Positions 1 to 64,000 of a DNA stretch of 64,000 nt are shown in pieces. A program made the position numbers and the translations under genes. The number at the start of each line of letters is the position of its first letter. The stretch's first letter is position 1. Origin of the DNA: Microbacterium oxydans (lineage in GTDB: Bacteria; Actinomycetota; Actinomycetes; Actinomycetales; Microbacteriaceae); assembly GCF_026559675.1 (NCBI RefSeq), contig NZ_CP092891.1, positions 3,224,001-3,288,000 on the forward strand, read 5' to 3'. The notes under the pieces are model-generated. The model did not search any database, was not told where the DNA came from, and worked only from the letters and a program-made list of their open reading frames with translations.

Positions 1-1
1 G

Positions 2-829
2 AGCAACGGGGGGACACTCGTGATCCGCGGCTCCGACATCGCTGCCACGGCCGAGACCGTCGACGTCGTCATCGCGACGCCCAGCATCGTCGCCGGCCTC
101 TCTTCCGAGCGCGCGCGAGCTCGCACGGTGGCCGTCGCCGGCGAGCGCTGTCCACAGCCGCTGGCAGATGAATGGGCTGTGGGACGCCGCTTCCTCAACT
201 CCTGCGGGCCCACCGAGATCACCATCATCAACACGCTCGTGGAGCATGCGCCGGGGAGAGACATGTCGATCGGTACGCCGATCCCGGGCACGAGCGTCTA
301 TGTGCTCGATGAGCAGCGCCACCCGGTACCGGGGGGCGAGGTCGGCGAGATGTGGGTCGGCGGAGTCGGTGTGACCGCCGGCTACCTCGGCGATCAGGAA
401 CTGACCGATGCGAGATACCTGCCCGATCCGTTCCACCCCGACGGCGGCCGCATGTTCCGCACCCGGGATCTCGGGCGGTGGACGTCCGACGGCGTCCTCG
501 ACCACCTCGGCCGGACCGACGACCAGATCAAGGTGCGCGGCTTCCGCGTGGAGCTCGACTCGGTGGCGCGAGCGCTGGAGCGGGCGAGCGGATGCGAGAA
601 GGCCGTGGTCGTGCAGCTCGATTCCCGCACGCTGGGCGCGGTGATCACGCCGAGCACGGCAGACCCGGATGCAGCGCGTGCCGCGGCTTCCGCGGTGCTG
701 CCGTACTACAGCGTGCCCGCCGTCATCCGCACACTCGACGCCCTGCCCCTCAGCCCCCGCGGCAAGGTCGATCGGGCCCTGCTGACGCAGACGCTCACGG
801 AATCCGTGTCGCTGGAGAAGGCCGCATGA
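2..829 (+). CDS. Adenylate-forming (AMP-binding) enzyme, C-terminal part
   Basis: The reading frame is open from the window edge, so the N-terminus is missing. The 275 visible residues are the C-terminal half of an acyl/aminoacyl-adenylate-forming domain. Core motifs are visible: NSCGPTEITI (A5), FRTRDLGRW (A7-like), GRTDDQIKVRGFRVEL (A8) and the lysine motif LSPRGKVDR near the end (A10). Such domains activate a carboxylate with ATP. No carrier (T/PCP) domain follows; the protein stops about 20 residues after the A10 lysine. The stop overlaps the start of the next gene (ATGA), so the two are translationally coupled. Pairing with a TmpA-like membrane flavoprotein recalls fungal TmpL, where both parts are in one chain. 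The substrate cannot be predicted because the A3-A4 region lies outside the window. Confidence 0.88.
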   Translation, partial: SNGGTLVIRGSDIAATAETVDVVIATPSIVAGLSSERARARTVAVAGERCPQPLADEWAVGRRFLNSCGPTEITIINTLVEHAPGRDMSIGTPIPGTSVYVLDEQRHPVPGGEVGEMWVGGVGVTAGYLGDQELTDARYLPDPFHPDGGRMFRTRDLGRWTSDGVLDHLGRTDDQIKVRGFRVELDSVARALERASGCEKAVVVQLDSRTLGAVITPSTADPDAARAAASAVLPYYSVPAVIRTLDALPLSPRGKVDRALLTQTLTESVSLEKAA

Positions 830-2127
830 CCGCGCTGCCCGGGCCACCGACGCAAGCAGCCGCCCTCCCGCCCGTGGGATCGGCGGCGCGCATCCGACGC
901 TCGCGTCATCTCAAGCCCTACAACCGTCTGCTCTGGCTCGCATGCCTCGGCAACCTCGCCGCGGCCGTGGTGCTGCTGTCGACCGACGACCTCACCGCCG
1001 ACACAGCCTTCACGGCGGCCGGCATCAACATCGCGGTCGCGGCCCTCGTCCGTCAGCAGCTCGTGATCAATGCGCTGTTCTGGCTGGCGACCCGGGCGAA
1101 GACGCACCTCCCGCTGCGGGTGCGGTGGGGGCTCGGCAAGATCTACAGCTTCGGTGGCGTCCATGTCGGTGCCGCGATCAGTGCCTCGTGCTGGTACGTC
1201 ATGTTCTGTGTGCTCACGATCCACGCCGGTGAGGATGCGTTCCTCATCGCGACGATGCTCGCCGCGACGGTGATCCTCGTCGGCATGCTCGTGACGTCGC
1301 TGCCGCGGATGCGAGCCGGCCACCACAACGTGTTCGAGCTCGTGCACCGCTTCGGCGGCTGGTCGCTGCTGGCCGTTATCTGGGCGCAGACCATCGCACT
1401 GACTCTCGCGGAGGGCGGCGGCTCACTGTCGGTCGCCTCCTCCCCCGCGGTGTGGCTGCTCGCCGTGACCACGCTCAGCATCGCGGCTCCATGGCTCCGG
1501 CTGCGCCGTGTTCCCGTCCGTGTCGTGAAGCCGTCGGATCACGTGGCGATCGCCGAGTTCGACTACGGCGTCACGCCCTTCGCCGGGTCGTCCACGGCGG
1601 TCAGCCGCCATCCGCTTCGAGAGTGGCATTCCTTCGCCAACGTGCCGTCGCCCGGACGCTCCGGCTTCCGCCTGACCATCTCCCGGGCCGGTGACTGGAC
1701 GGGTGACTTCATCGACGACCAGCCGCAGCATGTGTGGGTGAAAGGCATACCGACGGCCGGCGTGGGCAACATCGATCAGCTGTTCCGCTCGGTGCTGTGG
1801 GTCGCGACCGGCAGCGGCATCGGCCCGTGTCTCCCGCACCTCCTGGCGAAGACGGCTCCGGCGCGGCTCCTCTGGTCCACGCGCACGCCGGAGCGGACCT
1901 ACGGCGAGGAGCTCGTGGCGGAGATCCGTGAGGCGATCCCCTCGGCGGTCATCTGGGACACCACGGAGCGGGGCAAGCCCGACCTGCTGCAGCTCGCCTA
2001 CGACGAAGCGCTCGCTCACGGCGTGGAGGCCGTGATCTGCATATCCAACCAGCCGACGACGTGGACCATCGTCGAAGGCCTCGAACAGCGCGGCATCCCC
2101 GCGTTCGGAGCGATCTGGGACTCATGA
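826..2127 (+). CDS. TmpA/TmpL-like integral membrane flavoprotein (ferredoxin-reductase-like)
   Basis: 433 residues. The ATG lies in an ATGA overlap with the upstream adenylation gene. Residues about 35-230 contain five or six hydrophobic segments. The C-terminal half is ferredoxin-NADP reductase-like: REWHSFANVPS is the candidate FAD contact (the R-x-Y-S region of the family), and WVATGSGIGPCLPHL matches the glycine-rich NAD(P)-binding loop. The family is known from fungi as TmpA, and from TmpL, which carries an additional AMP-binding domain in the same polypeptide and affects redox homeostasis. Here the two functions are separate, overlapping genes. I infer a membrane oxidoreductase acting with the adenylation enzyme; no heme-ligand histidine pairs of true ferric reductases are obvious. 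It could also be annotated simply as a hypothetical membrane protein. Confidence 0.75.
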   Translation: MTALPGPPTQAAALPPVGSAARIRRSRHLKPYNRLLWLACLGNLAAAVVLLSTDDLTADTAFTAAGINIAVAALVRQQLVINALFWLATRAKTHLPLRVRWGLGKIYSFGGVHVGAAISASCWYVMFCVLTIHAGEDAFLIATMLAATVILVGMLVTSLPRMRAGHHNVFELVHRFGGWSLLAVIWAQTIALTLAEGGGSLSVASSPAVWLLAVTTLSIAAPWLRLRRVPVRVVKPSDHVAIAEFDYGVTPFAGSSTAVSRHPLREWHSFANVPSPGRSGFRLTISRAGDWTGDFIDDQPQHVWVKGIPTAGVGNIDQLFRSVLWVATGSGIGPCLPHLLAKTAPARLLWSTRTPERTYGEELVAEIREAIPSAVIWDTTERGKPDLLQLAYDEALAHGVEAVICISNQPTTWTIVEGLEQRGIPAFGAIWDS

Positions 2128-2924
2128 CCATGCCATACGAACATCTTGCGATCACTTCGGAGAACGACGTGACCCGCATCACCCTCATCCGACCGTCGCG
2201 CCGGAACGCCCTGACCGCGCAGATGCTGCGCGACCTCATCTCGGTCTTCCAGCACCCGCCACGGCACCAGCGCGGGGTCATCATCCACGGCTCCGGAGGA
2301 GCGTTCTGCGCCGGCGCGGACATCGAGGAGCTGAACCTGATCGGGGCCTCTGCCGACCCGACCGCCGGCGCGGAGGGGGTCGCCCGGATGGCGAAGAACC
2401 TCATGGCTCTGATCGAGGCCTCACCCGTGCCCGTGATCGCCTGCGTCGACGGACCCGCTGTCGGAGGCGGGCTCGAACTCGCCCTTGCCTGCGACTGGAT
2501 CCACGCCACCGACCGGTCGTCGTTCGCGCTGCCGGAGACGACCTTGGGGCTCATCCCCGGATTCGGCGGCACGCGGCGCATCGTCGAGCGGGCGGGGGTG
2601 GCGGTCGCGAACGAGATGATCCTCGGCGATCTCGTCCTCGACGCGCACCGAGCGCGAGAGGCCGGTCTCGTGTCGCACGTGCACGAGTCACACCAAGCGA
2701 GCCTTGATGCCGCGACCGCGAGCTTCACGGCCGGACGGCCCCGCTCTCCGCACGCCATCGCGCTGGCCCGCGAGGTTCTGCGCGTGGCGGTCGACTCCGA
2801 CCGGGCGACAGCGTTCACGCAGGAGACAGCTGCATACGGACGGGCCTTCGCGCACCCCGACGGCGCCCACGGCATGACGGCTTTCCTCGAGAAGCGCGTG
2901 GCCGAGTTCGGCCGCGACGCCTGA
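2124..2924 (+). CDS. Enoyl-CoA hydratase/isomerase family protein
   Basis: 266 residues, normal crotonase length. The ATG overlaps the previous stop (ATGA), so it is the third coupled gene of the operon. The first oxyanion-hole segment is GAFCAGADIEEL and the second is AVGGGLELALACD. Both glutamates used by hydratases appear to be kept: one in GGGLELA and one in the PETTLGLIPGFGGTRR segment. It would act on an acyl-CoA thioester. Together with an adenylate-forming enzyme it suggests that the upstream protein makes a CoA thioester or that the pair processes one product. A short intergenic stretch with a 22-bp inverted repeat follows. Confidence 0.9.
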   Translation: MTMPYEHLAITSENDVTRITLIRPSRRNALTAQMLRDLISVFQHPPRHQRGVIIHGSGGAFCAGADIEELNLIGASADPTAGAEGVARMAKNLMALIEASPVPVIACVDGPAVGGGLELALACDWIHATDRSSFALPETTLGLIPGFGGTRRIVERAGVAVANEMILGDLVLDAHRAREAGLVSHVHESHQASLDAATASFTAGRPRSPHAIALAREVLRVAVDSDRATAFTQETAAYGRAFAHPDGAHGMTAFLEKRVAEFGRDA

Positions 2925-2941
2925 GCGCCCGAGCCTCCACG

Positions 2942-3000
2942 GCTAAGTGCTCACAGATGAACGATTAAGAGGGATAACCGTTCATCTGTGAGCACTTAGC
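2942..3000. terminator. Perfect 22-bp inverted repeat between convergent genes
   Basis: Arms 2942-2963 and 2979-3000 are exact reverse complements, separated by 15 nt, with a further possible 3-bp pairing inside after one mismatch. The repeat sits between the crotonase gene and the convergent CcdA-like gene, and its right arm contains the TAA stop of the latter. It can act as a bidirectional terminator, but there is no clear T-run and the stem is unusually AT-rich and long for this genome. An alternative is a small palindromic mobile element. Confidence 0.7.
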
Positions 3001-3826
3001 TCGGGCCGCTCGCGACGGCACGAGCGCGCCATCGACGGACCCGCCACACCGCTCCGACACCCGCGCACACGACGGCGACCACGAGCAGCACGAGACCATC
3101 CGGCACCCCGGCGGTCGCCTGCTGCATCCAGCTCTCCAGCCGAGCCTGGTCACTGGCGCCGAGCACTCCGGCGAGCGCGGTCGTGCCCGAGGTGGCGAGC
3201 AGCAGAACGCCGACCGCGATGGTCAGCACACCACCGATGATGCCCGTCCAGGTGTTGCGCCAGCGGCCGATCCGCACTTCGCGGGGGCGCACGAGGGCGC
3301 GGACGAACGGGAGCCGCCCCCAGACGAGGGCGAGGATCAGCAGGGGGAGGGTCATGCCCGCCGCGAAGGTGAGGAGGATGAGTCCGCCGTAGAACGCATT
3401 CCCCCCGAGCGCCGCGAGCGTGAGGACCGCGCCGAGCAGCGGCCCTGCGCACACACCTGCGAGGCCGTACATCGTGCCGAGCGCGTAGACCGAAGCGAGC
3501 GACGTGCCCCCCGTGGCGCTGCGGCGACCGAGGAACGGCAGCGGGATGTTCAACAGCATCAGCACGCCGAGCACGATGACGATCACTCCGGCGACCGTCA
3601 CGAACGTGAAGCGGTGCTGGTTGACGAACGCTCCGAGCGTGCCGGCCAGCACCCCGAGCGGCACCAGCGTCGTGATGAGTCCGAGGTAGAAGATGCCGGT
3701 GCGCGACAGCAGCGACCGCGGCGTCGTGAACGCATAGGAGAAGAACGCGGGCAGCAGCATGACCGAGCACGGACTCAGCAGAGTGAGGATGCCGCCGATC
3801 AGCGCCCCGAGCAGACCGAGTTCCAC
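2996..3826 (-). CDS. CcdA/DsbD-like membrane thiol-disulfide transporter
   Basis: 276 residues, GTG start 3 nt after the stop of the upstream DsbA-like gene. The N-terminus begins directly with a membrane segment holding LLSPCSVMLLPAFFSY, and a second conserved cysteine lies in GVCAGPLLGAV. These two cysteines in transmembrane helices 1 and 4 are the hallmark of CcdA proteins, which pass electrons from cytoplasmic thioredoxin across the membrane. About seven hydrophobic segments are visible, the last near the C-terminus followed by a basic tail. With the adjacent extracytoplasmic thioredoxin-fold protein it forms a redox pair for reducing or isomerising exported thiols. No cytochrome c maturation genes lie nearby, so a role in cytochrome biogenesis is not supported by context. 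Confidence 0.85.
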   Translation of the reverse strand: MELGLLGALIGGILTLLSPCSVMLLPAFFSYAFTTPRSLLSRTGIFYLGLITTLVPLGVLAGTLGAFVNQHRFTFVTVAGVIVIVLGVLMLLNIPLPFLGRRSATGGTSLASVYALGTMYGLAGVCAGPLLGAVLTLAALGGNAFYGGLILLTFAAGMTLPLLILALVWGRLPFVRALVRPREVRIGRWRNTWTGIIGGVLTIAVGVLLLATSGTTALAGVLGASDQARLESWMQQATAGVPDGLVLLVVAVVCAGVGAVWRVRRWRARAVASGPS

Positions 3827-3829
3827 AGG

Positions 3830-4555
3830 CTACTCCGCCTTCGCAAGCGCGTCGTCGAGGAAGGTGCGGAACACGTCGGTTGCCTGAGCCCCCGACATCG
3901 CCGTGTCACCGGCGAGGAAGAACGGCACGGCCGTAACGCCGAGCTGCTGCGCCTCCTGCGTGCGCTGGGCAGCAGCGGCGAGGCCCGCGGGTGAGTCCAG
4001 GCCGGTGGTGAAGGCCGCCATATCGGGCACGCCGACCTGCTCGGCGAACGCGATCAGCTCTTCCCGAGTGAGCTCGGGGTGGCCCGACTCCGGTGCGACG
4101 GCGTAGACGGCCTCGAGGTACTCGACATAGAGGCCCTGGTTTCCGGCGGCCTCCAGCGCCGCGGATGCCCGGGCAGACTCCTCACCGAAGAACGCGACGT
4201 CGCGGAACTCGATGCGCACCTTGCCCCCGTCGACGTACTCGTCGAGCAGAGCCGGAAGCGTGTCGCGGCTGAACACCGCGCAAAACGGGCATCGCATGTC
4301 GGTCCAGTACACCAGCACGACCGGGGCATCGACGGCGCCGATCGCCGCGGGGTCTCCCTCGTCGCGACGAACGATCGGATGCTCGACACTCGCGCTCACG
4401 TCGGCATCGGCGGATGGCGTCGGCGCCGCGGCGCCCTGCCCGGACGCTCCCCCGCCTGTCAGCTGGGCATACGTCAGCAGTGCGGCCAGGGCCAGGGCGA
4501 CGAGCCCGACGAGCCACCAGACGCGAAACGATCGAGTGCGTGAAATATTAGACAC
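3830..4555 (-). CDS. Membrane-anchored DsbA-like thioredoxin-fold protein
   Basis: 241 residues. An N-terminal anchor (WWLVGLVALALAALLTYAQL) is followed by a low-complexity Ala/Ser/Pro linker and then a thioredoxin-fold domain of the DsbA class. The redox motif is CPFC in TDMRCPFCAVFSRDTLP, and the cis-proline loop is VTAVPFF. It acts outside the membrane on exported proteins and would be recycled by the CcdA-like protein encoded 3 nt downstream. The GTG start at 4555 has no Shine-Dalgarno sequence. A -10-like GATAAT ends a few bases upstream, so the mRNA may be leaderless. The first codons (GTG TCT AAT ATT T) overlap a copy of the TCTAATATTT motif that recurs in the neighbouring island. Confidence 0.85.
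   Translation of the reverse strand: MSNISRTRSFRVWWLVGLVALALAALLTYAQLTGGGASGQGAAAPTPSADADVSASVEHPIVRRDEGDPAAIGAVDAPVVLVYWTDMRCPFCAVFSRDTLPALLDEYVDGGKVRIEFRDVAFFGEESARASAALEAAGNQGLYVEYLEAVYAVAPESGHPELTREELIAFAEQVGVPDMAAFTTGLDSPAGLAAAAQRTQEAQQLGVTAVPFFLAGDTAMSGAQATDVFRTFLDDALAKAE
4543..4552 (+). promoter_or_regulatory. TCTAATATTT-type motif at the DsbA-like start codon
   Basis: The + strand reads AAATATTAGA, the reverse complement of TCTAATATTT, and covers codons 2-5 of the DsbA-like gene. It is the leftmost occurrence of a motif that otherwise sits in intergenic DNA of the adjacent GntR/exosortase island. Because it is coding here, it could be coincidental. Confidence 0.3.
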
Positions 4556-4614
4556 ATAGATTATCGTATATCAGAACAGGGGCTTAGGCGAATGAGCAAT
4601 CACCGCCCCACCCA

Positions 4615-4806
4615 TCATGCCGCGTGCGCTCCGAGCTCCGCAGCCGCTCGTGCCTCCACCTCCAGCCAGGCAAGATACGCGGCATAGGCGCCGACGGGCT
4701 CCGTCTGCTCGAGCGGGGCGGCGCTTCGACGCTCCCTCCCCCGCGGCGCGAACCATCCTCCCCCAAGGGAGGGCCACACCTGCTCGCGTTCCATCAGCTT
4801 CGCCAT
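4615..4806 (-). CDS. Small hypothetical protein (63 aa)
   Basis: A 63-residue reading frame starting MAKLMEREQVWPSLGGGW and ending in an Ala-rich, weakly helical stretch (YAAYLAWLEVEARAAAELG). I do not recognise a family. The reason to call it is the excellent ribosome binding site GAAGGAGAAGGAATC directly upstream of ATG. No signal peptide, membrane segment or cysteine is present. Overlapping frames in the same interval lack such a site. A strong hairpin lies about 80 nt upstream (4888-4921), so expression may depend on readthrough or on a promoter between the two. Confidence 0.5.
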   Translation of the reverse strand: MAKLMEREQVWPSLGGGWFAPRGRERRSAAPLEQTEPVGAYAAYLAWLEVEARAAAELGAHAA

Positions 4807-4887
4807 GATTCCTTCTCCTTCACTCGGTGGAGATTCCAGGATGCGAGACGAGCCTTAACGCAGGCGTAAACGGCCAGAGAAAGAGAT

Positions 4888-4921
4888 GAAGCCCGGCCGC
4901 ACGGGGGGGCGGCCGGGCTTC
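4888..4921 (-). terminator. 13-bp GC-rich hairpin, possible terminator or attenuator
   Basis: Arms 4888-4900 (GAAGCCCGGCCGC) and 4909-4921 are exact reverse complements with an 8-nt loop. On the minus strand the hairpin is followed by TTCATCTCTTTCTCT, a U-rich tail, which supports termination of leftward transcription. It lies upstream of the 63-aa gene, where no gene ends. It would therefore terminate a short RNA begun in the AT-rich segment, or attenuate the 63-aa gene. Confidence 0.6.
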
Positions 4922-4980
4922 CAGGGGTGCGGACCCTGGGGAGGGATCCGTGATTCTGGGGTGAACCAAGATAATCATAA

Positions 4981-4992
4981 CATCAAGTATTT
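4981..4992. promoter_or_regulatory. Variant CATCTAATATTT motif (CATCAAGTATTT)
   Basis: Matches the island motif at 10 of 12 positions and lies in AT-rich intergenic DNA, as the other copies do. Proposed binding site for one or more of the local GntR regulators; inference only. Confidence 0.35.
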
Positions 4993-5030
4993 CAGATTAC
5001 AAGATGGGGTGACCATCTGCCGTGCGCACG

Positions 5031-5064
5031 AAGAAGGGGGCGGCCAGCCGGCCGCCCCCTTCTT
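5031..5064 (-). terminator. Terminator of the first GntR gene
   Basis: Arms 5031-5045 and 5050-5064 form a perfect 15-bp stem with a 4-nt loop, 12 nt past the stop of the GntR gene ending at 5076. The + strand side ends in CTTCTTT and the minus strand side in CTTCTTCG, so it may work in both directions. Confidence 0.8.
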
Positions 5065-5075
5065 TCCACCTTGCC

Positions 5076-5732
5076 TCAGTCGGCGTCGCCGTCAGGCAGC
5101 CGGAAGAGCAGCTCAATGGCGAGCTCGGCCTTGATCGCGTCCTTCTCGGCGATCGCCTCGGCGAGGGCCTCGTACCGACGGGTGATCATGTCCCAGTCGA
5201 GGCTCGACGACGCACTCGAGTGCGTCGCACGGTAGAGCACCGAGTCGAGCGTGTCGGCGGTCGCGCGGACCAGCACCGGGTTCTCGCAGAGATCGAGGAC
5301 GACGCGCACGAGGTTCCAGCTGACGACGTTGAACTCGGTGGCGTCTTCGGCGCGGGTCGCCTTGAGGACGGCCTCGATCTCGGCGGCGAGCCTCTTCTGC
5401 CCCGTCGCGCCGAGCGTCGGCACGGTGACGCGCACGACGCCACCGATCAGCGCACCCAGGGTCTGCAGGTAGTAGACGACGTGGTCTTCGTTGGCGACGG
5501 CAACCCGCGTGTACTTTTGCGCTGCGGTCTCGACGAGGCCGACCAGCGCCAGCTCGTTGAGCGCTTCACGGAGCGGCGTGCGCGAGACGCCTAGCCACTC
5601 CATCAGCTGGTCGTCATTGAGCCGCTCCCCGGGCGTGAGCGTGCCATCGAGAATCGCATCGCGGATGCGCTCCTTCGCCACCTCTCGAAGCGTCTTGCGC
5701 TCGGGCTTCTCGGCTGTCTTAGGCACGGGCAT
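5076..5732 (-). CDS. GntR-family (FadR/FCD-type) transcriptional regulator 1
   Basis: 218 residues. The ATG is preceded by AGGAGCCCGCA. Residues about 12-75 are the winged helix (LREVAKERIRDAILDGTLTPGERL, then [16 protein letters not shown]). The rest is an all-helical FCD-like effector domain. The D-x-x-F-H metal-binding signature of typical FCD domains is not visible: the equivalent region reads EFNVVSWNLVRVVLDLCEN. It is one of five similar regulator genes within 9 kb, and its MPVPKTAEKP start resembles those of its neighbours (MTVPTTAAAP, MPIPTSAAPP). The upstream gap contains TCTAGTAGG (5761-5769), a weak match to the island motif. Likely controls genes of the glycan/surface island, possibly including itself. 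Confidence 0.88.
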   Translation of the reverse strand: MPVPKTAEKPERKTLREVAKERIRDAILDGTLTPGERLNDDQLMEWLGVSRTPLREALNELALVGLVETAAQKYTRVAVANEDHVVYYLQTLGALIGGVVRVTVPTLGATGQKRLAAEIEAVLKATRAEDATEFNVVSWNLVRVVLDLCENPVLVRATADTLDSVLYRATHSSASSSLDWDMITRRYEALAEAIAEKDAIKAELAIELLFRLPDGDAD

Positions 5733-5853
5733 TGCGGGCTCCTGTCGTTCCTCTGATCACTCTAGTAGGTCACATAATGACAGGGTCAGCACATCGGCCA
5801 CGCTCGGAGCCGCGCCGCACGCAAATAGATATCCGCTGGAGGGGAGCGCGGCG

Positions 5854-6525
5854 TCACATATCCCGATAGACGGTAAGGAAATTGCGGCGGGTGGGCTCAT
5901 ACAGCGCGTGAATCAGGTCACCGGTGCGCTGTGCATCACCCGATTCGGCAGCTTCGGCGATCCGAGTTATCTGCTCGACGATCAGTCCTGTGTCGAGGAG
6001 CTCTTCACGCGGGGTGAGGAATCGCAGCAGCTGGAGGTTCAGCGATTCGACGGTGTCGACGAGCACCTTGTTGCCGGTGGCTTGCTCGAAGACGAGGAAG
6101 AAGTCGCGGATCGCGGGGCCGAGCGCCACGATGTCCCCCTTCTTCTGCGCCGTGGCCGCCGCCTTGGCGAAGGCACGAAGCTCCTTCAGGTTCACGGCGT
6201 CCATCTTTCCGACCACCTGGCGCGCTGCGAACTCATGCAGCACTCCGCTCGCGAACATCCCCTCGTTGATCACGCGGAAGTCCAACGGCGCCACACGGGT
6301 GTACTTGTGCGCCACGAGCTCGACGACGCCGTCCTCGGCCAGCTTCGTGAGCGCCTCGCGCAGCGGTGTGCGAGAGGTGCCGAGCCAGGTCTGGAGCGCG
6401 TCCGCATGAAGCTCTTCACCCGCTTCAAGGGTTCCATCGAGGATCGCCCCGAGGATCTGCTCATACGCCTCGTCACGCAGAAGGCGACGCTTGATGGGCG
6501 CCGCGGCGGTCGTCGGGACTGTCAC
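5854..6525 (-). CDS. GntR-family (FCD-type) transcriptional regulator 2
   Basis: 223 residues. The GTG start overlaps the stop of regulator 3 (GTGA) and has GAAGGAAG upstream. The winged helix at about residues 12-75 has the signature LLRDEAYEQILGAILDGTLEAGE and WLGTSRTPLREALTKL. The C-terminal helical domain again lacks the histidines expected of a metal-binding FCD domain (region RDFFLVFEQATGNKVLV). It is made from the same mRNA as regulator 3 and probably works with it, perhaps as a heteromer. Followed by about 120 nt before regulator 1. Confidence 0.88.
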   Translation of the reverse strand: MTVPTTAAAPIKRRLLRDEAYEQILGAILDGTLEAGEELHADALQTWLGTSRTPLREALTKLAEDGVVELVAHKYTRVAPLDFRVINEGMFASGVLHEFAARQVVGKMDAVNLKELRAFAKAAATAQKKGDIVALGPAIRDFFLVFEQATGNKVLVDTVESLNLQLLRFLTPREELLDTGLIVEQITRIAEAAESGDAQRTGDLIHALYEPTRRNFLTVYRDM

Positions 6526-7211
6526 GATGTTCCTTCTTCCTTCGAACCCGGCGCGAGTCCGTCTGCGAACGGAATCAGCGCACTGCTGAAGTACGCGGCG
6601 CTTGCCTCCGCGGCCGCTTCGGCATCTCCGCCGACAGCACTGTCGATCAGCGCATACAGTTGCGGGAAGCCGGCGTCGGTGTCGATCCTCGCGCCGAAGT
6701 GATTGATGATCCGCTGCATGTGCGGGGAATAGCGCTCTACCAGGCGCAGTGTGGTGCGGTTGCCGTAGCGGTCGAGGAAGATCCGGAACAGATCGAACAC
6801 ATCGGTGGTTCGCTGCGGCGACGGCCCGGCCGCGACGCCCTTCTCCAGAGCCGTACGGATGCGCTTCAGCTGCTTCCGGTCGGCATCAGTGAGGAGCGGA
6901 GTCGCTTCACGGATGACGGCGGTGTCCAGTGCTCCGAGGGTCTCGATGATCTGGCCGAACTGGACGATGTCGAGCGCCGCGACCTTCGTCGCCTTCTGCG
7001 GCACGACATCGACGAGCCCGAGGTTCGCGAGCCGTCCGATCGCCTCACGAATCGGAGTGCGAGAGGCGCCCAGCCATTCTTCGAGCTGGCTGTCGACCAG
7101 GGTTTCCCCGGGTTCCAGCTCTCCGACGACGACCGCGTGAAGCAGACGTTCGAAGATCTGGTCGCGCAGGAGCGTGCGCTTCGGCGGGGCGGCGCTGGTC
7201 GGGATGGGCAT
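6522..7211 (-). CDS. GntR-family (FCD-type) transcriptional regulator 3
   Basis: 229 residues from ATG at 7211, chosen because MPIPTSAAPPKRTLLRDQ aligns with the starts of its paralogues; an upstream ATG at 7244 would add 11 unrelated residues. The winged helix carries RTLLRDQIFERLLHAVVVGELEPGE and WLGASRTPIREAIGRL. The helical effector domain ends in a charged tail. It is the first gene of a coupled pair with regulator 2. Its promoter region contains CATCTAGTATTT (7242-7253), a close match to the island motif, which suggests autoregulation or cross-regulation. Confidence 0.88.
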   Translation of the reverse strand: MPIPTSAAPPKRTLLRDQIFERLLHAVVVGELEPGETLVDSQLEEWLGASRTPIREAIGRLANLGLVDVVPQKATKVAALDIVQFGQIIETLGALDTAVIREATPLLTDADRKQLKRIRTALEKGVAAGPSPQRTTDVFDLFRIFLDRYGNRTTLRLVERYSPHMQRIINHFGARIDTDAGFPQLYALIDSAVGGDAEAAAEASAAYFSSALIPFADGLAPGSKEEGTS

Positions 7212-7241
7212 ATCCCCAGGATAGCCGCCAAACCGACACAA

Positions 7242-7253
7242 CATCTAGTATTT
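7242..7253. promoter_or_regulatory. CATCTAGTATTT motif upstream of GntR 3
   Basis: Differs at one base from the CATCTAATATTT found at three other places in the island. It lies 31-42 nt upstream of the chosen start of GntR 3, next to a second AT-rich stretch TTTGATATCC. Candidate operator for a GntR paralogue. Confidence 0.5.
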
Positions 7254-7283
7254 GATATCCACAATCAGAAATACAAGCGAGAA

Positions 7284-7315
7284 GAGGCCCCAGCGCTGGG
7301 GAGCGCTGGGGCCTC
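7284..7315 (-). terminator. 14-bp terminator hairpin downstream of the glycosyltransferase gene
   Basis: Arms 7284-7297 and 7302-7315 are exact reverse complements with a GGGG loop. On the minus strand the tail is TTCTCGCTTG. It ends the transcript running from the small surface peptide gene through the exosortase-like and glycosyltransferase genes and insulates the GntR 3 promoter. Confidence 0.7.
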
Positions 7316-7384
7316 TGCGACAGACGGCGGACCCGAGTCCCACCGCCGCCGCCAGAGGAAGGCCGTGTAGGGACAGCCTTCCCG

Positions 7385-7417
7385 ATCGATGCCCGGAGGG
7401 GTGTGTCGGGCATCGAT
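7385..7417 (-). terminator. 11-bp hairpin just after the glycosyltransferase stop
   Basis: Arms 7385-7395 (ATCGATGCCCG) and 7407-7417 pair perfectly with an 11-nt loop, about 9 nt beyond the stop codon. No T-rich tail follows, so it may protect the mRNA 3' end or assist the terminator at 7284-7315. Confidence 0.5.
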
Positions 7418-7425
7418 GGATGTGA

Positions 7426-8784
7426 TCACGCGGCGGCGGGAACGGCGATCGATGATGTGATGGCCACCGGGGCCGGCGTCTCGACGACGCGGGTCGTCTT
7501 GTCCCACCCGGTCTTACCCCGGATCATCCGGTACAGAGCACCCCAGGCGCAGATGAACGAGAGGTAGTTCATCACGAGGAACGCGTGGCCCATCAGGATG
7601 CACTGGAAGAGGCCGGTGCGACGGTCACGCTTGAAGTACACGATGGTCGTCATGATCGACGGGGCGAAGGTGAGCAGATACCACGCTGTCAGCCCGATGA
7701 CGAGGCTCACCCATCCGTCGATGTAGGAGAACACCGCGCCCGAGTTGGTGATGAATCCGAACAGCGTCCAGTGCCACAGGATTGACCACGGAAGGTCGAA
7801 CAGCCACGGCACAGCCAGATAGGCGGAGATCTCCAGAGCCCGCGCGTTGTTCAGCTGCGGGTCGGCCCAGACATCCTTGATTCGGGATCCGGCCGTCATG
7901 TGGCCCTGGTACCAGCGCCGACGCTGGATGATGAGCTTCTTCAGGCTTTCGACGGCCTGCTGGTCCACCGACGCATGGGGCGTCGTCTCGAGGCTCCACC
8001 CGCGGGTCAACAGGGAGATCGCGAGATCCAGGTCTTCGGTGAGAGACGCCGACCACGGCTTGCCGCCGAGCTGCTCGAGAGCGGACAGCCGTGTGAACTG
8101 CCCGTTACCGCCGAGGCTCACCGTACCCGTCTTGCGACGGCCGAACTGTGTAACAGCCGACATCGACCAGAACTGGAAGTCCTGGAAGCGGGTGAGGAAG
8201 TTGGTGGAACGGTTACGGATGCGGACGGCGAGCTGCAGACCGCCGACCCGCTCGTTCTCGAACAGGGGAAGGATGTGCGAGAGCGCGCCGTCGGAGAGCT
8301 TTCCATCGGCATCCATCACGCAGATGAGCACTCGTGACGGGTCCTGCCCACGCTCGGCAACCATGTCGCGAACCATCTGGTACGCGGCATTGAGCGCTTC
8401 ACCCTTGCCCTGGCGAGCTTCGGGGAGGACGCGACGAAGCACCGTGGTGTTCGCTCCGCCTTCACGTTCGGCGATCGCTGCCGTGTCGTCGTCCGACCCG
8501 TCGTCGATCACGATCACCGTGGAACGCGCTCCGCCGGAGAGGGCCGACACGGTCGCACCGATCACGGCAGCTTCGTTGAGGCACGGGATGAGGAAGTAGA
8601 CGTCGAACGTCTCGGGGTCACCGACGAAGGGGTTCTCGTAGAGAGTGTCGCCCTGAACGCTGAGCTTGACCTTGCCCTTGCGGAGTTCGTGCATTCCGGC
8701 GCCCATGGCGGTGAGGAAGTAGACCAGCGAGAGGCAGATGACGATCGCCGCGACGGCGTTGAGTACTGCGAAGAGGATCTCCAT
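7426..8784 (-). CDS. Membrane glycosyltransferase family 2, exosortase-associated type
   Basis: 452 residues. An N-terminal membrane segment (about 5-28) precedes a GT-A domain with the order FLIPCLNEA, VIDDGSDD, VMDADG (DxD), GGNGQFTR, TEDLDLAISL and QRRRWYQG. This is the complete processive GT2 set seen in hyaluronan, chitin and poly-GlcNAc synthases. Three or four membrane helices follow (about 320-425), with an Ala/Pro/Val-rich tail. It should polymerise or transfer sugar from a UDP-sugar across the membrane. It lies 9 nt downstream of an exosortase-like gene; exosortase next to a GT2 enzyme is an established pairing in some Gram-positives. The nearby UDP-GlcNAc 2-epimerase suggests ManNAc or GlcNAc as substrate, which is inference. 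Confidence 0.9.
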   Translation of the reverse strand: MEILFAVLNAVAAIVICLSLVYFLTAMGAGMHELRKGKVKLSVQGDTLYENPFVGDPETFDVYFLIPCLNEAAVIGATVSALSGGARSTVIVIDDGSDDDTAAIAEREGGANTTVLRRVLPEARQGKGEALNAAYQMVRDMVAERGQDPSRVLICVMDADGKLSDGALSHILPLFENERVGGLQLAVRIRNRSTNFLTRFQDFQFWSMSAVTQFGRRKTGTVSLGGNGQFTRLSALEQLGGKPWSASLTEDLDLAISLLTRGWSLETTPHASVDQQAVESLKKLIIQRRRWYQGHMTAGSRIKDVWADPQLNNARALEISAYLAVPWLFDLPWSILWHWTLFGFITNSGAVFSYIDGWVSLVIGLTAWYLLTFAPSIMTTIVYFKRDRRTGLFQCILMGHAFLVMNYLSFICAWGALYRMIRGKTGWDKTTRVVETPAPVAITSSIAVPAAA

Positions 8785-8793
8785 GGCGGGGCC

Positions 8794-9411
8794 TCAGCTC
8801 TGCGCCATCTGGGTGCGGTGCCCTCGGAGCGAACCGAGGATCACGACACGGAAGAAGAGGAACAGGCAGCCGGCCAGACCGAACAGCATCAGGAAGCTTC
8901 CGGCGAGGCTGTGCGCCCATTCGAACGCTCCCCGGCCGTAGGTGCCGAGCACGAAGCCGAGCATCAGCAGTCGGACCTGGTTCAAGAGAAGGAGTGCGGC
9001 CACGGCGATGGTCGTGGCGGTGAAGACGCGCAGCAGACCCATCCGCGGGATGGCCGTGAGCAGGCCGCCCACCATGATGACCGGGCCGAGATAGAGGGCG
9101 ATCGCGCATTCGATGGTGACGCGCAGCGCCCACCAGGTGTCGCCGACGCCGAACGCGACCGCCGGCTCACCCTGCGAGGTGGCCCGCAGTGCCTCGTCAG
9201 CGAAGACGATCGGGAAGATCTGAGACGCCAGGTCCGTCTCGAACAGGCGGATGGACCGCTCGGAGATCATCACGTACAGACCGAACGCGACCATCGCGAG
9301 AGCGATGAGGACTCGGGCGATGCGCAACAGGATGTGCGCACGGGGCGGCTTGCGGAGTTCCCTCCGGCGGGCGGCGAAGGATCTACGCCGCGGTTCTGCG
9401 ATGGTGCTCAT
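8794..9411 (-). CDS. Exosortase/archaeosortase-family membrane protein
   Basis: 205 residues with a good ribosome binding site (GGGAG) before ATG. After a basic N-terminus there are about four hydrophobic stretches. The residues expected for exosortase catalysis are present in order: Cys in VTIECAIALY, Arg in LLLLNQVRLLML (N-x-x-R), and His in GAFEWAHSLAG. Exosortases are membrane cysteine proteases/transpeptidases that process proteins with a short motif, a transmembrane helix and a basic C-terminal tail. The gene sits between a GT2 gene and a small gene for a C-terminally anchored peptide. No PEP-CTERM protein is seen here. Candidate substrates are the 72-aa peptide and the surface protein at 12327-13275. 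The family call rests on motif order only. Confidence 0.72.
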   Translation of the reverse strand: MSTIAEPRRRSFAARRRELRKPPRAHILLRIARVLIALAMVAFGLYVMISERSIRLFETDLASQIFPIVFADEALRATSQGEPAVAFGVGDTWWALRVTIECAIALYLGPVIMVGGLLTAIPRMGLLRVFTATTIAVAALLLLNQVRLLMLGFVLGTYGRGAFEWAHSLAGSFLMLFGLAGCLFLFFRVVILGSLRGHRTQMAQS

Positions 9412-9444
9412 TTCAATCTCCCTACAGATCGATCGATGAAGGTG

Positions 9445-9468
9445 TCCGCGGCGTACCCCCGCCGCGGA
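9445..9468 (-). terminator. 9-bp hairpin between small surface peptide and exosortase-like gene
   Basis: Arms 9445-9453 (TCCGCGGCG) and 9460-9468 pair exactly with a 6-nt loop, immediately after the stop of the 72-aa gene and about 30 nt before the exosortase-like start. No T-run. It may act as a partial terminator or mRNA processing site that gives more peptide than enzyme. Confidence 0.5.
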
Positions 9469-9477
9469 ATGGATTCG

Positions 9478-9696
9478 TCAGGCGACGTCGTCGTGGGCGA
9501 TGGCTCGACGACGGACGAGCCGCGTGCGCAGAACGGCGAGACCCGCGAGGAGCAGCACGAGGCCGGTGATCGCGATTCCGAAGCTGCTGGCGCCCGTCTG
9601 GGCGAGGACGACCGTGCCGGCGATGCCGCCGACGATCGGTGTGCCGATCTCATACATCTGTGCCTGCTTCCCGCCCGAGCCATCTTGACTGGGCAT
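9478..9696 (-). CDS. Small C-terminally anchored surface peptide (LAxTG-like)
   Basis: Up to 72 residues: a short polar N-terminus, then MYEIGTPIVGGIAGTVV, LAQTGASS, a hydrophobic helix (about 42-58) and a basic RTRLVRRR tail. LAQTG plus helix plus arginines is the layout of a sortase E-type signal. Standing first in an exosortase-like operon, it could equally be that enzyme's substrate. There is no cleavable signal peptide. The ATG at 9696 lies inside a CATCTAATATTT motif and has no ribosome binding site. An internal ATG at 9654 (MYEIG...) is a possible alternative start. Translation start and export route are uncertain. Confidence 0.6.
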   Translation of the reverse strand: MPSQDGSGGKQAQMYEIGTPIVGGIAGTVVLAQTGASSFGIAITGLVLLLAGLAVLRTRLVRRRAIAHDDVA

Positions 9697-9705
9697 CTAA
9701 TATTT
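9694..9705. promoter_or_regulatory. CATCTAATATTT motif, copy overlapping the small peptide start
   Basis: Exact copy of the island motif; its CAT is the reverse complement of the ATG at 9696. A second copy lies 57 bp away in the same divergent intergenic region between the peptide/exosortase operon and the epimerase gene. Confidence 0.5.
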
Positions 9706-9750
9706 CTTTCAGGAGTTCAGTGTGCCATACTAATTATGTAGTCGCAACAT

Positions 9751-9762
9751 AATCTAATATTT
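9751..9762. promoter_or_regulatory. AATCTAATATTT motif upstream of the epimerase gene
   Basis: Same orientation as the copy at 9694-9705, spaced 57 bp from it and about 42 bp before the GTG of the epimerase gene. The segment between the copies is AT-rich (CATACTAATTATGTAGTCGC) and probably contains both divergent promoters. Proposed GntR operator. Confidence 0.5.
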
Positions 9763-9803
9763 AAGCGCGACAGGCACTGTACATCGAACCACTGGAGGAA
9801 GTT

Positions 9804-10937
9804 GTGAGCAAGGACATCGCGGTAGTTCTGGGGACGCGCCCGGAGATCATCAAGCTCGCCGGCATCATCACCGAACTCGGTGATCGCGCCCGCGTGATCC
9901 ACACCGGTCAGCACTACGACCACGAGCTCTCCGGGCAATTCATGGAGCAGCTCGGGCTGGGTGCCCCTGACGTCGTGCTCGAGGGCATCGGCGGAGCCGA
10001 TCGCAGCACCCAGATCGCCACGGCCATCCGGGCGCTCGGAGACGAGTTCCGCCGCAATCGCCCGGCAGCGGTCATCGTGCAGGGCGATACGAACGCCGTG
10101 TCGGCCGGAGCGCAGGCCGCCAACTACGCAGGCATCCCGGTCATCCACGTCGAGGCGGGGCTGCGCTCCTACGACCGCGCGATGCCTGAGGAGCTCAATC
10201 GCCTCATCACCGGTGTGCTCGCCGACGTGCACTGCGCCGCCACGACGCACAACCGGGAGAACCTCCTCGCCGAGGGGGTCGACCCGCGTCGGATCGCCGT
10301 CACGGGCAACACGATCGTCGAGGCCACGCTGTCCTCGCTCGAGAACGGCGACGGCATGGTCGAGAAGCACTTCCCGGGTGACGACGAGCGCCCCGAGTCC
10401 TTCGTGCTCGCGACCATCCACCGTCCGGAGAACACCGATACCGAGCCGGCGCTACGGCGAGTACTGCAGGGCCTGGTCGACATCGATGCACCGGTGGTGT
10501 TCGCCATCCACCCCCGCACCCGCGCGGCGATCGAGCGCTTCGAACTCACGACGTACCTCGACCACCTCATCGTGATCGACTCTCCCGGCCACGCCGACTT
10601 CCTCGACCTGGCCCTGTGCGCCGACCTTCTCGTCTCCGATTCCGGTGGCGTACAGGAAGAATGCACCGTACTGAAGCGTCCGCTCCTCGTGATCCGCCGC
10701 AGCACCGAGCGCCCGGAATCCGTCGAGGCCGGGTTCGCGTCCCTCATCACGCCGGATCAGGACATCGCAGCGGCGGCCAACGCAGTGCTCGCAGACTCGG
10801 AGTACCAGCATCGGCTCGCGGAGACGCCGTCCCCCTATGGGGACGGAAGTGCGAGCACGTCCATCGCCGGGATCGCACGGCGCATCGCCGACGGCGCCGA
10901 CGCGCAGGCGAGTGTTCTCGGCCGCGAAGCCGCCTAG
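9804..10937 (+). CDS. wecB: UDP-N-acetylglucosamine 2-epimerase (non-hydrolysing)
   Basis: 377 residues, the normal length. GTG start with GGAGGAAG upstream. Family motifs are all visible: [10 protein letters not shown] at the N-terminus, [47 protein letters not shown] and SDSGGVQEE. It interconverts UDP-GlcNAc and UDP-ManNAc in the cytoplasm, supplying ManNAc for cell-wall polymers or exopolysaccharide. It is the only precursor-sugar enzyme in the island and faces the exosortase/GT2 operon across a shared regulatory region, so the GT2 product may contain ManNAc. Its stop overlaps the stop of the convergent GntR-GntR fusion gene. Confidence 0.93.
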
Positions 10938-12226
10938 CCGCCGGCCCGCAGCGCATTGGCGCTGCATCGAAGGAGCTGGCTGGTGAGGACGGCGGCCTCC
11001 GCGCCATCGGCACGGCGCACCGCCGCCCCCATCCGCTCCCCATAGTCCGCGATCCGAGTCACGTCTCCGGTCAGCGTCACCCCCACGTCTTTGTACAGCC
11101 AGGGGGTGATGCTGGCCATGAGTGCGTTGAGCGTTGCATTTTCACTCACCTCGCCGAGCTGGAGGAGCGCCGCGGAGAAGCAGGAGATGGCGGCGCCGAA
11201 GTCGCCCAGCGTGGCACCGTCCCGCATGGCGTCGTAGTGCTCGATGAGGAGCGTGCGCGCATCGTCTCCCATGTGCGGGATCACAGTGCACAGCGCCAGA
11301 TCACTGAAGATCGCCAGCGCCTCGAGCGCCTCCCCGAGTCGGTACGGATCGAAGGCAGGGAGAAGCGCCTGTCGGCCGGCGAGCATCTCGACGACCCCTA
11401 TCATCTCCAGCCGGTTGAGCGCTTCCTTCACCGGGGTGCGGGAGACGCCGAGCCAGGTCATCAGGTCATCCTCCCGAAGGTGGTCCCCCGCGGTCAGCGT
11501 GCCGTCCGCGAGCGCGTCGAGGATCGACGCGTACACCTGATCGCGCAATAACTTGCGCGGGATGCTGCGCCCAGCTTGCAACGGCCTCGAAGGGGGCGGT
11601 GCCAGCACCTGATCACGCCATGCTCGCATCGCCGCGTCCGCTCGCTCTCCGTCGCGCTCCACGATGGCAGCGACCAGATCATCGTGCGTGGCAGGGTCCA
11701 TGCCGATCTCCTGGACGACCGCGGGAAGCACCGCTTCAGCCCATCGCAGGTGCTCGCAGATCGCACATGCCGCACGATCCAACGTGCGATTCCGCGCGGT
11801 TGCGACGATGTCGCGCAGCGCGCCCCCGACCTCGAGCGCACTGACGCGCCCGCCGTCATCAGCCGCGGTTCGTCGAGACCCGCTCCCGGGCATCGATGCC
11901 GCAGATGTGGATGGCAGAGGAGAGCCGAGGCTTGCGCGGGCCATGTACTGGAGGACCACGAGGGCATCGACCGTCGTGCGACGTGACGGTCGAGAGACCC
12001 GTGTGCCCTTCTGTGGCAGAACCTCGACGAACCCCTCCCGCGCCAGCATGCCCACTGCCTCGTGCACCGGAGCGCGGGAGACCCCGGCTCGCGCAGCGAT
12101 GTCCTCTTCATTTAGTGATGCGCCAGGGGCAAGACAACCACTGACAATATCGGCGCGTAGCGCGGCATAGACCTCCTCTCTGAGGAGTGGGCGGACAAGA
12201 TGTTGGGGAGTCGTCGGCACTGGCAC
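10934..12226 (-). CDS. Tandem GntR-GntR fusion regulator
   Basis: 430 residues from GTG at 12226, chosen because [18 protein letters not shown] matches the starts of the other GntR paralogues; an ATG at 12253 would add nine residues. It contains two complete regulators in series. The first winged helix (about 10-85, with [15 protein letters not shown]) is followed by a degenerate, shortened helical domain. The second winged helix (about 220-290, [35 protein letters not shown]) is followed by a fuller FCD-like domain. GntR proteins normally have one DNA-binding domain and dimerise, so this would be a covalent pseudo-dimer able to contact two half-sites. There is no Shine-Dalgarno; TATGAT lies about 7 nt upstream of the GTG, suggesting a leaderless mRNA. 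Confidence 0.85.
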
Positions 12227-12280
12227 AGAAATATCATATGGTTTGATAGTCAAGCGCTGGCGTCCTCATGACACGCCGAA

Positions 12281-12310
12281 GAGGGCGAGCTCCCCGGGGA
12301 ACCCGCCCTC
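12281..12310 (-). terminator. Hairpin downstream of the surface protein gene
   Basis: Arms 12281-12287 (GAGGGCG) and 12304-12310 pair, with an inner CCCCGGGG palindrome and a small bulge between. It lies 17 nt after the surface protein stop and upstream of the fusion regulator gene. Confidence 0.55.
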
Positions 12311-12326
12311 GACTCAACCTCGCGGC

Positions 12327-13275
12327 TTAGGCGGCGGTGGTCTTCTTGCGGTTGCGGATGGCGATGACGGTGCCGGCGATGGCGAACAGGGCGATGCCTG
12401 CACCACCGGCGAGGGTGGGGTCGATGACCGGGCTGTTCAGCGGGTCAGCGATGATGATCGAGACGTTGTCGGTCGTCGTGGTGCCGTCGGTCGCGGTCTG
12501 CGTCGCGGTGATCTTGATCGGACCGTCCGGCAGGTTCACGCCCACCGTGCAGGACCATGCACCGCTCGAGACCGTCGCACGGCACAGCTCGGTACCGGCG
12601 TCATCGGTGAGGATGACCTCCGCGCCCTCGTCACCCGTGCCCGTGATCGTCGGGTTACGGGTATCCGACACCTCACCATCGACCGGACCCGTGATGTCAA
12701 CGGGGACGACGGCGCCGGGGATCGTGACCGGCTGCACGGTGTAGTACGAAAGCGAGAGTCGGCCGTGGAATCGTGTGGGATCGGTGCCTGGCTCATACCA
12801 GGCCCAGTCGCCGAGGAAGCGCCCAGTGCCTGCGTCGCTGATGACCCCGTCGGAGCCAACACTGATGTCAGGTGCTACAGCACAATCGACGGGGGCGATA
12901 GTCGGTTCGTCGGGAGTGCCGCTTCGGAACTTAGCGCCGAGACACTGGCCAGCGAAGAGCCCGTCAAGGATGTAGACCTTTCCCGTCTCCCCGAGCTGGG
13001 GGAACGCGACCTTGTCACCCCGGGTGAGGTTCGTGCTGCTGTTACTCAACTCGCCGAAGGAATTGAACCAGTGGGCCTTGTGGTTGTCCGGAAACGCGGA
13101 GAAGTAGTAGATAAGGTCTCCGACGAGCATGTCCTGGGTGGCGTTTGTGCTCGCGGTTGCGGTGGGCTTGACCGTCGTGGGTTCGGCGGCGTTGGCGGGC
13201 AGGGCGAAGGCGCCCAGTGCCGCGGTCGCGAGCCCGATGCCCGATGCCCGCGACGATCTTCGTGAACTTGTTCAC
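12327..13275 (-). pseudogene. Ig-like surface protein with signal peptide frameshifted by a 7-bp tandem duplication
   Basis: Translation should begin at GTG 13275 (AAAGGAAC upstream): VNKFTKIVAGIG. In the present sequence the frame then breaks. Removing one of two tandem 7-bp units at 13233-13246 restores a classic signal peptide, MNKFTKIVAGIGLATAALG followed by AFALPANAAEPTTV, fused in frame to a protein of 313 residues. The body has an N-terminal domain of about 150 residues with several aromatic residues and cysteines, then one bacterial Ig-like domain (TRNPTITGTGDEGAEVILTD). The C-terminus has PVIDPTLAGGAG, a hydrophobic helix and RNRKK. There is no LPxTG, so the anchor may be an exosortase-type signal. 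As read, an internal ATG at 13130 would give a 267-residue form without a signal peptide. The gene is either inactivated or in the OFF phase. It is transcribed after the GntR gene ending at 13305. Confidence 0.82.
13233..13246. repeat. 7-bp tandem duplication in a signal-peptide coding region
   Basis: CCCGATG occurs twice back to back (13233-13239, 13240-13246) and is followed by CCCG. A unit of seven is not a multiple of three, so gaining or losing one copy switches the reading frame after about codon 12 of the surface protein. Confidence 0.9.
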
Positions 13276-13304
13276 AGTGATTGTTCCTTTGATTGGTGGG
13301 GTGG

Positions 13305-14048
13305 TCACTGCACAGCACGCAGAGCGAGCCCTGCAGCCTCGACAGCAGTGGTGTTCGGGGTCGGATAGGCCGATACCCCATTGCGCGGCGAGGTGACGCC
13401 GGCAAGCGCAGAGATGTACCGACCGAGGTGCTGGTCGGCGATGGCCGCATCGCCGCGATGTGCAGCGTCGATGGCGGCATCGATCAAGGTGTGTCGCTCG
13501 TCGTCGGACGACGAGACGTCGAGGCCGTGGGCGCGGAGCACCTCGGGCTGAAAGAAGATCCGGATCGGGGTGATCAGCTCGAGCAGCACGTAGCCGGCGA
13601 CGCGGTTGACGCCGCTCTCGACGATCGCCGACGCAAGGTCGAGGAACAGCTGCACATCGGCACAGCAGTTTGACCCCGGGGCGACGCGAGCCATGGGAGC
13701 GCTGAGCGCCGCGACATCGAGCCGTGGGTCGACGAGCACGAGTCGCACCAGACGCCCGGTGACCTCGAGGCGGTCGCGGATGTCATCCGCGTCCCACTCC
13801 GCGATCTGCGTGCGGCTGTTGCGCACCACCTCGACGAAGCGGGTGGCCGCCAGACGGAGCAGCGCCTCACGTACGGGTGTGCGGGAGACACCGAACTCCT
13901 CAGCGATCGAATCAACGTTTAGCCGCTGACCGGGCTGATAGCGCATCGCGATGATGTCGCCCAAGACGCGCACGAAGATCGAGTCGCCAAGGACGTTCTT
14001 GTCGATCGCACGGTTACTCACCGGCGATGTGACGGATGACCTCAACAA
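13305..14048 (-). CDS. GntR-family transcriptional regulator 5
   Basis: 247 residues from TTG at 14048, with GAGGAG 5 nt upstream. The winged helix at about residues 24-90 contains GQRLNVDSIAEEFGVSRTPVREALLRL; the remainder is a helical FCD-like domain. It is more distant from the other four and lacks their MPVPTT-type start. The surface protein starts 30 nt downstream, so the two genes form an operon and the regulator probably controls that protein. Two identical 15-bp direct repeats containing CATCTAATATTT lie 25-92 nt upstream of its start. Confidence 0.85.
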   Translation of the reverse strand: MLRSSVTSPVSNRAIDKNVLGDSIFVRVLGDIIAMRYQPGQRLNVDSIAEEFGVSRTPVREALLRLAATRFVEVVRNSRTQIAEWDADDIRDRLEVTGRLVRLVLVDPRLDVAALSAPMARVAPGSNCCADVQLFLDLASAIVESGVNRVAGYVLLELITPIRIFFQPEVLRAHGLDVSSSDDERHTLIDAAIDAAHRGDAAIADQHLGRYISALAGVTSPRNGVSAYPTPNTTAVEAAGLALRAVQ

Positions 14049-14072
14049 CGCGACTCCTCACTCAGGCCCTCT

Positions 14073-14140
14073 GCTCATCTAATATTTGTGATACAAAGCA
14101 TGTCACAACGATCATTTAATCGCAAGCTCATCTAATATTT
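14073..14140. promoter_or_regulatory. Two direct repeats of GCTCATCTAATATTT
   Basis: Exact 15-bp copies at 14073-14087 and 14126-14140, spaced 53 bp (about five helical turns), in the AT-rich gap between GntR 5 and the divergent PhzF-like gene. Same-face spacing and identity suggest a cooperative operator controlling the GntR 5/surface protein operon. Confidence 0.6.
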
Positions 14141-14200
14141 ATTCTTTGGATCATCGTCATCAGCGCTCGCCAGATCGCTGTCCCGCCGTACGATCTCGAT

Positions 14201-15043
14201 ATGGAACGCCGCTTTCGACAGGTCGATGTGTTCGGCGACGGAACCTGCACCGGCAACCCCGTCGCGGTGGTGCTCGATGCGGAAGGGCTCGACGACGACG
14301 AGCTCCGACGCTTCTCGGTGTGGTCGAACCTGTCCGAGTGCACGTTCGTGCTGCCGCCGACGACCCCGGATGCGGACTACCGCGTGCGGATCTTCAGCCT
14401 CCACACCGAATTCCCCTTCGCCGGTCACCCCACACTCGGCACTGCACGGGCATGGCTGGACGCTGGCGGGGTGCCCTCCGACCCGACACTGCTCGTGCAG
14501 GAATGCGCGGCCGGCCTGATCCCCATCCGCATCGACGCCGAGCTTCTCGCGTTCCGCTCCCCGCCTCGCACGCGGTCGGGCACCGTCGCGCCCGAGGACC
14601 TTGCCGCAGTCATCGGCATCCTCGGCGTCGACCCTGCGCGCGTGGTCGGCGCCGAATGGCTCGACAACGGCCCCGGCTGGGTCGGCGTGCTCCTGGACAG
14701 CGCGGATACCGTCCTCGCTCTGCGCCCCGACGCATCCCGCCACCCTGGCCGCTGGGACATCGGCGTAATCGGCCCGCACTCCCCCGGCGCGGAAGCATCG
14801 TTCGAGGTGAGGGCCTTCTTCACCGAGGGAGACGAACCGCTTCGCGAAGACCCGGTCACCGGGAGCCTGAACGGCGCCGCTGCCGAATGGCTGCTCGCCA
14901 CAGGCCGCGCCACCGCCCCGTACCTCAGTGGCCAAGGAACAGCGATGGGCCGCCGCGGCCGAGTTCGCATCGACCAGGATGGGGCGGGCGTCTGGGTCGG
15001 CGGACGAGCGAACGTGGTCATCTCGGGCTCGGTCATCATCTAG
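14201..15043 (+). CDS. PhzF-family isomerase/epimerase
   Basis: 280 residues, full length. Hallmarks: QVDVFGDGTCTGNPVAVV at the N-terminus, LSECTFV with the presumed catalytic Glu46, FPFAGHPTLGTA, and EDPVTGSLNGAAAEW in the second half. PhzF-like proteins use a glutamate to isomerise or epimerise small acids; outside phenazine clusters their substrates are mostly unknown. There are no other phenazine genes here. ATG 14201 has no ribosome binding site, but TACGAT ends 6 nt before it, so translation is probably leaderless. The gene ends at a strong hairpin. Confidence 0.88.
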   Translation: MERRFRQVDVFGDGTCTGNPVAVVLDAEGLDDDELRRFSVWSNLSECTFVLPPTTPDADYRVRIFSLHTEFPFAGHPTLGTARAWLDAGGVPSDPTLLVQECAAGLIPIRIDAELLAFRSPPRTRSGTVAPEDLAAVIGILGVDPARVVGAEWLDNGPGWVGVLLDSADTVLALRPDASRHPGRWDIGVIGPHSPGAEASFEVRAFFTEGDEPLREDPVTGSLNGAAAEWLLATGRATAPYLSGQGTAMGRRGRVRIDQDGAGVWVGGRANVVISGSVII

Positions 15044-15056
15044 AGCCCCTGGACGG

Positions 15057-15098
15057 CGGTTCGATCCGGACGTCGCGACAGGCATCCGGATCGAACCG
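15057..15098. terminator. Bidirectional terminator between PhzF-like gene and ABC permease
   Basis: Arms 15057-15069 (CGGTTCGATCCGG) and 15086-15098 pair perfectly with a 16-nt loop. The + side continues TTCCTTCC. It lies between convergent genes, 13 nt after the PhzF-like stop. Confidence 0.75.
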
Positions 15099-15114
15099 TT
15101 CCTTCCGCTCAGAT

Positions 15115-16353
15115 TCACACGCTCAGCGCAGCAGTCGGTGGCGTCCTGGCCGCCCGTGCCGCCGGATACAGGCCGGCGATCGCTCCAATCCCGAGAGTCG
15201 ACCCGATCGCCGCTCCGAAAAGTTCGGGCGGCACCGAGAACGGCCACCCGTTCGTCGCCCCGACGATCGCGACCACTGCGACCCCGAACACGGATCCCAT
15301 GACACCGCCCAGCGCGGACAGCAGAAGTGCCTCGGCCAGGAACTGTCGGCGGATGTGCGCGCGCGTCGCGCCGAGCGCCCGGCGCAGCCCGATCTCTCGA
15401 CGCCGTTCGAGCACCGAGATGATCATCGTGTTCGCCACCCCGATCCCGCCGACCAGCAGCGCGATGGATCCGAGCCCGACGAGCAGCCCGGTGAACGCAT
15501 CGTCTGCGGCGTTCTTCGCGGCGAGCGCATCCGAGGGCCGGGAGACCGCGACTTCCTCCGGCGCCTGCGGGTTGACCGTGGCGGGGAGCAGATCGCGTGT
15601 CTCGTCGATCGTCTCTTCATCCACACGCAGGTAGACCGTGGTGGGGCTGCCGTCATAGTCGAACTCCGTGGTCGCGACTCCGATCCCGATGAGCGCTGCG
15701 AGGTCGAGTTCGGGAGCGAGCACCGATGGTTCGAGGATGCCCAGCACGGTGAAGTACTGCCCCCCGAGCCATACCTGTGTACCGGGAGTGTGCACCCCGA
15801 GATTCGCGGCAGCGTCGGCCCCGAGGACGACTCCGGGAAAGTCGGACGTGGCTTCGTTCAGCCAGTCCCCCGCGGCGATGTCGGTCGCGGTGACCTCGAG
15901 CAGGTCGAGATCCGCCGCGAGGACGGAGATTCCGCCGTTCGCCGACTCGTTGATGAGCTCGCTCCGGTAGATCTTCTGCCCGAGCTTGCCGGTGCCGCTC
16001 GCACCATCGGCGCCGGACATGCTGCGCGCCTTGGGGATGGTGTTGACCGGCAGCTTCGTGTCATCCCCGATCAGCGAGGTGTTCGCCTCCGCCGTCAGCA
16101 GGTTCGTGCCCAGCGCGTCGAGCTGGGCGGCGAGCTGCGCTTGGCTGGAGGTCGAGATGCCGACGACCGCGATCATCGCACCGATGCCGATGGCGATGCC
16201 CAGGGCGGATAGCACCGCACGCAGGGGGCGCGTCCGCAACCCCACTCCACCCAGATGGACGACGTCTGAGAAGCGCAAGCGTGACCGGAGTCGCGGCGCA
16301 CGCTCCGTCTCCACGTCAGCCGGGCTGGAGGCGGGGGCCAACGACATACTCAT
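15115..16353 (-). CDS. ABC transporter permease, MacB/FtsX type
   Basis: 412 residues from ATG 16353, which overlaps the ATPase stop (ATGA). Layout: an N-terminal cytoplasmic stretch, TM1 (about 55-75, LSALGIAIGIGAMIAVVGI), a large extracytoplasmic MacB_PCD domain (about 75-280), then three TM helices with the conserved VANTMIISVLERRREIGLRRALGATR between TM2 and TM3. This is the standard MacB-like fold that moves substrates mechanically from outside the membrane rather than through it. It is the last gene of a four-gene operon of lipoprotein, adaptor, ATPase and permease. Substrate unknown; such systems in actinobacteria often serve antimicrobial peptide or envelope stress resistance. Confidence 0.92.
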   Translation of the reverse strand: MSMSLAPASSPADVETERAPRLRSRLRFSDVVHLGGVGLRTRPLRAVLSALGIAIGIGAMIAVVGISTSSQAQLAAQLDALGTNLLTAEANTSLIGDDTKLPVNTIPKARSMSGADGASGTGKLGQKIYRSELINESANGGISVLAADLDLLEVTATDIAAGDWLNEATSDFPGVVLGADAAANLGVHTPGTQVWLGGQYFTVLGILEPSVLAPELDLAALIGIGVATTEFDYDGSPTTVYLRVDEETIDETRDLLPATVNPQAPEEVAVSRPSDALAAKNAADDAFTGLLVGLGSIALLVGGIGVANTMIISVLERRREIGLRRALGATRAHIRRQFLAEALLLSALGGVMGSVFGVAVVAIVGATNGWPFSVPPELFGAAIGSTLGIGAIAGLYPAARAARTPPTAALSV

Positions 16354-17060
16354 GCGAGCACCTCGCTCCACGATCGGTCGTGCGCTCGGGACGAGTCGTC
16401 ACGGATGCGACCGTCTTTGATCGTGACCTGCCGAGGGAACTGCAGGGCGAGCGACACATCGTGCGTGATGACGACCACGGTCGCACCTTGGGCGTTGAGC
16501 TTCTTGAGGAGCTCGACGATGGCAGCGCCCGACTCGGAGTCGAGGTTTCCTGTCGGCTCGTCTGCCAGCAGCAGGATCGGGTCCCCGACCAGAGCTCGGG
16601 CGATCGCGACCCGTTGCCGCTCACCACCCGACAGCTGATGGGGCTTGTGATCATGACGGTGGCCGAGGCCCACACGGTCGAGCGCGTGACGCGCACGCTC
16701 TCGTCGCAGGTGCCGCGGCGTGCCCAGGTAGAGCAGCCCGTCGGCGACATTGTCGACTGCGGTCACACCATCACTCAGGTGAAACTGCTGGAAGACGAAT
16801 CCGATCTGGTGCCCGCGCAGTGCCGAGAGGTCTTGATCGCTCAGGGTCTGCACGTCTGCCCCGCCGATTCTCACGGTGCCACCTGTCGGACGGTCGAGAG
16901 TGCCGATGAGGTTCAACAGTGTCGACTTTCCCGATCCGCTGGGCCCCACGATGGCGACGAGCTCCCCCGCATGCACCTCGAGGTCGACGCCGTCGCATGC
17001 CCGCACCGGAGGTTCGCCGTAGGCGCGCTCGGCGCCGCGGAGTTCGATGATGGGAATCAT
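16350..17060 (-). CDS. ABC transporter ATP-binding protein, MacB/LolD type
   Basis: 236 residues. Walker A is GPSGSGKST, the Q-loop is FVFQQFHL, the signature is LSGGERQRVAIARAL, Walker B is ILLLADEPTGNLD and the switch histidine is in VVITHDVSLA. Normal length for the LolD/MacB ATPase class. The ATG overlaps the adaptor stop and its own stop overlaps the permease start, so the three are made in step. Confidence 0.95.
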   Translation of the reverse strand: MIPIIELRGAERAYGEPPVRACDGVDLEVHAGELVAIVGPSGSGKSTLLNLIGTLDRPTGGTVRIGGADVQTLSDQDLSALRGHQIGFVFQQFHLSDGVTAVDNVADGLLYLGTPRHLRRERARHALDRVGLGHRHDHKPHQLSGGERQRVAIARALVGDPILLLADEPTGNLDSESGAAIVELLKKLNAQGATVVVITHDVSLALQFPRQVTIKDGRIRDDSSRAHDRSWSEVLA

Positions 17061-18220
17061 GCGTCCGGCACCACCACTTCGACTCCGGCGGCGATGTCGT
17101 CTCCGGAGATCTCCACACGTCCGCCGGCGAACAATCCCGTGGTCACCGGCACCTGAGAGACGTCGCCCTCGGCATCGACGACCTGCACACCGAAGCCTCC
17201 ACCGGGCAGCGCGATCAGCGCTTCCAGCGGCACCGAGAGAACGTTCTCCCTCGTCTCCGACGGCACATCGACCGACACGTTCGCCTTCTGGATCCCCTTC
17301 GCGTCTTCGGTGTTGTCGAGGGCGATGGTGATCGGGATGACGACCGTCTTCTGCCCGTTGCTCTCACGCTCGGTCGGCTGTCCGACCCCCGTGATCTTGC
17401 CGGTGGTCGTCACACCGCCGGGAAGCTGCACCTCGACGACGGCATCCATCACCGCAAGCTTCTGGTCAGCGAGCTTCAGATCTGCCGTCACCTCCTGCAC
17501 GAGAGAGGACAGCTTGAGGACAGGCGTCCCGGGGCCGATGCCGTCACCGACCGAGGCCAGCACCTCGGCGACGCGCACGCTGGCTGCCGCGGAGAACACC
17601 ACCCGACCGAGTTCGATCTTCCCGGTCTCTTCCTGGCCGGTGGCTTCCTGCCAGTCGTAGATGGCCTCGACCGTGTCCCACGTGAAGTCCTCGTCCGGGG
17701 TGTATCCGAAGTAGCCGAGCGCTTGCAGGTTTTCTTCGAGCTGCTTCACATCCGGTCCGTCCGACATGTAGCTCTCGAAGCTGCGCCAGGCGGGGATCTT
17801 TCCCGTGAACAGGAAGACACCCTGGTTGTCGACGTGGAACAGCACGCCGCCGCGCTTGATCGTGCTCCCCGGCGTGGGCGTCCCGGTGAGGGTGCCCCCG
17901 AAAGCCGACCCTTGATCGTGGGGCTGGGAGTAGTCCAGGACTCCGGGAATCGTCCGGGTTCCGGAAAGCGTCCCCTCCTCCACATGAACCGTCGTGGGCT
18001 TCGGCTCGTCCGAAGGAGCAGGGGGTGCCGCTGCGGACGCGTTGAAAGCGTAGGCACCGGCACCCCCGACGACTGCCAGGGAGACTATTCCCACGATCCA
18101 CGGTGTGCGAGACCGACGGCGCCGAGGCGGCGAGTGGTCTGACTCCGGAGCTTCAGCGCTCACCTCGACCAGCACGGTCTCCGGGTCATCCTCTGGCGAG
18201 GCCCGCCGATGGTGCCTCAC
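17057..18220 (-). CDS. Efflux adaptor (HlyD/MacA-like) with peptidoglycan-binding domain
   Basis: 387 residues from GTG 18220, overlapping the lipoprotein stop (GTGA). A basic cytoplasmic N-terminus precedes one membrane anchor (about 42-62, WIVGIVSLAVVGGAGAYAF). A lipoyl-like/barrel-sandwich segment is split by a PG_binding_1-like stretch (GPDVKQLEENLQALGYFGY). Beta-barrel repeats follow to the end. This order is typical of Gram-positive MacA-like adaptors and suggests contact with both the permease and the cell wall. Confidence 0.88.
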   Translation of the reverse strand: MRHHRRASPEDDPETVLVEVSAEAPESDHSPPRRRRSRTPWIVGIVSLAVVGGAGAYAFNASAAAPPAPSDEPKPTTVHVEEGTLSGTRTIPGVLDYSQPHDQGSAFGGTLTGTPTPGSTIKRGGVLFHVDNQGVFLFTGKIPAWRSFESYMSDGPDVKQLEENLQALGYFGYTPDEDFTWDTVEAIYDWQEATGQEETGKIELGRVVFSAAASVRVAEVLASVGDGIGPGTPVLKLSSLVQEVTADLKLADQKLAVMDAVVEVQLPGGVTTTGKITGVGQPTERESNGQKTVVIPITIALDNTEDAKGIQKANVSVDVPSETRENVLSVPLEALIALPGGGFGVQVVDAEGDVSQVPVTTGLFAGGRVEISGDDIAAGVEVVVPDA

Positions 18221-18759
18221 GGGGCGTCCTTCGTCTGGGCCATCTGCCCACCGCCGCACTCTTCGATGACTTCCTGCGTCGCATCCGACGGGAACGTGAT
18301 CGACTTCGAGTCCTGCGGGTCGGGCACGTCATAGCCATGCTCGCGGTAGCACTCCGCTGCCTCCTTGGCCCACTTCAGCATCTCCTTGTCGGCCGCAGCC
18401 TGCTCGTCGGGCGACATCGGCGGCGCGTCGCCGAGCTTCTCGATGCACTTCTCGGAGGCTTCCTGAATCACCGACTGATCGATGTCACCGCTGCTCTGCC
18501 CGATCGAGATGCCATTCGACCCGGGTTCGGGATCCGGCATGTCGACGCCGTTCTCGCGCATGCATGCCGCGAAGTCGAGCCGCCACTGGTCCAGATCTCC
18601 ATCGGACGAGTTCCCCGCGCCGCTGCTGCTCCCCTTCGACTCGGTCGGGGCGGCGTCGTCTGCGCTCGGTGCGCACGCGGCGAGGCCGACGACGAGGAGG
18701 GGGATCGCGAGAAGTACCGCGAGAGAACTCCGCCCGGGGCGACGTGTGATGTGGTTCAT
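18217..18759 (-). CDS. Lipoprotein with two CMRENG-type repeats
   Basis: 180 residues. Signal peptide with lipobox GLAAC, so Cys29 is the lipidated residue. A Ser/Gly/Asp-rich linker follows. The mature part contains two related motifs, FAACMRENGVDMPDPEPG and EAAECYREHGYDVPDPQD, each with a Cys and a PDP turn, plus two further cysteines (EKCIEK, EECGGG). Four cysteines suggest disulfides. It is the first gene of the exporter operon and divergent from a two-component system, so it may be a substrate-binding or sensing partner of the exporter. No named function known to me. Confidence 0.8.
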   Translation of the reverse strand: MNHITRRPGRSSLAVLLAIPLLVVGLAACAPSADDAAPTESKGSSSGAGNSSDGDLDQWRLDFAACMRENGVDMPDPEPGSNGISIGQSSGDIDQSVIQEASEKCIEKLGDAPPMSPDEQAAADKEMLKWAKEAAECYREHGYDVPDPQDSKSITFPSDATQEVIEECGGGQMAQTKDAP

Positions 18760-18830
18760 GTCCAGTCCTTTCGGTTCGACAGCGGAACGTGCTGTGTGGG
18801 GACGAGTTCATCAACCGGGGGATAAAGAGG

Positions 18831-18864
18831 GCGTTCAGGCCAGAATTTATGCCCGCGTTAAGCC
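18831..18864. promoter_or_regulatory. Direct repeats GCGTTCAGGC / GCGTTAAGCC between divergent operons
   Basis: Two similar 10-mers begin at 18831 and 18855, in the gap between the lipoprotein operon and the response regulator gene, with AATTTAT between them. OmpR-type regulators bind direct repeats, so this is a candidate site for the regulator encoded at 18909. Spacing of 24 bp is not the classic 11 or 22, hence low confidence. Confidence 0.35.
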
Positions 18865-18908
18865 GTGGATGCTTCACTGGTACCTCCCTCAATCACTGGA
18901 GCATCATC

Positions 18909-19574
18909 ATGCGTGCACTCATCGTTGAGGACGAGGTCTACCTGGCAGAGGCCATCCAAGCCGGGCTCAGGCGCGAGATGATCGCGGTCGACGTCGTCCA
19001 TGACGGCAACTCCGCTGTCGAATACCTGTCCGTGAATGACTACGACATCGTGCTCCTGGACCGCGACCTGCCCGGCCTGCACGGCGACGACGTCTGCGAA
19101 TGGGTGACCGCCAATCGCCCGGAGTGCCGCGTGCTGATGCTCACGGCGGCTCACTCGCTCGGCGACAAGGTCGAGGGGTTCGAGAAGGGGGCGGATGACT
19201 ACCTCGCAAAGCCCTTCGCGTTCCCGGAACTCATGGCACGGCTTCGTGCTCTGGGCAGACGCGGTGGGGCTTCTCATCCGCCGGTGTTGCAGGCCTATGG
19301 CGTCCGCCTCGACACATTCCGTCGCGAGGCATACCGAGAGGAACGCCTGATCCGGCTGGCGAACAAGGAGTTCGCCGTCCTCGAGCTTCTGATGACCGCG
19401 GACGGCGGCGTGCTGAGCGCGGAGACGCTGCTCGAGAAGGCCTGGGATGAGAACGCCGACCCGTTCACGAACACCGTGCGTGTCACACTCTCCAACTTGC
19501 GCAAGCGTCTCGGGGCTCCCGCGCTGATCCACACCGTCGTCGGTGCCGGCTATCGGTTCGGAGCAGCGGAGTGA
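18909..19574 (+). CDS. OmpR/PhoB-family response regulator
   Basis: 221 residues from ATG 18909 (TGGAG upstream); the open frame extends further 5' but homology begins at MRALIVEDE. The receiver domain has the acidic pair E7-D8, phospho-acceptor Asp51 in VLLDRDLPG and the conserved Lys in YLAKPFAF. The C-terminal winged helix (about 130-221) ends with NTVRVTLSNLRKRLG and HTVVGAGYRFG. Its stop overlaps the kinase start. It likely controls the divergent lipoprotein-exporter operon. Confidence 0.95.
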   Translation: MRALIVEDEVYLAEAIQAGLRREMIAVDVVHDGNSAVEYLSVNDYDIVLLDRDLPGLHGDDVCEWVTANRPECRVLMLTAAHSLGDKVEGFEKGADDYLAKPFAFPELMARLRALGRRGGASHPPVLQAYGVRLDTFRREAYREERLIRLANKEFAVLELLMTADGGVLSAETLLEKAWDENADPFTNTVRVTLSNLRKRLGAPALIHTVVGAGYRFGAAE

Positions 19575-20755
19575 GTGTGACCGGCCGCCTTCTGGAGACC
19601 TGGCGCAATCGATTCACGATCCGCACCCGGCTCACCGTCGCGTTCACGCTGCTCCTTGGACTCGCAGGAGCCGCGATCGTGCTGATCGTCACGGTGTTCA
19701 TGCGCACGGTCCCTGCTTACGCCACTGTGAGCTCTGACGGCGTGCACTCGATCTATGTCTCGCCGATGCAAGAAGGGGAGCCTGCGCAGACCGTGGATGG
19801 TCTCGTGCTCAACTCGCCTCTGGCGATCTTGAACGCCTCGTTCGTCGTCTCGCTCGTCGTGCTGGCTGTGCTCATCGCCGCCGGCGCGGCGGTGGCGTGG
19901 GTGATCTCAGGGAAGATGCTCGAGCCGCTGCAGGCCATCAACCGGGCCGCGAAGCTCGCCAGCACGGGGTCACTCGATCATCGGGTGGGGCTCCGAGGAC
20001 CGAAAGACGAGCTGCATGACCTCTCCGACACTTTCGACCTGATGCTCGGGCGGCTCGATGATGCCTTCGAGTCGCACAAGCGCTTCGCGGCGAATGCCTC
20101 CCACGAACTGCGCACTCCGCTCGCCGCGACCGAGACGATGCTCGAAGTCGCACTCTCCGATCCCGACATCAGCGTCAACGAGCTTCGCTTCGTCGCCGAC
20201 CGGGTGCTCGAGACCAACCGCCGCAATGCCCAGACGGTCGAAGCCCTGCTCGCTCTGGCACAGGTCGGGGCGCACCCAGTGGATCCGCAACCCGTCGACC
20301 TGGAGTGGGTGGTTCAGGACTCGGTCGCTGCGGTCGCAGAGGAAGCGGAAGCGATGGGCGTCGACGTGATCTCAGTGCTGCGGGACTGCACGATCGTCGG
20401 CGATGAAGTACTCCTCCGTCAGGCACTCACCAACTTGCTGACGAACGCCGTACGGCACAACGAAGAGGGTGGCCTCGTCGAGGTGACACTCACCCGGGGC
20501 AGAGACGAGGCCCACCTGCGCATCGAGAACACCGGGGCGATGCTGACATCCGCGCGCATCGAGCAGCTGCGGGAACCTTTCGCTCGCGGCACCGGGCGGG
20601 TCGCTGGCAACGGCTCGCGGACTCGCGGGCATGGTCTCGGTCTGGCCATCGCGACGACCGCGATCGAAGGGCAAGGCGGAACGCTGGATTTGACGCCCCG
20701 TCACGGCGGCGGACTCGTCGCTCATGTGACGCTGCCGGATACCCCGTTCCGCTGA
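19571..20755 (+). CDS. Sensor histidine kinase
   Basis: 394 residues, GTG start overlapping the response regulator stop. TM1 about 20-45, an extracytoplasmic loop of about 45 residues, TM2 about 92-118, then HAMP. The HisKA box is FAANASHELRTPLAATETML with the phospho-accepting His. The ATPase domain has the N box NLLTNAVRHN and the G box GHGLGLAIATTAIEGQGG. The short sensor loop suggests it senses through the membrane or via the neighbouring transporter, as in cell-envelope stress systems. Confidence 0.94.
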   Translation: MSVTGRLLETWRNRFTIRTRLTVAFTLLLGLAGAAIVLIVTVFMRTVPAYATVSSDGVHSIYVSPMQEGEPAQTVDGLVLNSPLAILNASFVVSLVVLAVLIAAGAAVAWVISGKMLEPLQAINRAAKLASTGSLDHRVGLRGPKDELHDLSDTFDLMLGRLDDAFESHKRFAANASHELRTPLAATETMLEVALSDPDISVNELRFVADRVLETNRRNAQTVEALLALAQVGAHPVDPQPVDLEWVVQDSVAAVAEEAEAMGVDVISVLRDCTIVGDEVLLRQALTNLLTNAVRHNEEGGLVEVTLTRGRDEAHLRIENTGAMLTSARIEQLREPFARGTGRVAGNGSRTRGHGLGLAIATTAIEGQGGTLDLTPRHGGGLVAHVTLPDTPFR

Positions 20756-20873
20756 AGGTCAGCGCTTCCTCAGGGTTGCATCATCATCTGGTGTAGAGTA
20801 TCAGGTAATCAGATGGTCAGTTGTCGGCCATCGATGCTCTCGACCTTCGATACGCTCCCGGAAAGCAACCTCC

Positions 20874-21200
20874 ATGTCTCCCCTCACTCCCCTCGCCACC
20901 GGAGGATCACCGGTGCTCGCTGCATCTCTGGACTCCGTCGCGGGAGGATTGGGAGCCCTCGCGGTTGCGGGAGCGTTCGTCGCCGCCGTCTTCGTGTTCA
21001 GGAATCGCCTCGGTCGCCGCACGACAGCGCCGACCCCGCACTTCCCGACGTTCGCCCTTGCCGTCGCAATCGCCATCACGTTCGTGATCTCGCTCACGCT
21101 GGCGAACTGGTGGTTCTTCGCAATCGCGATACTCGCGCTCCCCGGACTGTTCGCCGTACGGTGGGGCATCAGCAAGTTCGAGTCGCGGCGCGCTGCCTGA
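20874..21200 (+). CDS. Small hypothetical membrane protein (108 aa)
   Basis: ATG with GGAAAG about 9 nt upstream. Three hydrophobic stretches are visible: about 22-42 (GGLGALAVAGAFVAAVFVF), about 61-76 and about 79-95 (ANWWFFAIAILALPGLFAV). A basic C-terminus ends the protein. No family recognised. The upstream 120 nt holds an AT-rich promoter-like TAGAGTATCAGG but no gene. Confidence 0.6.
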   Translation: MSPLTPLATGGSPVLAASLDSVAGGLGALAVAGAFVAAVFVFRNRLGRRTTAPTPHFPTFALAVAIAITFVISLTLANWWFFAIAILALPGLFAVRWGISKFESRRAA

Positions 21201-21323
21201 AGCCGGCCTCGGCGCGTCAGAGTCGGGCGACGTGGCTGCACCCCTGACTGGGGCAGACGCCTGCAACCCCGATCCGTCTCGTGTTACCGCTGCGTTACCG
21301 CAGCCGCCACTCCAGACATGACA

Positions 21324-21365
21324 AAGGCCCCGCTTCCCAGTGTTTCCAAGGGGAGTCGGGGCCTT
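21324..21365 (-). terminator. Terminator downstream of tRNA-Ser
   Basis: AAGGCCCCGCTTCCC (21324-21338) pairs with 21350-21365 with one bulge. On the minus strand the stem is followed by TTTGTC. It ends 6 nt after the tRNA 3' end. Confidence 0.75.
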
Positions 21366-21370
21366 CGTGG

Positions 21371-21461
21371 TGGCGGTGACGGTGGGATTTGAACCCACGG
21401 TAGGGGGTTACCCTACACAACTTTTCGAGAGTTGCACCTTCGGCCGCTCGGACACGTCACC
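21371..21461 (-). tRNA. tRNA-Ser (CGA)
   Basis: A 91-nt class II tRNA. Acceptor arm GGTGACG pairs with CGTCACC, discriminator G, and CCA is encoded. The anticodon arm is CAACT-CTCGAAA-AGTTG, giving anticodon CGA. A long variable arm (TAGGGTAACCCCCTA) and the T-arm GGTTCAAATCC are visible. It reads UCG codons, which are frequent in this GC-rich genome. Confidence 0.96.
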
Positions 21462-21512
21462 GCGGAATAGCTTACGCGACGCGGGCCCGGCACGCGAATC
21501 GAGCGCTGCGCA

Positions 21513-22559
21513 TCACCAGGCGGCGGCGACCTCCGCGTGGGTGCGCAGGATGCCCTCGGTCGAGCCGGCGGGCGCACGGCCGATGCCGCACTCGGTCGCG
21601 ACGCCGAACTCCGTGGCGTACGGGGCGGCTGCGGCGATGCGCCGAGCGGCTCCCTCCGCGCCGTCCTCCCGGTGCACGAGACCCAGGTAGAGCTCCTCGA
21701 CGGGGGTGAGTTCGGCGAGCGGGGCGAAGTACGCCTCGTCGTCATGGTCGATCGGCACCGGCAGGTGCAGCCAGGTGAGCGGACGGGCGGATGCCGCCAC
21801 CACGGCGTTCGCGTAGCGGACGAGGTTCGCGGCATCCGTCGGCTCGAAGAAGTGCTTCTCCCCCGCGTCGCCGTAGCAGAGGTGCACGCCTACCTCGACG
21901 TCAGCGGGCACCGCGTCGACGAGTGCGGCGAGGCGCGAGACGAGACCGTCGAACGGGTCACCGGACCACCACGCCTCCATGACCGCTCCGTAGCCGGCCG
22001 CGCGCTCGATGATGCCCATCTCGCTGGCGACGTCCCACTGCACAGCCAGGTCCTCGTGCGGGATGGCGGCCAGGATCTCGTCGAGGTCGCGCAGGATGGC
22101 CGCGGTGTAGACGGGCTCGATCGCCGCCCGGTCGTCGCCGTGGAAGAACGAGGAGATCACGGCGAGCGGCGTCGGCAGCGACACCTGGAACCGGATGCCG
22201 GCCGGGATCGCACCCTCGGCGCGGAGGCGCGTGAACACGGCGTACGACTCGATCGCCGCGGCGGCGTATCCGAGCGGAGGCAGCTCGATGTTCGCGGCAT
22301 CCACTCCTTCGCCGATGCGCAGACCGCGGGCGTCGATGCCGGCCGGGAACGGGATGGGCTCATCGCCGATGCGCTCGATGCCCTCGGCCCGGCCGATCAC
22401 GTCGGGCTGGAACATGATCCAGTGGAACCGCTTGCCCACCTCGCCGTCCGGGATGCGACGCAGTCGGTCGCCGAGCAGGTCGGCCGCCGCACGCATCGTG
22501 GTCTCGGCGTCGTCGTAGTTCACGCTGCCCACGAGAAGGGCGCCCTGAGGCTGAGTCAT
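21513..22559 (-). CDS. MetE C-terminal-like (cobalamin-independent methionine synthase fold) protein
   Basis: 348 residues, ATG at 22559. It looks like a single TIM-barrel of the MetE/UROD superfamily: VGSVNYDDAETTM and RRIPDGEVGKR near the start, QWDVASEMG, VGVHLCYGDAGEKHFFEP and FGVATECGIGR near the end. The His-x-Cys and the later Cys match the positions of MetE zinc ligands, so a zinc-dependent methyl transfer or related reaction is plausible. Full MetE proteins are about twice as long, with a duplicated barrel. No methionine genes are adjacent. The specific reaction is not known to me. Confidence 0.65.
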   Translation of the reverse strand: MTQPQGALLVGSVNYDDAETTMRAAADLLGDRLRRIPDGEVGKRFHWIMFQPDVIGRAEGIERIGDEPIPFPAGIDARGLRIGEGVDAANIELPPLGYAAAAIESYAVFTRLRAEGAIPAGIRFQVSLPTPLAVISSFFHGDDRAAIEPVYTAAILRDLDEILAAIPHEDLAVQWDVASEMGIIERAAGYGAVMEAWWSGDPFDGLVSRLAALVDAVPADVEVGVHLCYGDAGEKHFFEPTDAANLVRYANAVVAASARPLTWLHLPVPIDHDDEAYFAPLAELTPVEELYLGLVHREDGAEGAARRIAAAAPYATEFGVATECGIGRAPAGSTEGILRTHAEVAAAW

Positions 22560-22610
22560 GCCCCTCAGGATATCCCCGGGGGCTCCCCCAGCGAGAGAAG
22601 GCCTTTCGAG

Positions 22611-22629
22611 TTAGGATTGCCTAAGAACC
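22611..22629. promoter_or_regulatory. DtxR/IdeR-like iron box
   Basis: TTAGGATTGCCTAA is a symmetrical TTAGG-N4-CCTAA, similar to one side and the centre of the 19-bp DtxR consensus. It lies in the divergent promoter region about 60 nt before the chosen start of the oxygenase-like gene at 22671. Only part of the consensus matches, so it may be a weak or degenerate site. Confidence 0.4.
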
Positions 22630-22670
22630 CGCCGCCTGTGGGGGCAGCGATGACGGGAAGGACGCGCAGC

Positions 22671-23447
22671 ATGGGCTTCATCACCTCCGAGGCATTGGCC
22701 GACACCGGATACGTCGTCCTCGACGACCACACCTCGCCGACGGACCCGGCCGAATGGCTCGACCTGGAGTACGTCGGCTGGCGCTCCTCCGGCGTCACCC
22801 GCTTCGCCCCGCTCACCAGCTACGCCGGCGACGTCGACTGCAACGGATTCTGGAACCACACCCCGCCGCGCACCGACAAGGACGGCGTCTGGGTCGACTC
22901 GCAGGTCGCGATCGCGCCGACCCTGCAGCGGCGGGCCCAGGAGCCGGGTGCCGGCATCGGCCGCTGCCGCGTCATCGAACTGCAGCCCAACGAGTACGCC
23001 GATGCGATCTACAACCTGCACCAGGACGACAACAACCGCCTCAACGACGAGGGCACCGGCTGGGTGGTCCGCGGGTTCTTCAACCTGTCCGACGACACTG
23101 AGTCGATGCTGATCCTGCGCTCAGACCGCTTCGACCCGGCGACCGAGATCCGCCTCCCCCTGCGCGCGGGCTCCCGCATCGTCGTCGACACGCAGCGCTT
23201 CTGGCACGCGGTCTGGCACCGCGGCACCGCTCCCCGCTACGCCCTCATCACCTCGTGGACGAGCGGCCCGGAGCTCGACGCCTACATCGCCGCGAACCAC
23301 GGCGACCCGCACCCGGCGACGGTCGACCTCGACCCGCAGTTCGTCGACGACGCGCAGATCGAGCTGCACCGCCGCATCGAGGAGCGCCGCCGCGCCTTCG
23401 AAGCACAGGGCATCGTGATGGAACCGCCCGTCGACATGAACGTCTGA
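22671..23447 (+). CDS. Hypothetical protein resembling Fe(II)/2-oxoglutarate oxygenases
   Basis: 258 residues from ATG 22671 (GGGAAGGA upstream); an in-frame ATG at 22650 is possible. The middle has NLHQDDNNRL (a His-x-Asp-like pair), then FFNLSDDTESMLILRSD, RLPLRAGSRIVVDTQRFWH and VWHRGTAPRYALITSW. An HxD motif followed by a distal His and an Arg on a beta-strand is the facial-triad pattern of Fe(II)/2OG dioxygenases, but no named family is recognised. The C-terminus is an Arg/Glu-rich helix. The DtxR-like box upstream would fit an iron-linked protein. Confidence 0.5.
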   Translation: MGFITSEALADTGYVVLDDHTSPTDPAEWLDLEYVGWRSSGVTRFAPLTSYAGDVDCNGFWNHTPPRTDKDGVWVDSQVAIAPTLQRRAQEPGAGIGRCRVIELQPNEYADAIYNLHQDDNNRLNDEGTGWVVRGFFNLSDDTESMLILRSDRFDPATEIRLPLRAGSRIVVDTQRFWHAVWHRGTAPRYALITSWTSGPELDAYIAANHGDPHPATVDLDPQFVDDAQIELHRRIEERRRAFEAQGIVMEPPVDMNV

Positions 23448-23471
23448 GCACACCCACCGAGGGGCAGCCGG

Positions 23472-24434
23472 CTACGCGCGCGGCGCCGCCGTCGAAGCCC
23501 GCACGATCAGCTGCGAGGCGAGCGTCGCGACCTCGCCGACGACGACACCCGAGATCGACTGCAGCAGCAGATCCACACCCAGGGCACCGCTGCGTTCGAT
23601 CGGCATCTGCACGGTCGTCAGACCCGGCGTGACCGCACCGGCGAGGTCGATGTCGTCGATGCCGACGATGCTGACGTCGTCGGGGCAGGTGCGCCCGAGC
23701 TCGAGCATCCCGGCCTCCAGGCCGATCGCGACGAGGTCGTTGTAGGCGACGACGGCGGTCGCCCCGCTGGCTGCGGCGAGCGCGGCCGCGGCACGCCCGC
23801 CCTGGATCGAGGCCGCGTGGTGGCTCAGCCGGGTGAGACGGATGCCGTGGCGCTCGCACGCCGAGGCGATGGTGTCGAAACGGCGCGCATCGGCCCAGGA
23901 TCCGAGCGGACCGGAGGCGTAGGCGATGTGCTGATGCCCGAGGGCGACGAGGTGCTCGATCGCCTGCGCCGGCCCGTGCTCGGCATCCATGAGCACACAG
24001 GGGACGCCGTCGATCTGCCGGTTCACGACGACCGCGGGGGTGCCGCCGATCAGGGCGATCACCTCTTCGTCGGGCAGTCGCGGAGAGCACAGCAGCATGC
24101 CGTCGAGCTTGCGGCCCTGCTCGATCTGCTCCCGCTCGCGCCGCAGATCCTCATCGGCGTCGAACAGCACGATGCGGTGACGGCCGTGCCACGCCTGCCC
24201 CTGAATCGCCTTGAGCAGCTTGCCGTAGACGGGGTTCGCCACGTCGGGCACCATCACGCCGATGGTGCGCGTGGCGGTGCCGGCCTGCGGGTTCGCGTAT
24301 CCCAGGTCGGCCGCGGCTTCGAGCACGCGTTCGCGGGTGGTCGGCGCGAGGCGGTCGGGCTCACCGAAGGCACGGGATGCGGTGGCGATGGACACGCCTG
24401 CCCGCTTCGCCACGTCCGTCAATGTCGCTGCCAC
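23472..24434 (-). CDS. LacI-family repressor of the sugar-acid locus
   Basis: 320 residues from GTG 24434, which has GGAAGG at the right distance; the frame is open further 5' but not LacI-like. HTH and hinge: LTDVAKRAGVSIATASRAF, then DLGYANPQAG. The effector domain begins TIGVMVPDVANPVYGKLL and has GIDDIDLAGAVTPGLTTVQMP near the end. It is divergent from the fructuronate reductase operon; the 90-bp gap contains the palindrome TTGTACAA. Presumably derepressed by a hexonate/hexuronate intermediate. Confidence 0.93.
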   Translation of the reverse strand: MAATLTDVAKRAGVSIATASRAFGEPDRLAPTTRERVLEAAADLGYANPQAGTATRTIGVMVPDVANPVYGKLLKAIQGQAWHGRHRIVLFDADEDLRREREQIEQGRKLDGMLLCSPRLPDEEVIALIGGTPAVVVNRQIDGVPCVLMDAEHGPAQAIEHLVALGHQHIAYASGPLGSWADARRFDTIASACERHGIRLTRLSHHAASIQGGRAAAALAAASGATAVVAYNDLVAIGLEAGMLELGRTCPDDVSIVGIDDIDLAGAVTPGLTTVQMPIERSGALGVDLLLQSISGVVVGEVATLASQLIVRASTAAPRA

Positions 24435-24489
24435 GTTCGCCTTCCGCTTCGCCGCAATCCTAGAGCACGATGCCCGACATGAAAGCGGG

Positions 24490-24516
24490 TTGACAAGTTT
24501 GTACAACTCATACACA
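24490..24516 (+). promoter_or_regulatory. Promoter with internal palindrome upstream of the sugar-acid operon
   Basis: TTGACA (24490-24495) is a consensus -35; TACACA at 24511-24516 is a possible -10 (15-bp spacing). The spacer contains TTGTACAA (24499-24506), an 8-bp perfect palindrome inside the imperfect AGTTTGTACAACT, well placed for a repressor to block RNA polymerase. Confidence 0.55.
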
Positions 24517-24525
24517 CTGCTTTAC

Positions 24526-26046
24526 ATGACGATCAACGCCGATCTCCGGATCCTGGCCCGCGCCACCCCCGCGACCACCGCTCCGCTGGTCTCCCCCGCA
24601 GGCGCCGGCATCCTGCACCTCGGCCTGGGCAGCTTCCACCGTGCGCACCAGGCGATGTACACCGCCGCGGCGATGCAGCGCGACGGCGGCGACTGGGGCA
24701 TCATCGGCGTCGCCTCCCGCTCGCGCACCGTCGTCGACGCGATGCACGCCCAGGACCTCCTCTACTCGGTCGCCACGATCTCCCCCGCCGGCACCTCGCT
24801 CGCGATCCCGGGCGTCCACACCGATGCGTTCGTCGGCGCCGCCCAGCCCGAGCGCGTGGTCGCGCACATCGCCGACGCGAGCATCCGCATCGTCACCCTC
24901 ACCGTGACCGAGAACGGCTACAGCTACTCCCCCGCCACCGAGCACCTCGACCTGGACGACCCGACGGTGCGCGCCGACCTGCAGGGCGGAGCCCCGCACT
25001 CGACCATCGGCCAGCTCGCCCGCGGCCTCCAGGCCCGTGCAGCCGCCGGCGGCGAACCCCTCTCCGTGCTCAGCTGCGACAACCTCGCCGCCAACGGCAA
25101 GCACACCGAGAAGCTGGTCCGCGAGTTCCTGCAAGCGCTGCCCTCCGGCGAAGCCTCCGAGGCCCTCGCGTTCCTCGACCGCGCCGTGACCTTCCCCTCG
25201 AGCATGGTCGACCGCATCGTCCCCTCGACCACGGCGCAGCTGCGCGACGAGGTCGCGACCCTGCTCGGCGCGCAGGACGCGATCCCCGTCCCCGGCGAGC
25301 CCTTCACCATGTGGGCCATCGAAGACCGCTTCGCCGGCGGCCGCCCCGCATGGGAGGCCGGCGGCGCGGTGTTCACCGACGAGGTCGGTCGCTACGAGCA
25401 GATGAAGGTGCGCCTGCTCAACGGCACCCACTCCCTCATCGCCTACCTCGGCGCCCTCCGCGGCGTCGGCACGATCCCCGAGGCCATCGGGAGCGAGCGG
25501 ATCGCGGATGCCGCGCGCGCCGTCATGCGCGCCGAGTACGAGCCCTCGGTCGAGGTGCCCACGGGCGTCGACATCCGCGCCTACGAGACGGAGCTGTTCG
25601 AACGCTGGGGCAACAGCGCCCTCGGCCACCGCACCAGCCAGGTCGGCTCCGACGGCTCGGTCAAGCTGCGCCAGCGCATCCCCGAGCCGGCTCTCCTGGC
25701 CCTCGGCGATGGGCGCATGCCGCACCTCATCGCCCTCACCGTCGCCGGGTACCTCTCCTGCCTCGCTCCGCTCGACGGGTTCGACCCCGGCGCGCACGCG
25801 GCCACGATGACCGACCCGGCCCGCGACCGTCTCGCGAGCCTCGCAGCGACCGCCCGCGACGGCTCCCGACTGGCCCGAGGGGTCATCGGCGAGTTGCGCC
25901 TCTTCGGCGCCGAGCTCGCACACGAAGACGCCTTCATCGACCGGGTCGGCGAGCTGGTCGACACGATCCGCCGTCACGGCGTCGACGCCGCGATCTCGGA
26001 TGCCCTCTCCGCCACCCCCACCACCACGAAGGAGGGACGACGATGA
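24526..26046 (+). CDS. Mannitol dehydrogenase family protein, probable fructuronate reductase
   Basis: 506 residues from ATG 24526. Long-chain mannitol dehydrogenase fold: N-terminal Rossmann start GILHLGLGSFHRAHQA, middle CDNLAANGKHTEKL and FPSSMVDRIVPST, C-terminal KVRLLNGTHSLIAYLG with the catalytic Lys/Asn/His. The family includes mannitol 2-dehydrogenase, tagaturonate reductase and fructuronate reductase. Context (mannonate dehydratase, 5-dehydrogenase) favours D-fructuronate to D-mannonate. The stop overlaps the next start (ATGA). Confidence 0.85.
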   Translation: MTINADLRILARATPATTAPLVSPAGAGILHLGLGSFHRAHQAMYTAAAMQRDGGDWGIIGVASRSRTVVDAMHAQDLLYSVATISPAGTSLAIPGVHTDAFVGAAQPERVVAHIADASIRIVTLTVTENGYSYSPATEHLDLDDPTVRADLQGGAPHSTIGQLARGLQARAAAGGEPLSVLSCDNLAANGKHTEKLVREFLQALPSGEASEALAFLDRAVTFPSSMVDRIVPSTTAQLRDEVATLLGAQDAIPVPGEPFTMWAIEDRFAGGRPAWEAGGAVFTDEVGRYEQMKVRLLNGTHSLIAYLGALRGVGTIPEAIGSERIADAARAVMRAEYEPSVEVPTGVDIRAYETELFERWGNSALGHRTSQVGSDGSVKLRQRIPEPALLALGDGRMPHLIALTVAGYLSCLAPLDGFDPGAHAATMTDPARDRLASLAATARDGSRLARGVIGELRLFGAELAHEDAFIDRVGELVDTIRRHGVDAAISDALSATPTTTKEGRR

Positions 26047-27047
26047 AGTCGCTCGTCATCCACGGCAAGGAAGACATCCGCTGGGAGGACCGGGATGCCC
26101 CGGAGCCTCGCGAGGGCGAGGTGCGCCTGCGGGTCGCCTTCGTCGGCATCTGCGGATCCGACCTGCACTACTACTTCCACGGCGCCAACGGCGAGTACAC
26201 GATCCGCGAGCCCCTGGTCCCCGGCCATGAGCTCTCCGGGGTCGTCGACCTCGACCCGTCCGGCCGCCTCGCACCCGGCACGCCCGTCACGGTGCACCCG
26301 GCACGGTACGGCGTCTCGGTTCCCGGCCTGGAGGAGCGCCCGCACCTGCGCCCCGGCGGCGACTACCTCGGCAGCGCCGCAGCGAACCCGCACCGTCAGG
26401 GCGGAGCCTCCGAGCTGCTGATCGTCGAGGACCACATGATCCGCGTGCTGCCCGAGGGCCTTCCCCTGGAGCGCGCCGCCCTCGCCGAGCCGCTGGCCGT
26501 CGCCCTGCACGCCGTGAGCCTGGCGGGTGACATCACCGGCCGACGTGTGCTCGTGATCGGCGCCGGTCCCATCGGCCTCCTCGTCGTCGCGGCCGCCGTG
26601 CATGCGGGCGCCGCGGTCGTCGGAGCGAGCGATGTGCGCCCCGAGCCGCTCGACCGTGCCCGGTCTCTCGGAGCATCCGAGCTCGCCCTCGTCGGTCGCG
26701 ACACCATCGAGAACGAGTCGTACGACGTGGTGTTCGAATGCTCCGGCGTCGGCGTCGCCCTCACGCAGGCCGTCCGTGCCGCGCGCCGCACCGGCACGAT
26801 CGTCCAGGTCGGAATGCTGCCGAACACCGACACCGGGGTGAACCTCGCCCCGATGCTGGCGAAGGAGCTCACGATCCGCGGTGCCTTCCGCTTCTCCACC
26901 GAGATCGATGACGCGGTGCGGATGCTCGCCGAGTCCGACGCCCTCGACCCGGTCATCTCGCACGTCATCCCGGCCTCCGATGCGGTCCGGGCGTTCGACG
27001 TGGCCCGCGACTCCTCCGCCTCCGCGAAGGTCCTCCTGTCCCTCTGA
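26043..27047 (+). CDS. Zinc-type alcohol dehydrogenase, L-idonate/L-gulonate 5-dehydrogenase-like
   Basis: 334 residues. Catalytic zinc site GICGSDLHYY and PGHELSGVV; Rossmann motif VLVIGAGPIGLLV. The structural-zinc lobe, normally with four cysteines, is replaced by HPARYGVSVPGLEERPHLRPGG, so no structural zinc can be bound there. The PGGDYLGSAAANPHRQGG segment is close to that of idonate 5-dehydrogenases. It would oxidise L-idonate to 5-ketogluconate, or L-gulonate to D-fructuronate. The latter feeds directly into the upstream enzyme and is favoured. Confidence 0.82.
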   Translation: MKSLVIHGKEDIRWEDRDAPEPREGEVRLRVAFVGICGSDLHYYFHGANGEYTIREPLVPGHELSGVVDLDPSGRLAPGTPVTVHPARYGVSVPGLEERPHLRPGGDYLGSAAANPHRQGGASELLIVEDHMIRVLPEGLPLERAALAEPLAVALHAVSLAGDITGRRVLVIGAGPIGLLVVAAAVHAGAAVVGASDVRPEPLDRARSLGASELALVGRDTIENESYDVVFECSGVGVALTQAVRAARRTGTIVQVGMLPNTDTGVNLAPMLAKELTIRGAFRFSTEIDDAVRMLAESDALDPVISHVIPASDAVRAFDVARDSSASAKVLLSL

Positions 27048-27120
27048 CCTCTGTCATCCCCGACACCGAAACGCACTGCCCGCGCTCCCCCGCGCACGAC
27101 ACTTACGAAGGAGTAAACCG

Positions 27121-28521
27121 ATGAGCAGTTCCTCAGTTCCCGGCGTGGATGCGCCCGCCCCGCCGCCCACGGCCAAGCGCTCGATGGGCGACCTGGTCCG
27201 CGCCGCCGTCTCCGGCTGGCTCGGCACCGCCCTGGAGTTCATGGACTTCCAGCTGTACTCGCTGGCCGCCGCCCTCGTCTTCAGCCAGCTGTTCTTCGCC
27301 GGCGAAGACCCCGGTATGGCCGTCGTCCTCGCCATGGCCACCTACGGCGTCGGCTACATCGCCCGCCCGGTCGGCGCTTTCGTGTTCGCCCGCATCGGCG
27401 ACCGCGTCGGCCGCCGCAAGGTGCTGTTCTACACGATCCTGCTGATGGGCGCCGCGACCACGCTGATCGGCTTCCTGCCCACGTATGAGCAGGTCGGCAT
27501 CCTCGCCCCGATCCTCCTCGTGATCCTGCGCCTCGCCCAGGGCTTCGGCGCCGGCGCCGAGATCTCGGGCGCAGGCGTCATGCTCTCCGAGTACGCCCCC
27601 GCCAACCGCCGCGGCGTCATCGCCTCGCTGGTCGCGCTGGGCACCAACTGCGGCACGCTGTTCGCCTCGGCGATCTGGGCACTGCTGCTCGCGGTCATGC
27701 TCGAGAGCGACGTGATCGAGTGGGGCTGGCGCATCCCGTTCATCGGCAGCGCGGTCATCATGCTCTTCGCCCTGTGGGTGCGGTTCAACCTCAAGGAGAG
27801 CCCGGTCTTCGAGGAGCGCACCGACGTCGTCGACGGCAAGGCGCTCTCCCGCGACGAGATGGTCAAGCTCGCCACCGAGACCAACGACATCCGCACGCTG
27901 GAGTCGCTCGACCGCAAGCCGATCAAGGCCGTCATCGTGTCGTTCTTCCTGCGCTTCGGCCAGGCGGGCAACTCGGGCCTCGTGCAGACGTACCTGATCT
28001 CGTTCATCACGATCACCCTCGCGATGTCGAAGGAGGTCGGCCCCGAGGTCGTCATCGTCTCGTCGCTCCTCGGGTTCCTCACGATCCCGCTCGTCGGCTT
28101 CCTCGGCGACCGCTTCGGCCGCCGCCGGATGTACATCATCATGACCGCGCTCTCGCTGCTGCTGATCGTGCCGACCCTCCTCATGATCAACACCAAGGAG
28201 GTCGTCTGGATCTTCGTCGGCTACGCGCTGATCCACAACATCTCGGTGCTCGGCCTCGCGTCGATGGAGAACATCTCGATCCCGGAGATCTTCGGCGCCC
28301 GCAACCGGTACACGCTCACCGCCATGGTGCGCGAGATCGCGGCGATCATCGCCACCGGCGTCGGCCCGATCGTGGCCGCCGCCTGGGTCTCGGCCGCGAC
28401 CGGCAGCATCCTCCCGGTCATGATCCTGATGGGCATCTTCACCGCCTCGGCGCTCGTCGCCGCGATCGTGGCCCCGGAGTGGACGGGACGCGATCTCACC
28501 GATCCGCGTCCGGCCATGTGA
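27121..28521 (+). CDS. MFS transporter, metabolite:H+ symporter (MHS) type
   Basis: 466 residues, ATG with AAGGAG upstream. MHS hallmarks are an N-terminus reading SGWLGTALEFMDFQLYS, the loop 2-3 motif GRIGDRVGRRKV-like (ARIGDRVGRRK), RLAQGFGAGAEISGAGVMLSEYAP in TM4-5, and a second GDRFGRRRMY. Twelve hydrophobic segments are visible. MHS proteins import organic acids with protons. Position inside the hexonate operon suggests uptake of the sugar acid catabolised by the neighbouring enzymes. Confidence 0.9.
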   Translation: MSSSSVPGVDAPAPPPTAKRSMGDLVRAAVSGWLGTALEFMDFQLYSLAAALVFSQLFFAGEDPGMAVVLAMATYGVGYIARPVGAFVFARIGDRVGRRKVLFYTILLMGAATTLIGFLPTYEQVGILAPILLVILRLAQGFGAGAEISGAGVMLSEYAPANRRGVIASLVALGTNCGTLFASAIWALLLAVMLESDVIEWGWRIPFIGSAVIMLFALWVRFNLKESPVFEERTDVVDGKALSRDEMVKLATETNDIRTLESLDRKPIKAVIVSFFLRFGQAGNSGLVQTYLISFITITLAMSKEVGPEVVIVSSLLGFLTIPLVGFLGDRFGRRRMYIIMTALSLLLIVPTLLMINTKEVVWIFVGYALIHNISVLGLASMENISIPEIFGARNRYTLTAMVREIAAIIATGVGPIVAAAWVSAATGSILPVMILMGIFTASALVAAIVAPEWTGRDLTDPRPAM

Positions 28522-28541
28522 CCGCCGCCTGACCGACCCCC

Positions 28542-28571
28542 TGGGGCGGCCGCGCGACCGCGGCCGCCCCA
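28542..28571. terminator. 13-bp hairpin between transporter and mannonate dehydratase genes
   Basis: TGGGGCGGCCGCG (28542-28554) and 28559-28571 pair exactly with a CGAC loop and no T-run. It may partially terminate or stabilise the mRNA within the operon. Confidence 0.5.
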
Positions 28572-28595
28572 CCACATCACAACGAGGAAAACGAC

Positions 28596-29822
28596 ATGAC
28601 CATCGAGCTCGTCGACGTCAACATCACCAGCCCCGGACGCAACTTCGTCACGCTCAAGATCACGACCTCCGACGGCATCGTCGGCTGGGGGGACGCGACC
28701 CTGAACGGCCGCGAGCTCGCCGTCGCCTCCTACCTCGCCGACCACGTCGCCTCCACCCTGATCGGCCGCGACGAGGACCGGATCGAGGACACCTGGCAGT
28801 ACCTCTACCGTGGACCGTACTGGCGCCGCGGGCCGGTCACCATGGCAGCCATCGCCGCGGTCGACATGGCGCTGTGGGACATCAAGGCCAAGAAGGCCGG
28901 GATGCCGCTCTACCAGCTGCTCGGCGGCGCGAGCCGCGAGGGCGTCCGTGTCTACGCGCACGCCTCCGGCACCGACTACGCCGCCCTCAAGAACGCGATC
29001 ACCGGATACGAGGAGCTCGGCTACACGGCCGTCCGCGTGCAGACCGGCGTGCCCGGCCTCGGCCAGATCTACGGCGTCTCGTCGACCGGACCCGGCGTGC
29101 GCTACGACTACGAGCCCGCCAAGCGCTCGGGTGACCGCCCCAGCGAGGAGCGCTGGGACACCCGCACCTACCTGAACCACATGCCCGGCGTGTTCGCGAA
29201 GATCCGCGAGGACTTCGGCACCGACCTGCGCATCCTCCACGACGGCCACCACCGGATGTCCCCGATCGAGGCCGCCCGGTTCGCGAAGGACATCGAGCCC
29301 TACGACCTGTTCTGGCTCGAGGACTGCACCCCGGGCGAAGACCAGTCGGCGCTGCGCCTCGTCCGCCAGCACTCCACCACACCGCTCGCGATCGGCGAGG
29401 TCTTCAACTCGGTGTTCGACTACCAGACGCTCATCACCGAGCGGCTGATCGACTACGTGCGCTCGGCCGTGACCCACACCGGCGGCATCACCGCGATGAA
29501 GAAGCTCCTCGACTTCGCCGCGATCTACGGCATCCGCTCCGGCATCCACGGACCGACGGACATCTCCCCGGTCGGCATGGCCGCGGCGCTGCACCTCGAC
29601 CTCGCGATCCACAACTTCGGCATCCAGGAGTACATGCCGCACAACGCCGAGACGCTCGAGGTGTTCCAGACGTCGTTCACGTTCGACAAGGGCTTCCTGC
29701 ACCCGGGTGACCAGCCCGGCCTCGGGGTCGAGCTCGACGAGACGGCCGCGGCCGGACACGAGTACACGAAGGCGTATCTGCCGGTGAACCGTCTGCTCGA
29801 CGGGACCGTGCACGACTGGTGA
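28596..29822 (+). CDS. manD: D-mannonate dehydratase, enolase superfamily (ManD/RspA)
   Basis: 408 residues, ATG with ACGAGGAAA upstream. The capping domain is N-terminal ([22 protein letters not shown]). The barrel carries [45 protein letters not shown] and [10 protein letters not shown], which are ManD family landmarks for metal ligands and acid/base residues. It dehydrates D-mannonate (some members also D-gluconate) to 2-keto-3-deoxygluconate. With the preceding genes it completes a route from L-gulonate or fructuronate; KDG kinase and aldolase are not in the window. Confidence 0.92.
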
Positions 29823-29841
29823 CCGTCCCGCGCGGGTGCGG

Positions 29842-31530
29842 TCAGACCGTGCGGCCGTCTTCGAGCCGCACCACCCGGTCGACCGTGCCCGCGGGCGGCG
29901 CCACGTGCGAGATCAGCAGCACCGACTGCTCCCCCGCCGCTTCCAGCAGATCGCGCAGCAGCGCATCGGATGCATCCGGGTCGACCCCGGCCGTCGGCTC
30001 GTCGAGCACCAGCACCGGGAAGCCGCGCAGCAGCGCACGGGCCAGAGCGATGCGCTGAGCCTGACCGCCCGACACCAGCGCTCCCCGGTCGCCCACTCGT
30101 GCGTCGAGGCCGCCCCGCTCCTGCGTCCACTCCCCGAGTCCGACGCGGTCGAGCACGGCATACAGTTCGTCGTCGGTCGCCGTGTCACGGGCGAAGAGCA
30201 GGTTCTGGCGGATGTCCTCGTCGAACAGCTGCGGGGTCTGCTCGCACAGCCCGATGATCCGCCGGAGCGCCGGACCGGACAGCCCTGCGGCGTCGCGCCC
30301 GTCGATCCGGTACTCGCCCTCGACTCGCAGGAAGCCGACGAGTGCCGCCGCGAGCGAGCTCTTGCCCGCCCCGCTCGGCCCTGCCACCAGCACGCGCTCG
30401 CCGGGCCGCAGATCGAGGTCGACACCCTTCAGCGCCGGGGCGCCGCCCGGCCAGGTGGCGCGGACGCCGTGCAGCCGCACCGTGGGCGTGCCACCGATCT
30501 CGACATCCTCCCCCGCGTCCGGACGGAGCTCCTCGGGCATCCGCTCCGGCAGCACATCGACGATGCGCTCGGCGCTGGAGCGGACGCTGCGCCAGGATGC
30601 CGCGGCGATCGGCACCGCGCCGAAGATCTCGAACACCACCATCGGCACCAGCACTGCGACCGCGAGCCACGGACCGTCGACGGCTCCGGTGGCGAGGCCC
30701 GGCGCTGCCGCCGCGAGGGCCCAGACGGAAGCTGCTCCGGCGACAGCGGAGACCACGCCCGCGGCGACGGCCTGGGCGAGGGAGGCTCGGGAGACCACCC
30801 GGCGCAGCTCCGCGTCCGCGGCAGCGATCCGCGCACGCGCCTGCTCCTCGGCGCCGTAGGCCAGGAGCACGTCGAGGCTCCCGAAGTAGTCGACGAGCGC
30901 GGCGGAGAGATCGGCGCGGCGGGCGGACACGAGCGCCTCCGCGCGGGAGCCGAAGACCCAGCCCAGACCGATGGCGGCCGCGACGGCCACGATCAGGCAG
31001 ACGGCCAGGGTGAGGGCGGCCGGCGGCGACACGAACGCGATGAAGCCCACGGCCCCCACGGCGACGAGGGCCGCGACTCCGAGCGGCTGCACCACGCGCA
31101 GCGGCAGGTTCTGCAGGTTCTCGACGTCGTCCACGAGCGCGGCGAGGACCTTGCCGCGATCCGTGGCGCCGAGCCCGGCGGGAGAGAGCGGGGTCAGCCG
31201 GCGCACCATGTCGGCGCGGGTGGAGGCCAGTTGGCGGAGGGCCGCGTCGTGTCCGCTGAGGCGCTCCAGGTAGCGGGTGACCGCTCGGGTCACGGCGAAG
31301 AACCGCACCCCGACGACCGCGATCGACAGCGGCACCAGCGAGTCGACGATGGAGGCGCTCACGATGAGCCAGCCGCTGACCGCGAGCAGGCTCACGGCGG
31401 CACCGGCGGACAGCACGCCCCAGATCAGTCCGGGCAGGAATCGCCCGATCGGCGGCTGCGCGAGGCGGAGCACCTCCCGGATCCGCTGACGACGCGTCTC
31501 CCCGATCACCTGAGCGGGTCGAAGGGTCAT
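29842..31530 (-). CDS. cydC: Heterodimeric ABC exporter CydC
   Basis: 562 residues from ATG 31530, overlapping the cydD stop (ATGA). Six TM helices in the first 330 residues, then the ATPase domain: Walker A GPSGAGKSS, signature VSGGQAQRIALARAL, Walker B VLVLDEPTAGVD, switch LISHVA. CydDC exports cysteine/glutathione and is needed to assemble cytochrome bd. Last gene of the cydABDC operon, with its stop 20 bp from the convergent mannonate dehydratase stop. Confidence 0.94.
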   Translation of the reverse strand: MTLRPAQVIGETRRQRIREVLRLAQPPIGRFLPGLIWGVLSAGAAVSLLAVSGWLIVSASIVDSLVPLSIAVVGVRFFAVTRAVTRYLERLSGHDAALRQLASTRADMVRRLTPLSPAGLGATDRGKVLAALVDDVENLQNLPLRVVQPLGVAALVAVGAVGFIAFVSPPAALTLAVCLIVAVAAAIGLGWVFGSRAEALVSARRADLSAALVDYFGSLDVLLAYGAEEQARARIAAADAELRRVVSRASLAQAVAAGVVSAVAGAASVWALAAAAPGLATGAVDGPWLAVAVLVPMVVFEIFGAVPIAAASWRSVRSSAERIVDVLPERMPEELRPDAGEDVEIGGTPTVRLHGVRATWPGGAPALKGVDLDLRPGERVLVAGPSGAGKSSLAAALVGFLRVEGEYRIDGRDAAGLSGPALRRIIGLCEQTPQLFDEDIRQNLLFARDTATDDELYAVLDRVGLGEWTQERGGLDARVGDRGALVSGGQAQRIALARALLRGFPVLVLDEPTAGVDPDASDALLRDLLEAAGEQSVLLISHVAPPAGTVDRVVRLEDGRTV

Positions 31531-33191
31531 GCGCTCACCCCCAGCGCCACGATCCGATCGGCGATGTCGCGTGCCGTTCGGCGGTGGGACACGAGGAGGA
31601 TCGTCGCCCCGGCATCCGCCCTCGCGCGCAGCGAACCCCACAGCCGTTCCTCGGTCACGGGGTCGAGTGCACTCGACGGCTCATCGAGCGCGAGCACACG
31701 CCCGGGGTCGGCGGCGTGCCGGTAGAGGGCCCTGGCCACCGCGACCCGCTGCGCCTGCCCGCCCGACAGCCCGCTGCCCTGCACGCCGAGCTCGAGCGTG
31801 GGGTCGATGGTCTCGGCGCACGCGGCGTCGAGCGCGGCGCGGACACGGTCATCGTCGGGGGCCGGGTCGCCGAGCGCGACGTTCGCCGCGACGGTCCCGC
31901 GCGTGAGCCCCGGAGCCTGCCCGGCCCAGGCGAGCCAGTCGGCGGGCGAGAGCGCGCGCAGGTCCTGGCCGGCGAACACGGCCACTCCGTCGTGGTCGAC
32001 CGCGCCCCGCAGCGCCGCGAACAACGAGGACTTCCCCGATCCGCTCGGCCCCTCGATCAGGGTGATGCTCCCGGGCTCGGCGGTGAAGGACACGGGCGGC
32101 AGATCGCGCACGCGGAGCTCCTCGACAACGAGGGCCCGGTCGATCCCCGCGCGCATGCGCGGTTCCGGGGGCCCGTCGACGCCTCGCGCACGGAGAGGAC
32201 GGGTCTCGTCCCGCCCGCCGACGCCCTCGGCCGCCCGGGCGCGCTCTCCCGCGGCATCCAGCACGTCGAACACGTCCTCGGTCGCGGCGACCCCCTCGGC
32301 GGCCGCGTGGAACTGCACGCCCACCTGGCGGATCGGCAGGAACGCCTCGGGCGCGAGCAGCAGCACGAACAGCCCCACCTCGAGCGTCAGGTCGCCCGAC
32401 AGCAGCCGGAATCCCACGCCCACCGCGATCAGCGCCACCGCGAGCGAGGCCAGCAGCTCCATCGCGAAGCCCGAGAGGAACGAGTACCGCAGCACCTTCA
32501 TGGTCTCGCGTCGGTACTCGTCCGCCGTGACCTCGATACGGTCGGCCGCCCGGCGGTCCCGGCCGAACAGCCGCAGCGTCGACAGCCCCTGCACCGTATC
32601 GGCGAACCGGGCCGCGAGGTGCTGCAACGTCTGCCACTGCCGCTTCTGGACGGTGCGGGTCGCCATGCCGATCAGGATGAGGAACAGCGGGATGAGGGGC
32701 AGGGTGATGATCGCGGTGAGTCCGCTCGGCCAGTCCTGCCACCACATGACGGCGACGAGCACGGGCGTCGCGATCACGGTGAGCACGAGCTGCGGGATGT
32801 AGCGGGCGAAGTAGGCGTCGAGCGCCTCCAGTCCGTGGCCCGCGGTGACCGCCAGCGCCGTCTGATTCCGCTGCGCCAGCCAGCCCGGTCCGAGTCGCCC
32901 CACGGCGGCGATCAGGGCGGCGCGCAGCTGCATCCCGGTCTTCGCGGCGGCGCGGGTCCCCGCGGCGTCCGAGGCCGCGATCAGCAGTCCCCGCAGCAGC
33001 GCCGTCAGCAGGAGCCAGATGAGCGACGAGGTGACGTCACGGCCTGCGAGCGCCCCGGTGACGGCATCCGTCAGCAGCCAGGCGAACACGATGACGACGG
33101 CGGTCTGGACGACGCCGATCAACGCGGATGCCGCGAGGAACCCCCTCGCGGCACCCGCGTATCTCAGCAGTCTCGGGTCGACGGGTTTCAC
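31527..33191 (-). CDS. cydD: Heterodimeric ABC exporter CydD
   Basis: 554 residues from GTG 33191, overlapping the cydB stop (GTGA); the frame is open upstream antisense to the cydB reading but is not coding there. TM domain about 15-300, then ATPase with Walker A EGPSGSGKSS, signature LSGGQAQRVAVARAL and Walker B VLALDEPSSALD. An Arg-rich insert of about 40 residues (ERARAAEGVGGRDETRPLRA) links the two domains. Partner of CydC. Confidence 0.94.
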   Translation of the reverse strand: MKPVDPRLLRYAGAARGFLAASALIGVVQTAVVIVFAWLLTDAVTGALAGRDVTSSLIWLLLTALLRGLLIAASDAAGTRAAAKTGMQLRAALIAAVGRLGPGWLAQRNQTALAVTAGHGLEALDAYFARYIPQLVLTVIATPVLVAVMWWQDWPSGLTAIITLPLIPLFLILIGMATRTVQKRQWQTLQHLAARFADTVQGLSTLRLFGRDRRAADRIEVTADEYRRETMKVLRYSFLSGFAMELLASLAVALIAVGVGFRLLSGDLTLEVGLFVLLLAPEAFLPIRQVGVQFHAAAEGVAATEDVFDVLDAAGERARAAEGVGGRDETRPLRARGVDGPPEPRMRAGIDRALVVEELRVRDLPPVSFTAEPGSITLIEGPSGSGKSSLFAALRGAVDHDGVAVFAGQDLRALSPADWLAWAGQAPGLTRGTVAANVALGDPAPDDDRVRAALDAACAETIDPTLELGVQGSGLSGGQAQRVAVARALYRHAADPGRVLALDEPSSALDPVTEERLWGSLRARADAGATILLVSHRRTARDIADRIVALGVSA

Positions 33192-34216
33192 GCGTGCGCC
33201 GGCGCCCCCTCGATGGACTTCCGGGTGACGCGCTTGCGGAACACCCAGTACGTCCATGCCTGGTAGGCGATCACGAGCGGCATGGCCACCAGCGCGGTCC
33301 AGCTCATGATCTGCAGCGTGTACGGCGTGCTCGACGCGTTGGCGATCGTGAGGCTGAAGGCCGGGTCGATCGTGGACGGCATCACGTACGGGAACAGGGC
33401 CGAGAACAGCATCACGACGGCGAACAGCACGGTGAGCATGCCGGCGAAGAACGCACGACCGTCGAATTTGCGCATCGACAGCACCACCGCGCTCAGCAGC
33501 GACACCGCGGCGAGCGCACCCGTCACCACGACGAGCCACAGCAGCGGGGCCTCGCGGCCGGCCGCGATCCCGATCGTCCAGACGACCGTGCCCGCGGCGG
33601 CGAGCACCGTCGGGATCGCCGCGACCTTCGCCAGACGCTGCGCGTCCTCATGCACCTGGCCGTCGGTCTTGAGGGCCACGAACAGCACACCGTGCAGGAA
33701 GAACAGGAGCAGCGTGGTGATGCCGACCAGCAGGGCGTACGGGTTGAGCAGGGCGAAGAAGCCGCCGACGTAGATGTGGTTCTCGTCGATCGCGACACCC
33801 TGCACGATGTTTCCGAACGCGACGCCCCAGAGCAGCGCCGGCACGGCGGATCCGATCACGATCATCCGGTCGAAGCCGCGCTTCCACGCCGCGCTCTCGC
33901 GCTGATGCCGGTACTCGAACGAGACGCCGCGCAGGATCAACGCGAGCAGGATCAGCAGCAGCGGCAGGTAGAACCCGCTGAACAGCGTGGCGTACCACTC
34001 GGGGAACGACGCGAACAGACAGGCGCCGGCGACGATGACCCAGGTCTCGTTGAGGTCCCACACCGGGCCGATGGTGTTGATGACCTGACGCCGCGAGACG
34101 TCGTTCTTGCCGAGGAACGGCAGGGACATGCCGACGCCGAAGTCGAACCCGTCGAGGACGAAGTAGCCCACGAAGAGGAAGGCGACGATCCAGAACCAGA
34201 GTGTTGCGAGATCCAT
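33188..34216 (-). CDS. cydB: Cytochrome bd ubiquinol/menaquinol oxidase subunit II
   Basis: 342 residues. It starts MDLATLWFWIVAFLFVGYFVLDGFDFGVG, the typical CydB N-terminus, with INTIGPVWDLNETWVI following. Nine hydrophobic segments. CydB scaffolds CydA in the membrane. The gene is 14 nt after cydA and overlaps cydD. Confidence 0.96.
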   Translation of the reverse strand: MDLATLWFWIVAFLFVGYFVLDGFDFGVGMSLPFLGKNDVSRRQVINTIGPVWDLNETWVIVAGACLFASFPEWYATLFSGFYLPLLLILLALILRGVSFEYRHQRESAAWKRGFDRMIVIGSAVPALLWGVAFGNIVQGVAIDENHIYVGGFFALLNPYALLVGITTLLLFFLHGVLFVALKTDGQVHEDAQRLAKVAAIPTVLAAAGTVVWTIGIAAGREAPLLWLVVVTGALAAVSLLSAVVLSMRKFDGRAFFAGMLTVLFAVVMLFSALFPYVMPSTIDPAFSLTIANASSTPYTLQIMSWTALVAMPLVIAYQAWTYWVFRKRVTRKSIEGAPAHA

Positions 34217-34230
34217 GATGCTCCTCCCTC

Positions 34231-35646
34231 TCAGTAGACGACCGACGGCAGCTGGGCCGTCTCGTCATGTGGTTGCTCTTCGGTGTCGGGCCCCTTCTGC
34301 GCGGCCCGGATGATGAGGCGGATCTCGACGACGGCGAGCGCGGCGTAGATCGCCGTGAAGGTGATCAGCGAGATGAGAACCTCGACCCCGCTGACACCGG
34401 GCGAGACGCCGTCCTGCGTGGTCATCAACCCGAACACGATCCAGGGTTGCCTGCCCATCTCCGTGAAGACCCAGCCCATGATGTTGGCGGCGAGGGCCAG
34501 CGGGAACGACCAGATCGCGAGCTTCCACATCCAGGGTGCCGGGGGCTTCTTGGCGCCCTTGCGGGTGAGCCACAGGCCGGCGACGGCGACGAGCGCCGCG
34601 GCGATGCCCAGGCCGATCATCCAGCGGAACGCCCAGTACGTGATCCACAGGATCGGCGCGAAGTCGGTCAGTCCGGTGGCCGCGTAGGTCTGGCTGTACT
34701 CGGCGTTCAGATCGTTGATGCCGTGCACGCACGCATCGAGGGTGTGCGTGGACAACAGGGACAGCAGATACGGCACCCTGATCGAGAACAGCTCGGAACT
34801 CCCGTCCGGCGTCCCCAGCGTGAAGATGCTGAACGAGGCGTCCGGACCGCAGACGGTGTTGAAGGTCGCCTCCGCGGCCGCCATCTTCATCGGCTGCGCG
34901 GCGTACATCGCGAGCCCGAGCTGGTCGCCCGTGAGCACCACGCCGGCGGTGGAGACGATCATGGCCCACAGCCCGAACTTGAGCGAGATGCGCATGGTGT
35001 CGAAGTGCTGCCCGCGGGCCAGGTGCCAGGCGGAGACCGAGATCACGACGCCGGCGGCGAACATCAGCGCGCCGAAGATCGTGTGCGGGAAAGCCGCGAG
35101 CGCGACCGGGTTGGTCAGCAGCGCCCAGAAGTCGGTGAGCTCGGCCCGGTTGGTCTCGGGGTTGAACGTGTAGCCGACCGGGTTCTGCATGAACGCGTTG
35201 GCCGCGATGATGAAGTACGCCGACAGGATGCTGCCGATCGACACGCACCAGATCGTGGCCAGGTGCAGCTTCTGCGGGAGCTTGTCCCAGCCGAAGATCC
35301 ACAACCCGATGAAGGTCGCCTCGAAGAAGAAGGCGAACAGGCCCTCGAAGGCGAGCGGGGCGCCGAACACGTCGCCGACGAAGCGGGAGTAGTCCGACCA
35401 GTTCATGCCGAACTGGAACTCCTGCACGATGCCGGTGACGACGCCCATGGCGAAGTTGATGAGGAAGATCTTCCCGAAGAAGCGGGTCAGGTGCAGGTAC
35501 TGGACCTTGCCGGTACGCACCCAGGCGGTCTGGAAGATCGCGGCGACGAGCGCCATGCCGATCGTGAGGGGGACGAACAGGTAGTGGTAGACGGTCGTCA
35601 GCCCGAACTGCCATCGGGAGAGGACGAGCGGATCAAGCCATTCCAT
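34231..35646 (-). CDS. cydA: Cytochrome bd ubiquinol/menaquinol oxidase subunit I
   Basis: 471 residues. Heme ligand candidates are His21 (TTVYHYLFVPLTIG), the His in AAFPHTIFG and a later Met; the Q-loop has QPMKMAAAEATF with the conserved Lys and Glu, and GRQPW is present. The Q-loop is the short form usual in Gram-positives. It reduces O2 to water with high affinity from menaquinol. The start overlaps the last 14 nt of the upstream regulator gene. Confidence 0.96.
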   Translation of the reverse strand: MEWLDPLVLSRWQFGLTTVYHYLFVPLTIGMALVAAIFQTAWVRTGKVQYLHLTRFFGKIFLINFAMGVVTGIVQEFQFGMNWSDYSRFVGDVFGAPLAFEGLFAFFFEATFIGLWIFGWDKLPQKLHLATIWCVSIGSILSAYFIIAANAFMQNPVGYTFNPETNRAELTDFWALLTNPVALAAFPHTIFGALMFAAGVVISVSAWHLARGQHFDTMRISLKFGLWAMIVSTAGVVLTGDQLGLAMYAAQPMKMAAAEATFNTVCGPDASFSIFTLGTPDGSSELFSIRVPYLLSLLSTHTLDACVHGINDLNAEYSQTYAATGLTDFAPILWITYWAFRWMIGLGIAAALVAVAGLWLTRKGAKKPPAPWMWKLAIWSFPLALAANIMGWVFTEMGRQPWIVFGLMTTQDGVSPGVSGVEVLISLITFTAIYAALAVVEIRLIIRAAQKGPDTEEQPHDETAQLPSVVY

Positions 35647-36349
35647 GCACGACTCCTGTTCTCTGTGGCCGCTGCCTCGTGCTGTGACGCAGCCGCCCCG
35701 TTATCTCGACCAGCTGCGCGGTGGTGTCGCGCAGCTGCACGGTGCAGTCCGACGGCAGCACGGCATCGTGCACTCGCTCGGCTTCCAGGGGTCCGCCGGC
35801 CTCGTTGAGCACGCTCTGCATCAGGTCGAGATGAACCTGGCAGAGGGTCGGCCGGTCTTCCGGGCGACCGGCGGCGTGCGGGCAGGGGCTGAGGTCGATC
35901 GTGAGGCCGCGGTCGTCGACGACGGGCTCGAATCCGCTCTCCTCCAGGTGCTCGACGAGGGCGTCGAGCTGGTAGGTGGCCTCGCGACCGAGGTCGGATG
36001 CCGCGTCGGGGAGCATGCTCCGCATGAGGTCTCCGCGGCGTGCGGCGGCCTTGGCCTTGTCGCGGGCGACCGGACTCGACGCGCCGGGGGCCCCGGTCGC
36101 CGCGCTGTACATGGTGCGCGGACGCCCTCTGGTCGTGCGGTGCTCGACGGTGGGGATCACGTAGCCGCCCTCGATGAGGCGCTGCAGGTGCTCGCGGACC
36201 GTGTTCGGGTGCAGCCCGGTGGCGTCGCACAGCTCGGCGATCGTGAGCTCGGCCCGGGTCCGCGAGCTTCCCGCTTCGAAGAGCAAGTGCAGGATTCGCA
36301 CCCGGGAGTAGCTCGAGATCGGCCCGCAGACGGGCCCGCCGTTGGCCAT
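35633..36349 (-). CDS. Winged-helix regulator with conserved cysteines, head of the cyd operon
   Basis: 238 residues. N-terminal ArsR/DeoR-like HTH (about 14-80): RVRILHLLFEAGSSRTRAELTIAELCDATGLHPNTVREHLQRL. The C-terminal half has LSPCPHAAGRPEDRPTLCQVHLDLMQSVL, a Cys-x13-Cys-x-x-His arrangement like the cluster-binding region of SufR-type regulators, plus one more Cys near the end (SDCTVQL). An Fe-S or thiol sensor of oxygen/redox state would suit control of cytochrome bd. The gene overlaps cydA by 14 nt, so it is co-expressed with its presumed targets. Confidence 0.8.
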   Translation of the reverse strand: MANGGPVCGPISSYSRVRILHLLFEAGSSRTRAELTIAELCDATGLHPNTVREHLQRLIEGGYVIPTVEHRTTRGRPRTMYSAATGAPGASSPVARDKAKAAARRGDLMRSMLPDAASDLGREATYQLDALVEHLEESGFEPVVDDRGLTIDLSPCPHAAGRPEDRPTLCQVHLDLMQSVLNEAGGPLEAERVHDAVLPSDCTVQLRDTTAQLVEITGRLRHSTRQRPQRTGVVHGMA

Positions 36350-36449
36350 GACTTCATTATTGCGTGGGCACGGGCGCGGTACGAGAGGTTGGGCCGTGAA
36401 TAATCACCTGGTCGATAGGGATGTCCGATCCCGCCGATAGCCTGGGGGC

Positions 36450-37817
36450 ATGGCCACCCGAAAACCCGCTCCCCCTGCCTACGTGTGCACGGAATGCGGG
36501 TGGACGACCGCCAAGTGGGTCGGGCGCTGCGGCGAGTGCCAGCAGTGGGGCACGGTGCAGGAGCAGGCGGCGCAGACCGGCATCCTCCGCCGCGTGGGCC
36601 CGGTCGCGCCGACCGCTGAACGCGCCGCGCGACCGATCACGCAGATCACGACGCAGGATGCTCCGCGCCGTTCGAGCGGCGTCGGCGAGTTCGACCGCGT
36701 GCTCGGGGGCGGCATCGTGCCCGGCGCAGCCATCCTCCTCAGCGGTGAACCCGGCGTCGGCAAGTCGACGCTGCTGCTCGAGGTCGCCGCCCAGGCCGCG
36801 CGCGGCGGGCGCCGCGTCCTGTACGCGAGCGCCGAGGAATCTCCCGGTCAGGTGCGTCTGCGTGCCGAGCGCACCGGCGCCCTGCACGACGAGCTGTACC
36901 TGGCGAGCGAAACCGACCTGGCGACCATCCTCGGACACATCGACGAGGTGAAGCCGCAGCTCGTGATCGTCGACTCCGTGCAGACGGTCTCGTCGTCGCT
37001 GATCGATGGCGCCGCCGGGCAGCCGAGCCAGGTGCGCGAGGTCGCGGCGACGCTGATCCGCATCGCGAAGGACCGCGACCTGCCGATCATCCTCGTCGGG
37101 CACGTCACGAAAGACGGTCAGGTCGCCGGCCCCCGGGTGCTCGAGCACCTGGTCGACGTCGTGTGTCATTTCGAGGGCGACCGGCAGACGTCGCTGCGCT
37201 TCATCCGGTCTCTCAAGAACCGCTTCGGACCGACCGACGAGGTCGGCTGCTTCGAGATGACCGGCGACGGCATCGCCGAGGTGCCCGACCCCTCCGGCCT
37301 CTTCCTCTCCCAGGGCGCGACCGAGCCGGGGACCTGCGTCGCGATCTCGCTGGAGGGCCGCCGGGCACTCCCGGTGGAGGTGCAGGCGCTCACGGTGCCC
37401 AGCAACGCGCCGAACCCGCGCCGCATCGTGCACGGCCTCGACTCCTCGCGGGTCGCGATGGTGCTGGCGATCCTCGAGCGCCGGGCGGGCATCCCCACCG
37501 GCAGCCTCGACGTCTACGTGTCGACGGTGGGAGGCGTGCGCTTCACGGAGCCCGCGGCCGACTTGGCGATCGCGATCGCGGTGGCAGGATCCATCCAGCA
37601 GATCTCGGTGCCCCGCACGGTCGCGGCGGTCGGCGAGCTCAGCCTGGCCGGCGAGATCCGCCCGGTGACCCAGGCGGCGCAACGACGGACGGAGGCGGCA
37701 CGGCTCGGCTACGAGCAGGTCGTCGACGATCGGTCGAAGACGCTCCGCGCGGCACTCGGAGATGTGCGGGCACGCAACACGTCCCGCCGCGCCGACCGCG
37801 ACATCCCGCCGTTCTGA
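36450..37817 (+). CDS. radA: DNA repair protein RadA
   Basis: 455 residues. N-terminal zinc finger C13-x2-C16 ... C27-x2-C30 (VCTECGWTTAKWVGRCGEC). RecA-like core with Walker A GEPGVGKST (about 99-107) and the RadA-specific LKNRFGPTDEVGCF. The C-terminal Lon-protease-like domain begins near SLDVYVSTVGGVRF. It promotes branch migration in homologous recombination. Single gene, divergent from the cyd regulator, convergent with the SseB-like gene. Confidence 0.96.
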   Translation: MATRKPAPPAYVCTECGWTTAKWVGRCGECQQWGTVQEQAAQTGILRRVGPVAPTAERAARPITQITTQDAPRRSSGVGEFDRVLGGGIVPGAAILLSGEPGVGKSTLLLEVAAQAARGGRRVLYASAEESPGQVRLRAERTGALHDELYLASETDLATILGHIDEVKPQLVIVDSVQTVSSSLIDGAAGQPSQVREVAATLIRIAKDRDLPIILVGHVTKDGQVAGPRVLEHLVDVVCHFEGDRQTSLRFIRSLKNRFGPTDEVGCFEMTGDGIAEVPDPSGLFLSQGATEPGTCVAISLEGRRALPVEVQALTVPSNAPNPRRIVHGLDSSRVAMVLAILERRAGIPTGSLDVYVSTVGGVRFTEPAADLAIAIAVAGSIQQISVPRTVAAVGELSLAGEIRPVTQAAQRRTEAARLGYEQVVDDRSKTLRAALGDVRARNTSRRADRDIPPF

Positions 37818-37829
37818 CCGCGCCGCGCT

Positions 37830-38240
37830 TCAGGCGTCGAGGGCCTTGAGCAGCTCCGCGGGCTCGGCCTGCATGGGGTGCGGACCGGCGATGTCGAGGA
37901 ACACCGTCGTGATCGGGTGCGCGGCGAGGAACTTCCGCAGCCAGTCCGCCGTGTAGATGCCGACGCCGGGAGGCAGGTTCGCGGGCTTGTTCTTCGCGTC
38001 GCTGAACAGCAGCAGCGCGAGGTCGCCGGTCTTCGGGTCGCGGTAGGTCCAGACCTCACCGCTGTCGAGCGGATTGTCCCGCGCACCCGGCTTGATCAGC
38101 GGAACGACCGTGGTGCCGTTGCGGAGGGCGAGAGCGACCGCGGCGACGTCCTGCTTCTCGAGGGCCTGCGCCAGGGCCTCCGACCGGAAGTCCTCGGGTG
38201 CGGGCTTGTTCTTCGCGGACTTCGCCTTCTTCGCTGCCAT
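37830..38240 (-). CDS. SseB N-terminal domain-like protein
   Basis: 136 residues. A Lys/Ala/Pro-rich start precedes a compact alpha/beta domain with ALAQALEKQDVAAVALALRNG, GEVWTYRDPKTGDLALLLFSD and the ending PHPMQAEPAELLKAL. The layout matches actinobacterial SseB-family proteins of unknown function. No signal peptide. Ends 12 nt from the convergent radA. Confidence 0.7.
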   Translation of the reverse strand: MAAKKAKSAKNKPAPEDFRSEALAQALEKQDVAAVALALRNGTTVVPLIKPGARDNPLDSGEVWTYRDPKTGDLALLLFSDAKNKPANLPPGVGIYTADWLRKFLAAHPITTVFLDIAGPHPMQAEPAELLKALDA

Positions 38241-38580
38241 GGCTCCAGCTTATTCACGGCGCACAGCACCGCGCGCCGATTCGGCCGTGGATACGATTGG
38301 GGCCCTCTCGAGTCCTCCATTGGGGACTGGGGTACTCGAGAGGGCCCTCGGACTCTCGAGCGGCGATGTCGAAGCGCTGGGGACGCTGTAGTTCGACGCC
38401 ACTGGGGATGGCATGTTGCCGCATGATGCGGAGAGTCACCTCAATGGTATCCCAAAGACGAGCACCTGTCAGCACCAGGGGGCGAAGGACGTCGAGGTCG
38501 CCGCGATCCGTACCGGATCCCGCACACCGCCACGCGATTCGTAGGCTCCCGCCGGGACCGCTTCGAACTCCGGAGGGGCG
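38241..38580. other. Gene-poor region with nested inverted repeats
   Basis: About 340 nt without a convincing gene. A 73-codon minus-strand frame (38254-38475) has no good ribosome binding site or family resemblance and is not called. The left part contains the CTCGAG-rich inverted repeats at 38300-38360; the right part is somewhat lower in GC and unremarkable. Confidence 0.5.
38300..38347. repeat. 14-bp inverted repeat GGGCCCTCTCGAGT, with a nested and an adjacent copy
   Basis: Arms 38300-38313 and 38334-38347 are exact reverse complements with a 20-nt loop. The loop can itself pair (AGTCC with GGACT). A third related element, CTCTCGAG at 38353-38360, can pair with the right arm (38336-38343), so two mutually exclusive structures are possible. 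It is 60 nt upstream of the SseB-like start. Confidence 0.7.
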
Positions 38581-39228
38581 TCAGTACAGCAGGATCTGCG
38601 TGGTCGTCGGGCTCGTGAAGCCGCCGATCGAGACCTCGACGTGGTACGAGGCTCCCCCGCCGGGCGCGCGCTGTCGGTTCTCCTGCGCGCAGGTCTCGAC
38701 GCTCGAACGCGTGCGGTCCCACGTGACCGGGTCCTTGCTGGTGACCGTCGTGCCCGCCGTGAGCGTGGCGATCATGCTGCTCGGGTTCTCCTGGCAGTCC
38801 GTCGAGCGCCACCACACGTCGGAGCCGCTGGAGACGGTGAAGACCTGGGTCGTCGAACCAACGTCGATCGTGCAGTCCTTCGTGCCCTTGTTGGTCAGCG
38901 AGATCGAGAGCTTCGGCAGGACTCCGGCTGCGTACGTCTCCGCGTCGGTCACGGCCGTGACCTCGACATCCTTCGCCTCGCACGCAGCGATCGCCGGGGT
39001 CTCCTCCGACGTCGGACCGGGCGTGGGCGCATCGGTTCCCGCCGTCGGCGACGTGGTCGTCGGGGAGGTCGAGGGCGACGCCGGCGGCTTCGACGCCGTG
39101 TCCGCCGCGGCCCACGGCTGCGCGATCAGCAGCCAGGCACCGATGCCGATGGCGGCGATGAGCAGGATGAGCCCCGAGACCACGACCAGTCGCCGACGGC
39201 GGTAGACGGCAGCGGAAGGACGGGGCAT
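38581..39228 (-). CDS. Membrane-anchored secreted protein of unknown function
   Basis: 215 residues. Basic N-terminus, one membrane segment (about 14-36, LVVVSGLILLIAAIGIGAWLLI), a Pro/Ser/Thr linker and an extracytoplasmic domain from about residue 80. The domain has regularly spaced Cys (AACEAKD, KDCTID, TDCQEN, ETCAQEN) and beta-rich motifs such as KLSISLTNKGTKDC. This resembles DUF4232-like actinobacterial proteins in style, but I cannot assign it. Probably two disulfides. Confidence 0.75.
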   Translation of the reverse strand: MPRPSAAVYRRRRLVVVSGLILLIAAIGIGAWLLIAQPWAAADTASKPPASPSTSPTTTSPTAGTDAPTPGPTSEETPAIAACEAKDVEVTAVTDAETYAAGVLPKLSISLTNKGTKDCTIDVGSTTQVFTVSSGSDVWWRSTDCQENPSSMIATLTAGTTVTSKDPVTWDRTRSSVETCAQENRQRAPGGGASYHVEVSIGGFTSPTTTQILLY

Positions 39229-39301
39229 GCCTCCAGGCTAAGCGATCCGGTCACCGCTTCCTGGGAGGGCGCGAGGGCAGTCCTCGCATCGAGGTGGGCG
39301 T

Positions 39302-39802
39302 TCAGAGCACCTTGAGCATGCGGGTGTTGCCGAGCGTGTTCGGCTTGACGTGCGCGAGGTCGAGGAACTCCTCGACACCGGCGTCACCGCTGCGCAGCAG
39401 CTGCGAGTACACATCGGGGTCGACGACCTGCTCGCCGATCGGGGTGAAGCCGCGGCGGGTGAAGAACTCGACCTCGAACGTGAGGCAGAAGAGGCGCGAC
39501 AGACCGAGCATCCTGGCCGTCTCCTCGAGTCGATCGACGATGGCGCGACCGACTCCGTGGTGCAGCCAGTCGTCGCGCACCAGCAGGGTGCGGACCTCGC
39601 CCAGGTCCTCCCAGATCACGTGCAGGGCGCCGCAGCCGATCAGCACCCCGTCGGCCTCCGCGACGACGAACTCCTGCACGGAGCCGTAGAGCACCGCGAG
39701 GTCCTTGCCGAGGAGGATGCGCTGCTCGACGAGCGGCTGCAGGAGGTTCCGGATGCCGATGACGTCGGCGCTGCGCGCCGGCCGGACGATGTACTCACTC
39801 AC
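39302..39802 (-). CDS. argA: Amino-acid N-acetyltransferase (short-form N-acetylglutamate synthase)
   Basis: 166 residues, GTG start. GNAT fold with the acetyl-CoA loop VRDDWLHHGVGRAIVDRLEE and the family-specific LFCLTFEVEFFTRRGF. It matches the short, kinase-less N-acetylglutamate synthases of actinobacteria, which acetylate glutamate or glutamine at the first step of arginine synthesis. No other arg genes are near. Confidence 0.85.
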   Translation of the reverse strand: MSEYIVRPARSADVIGIRNLLQPLVEQRILLGKDLAVLYGSVQEFVVAEADGVLIGCGALHVIWEDLGEVRTLLVRDDWLHHGVGRAIVDRLEETARMLGLSRLFCLTFEVEFFTRRGFTPIGEQVVDPDVYSQLLRSGDAGVEEFLDLAHVKPNTLGNTRMLKVL

Positions 39803-39852
39803 GGGTCAAGCCTAGAACCCGCGCCCCGGCGGCACCTGTACCGCGCACAGGA

Positions 39853-39882
39853 AAGGGGCGGATGCCGCAGCATCCGCCCCTT
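39853..39882 (-). terminator. clpC terminator
   Basis: AAGGGGCGGATGC (39853-39865) pairs with 39870-39882 around a CGCA loop, and the minus-strand side continues CCCCTTTCC. 18 nt past the clpC stop. Confidence 0.8.
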
Positions 39883-39899
39883 CCGTGATTCAGGCTGGG

Positions 39900-42431
<2,532 letters not shown>

Positions 42432-42555
42432 GCTGTGACTCCTTATTCGCACGGGGCGAAGCGCTGACTCCTCTGACGGTTCTCTGCGCCTGTACATCGA
42501 GAGTAACCACCACGCAGGGCACGTATGCCCGTGTTCGCCGTGGGCATACCGGGGG

Positions 42556-42600
42556 TTGACCGAGTTATCGACAGTCGTTATGTTAACGACAGTCGATAAC
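42556..42600 (+). promoter_or_regulatory. Promoter and inverted-repeat operator of the DUF2975 operon
   Basis: TTGACC (42556-42561) and TATGTT (42579-42584) with 17-bp spacing form a good promoter. GTTATCGACAGTCGTTA (42564-42580) and its inverse TTAACGACAGTCGATAAC (42583-42600) form an imperfect inverted repeat covering the -10. CGACAGTCG is also present twice as a direct repeat. Probable target of the small HTH regulator encoded last in the operon. Confidence 0.65.
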
Positions 42601-42637
42601 AACGAGTCCGGAGCGGACCGTGCAGGAGGGGGACGAC

Positions 42638-43267
42638 ATGACCGAGGCACCGACGGCGACCAGAGCTGCGAGCCTGGTGGAGAAGACCGTCTTGGGCGTC
42701 ATCGCCGGAGCCGCGGGGGCCATCGCCGTGGTCGACCTCGTGGGCAGCGGCATCCGTTCCGCCGTCCTCCTGACGAGCACGGCGATCACGATCCCGTCGA
42801 TGCCGCTGCGTTCGGTCGACGCACCCGCGGTGCTCGCCGCATCTTCCAACATCTCCGAAGCGCAGTACGACTCCGTCACCCTCACCACCGTGGGCCTGAG
42901 CCTGTCTCCCCGCCTGCTGCTCGCGATCGCCGACGGTCTCGCCGTCCTGGGTCCGGTCGTGCTGTGCATCGCGGTCGCCTGGTTGTGCGTGCGCCTCTTC
43001 ATCGGCCGCCCCTTCGGCACGGCGGCCACCTGGGGCATCGGCGTCGCCGCCCTCGCCGTCATGGCGGGTGGCCTGCTGAGCCAGGCGGTGCGCGCCAATG
43101 CGTTCAGCGAGATCGCCTACGAGCTGGACCTCGCATCCGCGGGGGTTCCGACATTCGAGATGTCGATCGATCTCGCTCCGCTCGGCTGGGCATTCGCGCT
43201 CGCGGTCGTCGCCGGCGCCTTCGAGATCGGACAGCGCCTGCAGCGCGACACGGAAGGACTCGTCTGA
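42638..43267 (+). CDS. DUF2975-type membrane protein A
   Basis: 209 residues from ATG 42638 with AGGAGGGGG upstream. Four hydrophobic segments: about 14-38, 95-125, 132-150 and 180-200, with an extracytoplasmic loop after the first. It ends IGQRLQRDTEGLV. This four-helix arrangement next to a small YozG-like HTH protein is typical of DUF2975 loci, whose function is unknown. First of three consecutive paralogue-like genes; its stop overlaps the next start by 1 nt (TGATG). Confidence 0.7.
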   Translation: MTEAPTATRAASLVEKTVLGVIAGAAGAIAVVDLVGSGIRSAVLLTSTAITIPSMPLRSVDAPAVLAASSNISEAQYDSVTLTTVGLSLSPRLLLAIADGLAVLGPVVLCIAVAWLCVRLFIGRPFGTAATWGIGVAALAVMAGGLLSQAVRANAFSEIAYELDLASAGVPTFEMSIDLAPLGWAFALAVVAGAFEIGQRLQRDTEGLV

Positions 43268-43914
43268 TGACCAGCACCGCCTCCACCAGTGCCAGCACCC
43301 GCTCCGAGAAGGCGGATGCGATCACCGTGATCCTCTACGCCGCCGTGGCGCTGGTCACGGTCGGGCTCGCCACCGCTCTGCGCGTCGCCGGCACCTTCCG
43401 CGAGACCGGGATCGCCTGGACGGTCCCGATCGACCAGCAGCCGATCACCGCGTCGACCGACTCCGGCACGATCTCCATCGAGGGGTTCGCCGACGAGGCG
43501 CTGATCATCGCGAGCGACGTGAACACCGTGTCGGTCATCGCGATCATCGCCGCCATCACGCTCTGGGCGCTCGCGGCGGTCGTCGTCATCGCTGCGGTCA
43601 CGCTGGTCGCCTGGAACTTCCTGCGCGGCCGGTTCTTCGTCCGCGCGAACGTGTGGGCGTTCAACGCGATCGGGTGGACGCTCGTCGGCGCACCGATCCT
43701 GATCGTGATGTTGGAGACCATGGGGCGCAACGGCGTCACCACCGCTCTGGGCATCGGCCCCGGAGAGCCCGCGCATCCGCTCGAGTTCTGGACCATCGCG
43801 CCCTTCTTCGCGACCGGGGTGACGGTCGGACTGATCGCCGTCGCGTTCCGCCGCGGCATCCGCCTGCAGCAGGAGAAGATCGCGCTCGAGAAGGAGACGG
43901 AGGGACTCGTCTGA
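43267..43914 (+). CDS. DUF2975-type membrane protein B
   Basis: 215 residues. Same layout as A: TM at about 20-42, an extracytoplasmic loop, TM at about 90-118, 130-150 and 178-198, then the polar tail RLQQEKIALEKETEGLV. Sequence similarity to A is low except at the C-terminus. Overlaps both neighbours by one nucleotide. Confidence 0.7.
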   Translation: MTSTASTSASTRSEKADAITVILYAAVALVTVGLATALRVAGTFRETGIAWTVPIDQQPITASTDSGTISIEGFADEALIIASDVNTVSVIAIIAAITLWALAAVVVIAAVTLVAWNFLRGRFFVRANVWAFNAIGWTLVGAPILIVMLETMGRNGVTTALGIGPGEPAHPLEFWTIAPFFATGVTVGLIAVAFRRGIRLQQEKIALEKETEGLV

Positions 43915-44687
43915 TGCTCGCCTTCAGCTCCAGCACCGATCTCGGTCCCGCTCTCGCGTTCATCGGCCTCGGACTGCTCCTGCTCGGCGCCGTCGCGGGG
44001 GTCACCATCTGGCGCGGGCGCAGGCGCGGGAGCACGACGCTCGTCATGGACGTGGCTCTCACCTTGAGCGGGTGGTGGGTGTCGCTGGGGCTGCTCGGCC
44101 TCGTCATCAACACCGTGAACATCATCGCCGGAAACGTCGGCTTCGAGGCGGGCACCTCCGTCAGCATGCCGTGGCCCTCCGGCGTCCCGTGCGATCCGAC
44201 CGGGCTCGGCGACGAACCCGCCCTGTCCTGCGGATCGGGGTCGCTCACCTCTCCCTTCATCCTCAACAGCAGCATCGGCATCCGCCTTCTGGTCGCGCTG
44301 AGCCAGGTCTGCACGACGGCGCTCAGCCTGGTTCCGGCGGTGCTGATCGGCGTCGTCTGCTTCCTGACACTGCGTGGGCGCCCGTTCGCCCAGACGATCG
44401 TGCGCGCACTGTATGCCGGTTCGATCACCGTGCTCGTGCTGGGAATCGCTGCCGGAGTGCTTCCGGAGATCAGCGGGGTCCTCGCCCTGCGCGAGGCCGT
44501 GCCGCAGGACAGCGAGCTGTACCCGATGACCTTCCAGCTCGGGCTCTCCCTGCCTGCCATCGGCGGGGCACTCGCCCTGGCCGTCCTCGCCGCGGTCTTC
44601 AGCCAGGGCATGCGCCTCGAGCAGGAGCGCGCGCGCCTGCAGCAGGAGACCGAGCGCCTGCAGAAGGACACGGAGGGCCTGGTGTGA
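43914..44687 (+). CDS. DUF2975-type membrane protein C
   Basis: 257 residues. TM about 11-30 and 42-70, an extracytoplasmic loop with two cysteines (GVPCDPTG, ALSCGSG) that may form a disulfide, then TM helices to about 225. The tail is a longer coiled-coil-like stretch EQERARLQQETERLQKDTEGLV. The TEGLV ending is shared with A and B. Overlaps the regulator gene by 4 nt. Confidence 0.7.
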   Translation: MLAFSSSTDLGPALAFIGLGLLLLGAVAGVTIWRGRRRGSTTLVMDVALTLSGWWVSLGLLGLVINTVNIIAGNVGFEAGTSVSMPWPSGVPCDPTGLGDEPALSCGSGSLTSPFILNSSIGIRLLVALSQVCTTALSLVPAVLIGVVCFLTLRGRPFAQTIVRALYAGSITVLVLGIAAGVLPEISGVLALREAVPQDSELYPMTFQLGLSLPAIGGALALAVLAAVFSQGMRLEQERARLQQETERLQKDTEGLV

Positions 44688-44920
44688 GCCCGGCCGAGAG
44701 CGACGACGAGTTCACCGGCATCCACTGCCGACTCGACGAGCTGCTCGCCGACCGAGGGATGACGCTCACCGAGCTGAGCGCCGCGGTCGGCGTGAGCATC
44801 GTGAACCTCTCGGTGCTGAAGAACGACCGCGCCCGCGCGATCCGGTACTCGACGCTGCGGGCGATCTGCGAGGCGCTCGACTGCGAGGTCGGGGAGCTGC
44901 TCGTGCTCGCCGAGCGCTGA
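44684..44920 (+). CDS. Small XRE-family HTH regulator (YozG-like)
   Basis: 78 residues from GTG 44684. Almost the whole protein is one XRE HTH domain: CRLDELLADRGMTLTELSAAVGVSIVNLSVLKNDRARAIRYSTLRAICEALDCEVGELL. Such short HTH proteins are regularly encoded beside DUF2975 genes. It probably binds the inverted repeat at 42564-42600 and autoregulates the operon. Confidence 0.9.
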   Translation: MSPAESDDEFTGIHCRLDELLADRGMTLTELSAAVGVSIVNLSVLKNDRARAIRYSTLRAICEALDCEVGELLVLAER

Positions 44921-45031
44921 CGCAACAGCCGCGTCATTGTTCGTCATCTCCGCCCAGGGAATTCTCAGGAACTCTTAGCGTTGAGCCTCATGGCGTGCAC
45001 TCGGCGCGCCGCGATTCTGGAGTCCCCCTCA

Positions 45032-46456
45032 ATGAGCACCACCGCACGCGCCCAGAAGGCGCCTGATACCCGCGGACCGGTCCGGAAGCTGCTGACCTCG
45101 TTCGGCTTCCAGATCCTCGCCGCCCTCGTCCTCGGCATCGCCGCCGGTCTGATCGGCCGCCAGCTCGGCGCCACGGCGGACAACCCGACCGGCCTCTCCG
45201 CCACGCTGGACACGATCGGCAACTCGTACGTGACGCTGCTGCGTGCCGCCGTCGTCCCGCTGATCTTCACGGCCATCGTCGCGAGCATCTCGAACCTGCG
45301 CCGCGTGCAGAACGCCGCGCGCCTGGCCGGCCAGACGATCCTGTGGTTCGCGATCACCGCGTTCATCGCCGTGATCATCGGCATCGGCCTCGGCCTCGTG
45401 ATCCAGCCGGGCAACCGCGCCGGCGAGGGCCTCGAGACCGGTGACCCTTACACGGTCGGCACCTGGTGGAACTTCCTGCTGGGCCTGATCCCGCAGAACT
45501 TCCTCGGCCTCACCGTCAGCACCTCGCCCGGCGCCGCCGACGACACCTTCTCCTCGAGCGTGGGCTTCAACATCCTGCAGGTCATCGTGGTCGCGGCCGT
45601 CGTCGGCATCGCGGCGCTCAAGGCCGGCAAGAAGGCGGAGCCCTTCCTCGTCTTCACGGAGTCGCTGCTGAAGGTCATCCAGCGCGTGCTGTGGTGGATC
45701 ATCCGCATCGCCCCGCTCGGCACGTTCGGCCTCATCGGCTCGGCCGTGATCAAGTACGGCTGGGAGAAGCTCGCCGCCCTCGGCTGGTTCGCCGCCGCGA
45801 TCTACATCGGCCTCGCCCTCGTGCTGTTCGTCGTCTACCCGATCCTGGTCAAGACGCACGGCCTGTCGATCAAGCAGTACTTCTCGGGTGTCTGGCCGGC
45901 CGTACAGCTGGCCTTCGTCAGCCGCTCCTCGATCGGCACGCTGCCCCTCACGGAGCGCGTCACCGAGCGCAACCTCGGTGTGCCCCGCTCGTACGCGTCG
46001 TTCGCCGTCCCGCTCGGCGCGACCACGAAGATGGACGGCTGCGCCGCGATCTACCCGGCCATCGCCGCGATCTTCGTCGCGCAGTTCTTCGGCATCGAGC
46101 TCAACTTCGTGCAGTACCTGCTGATCGTGATCGTCTCGGTCGTCGGCTCGGCCGCCACCGCCGGCACCACGGGCGCGGTCGTCATGCTCACGCTCACGCT
46201 GTCGACCCTGGGCCTGCCGCTCGAGGGCGTCGGCCTGCTGCTCGCGATCGACCCGATCCTCGACATGGGCCGCACCGCGGTCAACGTCGCCGGTCAGGCA
46301 CTGATCCCGACGATCGTCGCCAAGCGCGAGGGCATCCTGAACGAGGATCTCTACAACGCGCCGCGCGAGGGCCTGCCCTTCGCCGACGACTCCGGCGACG
46401 ACGACGCTCCGGAAGCGGATGCCGCCTCGGACAAGGAGCCGGTCAGCGCCCGCTGA
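45032..46456 (+). CDS. Dicarboxylate/amino-acid:cation symporter (DAACS family)
   Basis: 474 residues from ATG 45032 (TGGAG upstream); an earlier start at 44990 or 44981 cannot be excluded. GltP/DctA-like: SYVTLLRAAVVPLIFTAIVASI, VPLGATTKMDGCAAIYPAIAAIF in hairpin/TM7, SVVGSAATAGTTGAVVMLTLTL in HP2 and LLAIDPILDMGRTAVNVAGQAL in TM8, which bind substrate and cations. It imports acidic amino acids or C4-dicarboxylates with Na+ or H+. The C-terminal tail is unusually acidic (about 15 Asp/Glu). Confidence 0.92.
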   Translation: MSTTARAQKAPDTRGPVRKLLTSFGFQILAALVLGIAAGLIGRQLGATADNPTGLSATLDTIGNSYVTLLRAAVVPLIFTAIVASISNLRRVQNAARLAGQTILWFAITAFIAVIIGIGLGLVIQPGNRAGEGLETGDPYTVGTWWNFLLGLIPQNFLGLTVSTSPGAADDTFSSSVGFNILQVIVVAAVVGIAALKAGKKAEPFLVFTESLLKVIQRVLWWIIRIAPLGTFGLIGSAVIKYGWEKLAALGWFAAAIYIGLALVLFVVYPILVKTHGLSIKQYFSGVWPAVQLAFVSRSSIGTLPLTERVTERNLGVPRSYASFAVPLGATTKMDGCAAIYPAIAAIFVAQFFGIELNFVQYLLIVIVSVVGSAATAGTTGAVVMLTLTLSTLGLPLEGVGLLLAIDPILDMGRTAVNVAGQALIPTIVAKREGILNEDLYNAPREGLPFADDSGDDDAPEADAASDKEPVSAR

Positions 46457-46475
46457 TCGCACTCCCGCCGCACAC

Positions 46476-46512
46476 AGAGCGCCCCGCCCCTTTCTCGGGG
46501 GCGGGGCGCTCT
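46476..46512. terminator. Bidirectional terminator between symporter and antiporter genes
   Basis: AGAGCGCCCCGCCCC (46476-46490) and 46498-46512 form a perfect 15-bp stem with the loop TTTCTCG, between convergent genes. Confidence 0.85.
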
Positions 46513-46522
46513 CATGTCCGCG

Positions 46523-48253
46523 TCAGGCGCGTCCGGGCTGACGCGTGGCACCGCGGGTGTCGAGCGCGAGCTCCTCGGCATCCATCGCGGCGATCAGCTC
46601 GCGCATGACCTCCTCGTCGAGGTTCCCGGCGTCGCGCTCGGCGAGCAGGATCTCGCGGCGCACCTGCAGCCATCCCCTCGACAGGGCGACGAGGTCTTCG
46701 TACGACGGCCGGCTCGCGGCGTCCTCCACCTTCTGCGCCTCATCGGTGTCCTTCTCGACCCGGGTCATGCGCCTCGTGAACGCATCGAACACGCTGAGGT
46801 CGACCTCGCCGTACTTCGCCTCCCACTCGACGCGCTTCTCGGCGAGGTAGGCCTTGCCCGCCTCGCGGCTCTTCTGCCGGACGGCCTCGAGGGCGATCCG
46901 ATCCTCTTCCTCGTCGACGTCGCTGGCGATGCCGAGCGCGCGGATCAGCATCGGGAGCGTCAGCCCCTGGATCAGCAGGGTGCCGACCGTGACGATGAAG
47001 GCGACGACGACGATCGCGTGCGAGGCCTCGGCATCGAGCGTCGCGAGGTCGGCCGCCGCCACCGCGATCGCGAGCGTGACCACGCCGCGCATCCCGGCCC
47101 AGGAGATGACGGCGCTGTCCTTCCAGGTGAGCTGGAGTCCCGCCATCTGCTCGCGCACGATGTGGGAGCGCAGCTCATCCGCCGTGTAATTGCTCCATCG
47201 ACGCGACTTCCGGTGACGCTTCTCGAACTCGCCGGCCTCGACGCCGCGGTCCCACCGTTCGAGCCGCTTGCGGTCCTGGAAGTTCGCCCACGCGCTGGTC
47301 GGGTAGATGTAGAGCGGACGCACGACGAGCACCACGAGCAGGACCGCACCCGAGAGCAGCAGGATCTGCCCCACGGACTCGCTGCCGAGGTCGCGGAGCA
47401 CGCGCGGGAACTGCAGCCCGATGTACGCGAAGACGAAGCTCTCCAGCAGCAGGTCGGCGGAGAGCCACAGCGGCTTCTCCTGCTGACGGGTCGTGTAGTC
47501 GGTGCGTGGGGAGTTGTAGCCGACGTAGAGGCCCATCGCGACGACGGCGAGCACGCCGGATCCGAGCAGGTGCTCGGCGATCGCGTAGGCGCCGAACGGG
47601 GCGAGGAGGCCGAACGTGCCGATCACGACGGGATCGCTGATGCGGGTGCGCAGCTGGTGCAGGACGATCCCGAACACGAGCCCGACCGCGACACCGACGC
47701 CGACGGCGACGAGGAACTGCCAGATCCCACCCCAGACCGAGACGGTCGCACCGGCGAGGATCGCGGCGAACACCCGGTACAGCGTGAGCGAGGTCGCATC
47801 GTTGATCAGACTCTCGCCGGAGAGCACAGTCATGATGCGCCGAGGCAGCCCGAGTCGACGGCCGATCGCCGCGGCGGACACCGCGTCCGGCGGGGCCACG
47901 ATCGCGCCGAGCAGCAGGGCTCCCGGGAGGGTGAGGGACGGCAGGATCCACCACGCCACGAAGCCGACGGCGACGGCGGTGAGGAGCACGAGCCAGATCC
48001 CGAGCCGGCGGATCTGCGGCAGGCTGCGCTTGAAGCCGACGAACGACACGTCGAGCGCGGCCGAGTACAACAGCGGCGGCAGCACCAGGCTCAGCAGCAC
48101 GTGCCCGTCGATGTCGAGATCGGGCACGAACGGCAGGAAGGACGCGGCGAGCGCCACGATCGTCACGAGCAGCGGTGCCGGCCATCCCCGCCAGCGCGCG
48201 AACGCGGCGATGGCGACCGACCCGACGAGGACGTAGAAGATGCCTGCTTCCAT
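46523..48253 (-). CDS. Na+/H+ antiporter, CPA1 family
   Basis: 576 residues from ATG 48253. Twelve or so TM helices in the first 430 residues. Conserved CPA1 motifs: ALLLGAIVAPPDAVSAAA, LSGESLINDATSL with the ND pair of the ion site, and WAGMRGVVTLAIAVAA. A cytoplasmic tail of about 140 charged residues follows, rich in Arg/Glu and probably helical. It exchanges cytoplasmic Na+ (or K+) for protons. Start region is divergent from the LLM oxidoreductase with only about 20 bp between. Confidence 0.92.
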   Translation of the reverse strand: MEAGIFYVLVGSVAIAAFARWRGWPAPLLVTIVALAASFLPFVPDLDIDGHVLLSLVLPPLLYSAALDVSFVGFKRSLPQIRRLGIWLVLLTAVAVGFVAWWILPSLTLPGALLLGAIVAPPDAVSAAAIGRRLGLPRRIMTVLSGESLINDATSLTLYRVFAAILAGATVSVWGGIWQFLVAVGVGVAVGLVFGIVLHQLRTRISDPVVIGTFGLLAPFGAYAIAEHLLGSGVLAVVAMGLYVGYNSPRTDYTTRQQEKPLWLSADLLLESFVFAYIGLQFPRVLRDLGSESVGQILLLSGAVLLVVLVVRPLYIYPTSAWANFQDRKRLERWDRGVEAGEFEKRHRKSRRWSNYTADELRSHIVREQMAGLQLTWKDSAVISWAGMRGVVTLAIAVAAADLATLDAEASHAIVVVAFIVTVGTLLIQGLTLPMLIRALGIASDVDEEEDRIALEAVRQKSREAGKAYLAEKRVEWEAKYGEVDLSVFDAFTRRMTRVEKDTDEAQKVEDAASRPSYEDLVALSRGWLQVRREILLAERDAGNLDEEVMRELIAAMDAEELALDTRGATRQPGRA

Positions 48254-48273
48254 GCCATAACGGTAGCGGGGGA

Positions 48274-49353
48274 ATGACGGCATACAGCCGCGCGTTGCAG
48301 CGAAGGATGCCCGCTACAGCTCTCTCCGTCCTCGACCTCGTCCCGGTTCGCACCGGCCAGACCAGCGCCGAGGCCATCGCCGCCTCCCTGTCCCTCGCCG
48401 AGACCGCCGACCGCCTCGGCTACCGCCGGTACTGGTTCGCCGAGCACCACAACATGCCGGCCGTGGCATCCACCACTCCCCCGGTGCTGATCGCCGCCGC
48501 GGCCACCCGCACCTCGCGGCTGCGTCTCGGCTCGGGCGGCGTGATGCTCCCCAACCACGCCCCGCTCATCGTCGCCGAGCAGTTCGCCGCCCTCGAGGCG
48601 GTCGCCCCGGGGCGCATCGACCTGGGCCTCGGCCGCGCTCCCGGCAGCGACCCCGTGATCACGCAGCTGCTGCGTGGCTCGGGCACCACGAGCGACGTCG
48701 AGCAGTTCCCGCGCCACGTGCAGGACATCGCGGCGCTGCTCTCCGGCGACGGAGCGACCGTGCGCTTCACCTCGGGCGGCGAGTACACCGTGCGGGCGAC
48801 GCCGTCCGCAACCGGCTCCCCCGAGGTGTGGCTGCTCGGGTCGAGCGACTACTCGGCGCAGCTCGCCGCCTCGCAGGGCCTGCCCTACGTGTTCGCGAAC
48901 CACTTCTCCGGCCAGGGCCTGGAGCGTGCGCTCGACCTGTACCGCACCGGCTACCGTCCGAGCGAGGAGCACCCCGAGCCGCGCACCTTCCTCACCGTGA
49001 ACGCGGTCGCCGCGCCCACGCAGGAGGAGGCGGAGGCCCGCGCCCTGCCGCAGCTGCGGATGATGGCGCGCCTGCGCCTGAACCAGCCGCTGGTCGCCCT
49101 CGAGACGGTCGAGGAGGCGCTCGCCGCCCCGACGGATCCCGCCACCGACGAGGTCGTGCAGGCCGCCCGCTCGCGCTGGTTCGTCGGCACGGGCGAGAGC
49201 GTGGCCGCCGAGGTGCGCGCCTTCGCCGAGCGGTACGGGGTCGAGGAGGTCATGCTCTCGCCGGTCGCCGGCGCCTACGAGGCCGAGGCGAAGGACGACT
49301 CTCCCGGTCGCGCACAGACGCTCGAGCTGATCGCCGCCGCCCTCCCGGTCTGA
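48274..49353 (+). CDS. LLM-class flavin-dependent oxidoreductase
   Basis: 359 residues from ATG 48274; ATG 48307 (MPATALSVLDLVPV) is also possible, and neither has a well-spaced ribosome binding site. Luciferase-like barrel: YRRYWFAEHHNMPAVASTTPPVLIAAAA, LRLGSGGVMLPNHAPLIVAEQFAALEAVAPGRIDLGLGRAPGSDP, and PEVWLLGSSDYSAQLAA. FMN-dependent monooxygenase of unknown substrate; the MPAVA-type subgroup is common in actinobacteria. Confidence 0.9.
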   Translation: MTAYSRALQRRMPATALSVLDLVPVRTGQTSAEAIAASLSLAETADRLGYRRYWFAEHHNMPAVASTTPPVLIAAAATRTSRLRLGSGGVMLPNHAPLIVAEQFAALEAVAPGRIDLGLGRAPGSDPVITQLLRGSGTTSDVEQFPRHVQDIAALLSGDGATVRFTSGGEYTVRATPSATGSPEVWLLGSSDYSAQLAASQGLPYVFANHFSGQGLERALDLYRTGYRPSEEHPEPRTFLTVNAVAAPTQEEAEARALPQLRMMARLRLNQPLVALETVEEALAAPTDPATDEVVQAARSRWFVGTGESVAAEVRAFAERYGVEEVMLSPVAGAYEAEAKDDSPGRAQTLELIAAALPV

Positions 49354-49488
49354 CCGCCCCCGCCGCTCGCCGTCCTGTCAAGCCCTGGCTTTCCGGGTAC
49401 GGCAGGCGTAGCGTCGCGAACAGTTCCGTCGACAGGGGCGTCGCCCCTCGGCGAGCGCACTGTCTGCGGCAGCGGAAGGAGTTCGATC

Positions 49489-49698
49489 ATGAGCACCACC
49501 AAGACTCTCGCCCTCTGGGTCGCCTACGGCCCGAACGGGGTGGTCGGCAGCGTCCGCCACGACGAGGACGGATACACGGTCACGATGGTCGGGTCAGACG
49601 CCTCGACCGGCACCTATCCGAGCCTCGCCTCGGCGAAGGGCGCCCTGCACTCGCACATGGCTCCGGGCAGCGACTGGCCGCGTTTCCAGGAGCACTGA
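49489..49698 (+). CDS. Small hypothetical protein (69 aa)
   Basis: Starts after a strong ribosome binding site (GGAAGGAGTTCGATC). The sequence looks like a small compact beta domain: LALWVAYGPNGVVGSVRHDEDGYTVTMVGSD, then a helical SLASAKGALHSHM and WPRFQEH. Methionines and aromatic residues are evenly spread, as in real proteins. No signal peptide or cysteine. The pattern resembles small conserved actinobacterial proteins, but I cannot name a family. Confidence 0.7.
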   Translation: MSTTKTLALWVAYGPNGVVGSVRHDEDGYTVTMVGSDASTGTYPSLASAKGALHSHMAPGSDWPRFQEH

Positions 49699-49743
49699 AC
49701 CACGGCATCCGTCTGACCGTGCTGGGCGGTCGGGCGGGTGACG

Positions 49744-50685
49744 TCAGACTTCCGGTTCGCCGGAGACGATGCCCCGCAGCCAGTCGCGTGCCTCGACGAA
49801 CACGTCGTCGGAATAGCGGTCCGGGTACTGCACGATCTGCCGGTCGGCGCGTGGGTACGACCCGAGGAACACGACGCGGGGGCTGAAGCGGCGGATGCCG
49901 AGCAGCGCGTCGGCCATCCGCTCGTGCTCGATGTGCCCGTCCGCGTCGATCACGAACCGGTAGCGGCCGAGCTCGTCGCCGATGGGCCGCGACTCGATCA
50001 GCGACAGATTGATGCCGCGGGTCGAGAACTGCTCGAGCATCTCGAGGAGGGACCCGGGGTGATCGTGCGGGAGTTCGACGATCAGCGAGGTCTTGTCGGC
50101 GCCGGTCGGCTCCGGGGAACGGGTCGTGCGCGTCACGAGGACGAAGCGGGTCACGGCCTGCGCGTTGTCGCCGATGCCCTCCGCGAGGACCTCGACGTCG
50201 TAGTGGTTCACGATGCCCGGCGCCGCGATCGCGGCCTGCGCGGGGAGCGTGCCGTCGAGCACCCCGATCGCGGAGGCGACGTTGCTCGCCGCCGGGATGT
50301 GCGAGTGGGAGGGCACGTTCGCGCCGAGCCAGCCGTGGCACTGCGCGTACGCGACCGGGTGCGCCGCGATCACCTCGACCTGGTCGAGTGTGGTGCCCCG
50401 CGGGGCGACGAGCACGAAGTTCACGCGCACCAGGTACTCGCCGATGATGCGCAGACCCGGGAGGGTCGCGAGAGCGTCCTGCGTCGTGGAGACACCGCCC
50501 TCGATCGAGTTCTCGATCGCGATCATGGCGGCGTCGCTGCGGCCCTCGAGCACGTCGGCGAGGGCCTCGCCCACGTTGTGCACGGGACGCCATTCCTGAC
50601 CGCGGGCCTCGGCCACCTGATCGAGCGCCGCCTCCGTGAAGGTTCCGGCAGGGCCGAGATAGCTGTAGGTGCGGCGTTCAGTCAC
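49744..50685 (-). CDS. pheA: Prephenate dehydratase
   Basis: 313 residues from GTG 50685 (AAGGTG 6 nt upstream). [15 protein letters not shown] at the N-terminus, [16 protein letters not shown], and the catalytic [10 protein letters not shown]. The C-terminal ACT domain has [18 protein letters not shown] and [21 protein letters not shown], where ESRP binds phenylalanine for feedback inhibition. It converts prephenate to phenylpyruvate. No chorismate mutase domain is fused. The frame stays open far upstream, antisense to the phosphoglucomutase gene; this is not coding. Confidence 0.96.
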
Positions 50686-50772
50686 GGGTTTCACCTTAGC
50701 CCTCGCCGGCCCGGCCGATCTTCGGATGACATCCCGGATGCGGTCCTGCCGATCAGGGGGCAGACTGAGGAT

Positions 50773-52416
50773 ATGACCAGCCGTGCCGGCCTCCCCGCGG
50801 AGGAAAGTGACCTGATCGACGTCGACGAGCTGATCGCCGCCTACTACGACCGCACGCCGAACCCGGAGGTCGCCTCCGAACGGGTCGTGTTCGGCACCAG
50901 CGGCCATCGCGGCTCGTCCCTGTCGAACAGCTTCAACGAGAACCACATCCTCGCCACCACGCAGGCGATCGTCGACTACCGCACCGCGCAGGGCATCAGC
51001 GGCCCGCTGTTCCTCGGCCGCGACACCCACGCACTGTCGCTGCCCGCCGAGCGCAGCGCGATCGAGGTGCTGCTCGCGAACGGCGTGGACGTGCGTGTCG
51101 ACTCGCGGGACTCCTGGGTCCCCACTCCGGCACTCAGCCACGCGATCCTCACCTACAACCGCGACCTCGCGGCCGACGACCCGGGTCGCGCCGACGGCAT
51201 CGTGGTCACCCCCTCGCACAACCCGCCGCGCGACGGCGGATTCAAGTACAACCCGCCGCACGGCGGCCCCGCCGACACCGACGCCACCGGCTGGATCGCG
51301 GATCGCGCGAACGCGCTGATCGCCGCGGGGCTCGAGGGCGTCAAGCTCGAGCGCTTCGCCGACATCGACTGGGACGCGATCACCGGCTACGACTTCCGCG
51401 ACGCCTACGTGCGCGACCTGCCGACGATCATCGACATCGACGCGATCCGCAACGCCGGAGTGCGCATCGGCGCCGACCCGCTGGGCGGCGCGTCCGTCGA
51501 GTACTGGGCACTGATCGCCGAGATGCACGACCTCGACCTCGACGTCGTGAACCCCGAGGTCGACCCGACCTGGCGCTTCATGACCCTGGACTGGGACGAG
51601 AAGATCCGGATGGACCCGTCGTCGCCCTCGGCGATGGCATCGCTGGTCGCGAAGAAGGGCTCCTACGACGTCCTCACCGGGAACGACGCCGACGCGGATC
51701 GGCACGGCATCGTCACGCCGGACGCCGGGCTGATGAACCCGAACCACTACCTGGCCGTCGCGATCGACTACCTGTTCTCGCACCGCCAGGGCTGGCCCCG
51801 CGACGCCGCGATCGGCAAGACGCTGGTGTCGTCGATGATCATCGACCGCGTCGCCGAGTCGCTCGGCCGCCGTCTGCTGGAGGTTCCGGTCGGGTTCAAG
51901 TGGTTCGTGCCAGGACTGCTCGACGGCTCGGTGGCGTTCGGGGGCGAGGAGTCCGCCGGAGCGTCGTTCCTCCGCAAGGACGGCTCCGTGTGGTCGACCG
52001 ACAAGGACGGCATCCTGCTCTGCCTGCTCGCGGCCGAGATCATCGCCGTGACCGGCAAGACACCGTCGGAGCGCTACGCCGAGCTGGAGCAGGCGTTCGG
52101 CGCCTCCGCGTACCAGCGCGTCGACGCTCCCGCGACCCCCGAGCAGAAGGCGACCCTGGAAAAGCTCGCCCCCGAGACCGTGACGGCGACCACGCTCGCC
52201 GGCGAGGACATCACCGCGAAGCTCTCCCATGCCCCGGGCAACGGCGCCGCGATCGGCGGCCTCAAGGTGCAGACCGAGCACGCCTGGTTCGCGGCACGCC
52301 CGTCGGGCACCGAAGACGTCTACAAGCTGTACGCCGAGAGCCTGCGCGGCCCGGAGCACCTCGCCGAGGTGCAGGCCGAGGCGCGCGCCGTGGTGTCCGC
52401 CGCGCTGGAGGGCTGA
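50773..52416 (+). CDS. pgm: Phosphoglucomutase, alpha-D-glucose-specific
   Basis: 547 residues, the usual length. [21 protein letters not shown] near the start, the phosphoserine loop [13 protein letters not shown], metal loop [11 protein letters not shown], sugar loop [12 protein letters not shown] and phosphate loop [15 protein letters not shown]. It interconverts glucose-1-P and glucose-6-P, linking glycogen and UDP-glucose supply to central metabolism and to the galTKE genes nearby. Confidence 0.97.
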
Positions 52417-52484
52417 GAGCCGCGTCGAGCGTGCGTCCCGCTCCGGTCAGGAACGGCGGCGCGACTCAGGAACGGCGGCGCGGG

Positions 52485-53591
52485 TCAGGATGCGGCGCGG
52501 GCGAGGACGGCCCCGGCGTCGCGTAGCCACCGGGCGGGTTCGGCGAGCGCGGCATCCGCCGACCCGGCGAGATCGGTGAGCGACGCGGAAGCGGAGAACA
52601 GGGCGGTGTCGGCGTCGGCGGTGATGCGTCCGGCGGCGAGCATCGCGCGAGCGCCCGCCTCCGCGGCGAGCCCCGCCAGGTACGAGGGCACCTTGCCGTC
52701 GCCGGACTGTCCGTCGTAGGACCCCTCGCCGGTGACGACGACATCCGCGAGGGCGATCGCCTCGGGCAGGCCGATGAGCTCAGCCACCTCGGCGGCACCC
52801 GGGGCGAGCACGCCGCCCCACATGCGGAGCGCGGCACCCGTACCACCCGCGGCGCCGTTGCCGGGGCCGGCCGGGTCGACGTCCAGCAGCTGTGCGAGTC
52901 GACCCAGCCCGGCGTCGACGAGCGCGATGTCCTCCGCCGCGCGCAGCCCCTTCTGCGGACCGAACACCGCGGCGGCACCGCGCGGGCCCGTGAGCGGGTT
53001 CGTGACGTCGGTGAGCACCCGCACCTCCGGCGCCGCGCGCAGCTCGGTCAGGTCGACCGAGGCGATGTCGGCCAGCCCGCGCGCCCCGCGTGCGACCGGA
53101 GCGCCGGCGGCGTCGAGGAACCGCGCGCCGAGCGCCGCGAGCATCCCGGTGCCGCCGTCCGTGGAGGCGCTCGAACCGATGCCGATGACGAGGCGGGAGA
53201 CGCCGTGATCGAGGGCCGCGGCCATGGCCTGTCCCAGCCCGGTGGTGTCGGCGTCCCAGGGGCGCAGCTCCGCCAGCAGCTCGATGCCCGAGGTCGAGCC
53301 GAGGTCGACGACGGCGGACCCGGATGGGGCGTCCGCCGTCGGCGGGAGGAGCAGCCAGGCGGTGTCGATCCGCGAACCGGCGGGTCCGTCGACCGACACC
53401 GGGATCCGTCGCGCGCCGGGCACCGCCGCCGCGAACGCCGCCACCGTGCCCTCTCCGCCGTCCGCCATGGGCCGGTGCACGAACTCGGCGGCCGGGTCGA
53501 CCGATGCCCAGCCCTCGGCCAGCGCGGCCGCGGCATCGGCCGCCGTGATCGTGCCCTTGAAGCTGTCCGGCGCCAGGACGACCCTGGTCAA
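52485..53591 (-). CDS. Glycerate 2-kinase (GlxK/GarK family)
   Basis: 368 residues. TTG start overlapping the stop of the LacI gene (TTGA). Family motifs: VLAPDSFKGTITAADAA, RPMADGGEGTVAA, VIGIGSSASTDGGTGMLAALGARF, DVTNPLTGPRGAAAVFGPQKG and VVVTGEGSYDGQSGDGKVP. It phosphorylates D-glycerate to 2-phosphoglycerate. Placed last in a sugar-catabolic operon, it suggests that this pathway yields glycerate or tartronate semialdehyde. Confidence 0.93.
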   Translation of the reverse strand: MTRVVLAPDSFKGTITAADAAAALAEGWASVDPAAEFVHRPMADGGEGTVAAFAAAVPGARRIPVSVDGPAGSRIDTAWLLLPPTADAPSGSAVVDLGSTSGIELLAELRPWDADTTGLGQAMAAALDHGVSRLVIGIGSSASTDGGTGMLAALGARFLDAAGAPVARGARGLADIASVDLTELRAAPEVRVLTDVTNPLTGPRGAAAVFGPQKGLRAAEDIALVDAGLGRLAQLLDVDPAGPGNGAAGGTGAALRMWGGVLAPGAAEVAELIGLPEAIALADVVVTGEGSYDGQSGDGKVPSYLAGLAAEAGARAMLAAGRITADADTALFSASASLTDLAGSADAALAEPARWLRDAGAVLARAAS

Positions 53592-54658
53592 CTCGCGATC
53601 CCCGGCGTGCTCGCACGCACGACGATCTCGAGCGGCAGCGGCGCCTGCACCCAGTCGCTGTCGACCGTCGCGCGGAACGCCTGGTATCCGACCTCGCTCA
53701 GCGGCACGCGCACCGTCGTCAGGGCCGGGGCCACATCGCTGCTCGCGGGCACATCGTCGAAGCCGCAGACCGCGATGTCGGCGCCGACCTCGCGACCGGA
53801 ATCACGGATCGCGGACATCGCGCCGATCGCGACGACATCGCTGATCGCGAAGACCAGCGTGCCCGCGGGAACCCCCTCGGCGAGAGCCGCCGTCATGGAC
53901 ACCGCCCCGGAATCGCGCCGGAAGTCACCGCGGTGCACGGCGGCGATCGCACCGCCGGCCGCCTCGAACCCGGCACGGAATCCCGCCAGACGATCGTCCG
54001 AGGTGCGCACGCCCTCCGCGGCTCCGAGCACGACGGCGGACCGGTAGCCGAGCTCCGCCATCCGCCTTCCGAGGGCCTCGGCGCCCGCGCGGTTGTCGAT
54101 CTCGATGCGGCGCTCTCCGTCGCCGTCGGGCCCGAAAGCGACGACCCGACCGCCCAGACGCGCGAACTCCGCGAGCTCGTGCGCCGTGTCCGCCTCCATC
54201 GGCTCCTGCGTGCGGGACGCGGCGAGGATCAGTCCCCGCGGCCGCTGTCCGCGCAGTGCCCGGACGATCCGTGCCTCGCGTGCCTGGTCGCGCTCCGTGA
54301 TCGCGATGGTCACGACCAGCCCGTGCTCGTCGGCGCCGCGCGCGACTCCCGAGGCGATGAGGCCGAAGTAGGGGTCGGCGATGTCGGCGACGAGCAGGGC
54401 GATGACGGGCGAGGTGCCGCGGGCGGTCGCCTGCGCCGAAACGTTCGTCGTGTAGCCGAGCTTCGCGGCGGCGGACTCCACGCGTTCGCGGAAGGACTCC
54501 GCGACCTTGCGCTCGGATCCGTTGAGGACGCGCGAGGCGGTGGCCAGGGAGACGCCGGCCTCGCGAGCCACGTCGTGCAGGGTGGGCGCGGCCCCGCGGC
54601 CGTGACGAGGGGCGCGGATCGTGGACGACCGCTCCGCGGACGATGCGGGCTTTGTCAT
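53588..54658 (-). CDS. LacI-family regulator of the DUF993/Gfo-Idh operon
   Basis: 356 residues from ATG 54658. An unusual N-terminal extension of about 25 residues rich in Ser/Arg precedes the HTH PTLHDVAREAGVSLATASRVLNGSERKV. Effector domain: ALLVADIADPYFGLIASGVARG, FGFDD-type CGFDDVPASSDVAPALTTVRVP. It is coupled to the glycerate kinase gene. Likely responds to the sugar handled by the upstream enzymes. Confidence 0.92.
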   Translation of the reverse strand: MTKPASSAERSSTIRAPRHGRGAAPTLHDVAREAGVSLATASRVLNGSERKVAESFRERVESAAAKLGYTTNVSAQATARGTSPVIALLVADIADPYFGLIASGVARGADEHGLVVTIAITERDQAREARIVRALRGQRPRGLILAASRTQEPMEADTAHELAEFARLGGRVVAFGPDGDGERRIEIDNRAGAEALGRRMAELGYRSAVVLGAAEGVRTSDDRLAGFRAGFEAAGGAIAAVHRGDFRRDSGAVSMTAALAEGVPAGTLVFAISDVVAIGAMSAIRDSGREVGADIAVCGFDDVPASSDVAPALTTVRVPLSEVGYQAFRATVDSDWVQAPLPLEIVVRASTPGIAS

Positions 54659-54743
54659 GCCCCAGAGCCTACTTCCCGACACGGCCGCACGTCGGTCACG
54701 CCCGGCCGGGAGCATGACCGACGCGCGGATGCCGGAGACGTGC

Positions 54744-55622
54744 TCACCCGAGGTGCGGGGAGACGGCGGCGGCGAAGGTCTCGACGGTGCGGCGCACGAC
54801 GTTCTCCGGAGCATCCGCCCACACGTCCGCGTTGAAGATCTCGACCTCGATGTCGCGGTCGTATCCGGTGGCGATCACCGCGCGGGTGAGCGAGGCGAAG
54901 TCGATCACGCCGTCGCCCGTGTAGTGCCGCGAGAGCAGCACATCGGCCGCGAGCGGCGTCTTCCAGTCGCACACCTGATACGTGGCGATGCGGCCCTCGC
55001 GACCGGCCCGCGCGATCTGCTCGAGCACCTGCGGGTCCCACCAGATGTGGAACGTGTCGACCGCGGCGCCGACCACCTCGGGCTCGAAGTCGGCGGCGAT
55101 GTCGAGCGCCTGCCCGAGCGTCGACACGACGGCGCGGTCGGAGGCGTACATCGGGTGCAGCGGCTCGATCGCGAGCGTCACTCCGGCGGCCTTCGCGTCG
55201 GGAGCCAGCACGCCGATCGCATCGCGGACCCGCTCGCGCGCCCCGATGAGGTCGCGCGATCCCCCGGGCAGACCGCCCGCGACGAGCACGAGCACCGCGG
55301 TCGACCCCGCGGCACCGGCAGCGGCCAGCGTCGCGGTCTCCTCGATGGCGCGGCGGTTGTCGTCGAGGGCACGCTCGCGCTCCGGACCGACCGGAAGCGT
55401 GAAGAACCCGCCGCGGCAGTGCGTCGAGAAACGCAGCCCAGAGTCGCCCAGCATCCGGGCGGCGACGTCCAGGCCGACCTCGTTCACCGGCTCGCGCCAG
55501 AGGCCGATCGACCGCACGCCGGCATCCGCGGTGACCTGCAGGGCCGTCGCGAGGTCGGCGTGCTTGATGGTCGCCTGGTTGATCGACAGCCGCGGGTCGG
55601 GCGTCGGCGAGGAGGGGCTCAT
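54744..55622 (-). CDS. Sugar phosphate isomerase/epimerase-like TIM-barrel protein
   Basis: 292 residues from ATG 55622, overlapping the DUF993 stop (ATGA). AP-endonuclease 2-type barrel: SINQATIKHADLATALQVTADAGVRSIGLWRE at the start, LAIEPLHPMYASDRA, VVGAAVDTFHIWWDP, HYTGDGVIDFASLTRAV and DIEVEIFNADVW. The Glu, Asp/His and Glu residues at these positions are the metal ligands of the IolE/DTE family. It would isomerise, epimerise or eliminate a keto-sugar. Confidence 0.88.
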   Translation of the reverse strand: MSPSSPTPDPRLSINQATIKHADLATALQVTADAGVRSIGLWREPVNEVGLDVAARMLGDSGLRFSTHCRGGFFTLPVGPERERALDDNRRAIEETATLAAAGAAGSTAVLVLVAGGLPGGSRDLIGARERVRDAIGVLAPDAKAAGVTLAIEPLHPMYASDRAVVSTLGQALDIAADFEPEVVGAAVDTFHIWWDPQVLEQIARAGREGRIATYQVCDWKTPLAADVLLSRHYTGDGVIDFASLTRAVIATGYDRDIEVEIFNADVWADAPENVVRRTVETFAAAVSPHLG

Positions 55623-56896
55623 GCGTCCACTCCGTTCAGGCGCAGCATGCCGTGCCACCGTTCGCGCGCGAGGTCGGGCTGCTCCAGCGCCAGCGACGTG
55701 TTCGCCAGCTCGACGATCCGGCTCAGGTGGGGCAGGCTGCGCGCCGAGTGCAGGCCGCCGACCATCTGGAACGCGGGCTGATGCCCGTTCAACCAGGAGA
55801 GGAACGCGACACCCGTCTTGTAATAGAAGGTGGGCGCCGCGAACACCTGTCGGCTGAGCTCCTCGGTCGGACCGAGGATGCGCAGGTACGCCTCGGGGTC
55901 ACCGGCATCCAGCGCCTGGATCGCGGCCGACGCGACCGGGGTGATCGCGGCGAACGCGCCGAGCAGCGCGTCGGAGTGCGTGCGCACGCCCGCTGCGTCC
56001 CCCGAGTTGTCTCCGAGTGCACGGCCTGTGCCCGAGTGCACGGCCTGTTCACGCGAAGTACCCGTGCGCTCGGCGAGGTCCCGTGCACTCGACGAGCCAG
56101 CCGCGGCACCGCCGATCAGGGACACGTAGTTGAAGTCGTCGCCGGTGAACATGCGCACCCCCTCGGGGAGGCGCTCGCGGACCGAGATCTCGGACTCCGC
56201 GTTCAGCAGGCTCATCTTCACGCCGGCGACCTTGTCGGGGTTCTCGGCGATCACCTCGAGGAGCACGTCGGAGGCGGCCCGCCAGTCGTCGGAACCGAAG
56301 TAGCCGGCGAGCTCGGGGTCGAAGGCGGTGCCGAGCCAGTGCAGCACCACGGGCACGGTCGCGCGCGACAGCACCTCGCGGTACACGCGGCGGTAGTCCT
56401 CGGCATCCGTCGCGACACGGGCGAGGTGACGAGAGGCCATCAGCACCGGGCCGGCGCCCTGCTCCTCGGTGAAGTGCAGCTGCTCGAGGTAGGCCGCGAT
56501 CACCTGGTCGAGCGAGATGTGCGTCTCGGCGACGTGATCGGTGTTGACGCCGACGACGACGGAGCCGCCCTCCTCGCGGGCGACCTCGGCCGTGCGGGAG
56601 ATGAGCTCGCGGGTGGCCGCGGCATCCAGGCCCATGTTGCGCTGCGCGGTGTCCATGGCGTCGGCGACGCCGAGCCCCCAGGAGTAGACGTTGCGGCGGA
56701 ACGCGAGAGTCGCCTCCCAGTCGATCTCGGCCGGCTGACCGGGGGTGTTGTCGGCGTGCACCTTCGGTACGACGTGGGCGGCGGCGTAGGCGATACGGCT
56801 CCGCAGCGGGGAGGTCGGACGCGCATAGGCGCCGGAGTCGTTCAGCGCGACGTCGCCGGTCTCACCGTTCGCGCGGAGGAGTCGGAGGGTGCTCAT
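55619..56896 (-). CDS. DUF993 (aldolase-like) protein with an internal insertion
   Basis: 425 residues. Recognisable DUF993 motifs: WEATLAFRRNVYSWGLGVADAMDTAQRNMGLD, VVVGVNTDHVAETHISLDQVIAAYLEQ, VVLHWLGTAFDPELAGYFG, KVAGVKMSLLNAE (with a Lys that could form a Schiff base) and PTFYYKTGVAFLSWLNGHQ. DUF993 proteins resemble dihydrodipicolinate synthase/aldolases, but no activity is known to me. Between FNYVSLIGG and HSDALLGAFAAI there are about 35 extra residues encoded by repetitive DNA (56013-56091). It lies between a dehydrogenase and an isomerase gene, so a cleavage step in sugar breakdown is likely. Confidence 0.85.
   Translation of the reverse strand: MSTLRLLRANGETGDVALNDSGAYARPTSPLRSRIAYAAAHVVPKVHADNTPGQPAEIDWEATLAFRRNVYSWGLGVADAMDTAQRNMGLDAAATRELISRTAEVAREEGGSVVVGVNTDHVAETHISLDQVIAAYLEQLHFTEEQGAGPVLMASRHLARVATDAEDYRRVYREVLSRATVPVVLHWLGTAFDPELAGYFGSDDWRAASDVLLEVIAENPDKVAGVKMSLLNAESEISVRERLPEGVRMFTGDDFNYVSLIGGAAAGSSSARDLAERTGTSREQAVHSGTGRALGDNSGDAAGVRTHSDALLGAFAAITPVASAAIQALDAGDPEAYLRILGPTEELSRQVFAAPTFYYKTGVAFLSWLNGHQPAFQMVGGLHSARSLPHLSRIVELANTSLALEQPDLARERWHGMLRLNGVDA
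56013..56091. repeat. Direct and inverted CGAGTGCAC repeats inside the DUF993 gene
   Basis: CCGAGTGCACGGCCTGT occurs at 56013-56029 and again at 56032-56048 (period 19). The inverse GTGCACTCG is at 56083-56091, with a variant GTGCGCTCGG at 56064-56073. Together they can fold into hairpins and encode the extra residues of the DUF993 protein in frame. Suggests a small palindromic element inserted into the gene. Confidence 0.75.
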
Positions 56897-56904
56897 CGTG
56901 CGCC

Positions 56905-58068
56905 TCAGTCCAGGGCCAGCGGCTCGAGTGCGACCTTGCGGCCCTCGGCGCTCGACGTCAGCCCGGCCTCGGCGAACTGCACGCCCCGGGCGCCGGCGAG
57001 GAGGTCGAACGGGTAGTCGGTGCCCTCGACGTAGGACACCAGGTACTCCTCCCACTGCTGGCGGAAGCCGTTGAGGAACACGTCGTTGGTCGGCACCTTC
57101 TGCCAGTCCGCGTCGTAGTCGCGGGTGTCTTCGAGGTCGGGGTTCCACACCGGCTTCGGGGTGGCGTTGCGGGGCTGGATCTTGGCGCCGAACAGGCCGA
57201 CCACCGCGGAGCCGTGCGTGCCGTCCACCTGGAACTCCACGAGCTCGTCGCGGTTGACGCGCACCGTCCACGAGGAGTTGATCTCGGCGATCACGCCGCC
57301 CTCGATCTCGAAGATGCCGTACGCGGCGTCCTCGGCGGTGGCGGTGTAGTGCTCGCCCTTCTCGTCCCAGCGGTCGGCGATGTGCACGGCCGCCTGGGCG
57401 TAGACGCTCTTGACCTCGCCGAAAAGGTTCTCGAGCACGTAGTTCCAGTGCGGGAACATGTCGGTGATGATGCCGCCGCCGTCTTCCGTGCGGTAGTTCC
57501 AGCTCGGGCGCTGTGCGGGCTGCCAGTCGCCCTCGAAGACCCAGTAGCCGAACTCGCCGCGCACCGAGAGGATGCGGCCGAAGAAGCCGGAGTCGATCAG
57601 TCGCTTGAGCTTCTGCAGACCCGGGAGGTAGAGCTTGTCGTGCACGACGCCGGTCTTGACGCCGGCCTCCTGGGCGAGACGCGCGAGCTCGAGCGCCTCG
57701 TCGAGCGACTCGGCGGTGGGCTTCTCCGTGTAGATCGCCTTGCCGGCCGCGATGGCCTTGCGGATGGCGGTGGCCCGGGCCTTGGTCACCAGGAAGTCGG
57801 CGTAGATCTCCCACTGCGGGTCGGCGAGGGCGGCATCGAGGTCGGTCGTCCAGTCCTCGATCCCGTGCTTCGCGGCCAGTTCGGCGAGCTTGGCCTCGCT
57901 GCGCCCGACGAGGATCGGCTTCACGGTGATGCGGGAGCCGTCGGGGAGCTCGATGCCGCCCTCCTCGCGGATCGCGAGGATCGAGCGCACCAGGTGCTGC
58001 CGGTATCCCATGCGCCCGGAGACGCCGTTCATGATGATCCCGATCTCGCGGGTGGTCGGCTGTGCCAT
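56905..58068 (-). CDS. Gfo/Idh/MocA-family oxidoreductase
   Basis: 387 residues. Rossmann start EIGIIMNGVSGRMGYRQHLVRS is an atypical variant of the GxGxxG loop. Then KAIYTEKPTAESLDEALELA, with the EKP motif, TGVVHDKLYLPGLQKL and TDMFPHWNYVLENLFG with a candidate catalytic His. NAD(P)-dependent dehydrogenase acting on a sugar or sugar derivative. First gene of the operon; a perfect LacI-type operator lies 66 nt upstream. Confidence 0.92.
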   Translation of the reverse strand: MAQPTTREIGIIMNGVSGRMGYRQHLVRSILAIREEGGIELPDGSRITVKPILVGRSEAKLAELAAKHGIEDWTTDLDAALADPQWEIYADFLVTKARATAIRKAIAAGKAIYTEKPTAESLDEALELARLAQEAGVKTGVVHDKLYLPGLQKLKRLIDSGFFGRILSVRGEFGYWVFEGDWQPAQRPSWNYRTEDGGGIITDMFPHWNYVLENLFGEVKSVYAQAAVHIADRWDEKGEHYTATAEDAAYGIFEIEGGVIAEINSSWTVRVNRDELVEFQVDGTHGSAVVGLFGAKIQPRNATPKPVWNPDLEDTRDYDADWQKVPTNDVFLNGFRQQWEEYLVSYVEGTDYPFDLLAGARGVQFAEAGLTSSAEGRKVALEPLALD

Positions 58069-58133
58069 GGTGTTCCGTTTCTCTCGCGGGAAGCTGTCCG
58101 CGCTCCATGTGTCCGGCAGGCCGGACCTCGAGT

Positions 58134-58147
58134 GGAAAGCGCTTTCC
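58134..58147. promoter_or_regulatory. LacI/GalR-type operator GGAAAGCGCTTTCC
   Basis: Perfect 14-bp palindrome with a central CG, the classic operator for LacI-family repressors. It is upstream of the Gfo/Idh gene and is most likely bound by the LacI regulator encoded in the same operon (53588-54658). Confidence 0.85.
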
Positions 58148-58258
58148 GTGATCTTGCCACGAGACACCATCCGCTCGCAACCACCGCTCGCCCGCGCCCC
58201 GGCGCCCCCGGCGCCCGAGCGCAGCCGCGGGTATGAGGCCAGCCGGTCGAGACCCGGT

Positions 58259-59323
58259 TCAGCGCACGGCGGTGCTGGCGCGCTCGACGAGGGCGGTCGG
58301 GACGACCCCAGACCCCTCGGCCTCCGGCGCACCCTCGATGGCGCCGACCAGTGCGGACACCGCGCGATGGGCGAGCGCGGTGAAGTCCTGGCGGATCGTG
58401 GTCAGCGGGGGGCGGTAGTTCGCGGCGTCGGGCACGTCGTCGAAACCGATCACGCCGACGTCCTCCGGCACACGGCGGCCGGCATCGGCGAGCGCGCGCA
58501 GCAACCCCAGCGCCATCTGGTCGTTGGCGCAGAAGACGGCGGATGCGTCAGCCAGCACTCCCCCGGCGGTGAATCCGGAATCGGCGCTCCAGTCCCCCCG
58601 GACGACGACGGGCGGACGGATGCCGGCGGCCGCGAGGGCCTCACGCCAACCCCGCTCCCGCTCGGCGGCGGCGAAGGAGTCGGCCGGACCGGCGAGGTGG
58701 TGCACGGTCGTGTGGCCGAGTGCGAGGAGCCGCTCCGTGGCCGCGGCCGCACCGCCGGCGTGGTCGCTGTGCACCGAGGTGAATCCGGCATCGGTCGGCG
58801 CATCCACCACGACCAGGCGCAGCCCCGGCGGCGTCTCGGTCCCGGGGACGAGCGCCGACGCCTCGTTCAGCACGATCGCGCCGTCGACCTCCTGCTCCGC
58901 GAGTCGCTCGAAGGCCTCGGCGACGCCGTCGGTCGCCGTGACCAGCGTGAGGGCGTATCCGCGTTCGGCGGCGGCCTCGGCCGTGGCCTGCAGCATCCGG
59001 GAGTTCCCGACCGTGGCGAGAGTGGTGACGACGAGTCCGATCGTCTGGGAGCGGCCGGTACGCAGGGCCCGGGCCGCACGATGCGGGCGGTAGCCGAGCT
59101 CGGTCATCGCGGCCTCGACACGGGCTCGGGTGTCGGGGTCGACCCGCGGGCTGTCGTTCACGACGCGCGACACGGTCTGCCCCGAGACCCCCGCACGAGC
59201 GGCGACCATGGCCATCGACACGCGCCCGGATGCCGGACGGCGACGGCCGGACATCGACCCCTCGCCCTTGTCGCGTTCGCTCTCGGCCACGCTCCTCCTC
59301 CGTCCGCCGCCCCGGTTGCTCAT
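58259..59323 (-). CDS. LacI-family repressor of the gal operon
   Basis: 354 residues from ATG 59323; ATG 59254 (MSGRRRPASGRV) would give 331 residues and has GAGGGG just upstream, so the start is uncertain. HTH: VSMAMVAARAGVSGQTVSRVVNDSPRVDPDT. Effector domain: TIGLVVTTLATVGNSRMLQA, VVVDAPTDAGFTSV and IGFDDVPDAANYRPPLTTIRQDF. Divergent from galT, with two operators of the form TGTTnACGTnAnCA between. Typical of Gal-type repressors that respond to galactose or a galactoside. Confidence 0.92.
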   Translation of the reverse strand: MSNRGGGRRRSVAESERDKGEGSMSGRRRPASGRVSMAMVAARAGVSGQTVSRVVNDSPRVDPDTRARVEAAMTELGYRPHRAARALRTGRSQTIGLVVTTLATVGNSRMLQATAEAAAERGYALTLVTATDGVAEAFERLAEQEVDGAIVLNEASALVPGTETPPGLRLVVVDAPTDAGFTSVHSDHAGGAAAATERLLALGHTTVHHLAGPADSFAAAERERGWREALAAAGIRPPVVVRGDWSADSGFTAGGVLADASAVFCANDQMALGLLRALADAGRRVPEDVGVIGFDDVPDAANYRPPLTTIRQDFTALAHRAVSALVGAIEGAPEAEGSGVVPTALVERASTAVR

Positions 59324-59352
59324 CGCGCGTGATCCCGGAGCCACTTTCTCCG

Positions 59353-59397
59353 TGTTGACGTTATCACGGCACTGTGCGTACCATGTTTACGTGAACA
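59353..59397 (+). promoter_or_regulatory. galT promoter with two LacI-type operators
   Basis: -35 TTGACG (59355-59360) and -10 TACCAT (59379-59384), spacing 18, place the start of transcription on the GTG of galT. Operator 1 TGTTGACGTTATCA (59353-59366) covers the -35; operator 2 TGTTTACGTGAACA (59384-59397) covers the start site and first codons. Centres are 31 bp apart, three helical turns. Both fit TGTTnACGTnAnCA. Confidence 0.75.
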
Positions 59398-60589
59398 CGA
59401 ACGATCTCCCCGAGCTGCGCTCCGAGCCCCTGGGCGCCGGCGTCGTCCGACGCGCCACCACCCTCGCCGACGGCCGCGACCTGATCTACTACGACGATCC
59501 CGGCACCGCACTCGGAGCCGAGCGCGCCGTCGACGCCCGTACCCTCGATCCCCGACCCGAGACGGCCACGATGCGCCTCGATGTGCTCACCGGGGACTGG
59601 ATCACCGTCGCCGCCAACCGCCAGAACCGCGTCATGATGCCCAGCGCCGACGCCGACCCGCTGGCGCCGCAGACACCGGGCAACCCCTCCGAGGTGCCGT
59701 CGCGCTACGACGTCGCGGTCTTCGAGAACCGCTCCCCCGCGTTCGGCCCTGCGCTCGCCGAGGCCGTGGGCACCGCGCCGCAGGCGGCGAACGCCCCGCG
59801 TGGCCTCGACGACCTGGCCGTCCTCGGCCTCGGCCGCACCCGCACCTCGGTCGGACGCTGCGAGGTCGTGTGCTTCAGCCCCGAGCACTCGGGATCGTTC
59901 GGCACGCAGTCCGTGACCCGCGCGCGCACCGTGATCGAGGCGTGGGCCGACCGCACGGCCGCGATCTCGCAGCTGCCGGGGATCGAGCAGATCTTCCCGT
60001 TCGAGAACCGCGGCGAGGCGATCGGCGTCACCCTCCCGCACCCGCACGGCCAGATCTACGCGTACCCGTACGTGACCCCGCGCACCACCCGCCTGCTGGA
60101 GTCGATCGACCGGACCGCACCCGACCTGTTCCAGCGCATCCTGGAGTCGGAGCAGGCATCCGAGCGCGTCGTGTTCCGCGGCGAGCACTGGACCGCCTTC
60201 GTGCCCTTCGCCGCTCGCTGGCCGCTCGAGGTGCACCTGATGCCGCACCGCCACGTCCCCGACTTCGCCGAGACCACCGAGGCCGAGCGAGACGAGCTCG
60301 CGCCGCTGTACCTGCGGCTGCTCCGGGGCGTCGACGCCCTCTACGACTCCCCGACCCCGTACATCGCCGCCTGGCACCAGGCGCCCGTGCACATCGGCCG
60401 CGACACCGTCCGCCTGCACCTGCAGCTGACGAGTCCGCGCCGCGCCGCCGACAAGCTGAAGTTCCTGGCCGGCTCCGAGGCCGCGATGTGGGCGTGGGCC
60501 GCCGAGGTGCCGCCGGAGCTGGGCGCCGCGCGCCTCCGCGAGGCGATCGAACGCGCGTCGCAGGACCCGACCGCCGAAGGAGCCTCCGC

Positions 60590-60593
<4 letters not shown>
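59391..60593 (+). CDS. galT: Galactose-1-phosphate uridylyltransferase
   Basis: 400 residues, GTG start. GDWITVAANRQNR, CEVVCFSPEHSGSF and the catalytic HPHGQ in TLPHPHGQIYAYPY, followed by EVHLMPHRHVPDF and IAAWHQAPVHIGRD. Transfers UMP from UDP-glucose to galactose-1-P. No ribosome binding site; the promoter geometry implies a leaderless mRNA. First gene of galTKE; the stop overlaps galK (ATGA). Confidence 0.95.
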
Positions 60594-61783
<1,190 letters not shown>

Positions 61784-61829
61784 CAGAATGAAGGGTCGAG
61801 CCGCCATCGCCGCGGCAGGAGAGGAACGC

Positions 61830-62810
61830 ATGTCCTGGATCGTCACCGGCGGCGCCGGCTACATCGGCGCCCACGTCGTCCGCGCGCTCGCGGATGCCGG
61901 GCTCACTCCCGTCGTGCTCGACGACCTCTCCAGCGGCGTGCCGTCGTTCGTCCCCGAGGGCGTGCCGTTCGTGCAGGGCAGCATCCTCGACCGCGCCCTC
62001 GCCGAGAAGACGCTCCGCGACCACGACGCCGACGGCGTCATCCACGTCGCCGGGTACAAGTACGCCGGTGTCTCGGTGCAGCGCCCCCTGCACACGTATG
62101 CGCAGAACGTCGAGGGCACCCGGATCATCCTCGAGGCGATGGAGGCCGCCGGGGTCTCGAACATCGTCTTCTCGTCGTCGGCCGCGGTGTTCGGCACCCC
62201 CGATGTCGCCCTCGTGGTCGAGGACACCGCCAAGAAGCCCGCCAGCCCCTACGGCGAATCGAAGCTCATCGGCGAGTGGCTGCTGCGCGATCAGGCCATC
62301 GCGACCGCCGAGTCGGAGCGTCCGCTGCGCCACACCTCGCTGCGCTACTTCAACGTGGTGGGCTCGGCCGACCCGACGGTGTACGACGTCAGCCCGCACA
62401 ACCTCTTCCCGATCGTCTTCGAGGCGCTCATCGCGGGCAGGACCCCGAAGATCTTCGGCGACGACTACGCCACCGAAGACGGCACGAACGTGCGCGACTA
62501 CGTGCACGTGGGCGACATCGCCGCCGCTCACGTCGCCGCGGCGCAGCGCCTCGCCGGCGGCCAGCCGATCGAGGCCGCCTACAACCTCGGCTCCGGCGAC
62601 GGACTCAGCGTGAAGCAGATCATGGATGCCGTCGCCCGCGTCACCGGCATCGACTTCACACCCGAGATCGGACCGCGCCGCCCCGGCGACCCCGACCGCA
62701 TCGTCGCGACCGGCGAGCTCGCGGCCCGCGATCTCGACTGGACCATGCGCTACACGGTGGACGAGATGGTGCGCACGGGGTGGGAGGCGCGGCAGGCCGC
62801 GCAGTCGTAG
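61830..62810 (+). CDS. galE: UDP-glucose 4-epimerase
   Basis: 326 residues from ATG 61830 (AGGAGAGGAACGC upstream). NAD loop TGGAGYIGAHVV, catalytic Tyr-x3-Lys in SPYGESKLIGEWLL, Ser-containing FSSSAAVFG and DYVHVGDIAAAHV. Extended SDR enzyme interconverting UDP-glucose and UDP-galactose, closing the Leloir pathway. Confidence 0.95.
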   Translation: MSWIVTGGAGYIGAHVVRALADAGLTPVVLDDLSSGVPSFVPEGVPFVQGSILDRALAEKTLRDHDADGVIHVAGYKYAGVSVQRPLHTYAQNVEGTRIILEAMEAAGVSNIVFSSSAAVFGTPDVALVVEDTAKKPASPYGESKLIGEWLLRDQAIATAESERPLRHTSLRYFNVVGSADPTVYDVSPHNLFPIVFEALIAGRTPKIFGDDYATEDGTNVRDYVHVGDIAAAHVAAAQRLAGGQPIEAAYNLGSGDGLSVKQIMDAVARVTGIDFTPEIGPRRPGDPDRIVATGELAARDLDWTMRYTVDEMVRTGWEARQAAQS

Positions 62811-62813
62811 TCG

Positions 62814-64000
62814 TCAGAGGTCGCGGGCGCGGATCGGGTAGAGCCAGAAGCAGAGCCACGCGAGCGCGGTGAAGCAGAGCGGCACCACGGCGAGCATCAG
62901 GCGGATGGCGCCGTCGACGCCGTCCGGCTGGGCGTCCTCCAGCGTCGCGTCGAAGCCGGACGACGTCAGCACCACCGCGGCGACGATCGCCTGCAGCACC
63001 ACGGAGCCGCGCACCACGAAGCCGTTCACACCGAAGTACGCCCCTTCCCGGCGGTGCCCGGTGCGCACGGCATCCTCGTCGATGATCTGCGCGAGCATCA
63101 CCTCGAGCAGCTGCAGCAGACCGCCCACGCCCACACCGACCGCCACACCGACCAGGGCCGCGCCCAGCACATCCGCCGGCGCGAGGTACCCGAGCACCGC
63201 GACGCCGAACACGGCCACGCTCCACAGCACGGCCGTGCGTGGGGAGGTGCGACGCACGACCGCGCTCCAGAGCACGATCGAGGGGATCGCGGTGACGAAG
63301 ATGGCCCCGAGCAGGAGGCTGCCCTGTCCCTCGGGGGCATGCAGCGAGTACCGCACGTAGAACGGGATGGCCGCGAGGATCACGGCGATCGAGGTCTGCA
63401 CGAACAGCGAGCCGAGCACGTACGGCACGAAGGCGCGGTTGCGGAACGTGTACTTCAGCTGGTCGCCCCAGCGCATGGCCTCCGACGCCGCCTCGGGCAC
63501 GCGGCGCTCGATCATGCCGCCGAAGAACGACCAGACGAGCAGCACCAGGCACACGCCCCCGAGCACCAGCGCCATGCCGGGCCAGCCGAGCGCGCTGTAG
63601 AGGGCGGGCGCGCCGGCCGTGCCCAGCACCATGCCGAGGATCGCGAAGATCTGTCGCGGCACGTTGCCGCGGGCGCGCTCCTCCGTGGTGCGGAAGATCT
63701 CCGGGAACAGCGCGGAGATGTTCAGCACCACGACCACGAACGCGATGTCGTACACGGCCACGACGACGAGGAACCAGACGATGAGGCCGGCGACCGGCAG
63801 CTCGGGCGGCATCCAGACCAGCGCGAACGCCACGACGAGCGGCACGATGCCCAGGCCGATCCACGGGATGCGTCGACCCCACGGGGTGCGCAGCCGGTCG
63901 GAGAGCGCGCCGACCACGGGGTTCAGCAGCGCGTTCAGGATGCCGTGGGCGATCATCGCCACCGCCACCCAGCCGGCCGGCACCGCGAGGTGCGAGACGT
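62814..64000 (-). CDS. MFS transporter, GPH/sugar:cation symporter-like (5' end outside window)
   Basis: At least 395 residues; the N-terminus lies beyond the window. It begins inside TM1-2, with NPVVGALSDRLRTPWGRRIPWI, the D-R-x-R-x-x-x-GRR-type loop of GPH (MelB-like) carriers, and later PEIFRTTEERARGN and IIDEDAVRTGHRREGAYFGVNGFV, typical of this group. About ten hydrophobic segments are visible. Convergent with galE, its stop 3 nt from the galE stop. It may import a galactoside, but the gene belongs to a different transcription unit. Confidence 0.85.
   Translation of the reverse strand, partial: VSHLAVPAGWVAVAMIAHGILNALLNPVVGALSDRLRTPWGRRIPWIGLGIVPLVVAFALVWMPPELPVAGLIVWFLVVVAVYDIAFVVVVLNISALFPEIFRTTEERARGNVPRQIFAILGMVLGTAGAPALYSALGWPGMALVLGGVCLVLLVWSFFGGMIERRVPEAASEAMRWGDQLKYTFRNRAFVPYVLGSLFVQTSIAVILAAIPFYVRYSLHAPEGQGSLLLGAIFVTAIPSIVLWSAVVRRTSPRTAVLWSVAVFGVAVLGYLAPADVLGAALVGVAVGVGVGGLLQLLEVMLAQIIDEDAVRTGHRREGAYFGVNGFVVRGSVVLQAIVAAVVLTSSGFDATLEDAQPDGVDGAIRLMLAVVPLCFTALAWLCFWLYPIRARDL

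Follow-up and report, generated by a model that had tools for sequence, protein, structure and literature searches.

The window, the 64-kb stretch of DNA that was analyzed, contains a gene for a putative surface protein whose reading frame is broken by a tandem tract of a heptamer. The features of the locus are listed in Table 1. The surface-protein gene lies on the minus strand between two regulators of the GntR type, and its GTG start is preceded by a ribosome site of the AAAGGA type, as judged by eye. Translation from this start enters a frame of 77 residues, 18 of which are arginine, and then meets a stop codon. The frame downstream of the tract is open without a stop to 12327. It carries the sequence GIGLATAALGAFALPANAAEP, after which come the middle part of the protein, the Ig-like domain and a hydrophobic segment followed by a basic tail. 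A preliminary description of this DNA had stated that two adjacent CCCGATG units put the gene out of frame and that the remainder of the gene is intact. The two units are found exactly at 13233-13246, within the longer pure tract, the frames are as described, and no further stop or frameshift is seen. The gene spans 949 bases between 13275 and 12327, and subtracting one unit of 7 leaves 314 codons including the stop, in agreement with the 313-residue product that had been proposed to result on removal of one unit.

Table 1. Positions of the features discussed; coordinates are those of the window unless a genome or locus is named.
Feature	Position	Strand	Remarks
Frameshifted surface-protein gene	12327-13275	-	GTG start at 13275; stop ends at 12327
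Pure tandem tract, GCCCGAT x 2.71, period 7, 19 bp	13232-13250	-	In the signal-peptide codons; frame broken
Longest remaining ORF in the downstream frame, 267 residues	12327-13130	-	Without signal peptide
5' block common to both surface-protein genes	13174-13389	-	199 of 219 aligned columns (91%)
3' block common to both surface-protein genes	12343-12724	-	379 of 385 aligned columns (98%)
GntR-type regulator, open frame	13305-14048	-	Directly upstream of the surface-protein gene; last codons inside the 5' block
GntR-type regulator, two DNA-binding domains	10934-12253	-	Directly downstream of the surface-protein gene
Paralogue	G000:C1:3,200,213-3,201,187	+	Same genome; inverted relative to the window gene, 35-37 kb away
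Longer heptamer arrays, other genomes	L163:1501-1529 and L165:1500-1539		4.14 and 5.71 copies; intergenic by eye

The first ATG, GTG or TTG codon of the downstream frame is the ATG at 13130, which already lies past the signal peptide, and an alternative start of these kinds ahead of it was sought and is absent. CTG at 13202, CTG at 13217 and ATC at 13238 were also considered as starts, and by eye none has a convincing ribosome site. The 267-residue ORF that begins at 13130 comprises the middle part, the Ig-like domain and the C-terminal hydrophobic stretch with its basic tail. Inspection by eye gave no recognized slippery motif for programmed frameshifting, and a scan of 10900-14250 for promoters and terminators found nothing.

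The same genome contains a paralogue of the gene, which has one heptamer unit and an open frame that begins VNKFTKIVAGIGLATATLGAFAMPANA uninterrupted. A heptamer doublet was looked for in this gene, and there is none. Its signal peptide appears normal from its sequence, and this comparison with the single-unit gene supports the proposal that removal of one unit from the window gene would restore a signal peptide. The best 12-residue Kyte-Doolittle mean within the first 35 residues is 2.0 for the paralogue and 0.77 for the shifted product. The hydrophobic core is thus lost in the 77-residue peptide.

The two genes share a block at each end. The 5' block covers the start and the signal peptide together with the ribosome site and the final codons of the GntR gene upstream; the 3' block contains the Ig-like domain and the C-terminal stretch. 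A 370-bp core of the 3' block contains a single substitution, which is silent by eye. Between the blocks, the middles of the two genes give no DNA match by blastn. Around the tract the extra 7-bp unit is the sole difference over 109 positions, 86 of them upstream of the gap and 23 downstream. Because the single-unit paralogue keeps both the signal peptide and the frame, we take the doublet to be the derived state. Read on the plus strand of the window, the single-unit form is GCCCGATGCCCG, which contains a 5-bp direct repeat at a spacing of 7, equal to the length of the unit that is duplicated in the window gene.

The product of the window gene, if in frame, is probably secreted and anchored in the membrane, and it includes an Ig-like domain. 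The pair resembles bacterial Ig-like surface proteins of the Big_13 and Big_6 kind in having an Ig-like domain and a C-terminal hydrophobic stretch with a basic tail, and in the signal peptide of the paralogue. It differs from them in that the Ig-like part scores below the curated Pfam cut-offs, with 24.5 bits for Big_13 (PF19077) against 27 and 22.1 bits for Big_6 (PF17936) against 27.6, and in that a weak lectin match is limited to the paralogue. This match lies in the middle of the paralogue, to the ricin-type beta-trefoil lectin family (PF14200), and at 18.9 bits it too is below its cut-off of 25.6. The ORF of the window gene has no match to PF14200 at E up to 1, and its middle matches no Pfam family at the same limit. 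A domain resembling a ricin-type lectin is perhaps present in the paralogue. A single-sequence structure model has a mean pLDDT of 46.6, and its confident part is limited to about residues 161-220, where ten-residue blocks have means of 72-89. Comparison with solved structures gave one match for the window ORF, at E 0.7, and none for the paralogue at E up to 1. Three proteins were compared with defence families, and none was matched.

Two further genes near the paralogue are possible distant members of the family. One, at 3,186,945 in the same genome, has the Ig-like part in common (blastp E about 1e-7) and scores 33.7 bits with Big_6, above the cut-off. The other, at 3,190,101, is not matched by blastp at E 1e-4 and is placed in the group from inspection by eye and a Big_6 match that is weak (17.3 bits). 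Both lack the hydrophobic stretch found at the C-terminus of the pair. The 20 kb that contains these genes and the paralogue (G000:C1:3184001-3204000) has a GC content of 0.633, and also contains remnants of GntR genes and a gene resembling class A beta-lactamases (Pfam Beta-lactamase2). The window gene has a GC content of 0.650, the first 20 kb of the window 0.665 and the whole window 0.692. Genes of the GntR type are dense at 5076-7244 and 10934-14048 on the minus strand, with three similar genes in a row. Their similarity was assessed by blastp among themselves and to the GntR genes, and proteins similar to the flanking regulators are encoded at 5076-7244 and around 3,192,430.

We compared the tract with chance expectation. 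There are six period-7 tracts of at least 14 bp in the window, against means of 8.7 and 9.2 in Markov controls of order 2 and order 5 with 30 simulated windows each. Period-7 doublets as such are no commoner than chance in these 64 kb. A pure period-7 tract of at least 19 bp occurs once in the window and in none of the 60 simulated windows, and three occur in 0.95 Mb of real DNA, a sample made up of 65 of 80 fetched loci from mixed bacterial groups after the 15 with GC below 62% had been dropped. A tract of this length is rarer than a doublet, yet it is not exceptional in real DNA. The 14-base doublet has one match in the whole 3.78-Mb genome.

The gene was then sought in other genomes. A pattern-based scan for the ORF in named genomes, which reaches close relatives only and may omit the own or a very near genome, gave 83 stretches, and tblastn confirmed none of them. 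In a genus sample of 198 genomes, the own genome included, the protein is matched in 31 at E up to 0.001 with at most about 13 candidates scored per genome. Apart from those in G166 (63-232), G173 (97-178) and G186 (76-261), no match listed for the other 30 starts before residue 121, which places them in or near the Ig-like region. By eye, the G166 protein has the Ig-like part but lacks the middle, and the matched stretch in G173 overlaps a seemingly unrelated ORF. The upstream GntR gene is matched in 3 of the 198 genomes at an E limit of 1e-20, and DNA of the 5' part in 39 of the 198 with three candidates scored per genome, both counts including the own genome; elsewhere the latter matches cover just 24-68 bp. 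DNA of the locus matches in 47 of 58 relatives (own included; five candidates scored per genome), and in the other relatives the matches longer than about 150 bp fall in the neighboring epimerase gene. For a neighboring gene, the four records that head the list are Microbacterium at 74-76% identity, a Cryobacterium has the highest identity among the 80 of 166 relatives listed (78%) and other genera are close, so that membership in Microbacterium is weakly indicated. One of 72,556 plasmid records matches, in the Ig-like part. Within the 198-genome sample (own included, with limited candidates per genome) no orthologue was found that could show variation in the length of the tract.

Taken together, we give a probability of about two-thirds to the reading that this is a recent loss-of-function allele made by slippage, and revertible in principle. 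Short tandem duplications can be seeded by microhomology. The window gene resembles such cases in having one extra unit, and in that the single-unit form in the paralogue has a 5-bp repeat of the same spacing. This repeat (GCCCG-AT-GCCCG) would have pre-existed in the signal-peptide codons, and from the sequence it is the likely seed of slippage. The frame would then have been shifted by a single slippage event that inserted a further unit of 7 bp, in a gene whose recombined ends are shared with the open-frame paralogue. The gene's own start would now yield the arginine-rich 77-residue peptide, and an exported surface protein is not expected; any product of the 267-residue ORF at 13130 would be without the signal. 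Reversion could occur, perhaps at a low rate, if the doublet slips again or if the 5' block of the paralogue converts that of the window gene.

The stop-free downstream frame and the lone substitution in the core of the 3' block are both in accord with a recent inactivation. The intactness of the 3' block does not date the shift, however, because conversion from the paralogue could have refreshed it. The middle of the gene, unmatched at the DNA level in the paralogue, is a fairer witness of recency, and it is also free of stops. The preliminary description had called the change recent or reversible. That the duplication is derived is supported by comparison with the single-unit paralogue. The tract, the frames, the paralogue and the blocks common to both genes are direct observations, and we infer that the duplication arose by slippage, that it is recent, that export has been lost and that the change could revert.

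An error of assembly or base calling would leave the true chromosome with one unit and an intact gene. This would account for a gene that is otherwise free of defects and for the single unit of the paralogue, and a second locus that is partly near-identical is a setting in which assemblers can err; a lone tract of 19 bp within 64 kb could still reflect assembly noise. Set against this, the genome assembly is a single contig and is 99.96% complete, and a clean duplication of 7 bp is atypical compared with the usual error of the homopolymer type. Long reads could probably tell the copies apart, as there is no DNA match between their middles. We consider such an error unlikely.

At contingency loci, slipped-strand phase variation occurs at simple sequence repeats, tandem tracts in which a unit recurs perfectly several times within coding or promoter sequence. 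A locus of this kind here would gain and lose units at a high rate, toggling export of the surface protein within the population. The preliminary description had called the heptamer repeat a plausible slipped-strand switch, with a recent loss or an assembly error as alternatives. Like known contingency loci, the gene has a short tract with a period indivisible by 3, located early in an out-of-frame gene for a surface protein, a point at which it is sensitive to such changes. The unit can expand, as longer arrays of the same heptamer, with 4.14 and 5.71 copies, are present in 2 of the 197 remaining members of the genus sample, and the reversed control pattern gives no such array in 198 genomes. 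Both arrays look intergenic by eye, however; the array in L163 ends 26 bp ahead of a possible GTG start. In contrast to contingency loci, the tract in the signal-peptide codons has fewer than three copies in its 19 bp, a copy number that is low for a switch, a single length has been seen, and period-7 doublets are at chance level. With a paralogue that lacks the doublet, and no orthologue or second allele found in the genomes sampled that could show variation in length, the suggestion of a dedicated phase switch is not upheld, and we regard it as quite improbable.

The two surface-protein genes lie inverted to each other, nearly identical at their ends and without a DNA match in their middles, and they are a possible substrate for conversion or inversion. 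They might be a recombination pair in which slippage and recombination together decide which surface protein is exported, although we think this very doubtful. If it were true, conversion or exchange in the 5' block would transfer a start, whether intact or shifted, from one of the two protein bodies to the other, and recombination between the inverted blocks could in addition reverse the orientation of the intervening ~35 kb. We also think it very unlikely that the gene is an old pseudogene, long dead and intact in appearance only through conversion of its 3' end from the paralogue. The near identity of the 3' block (one change in 370 bp) would fit this, but the unshared middle of about 130 codons is likewise without a stop or further shift.

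The locus carries a caution for annotation, in that automatic methods would probably call the gene from 13130, without a signal peptide, and so miss the one that lies out of frame. If the allele is fixed, it indicates that the codons of a signal peptide can themselves seed a frame-breaking duplication. If instead it switches, it would provide a clear case of surface export controlled by slippage in a GC-rich bacterium, here probably an actinobacterium, a kind of case that to our knowledge is rare.
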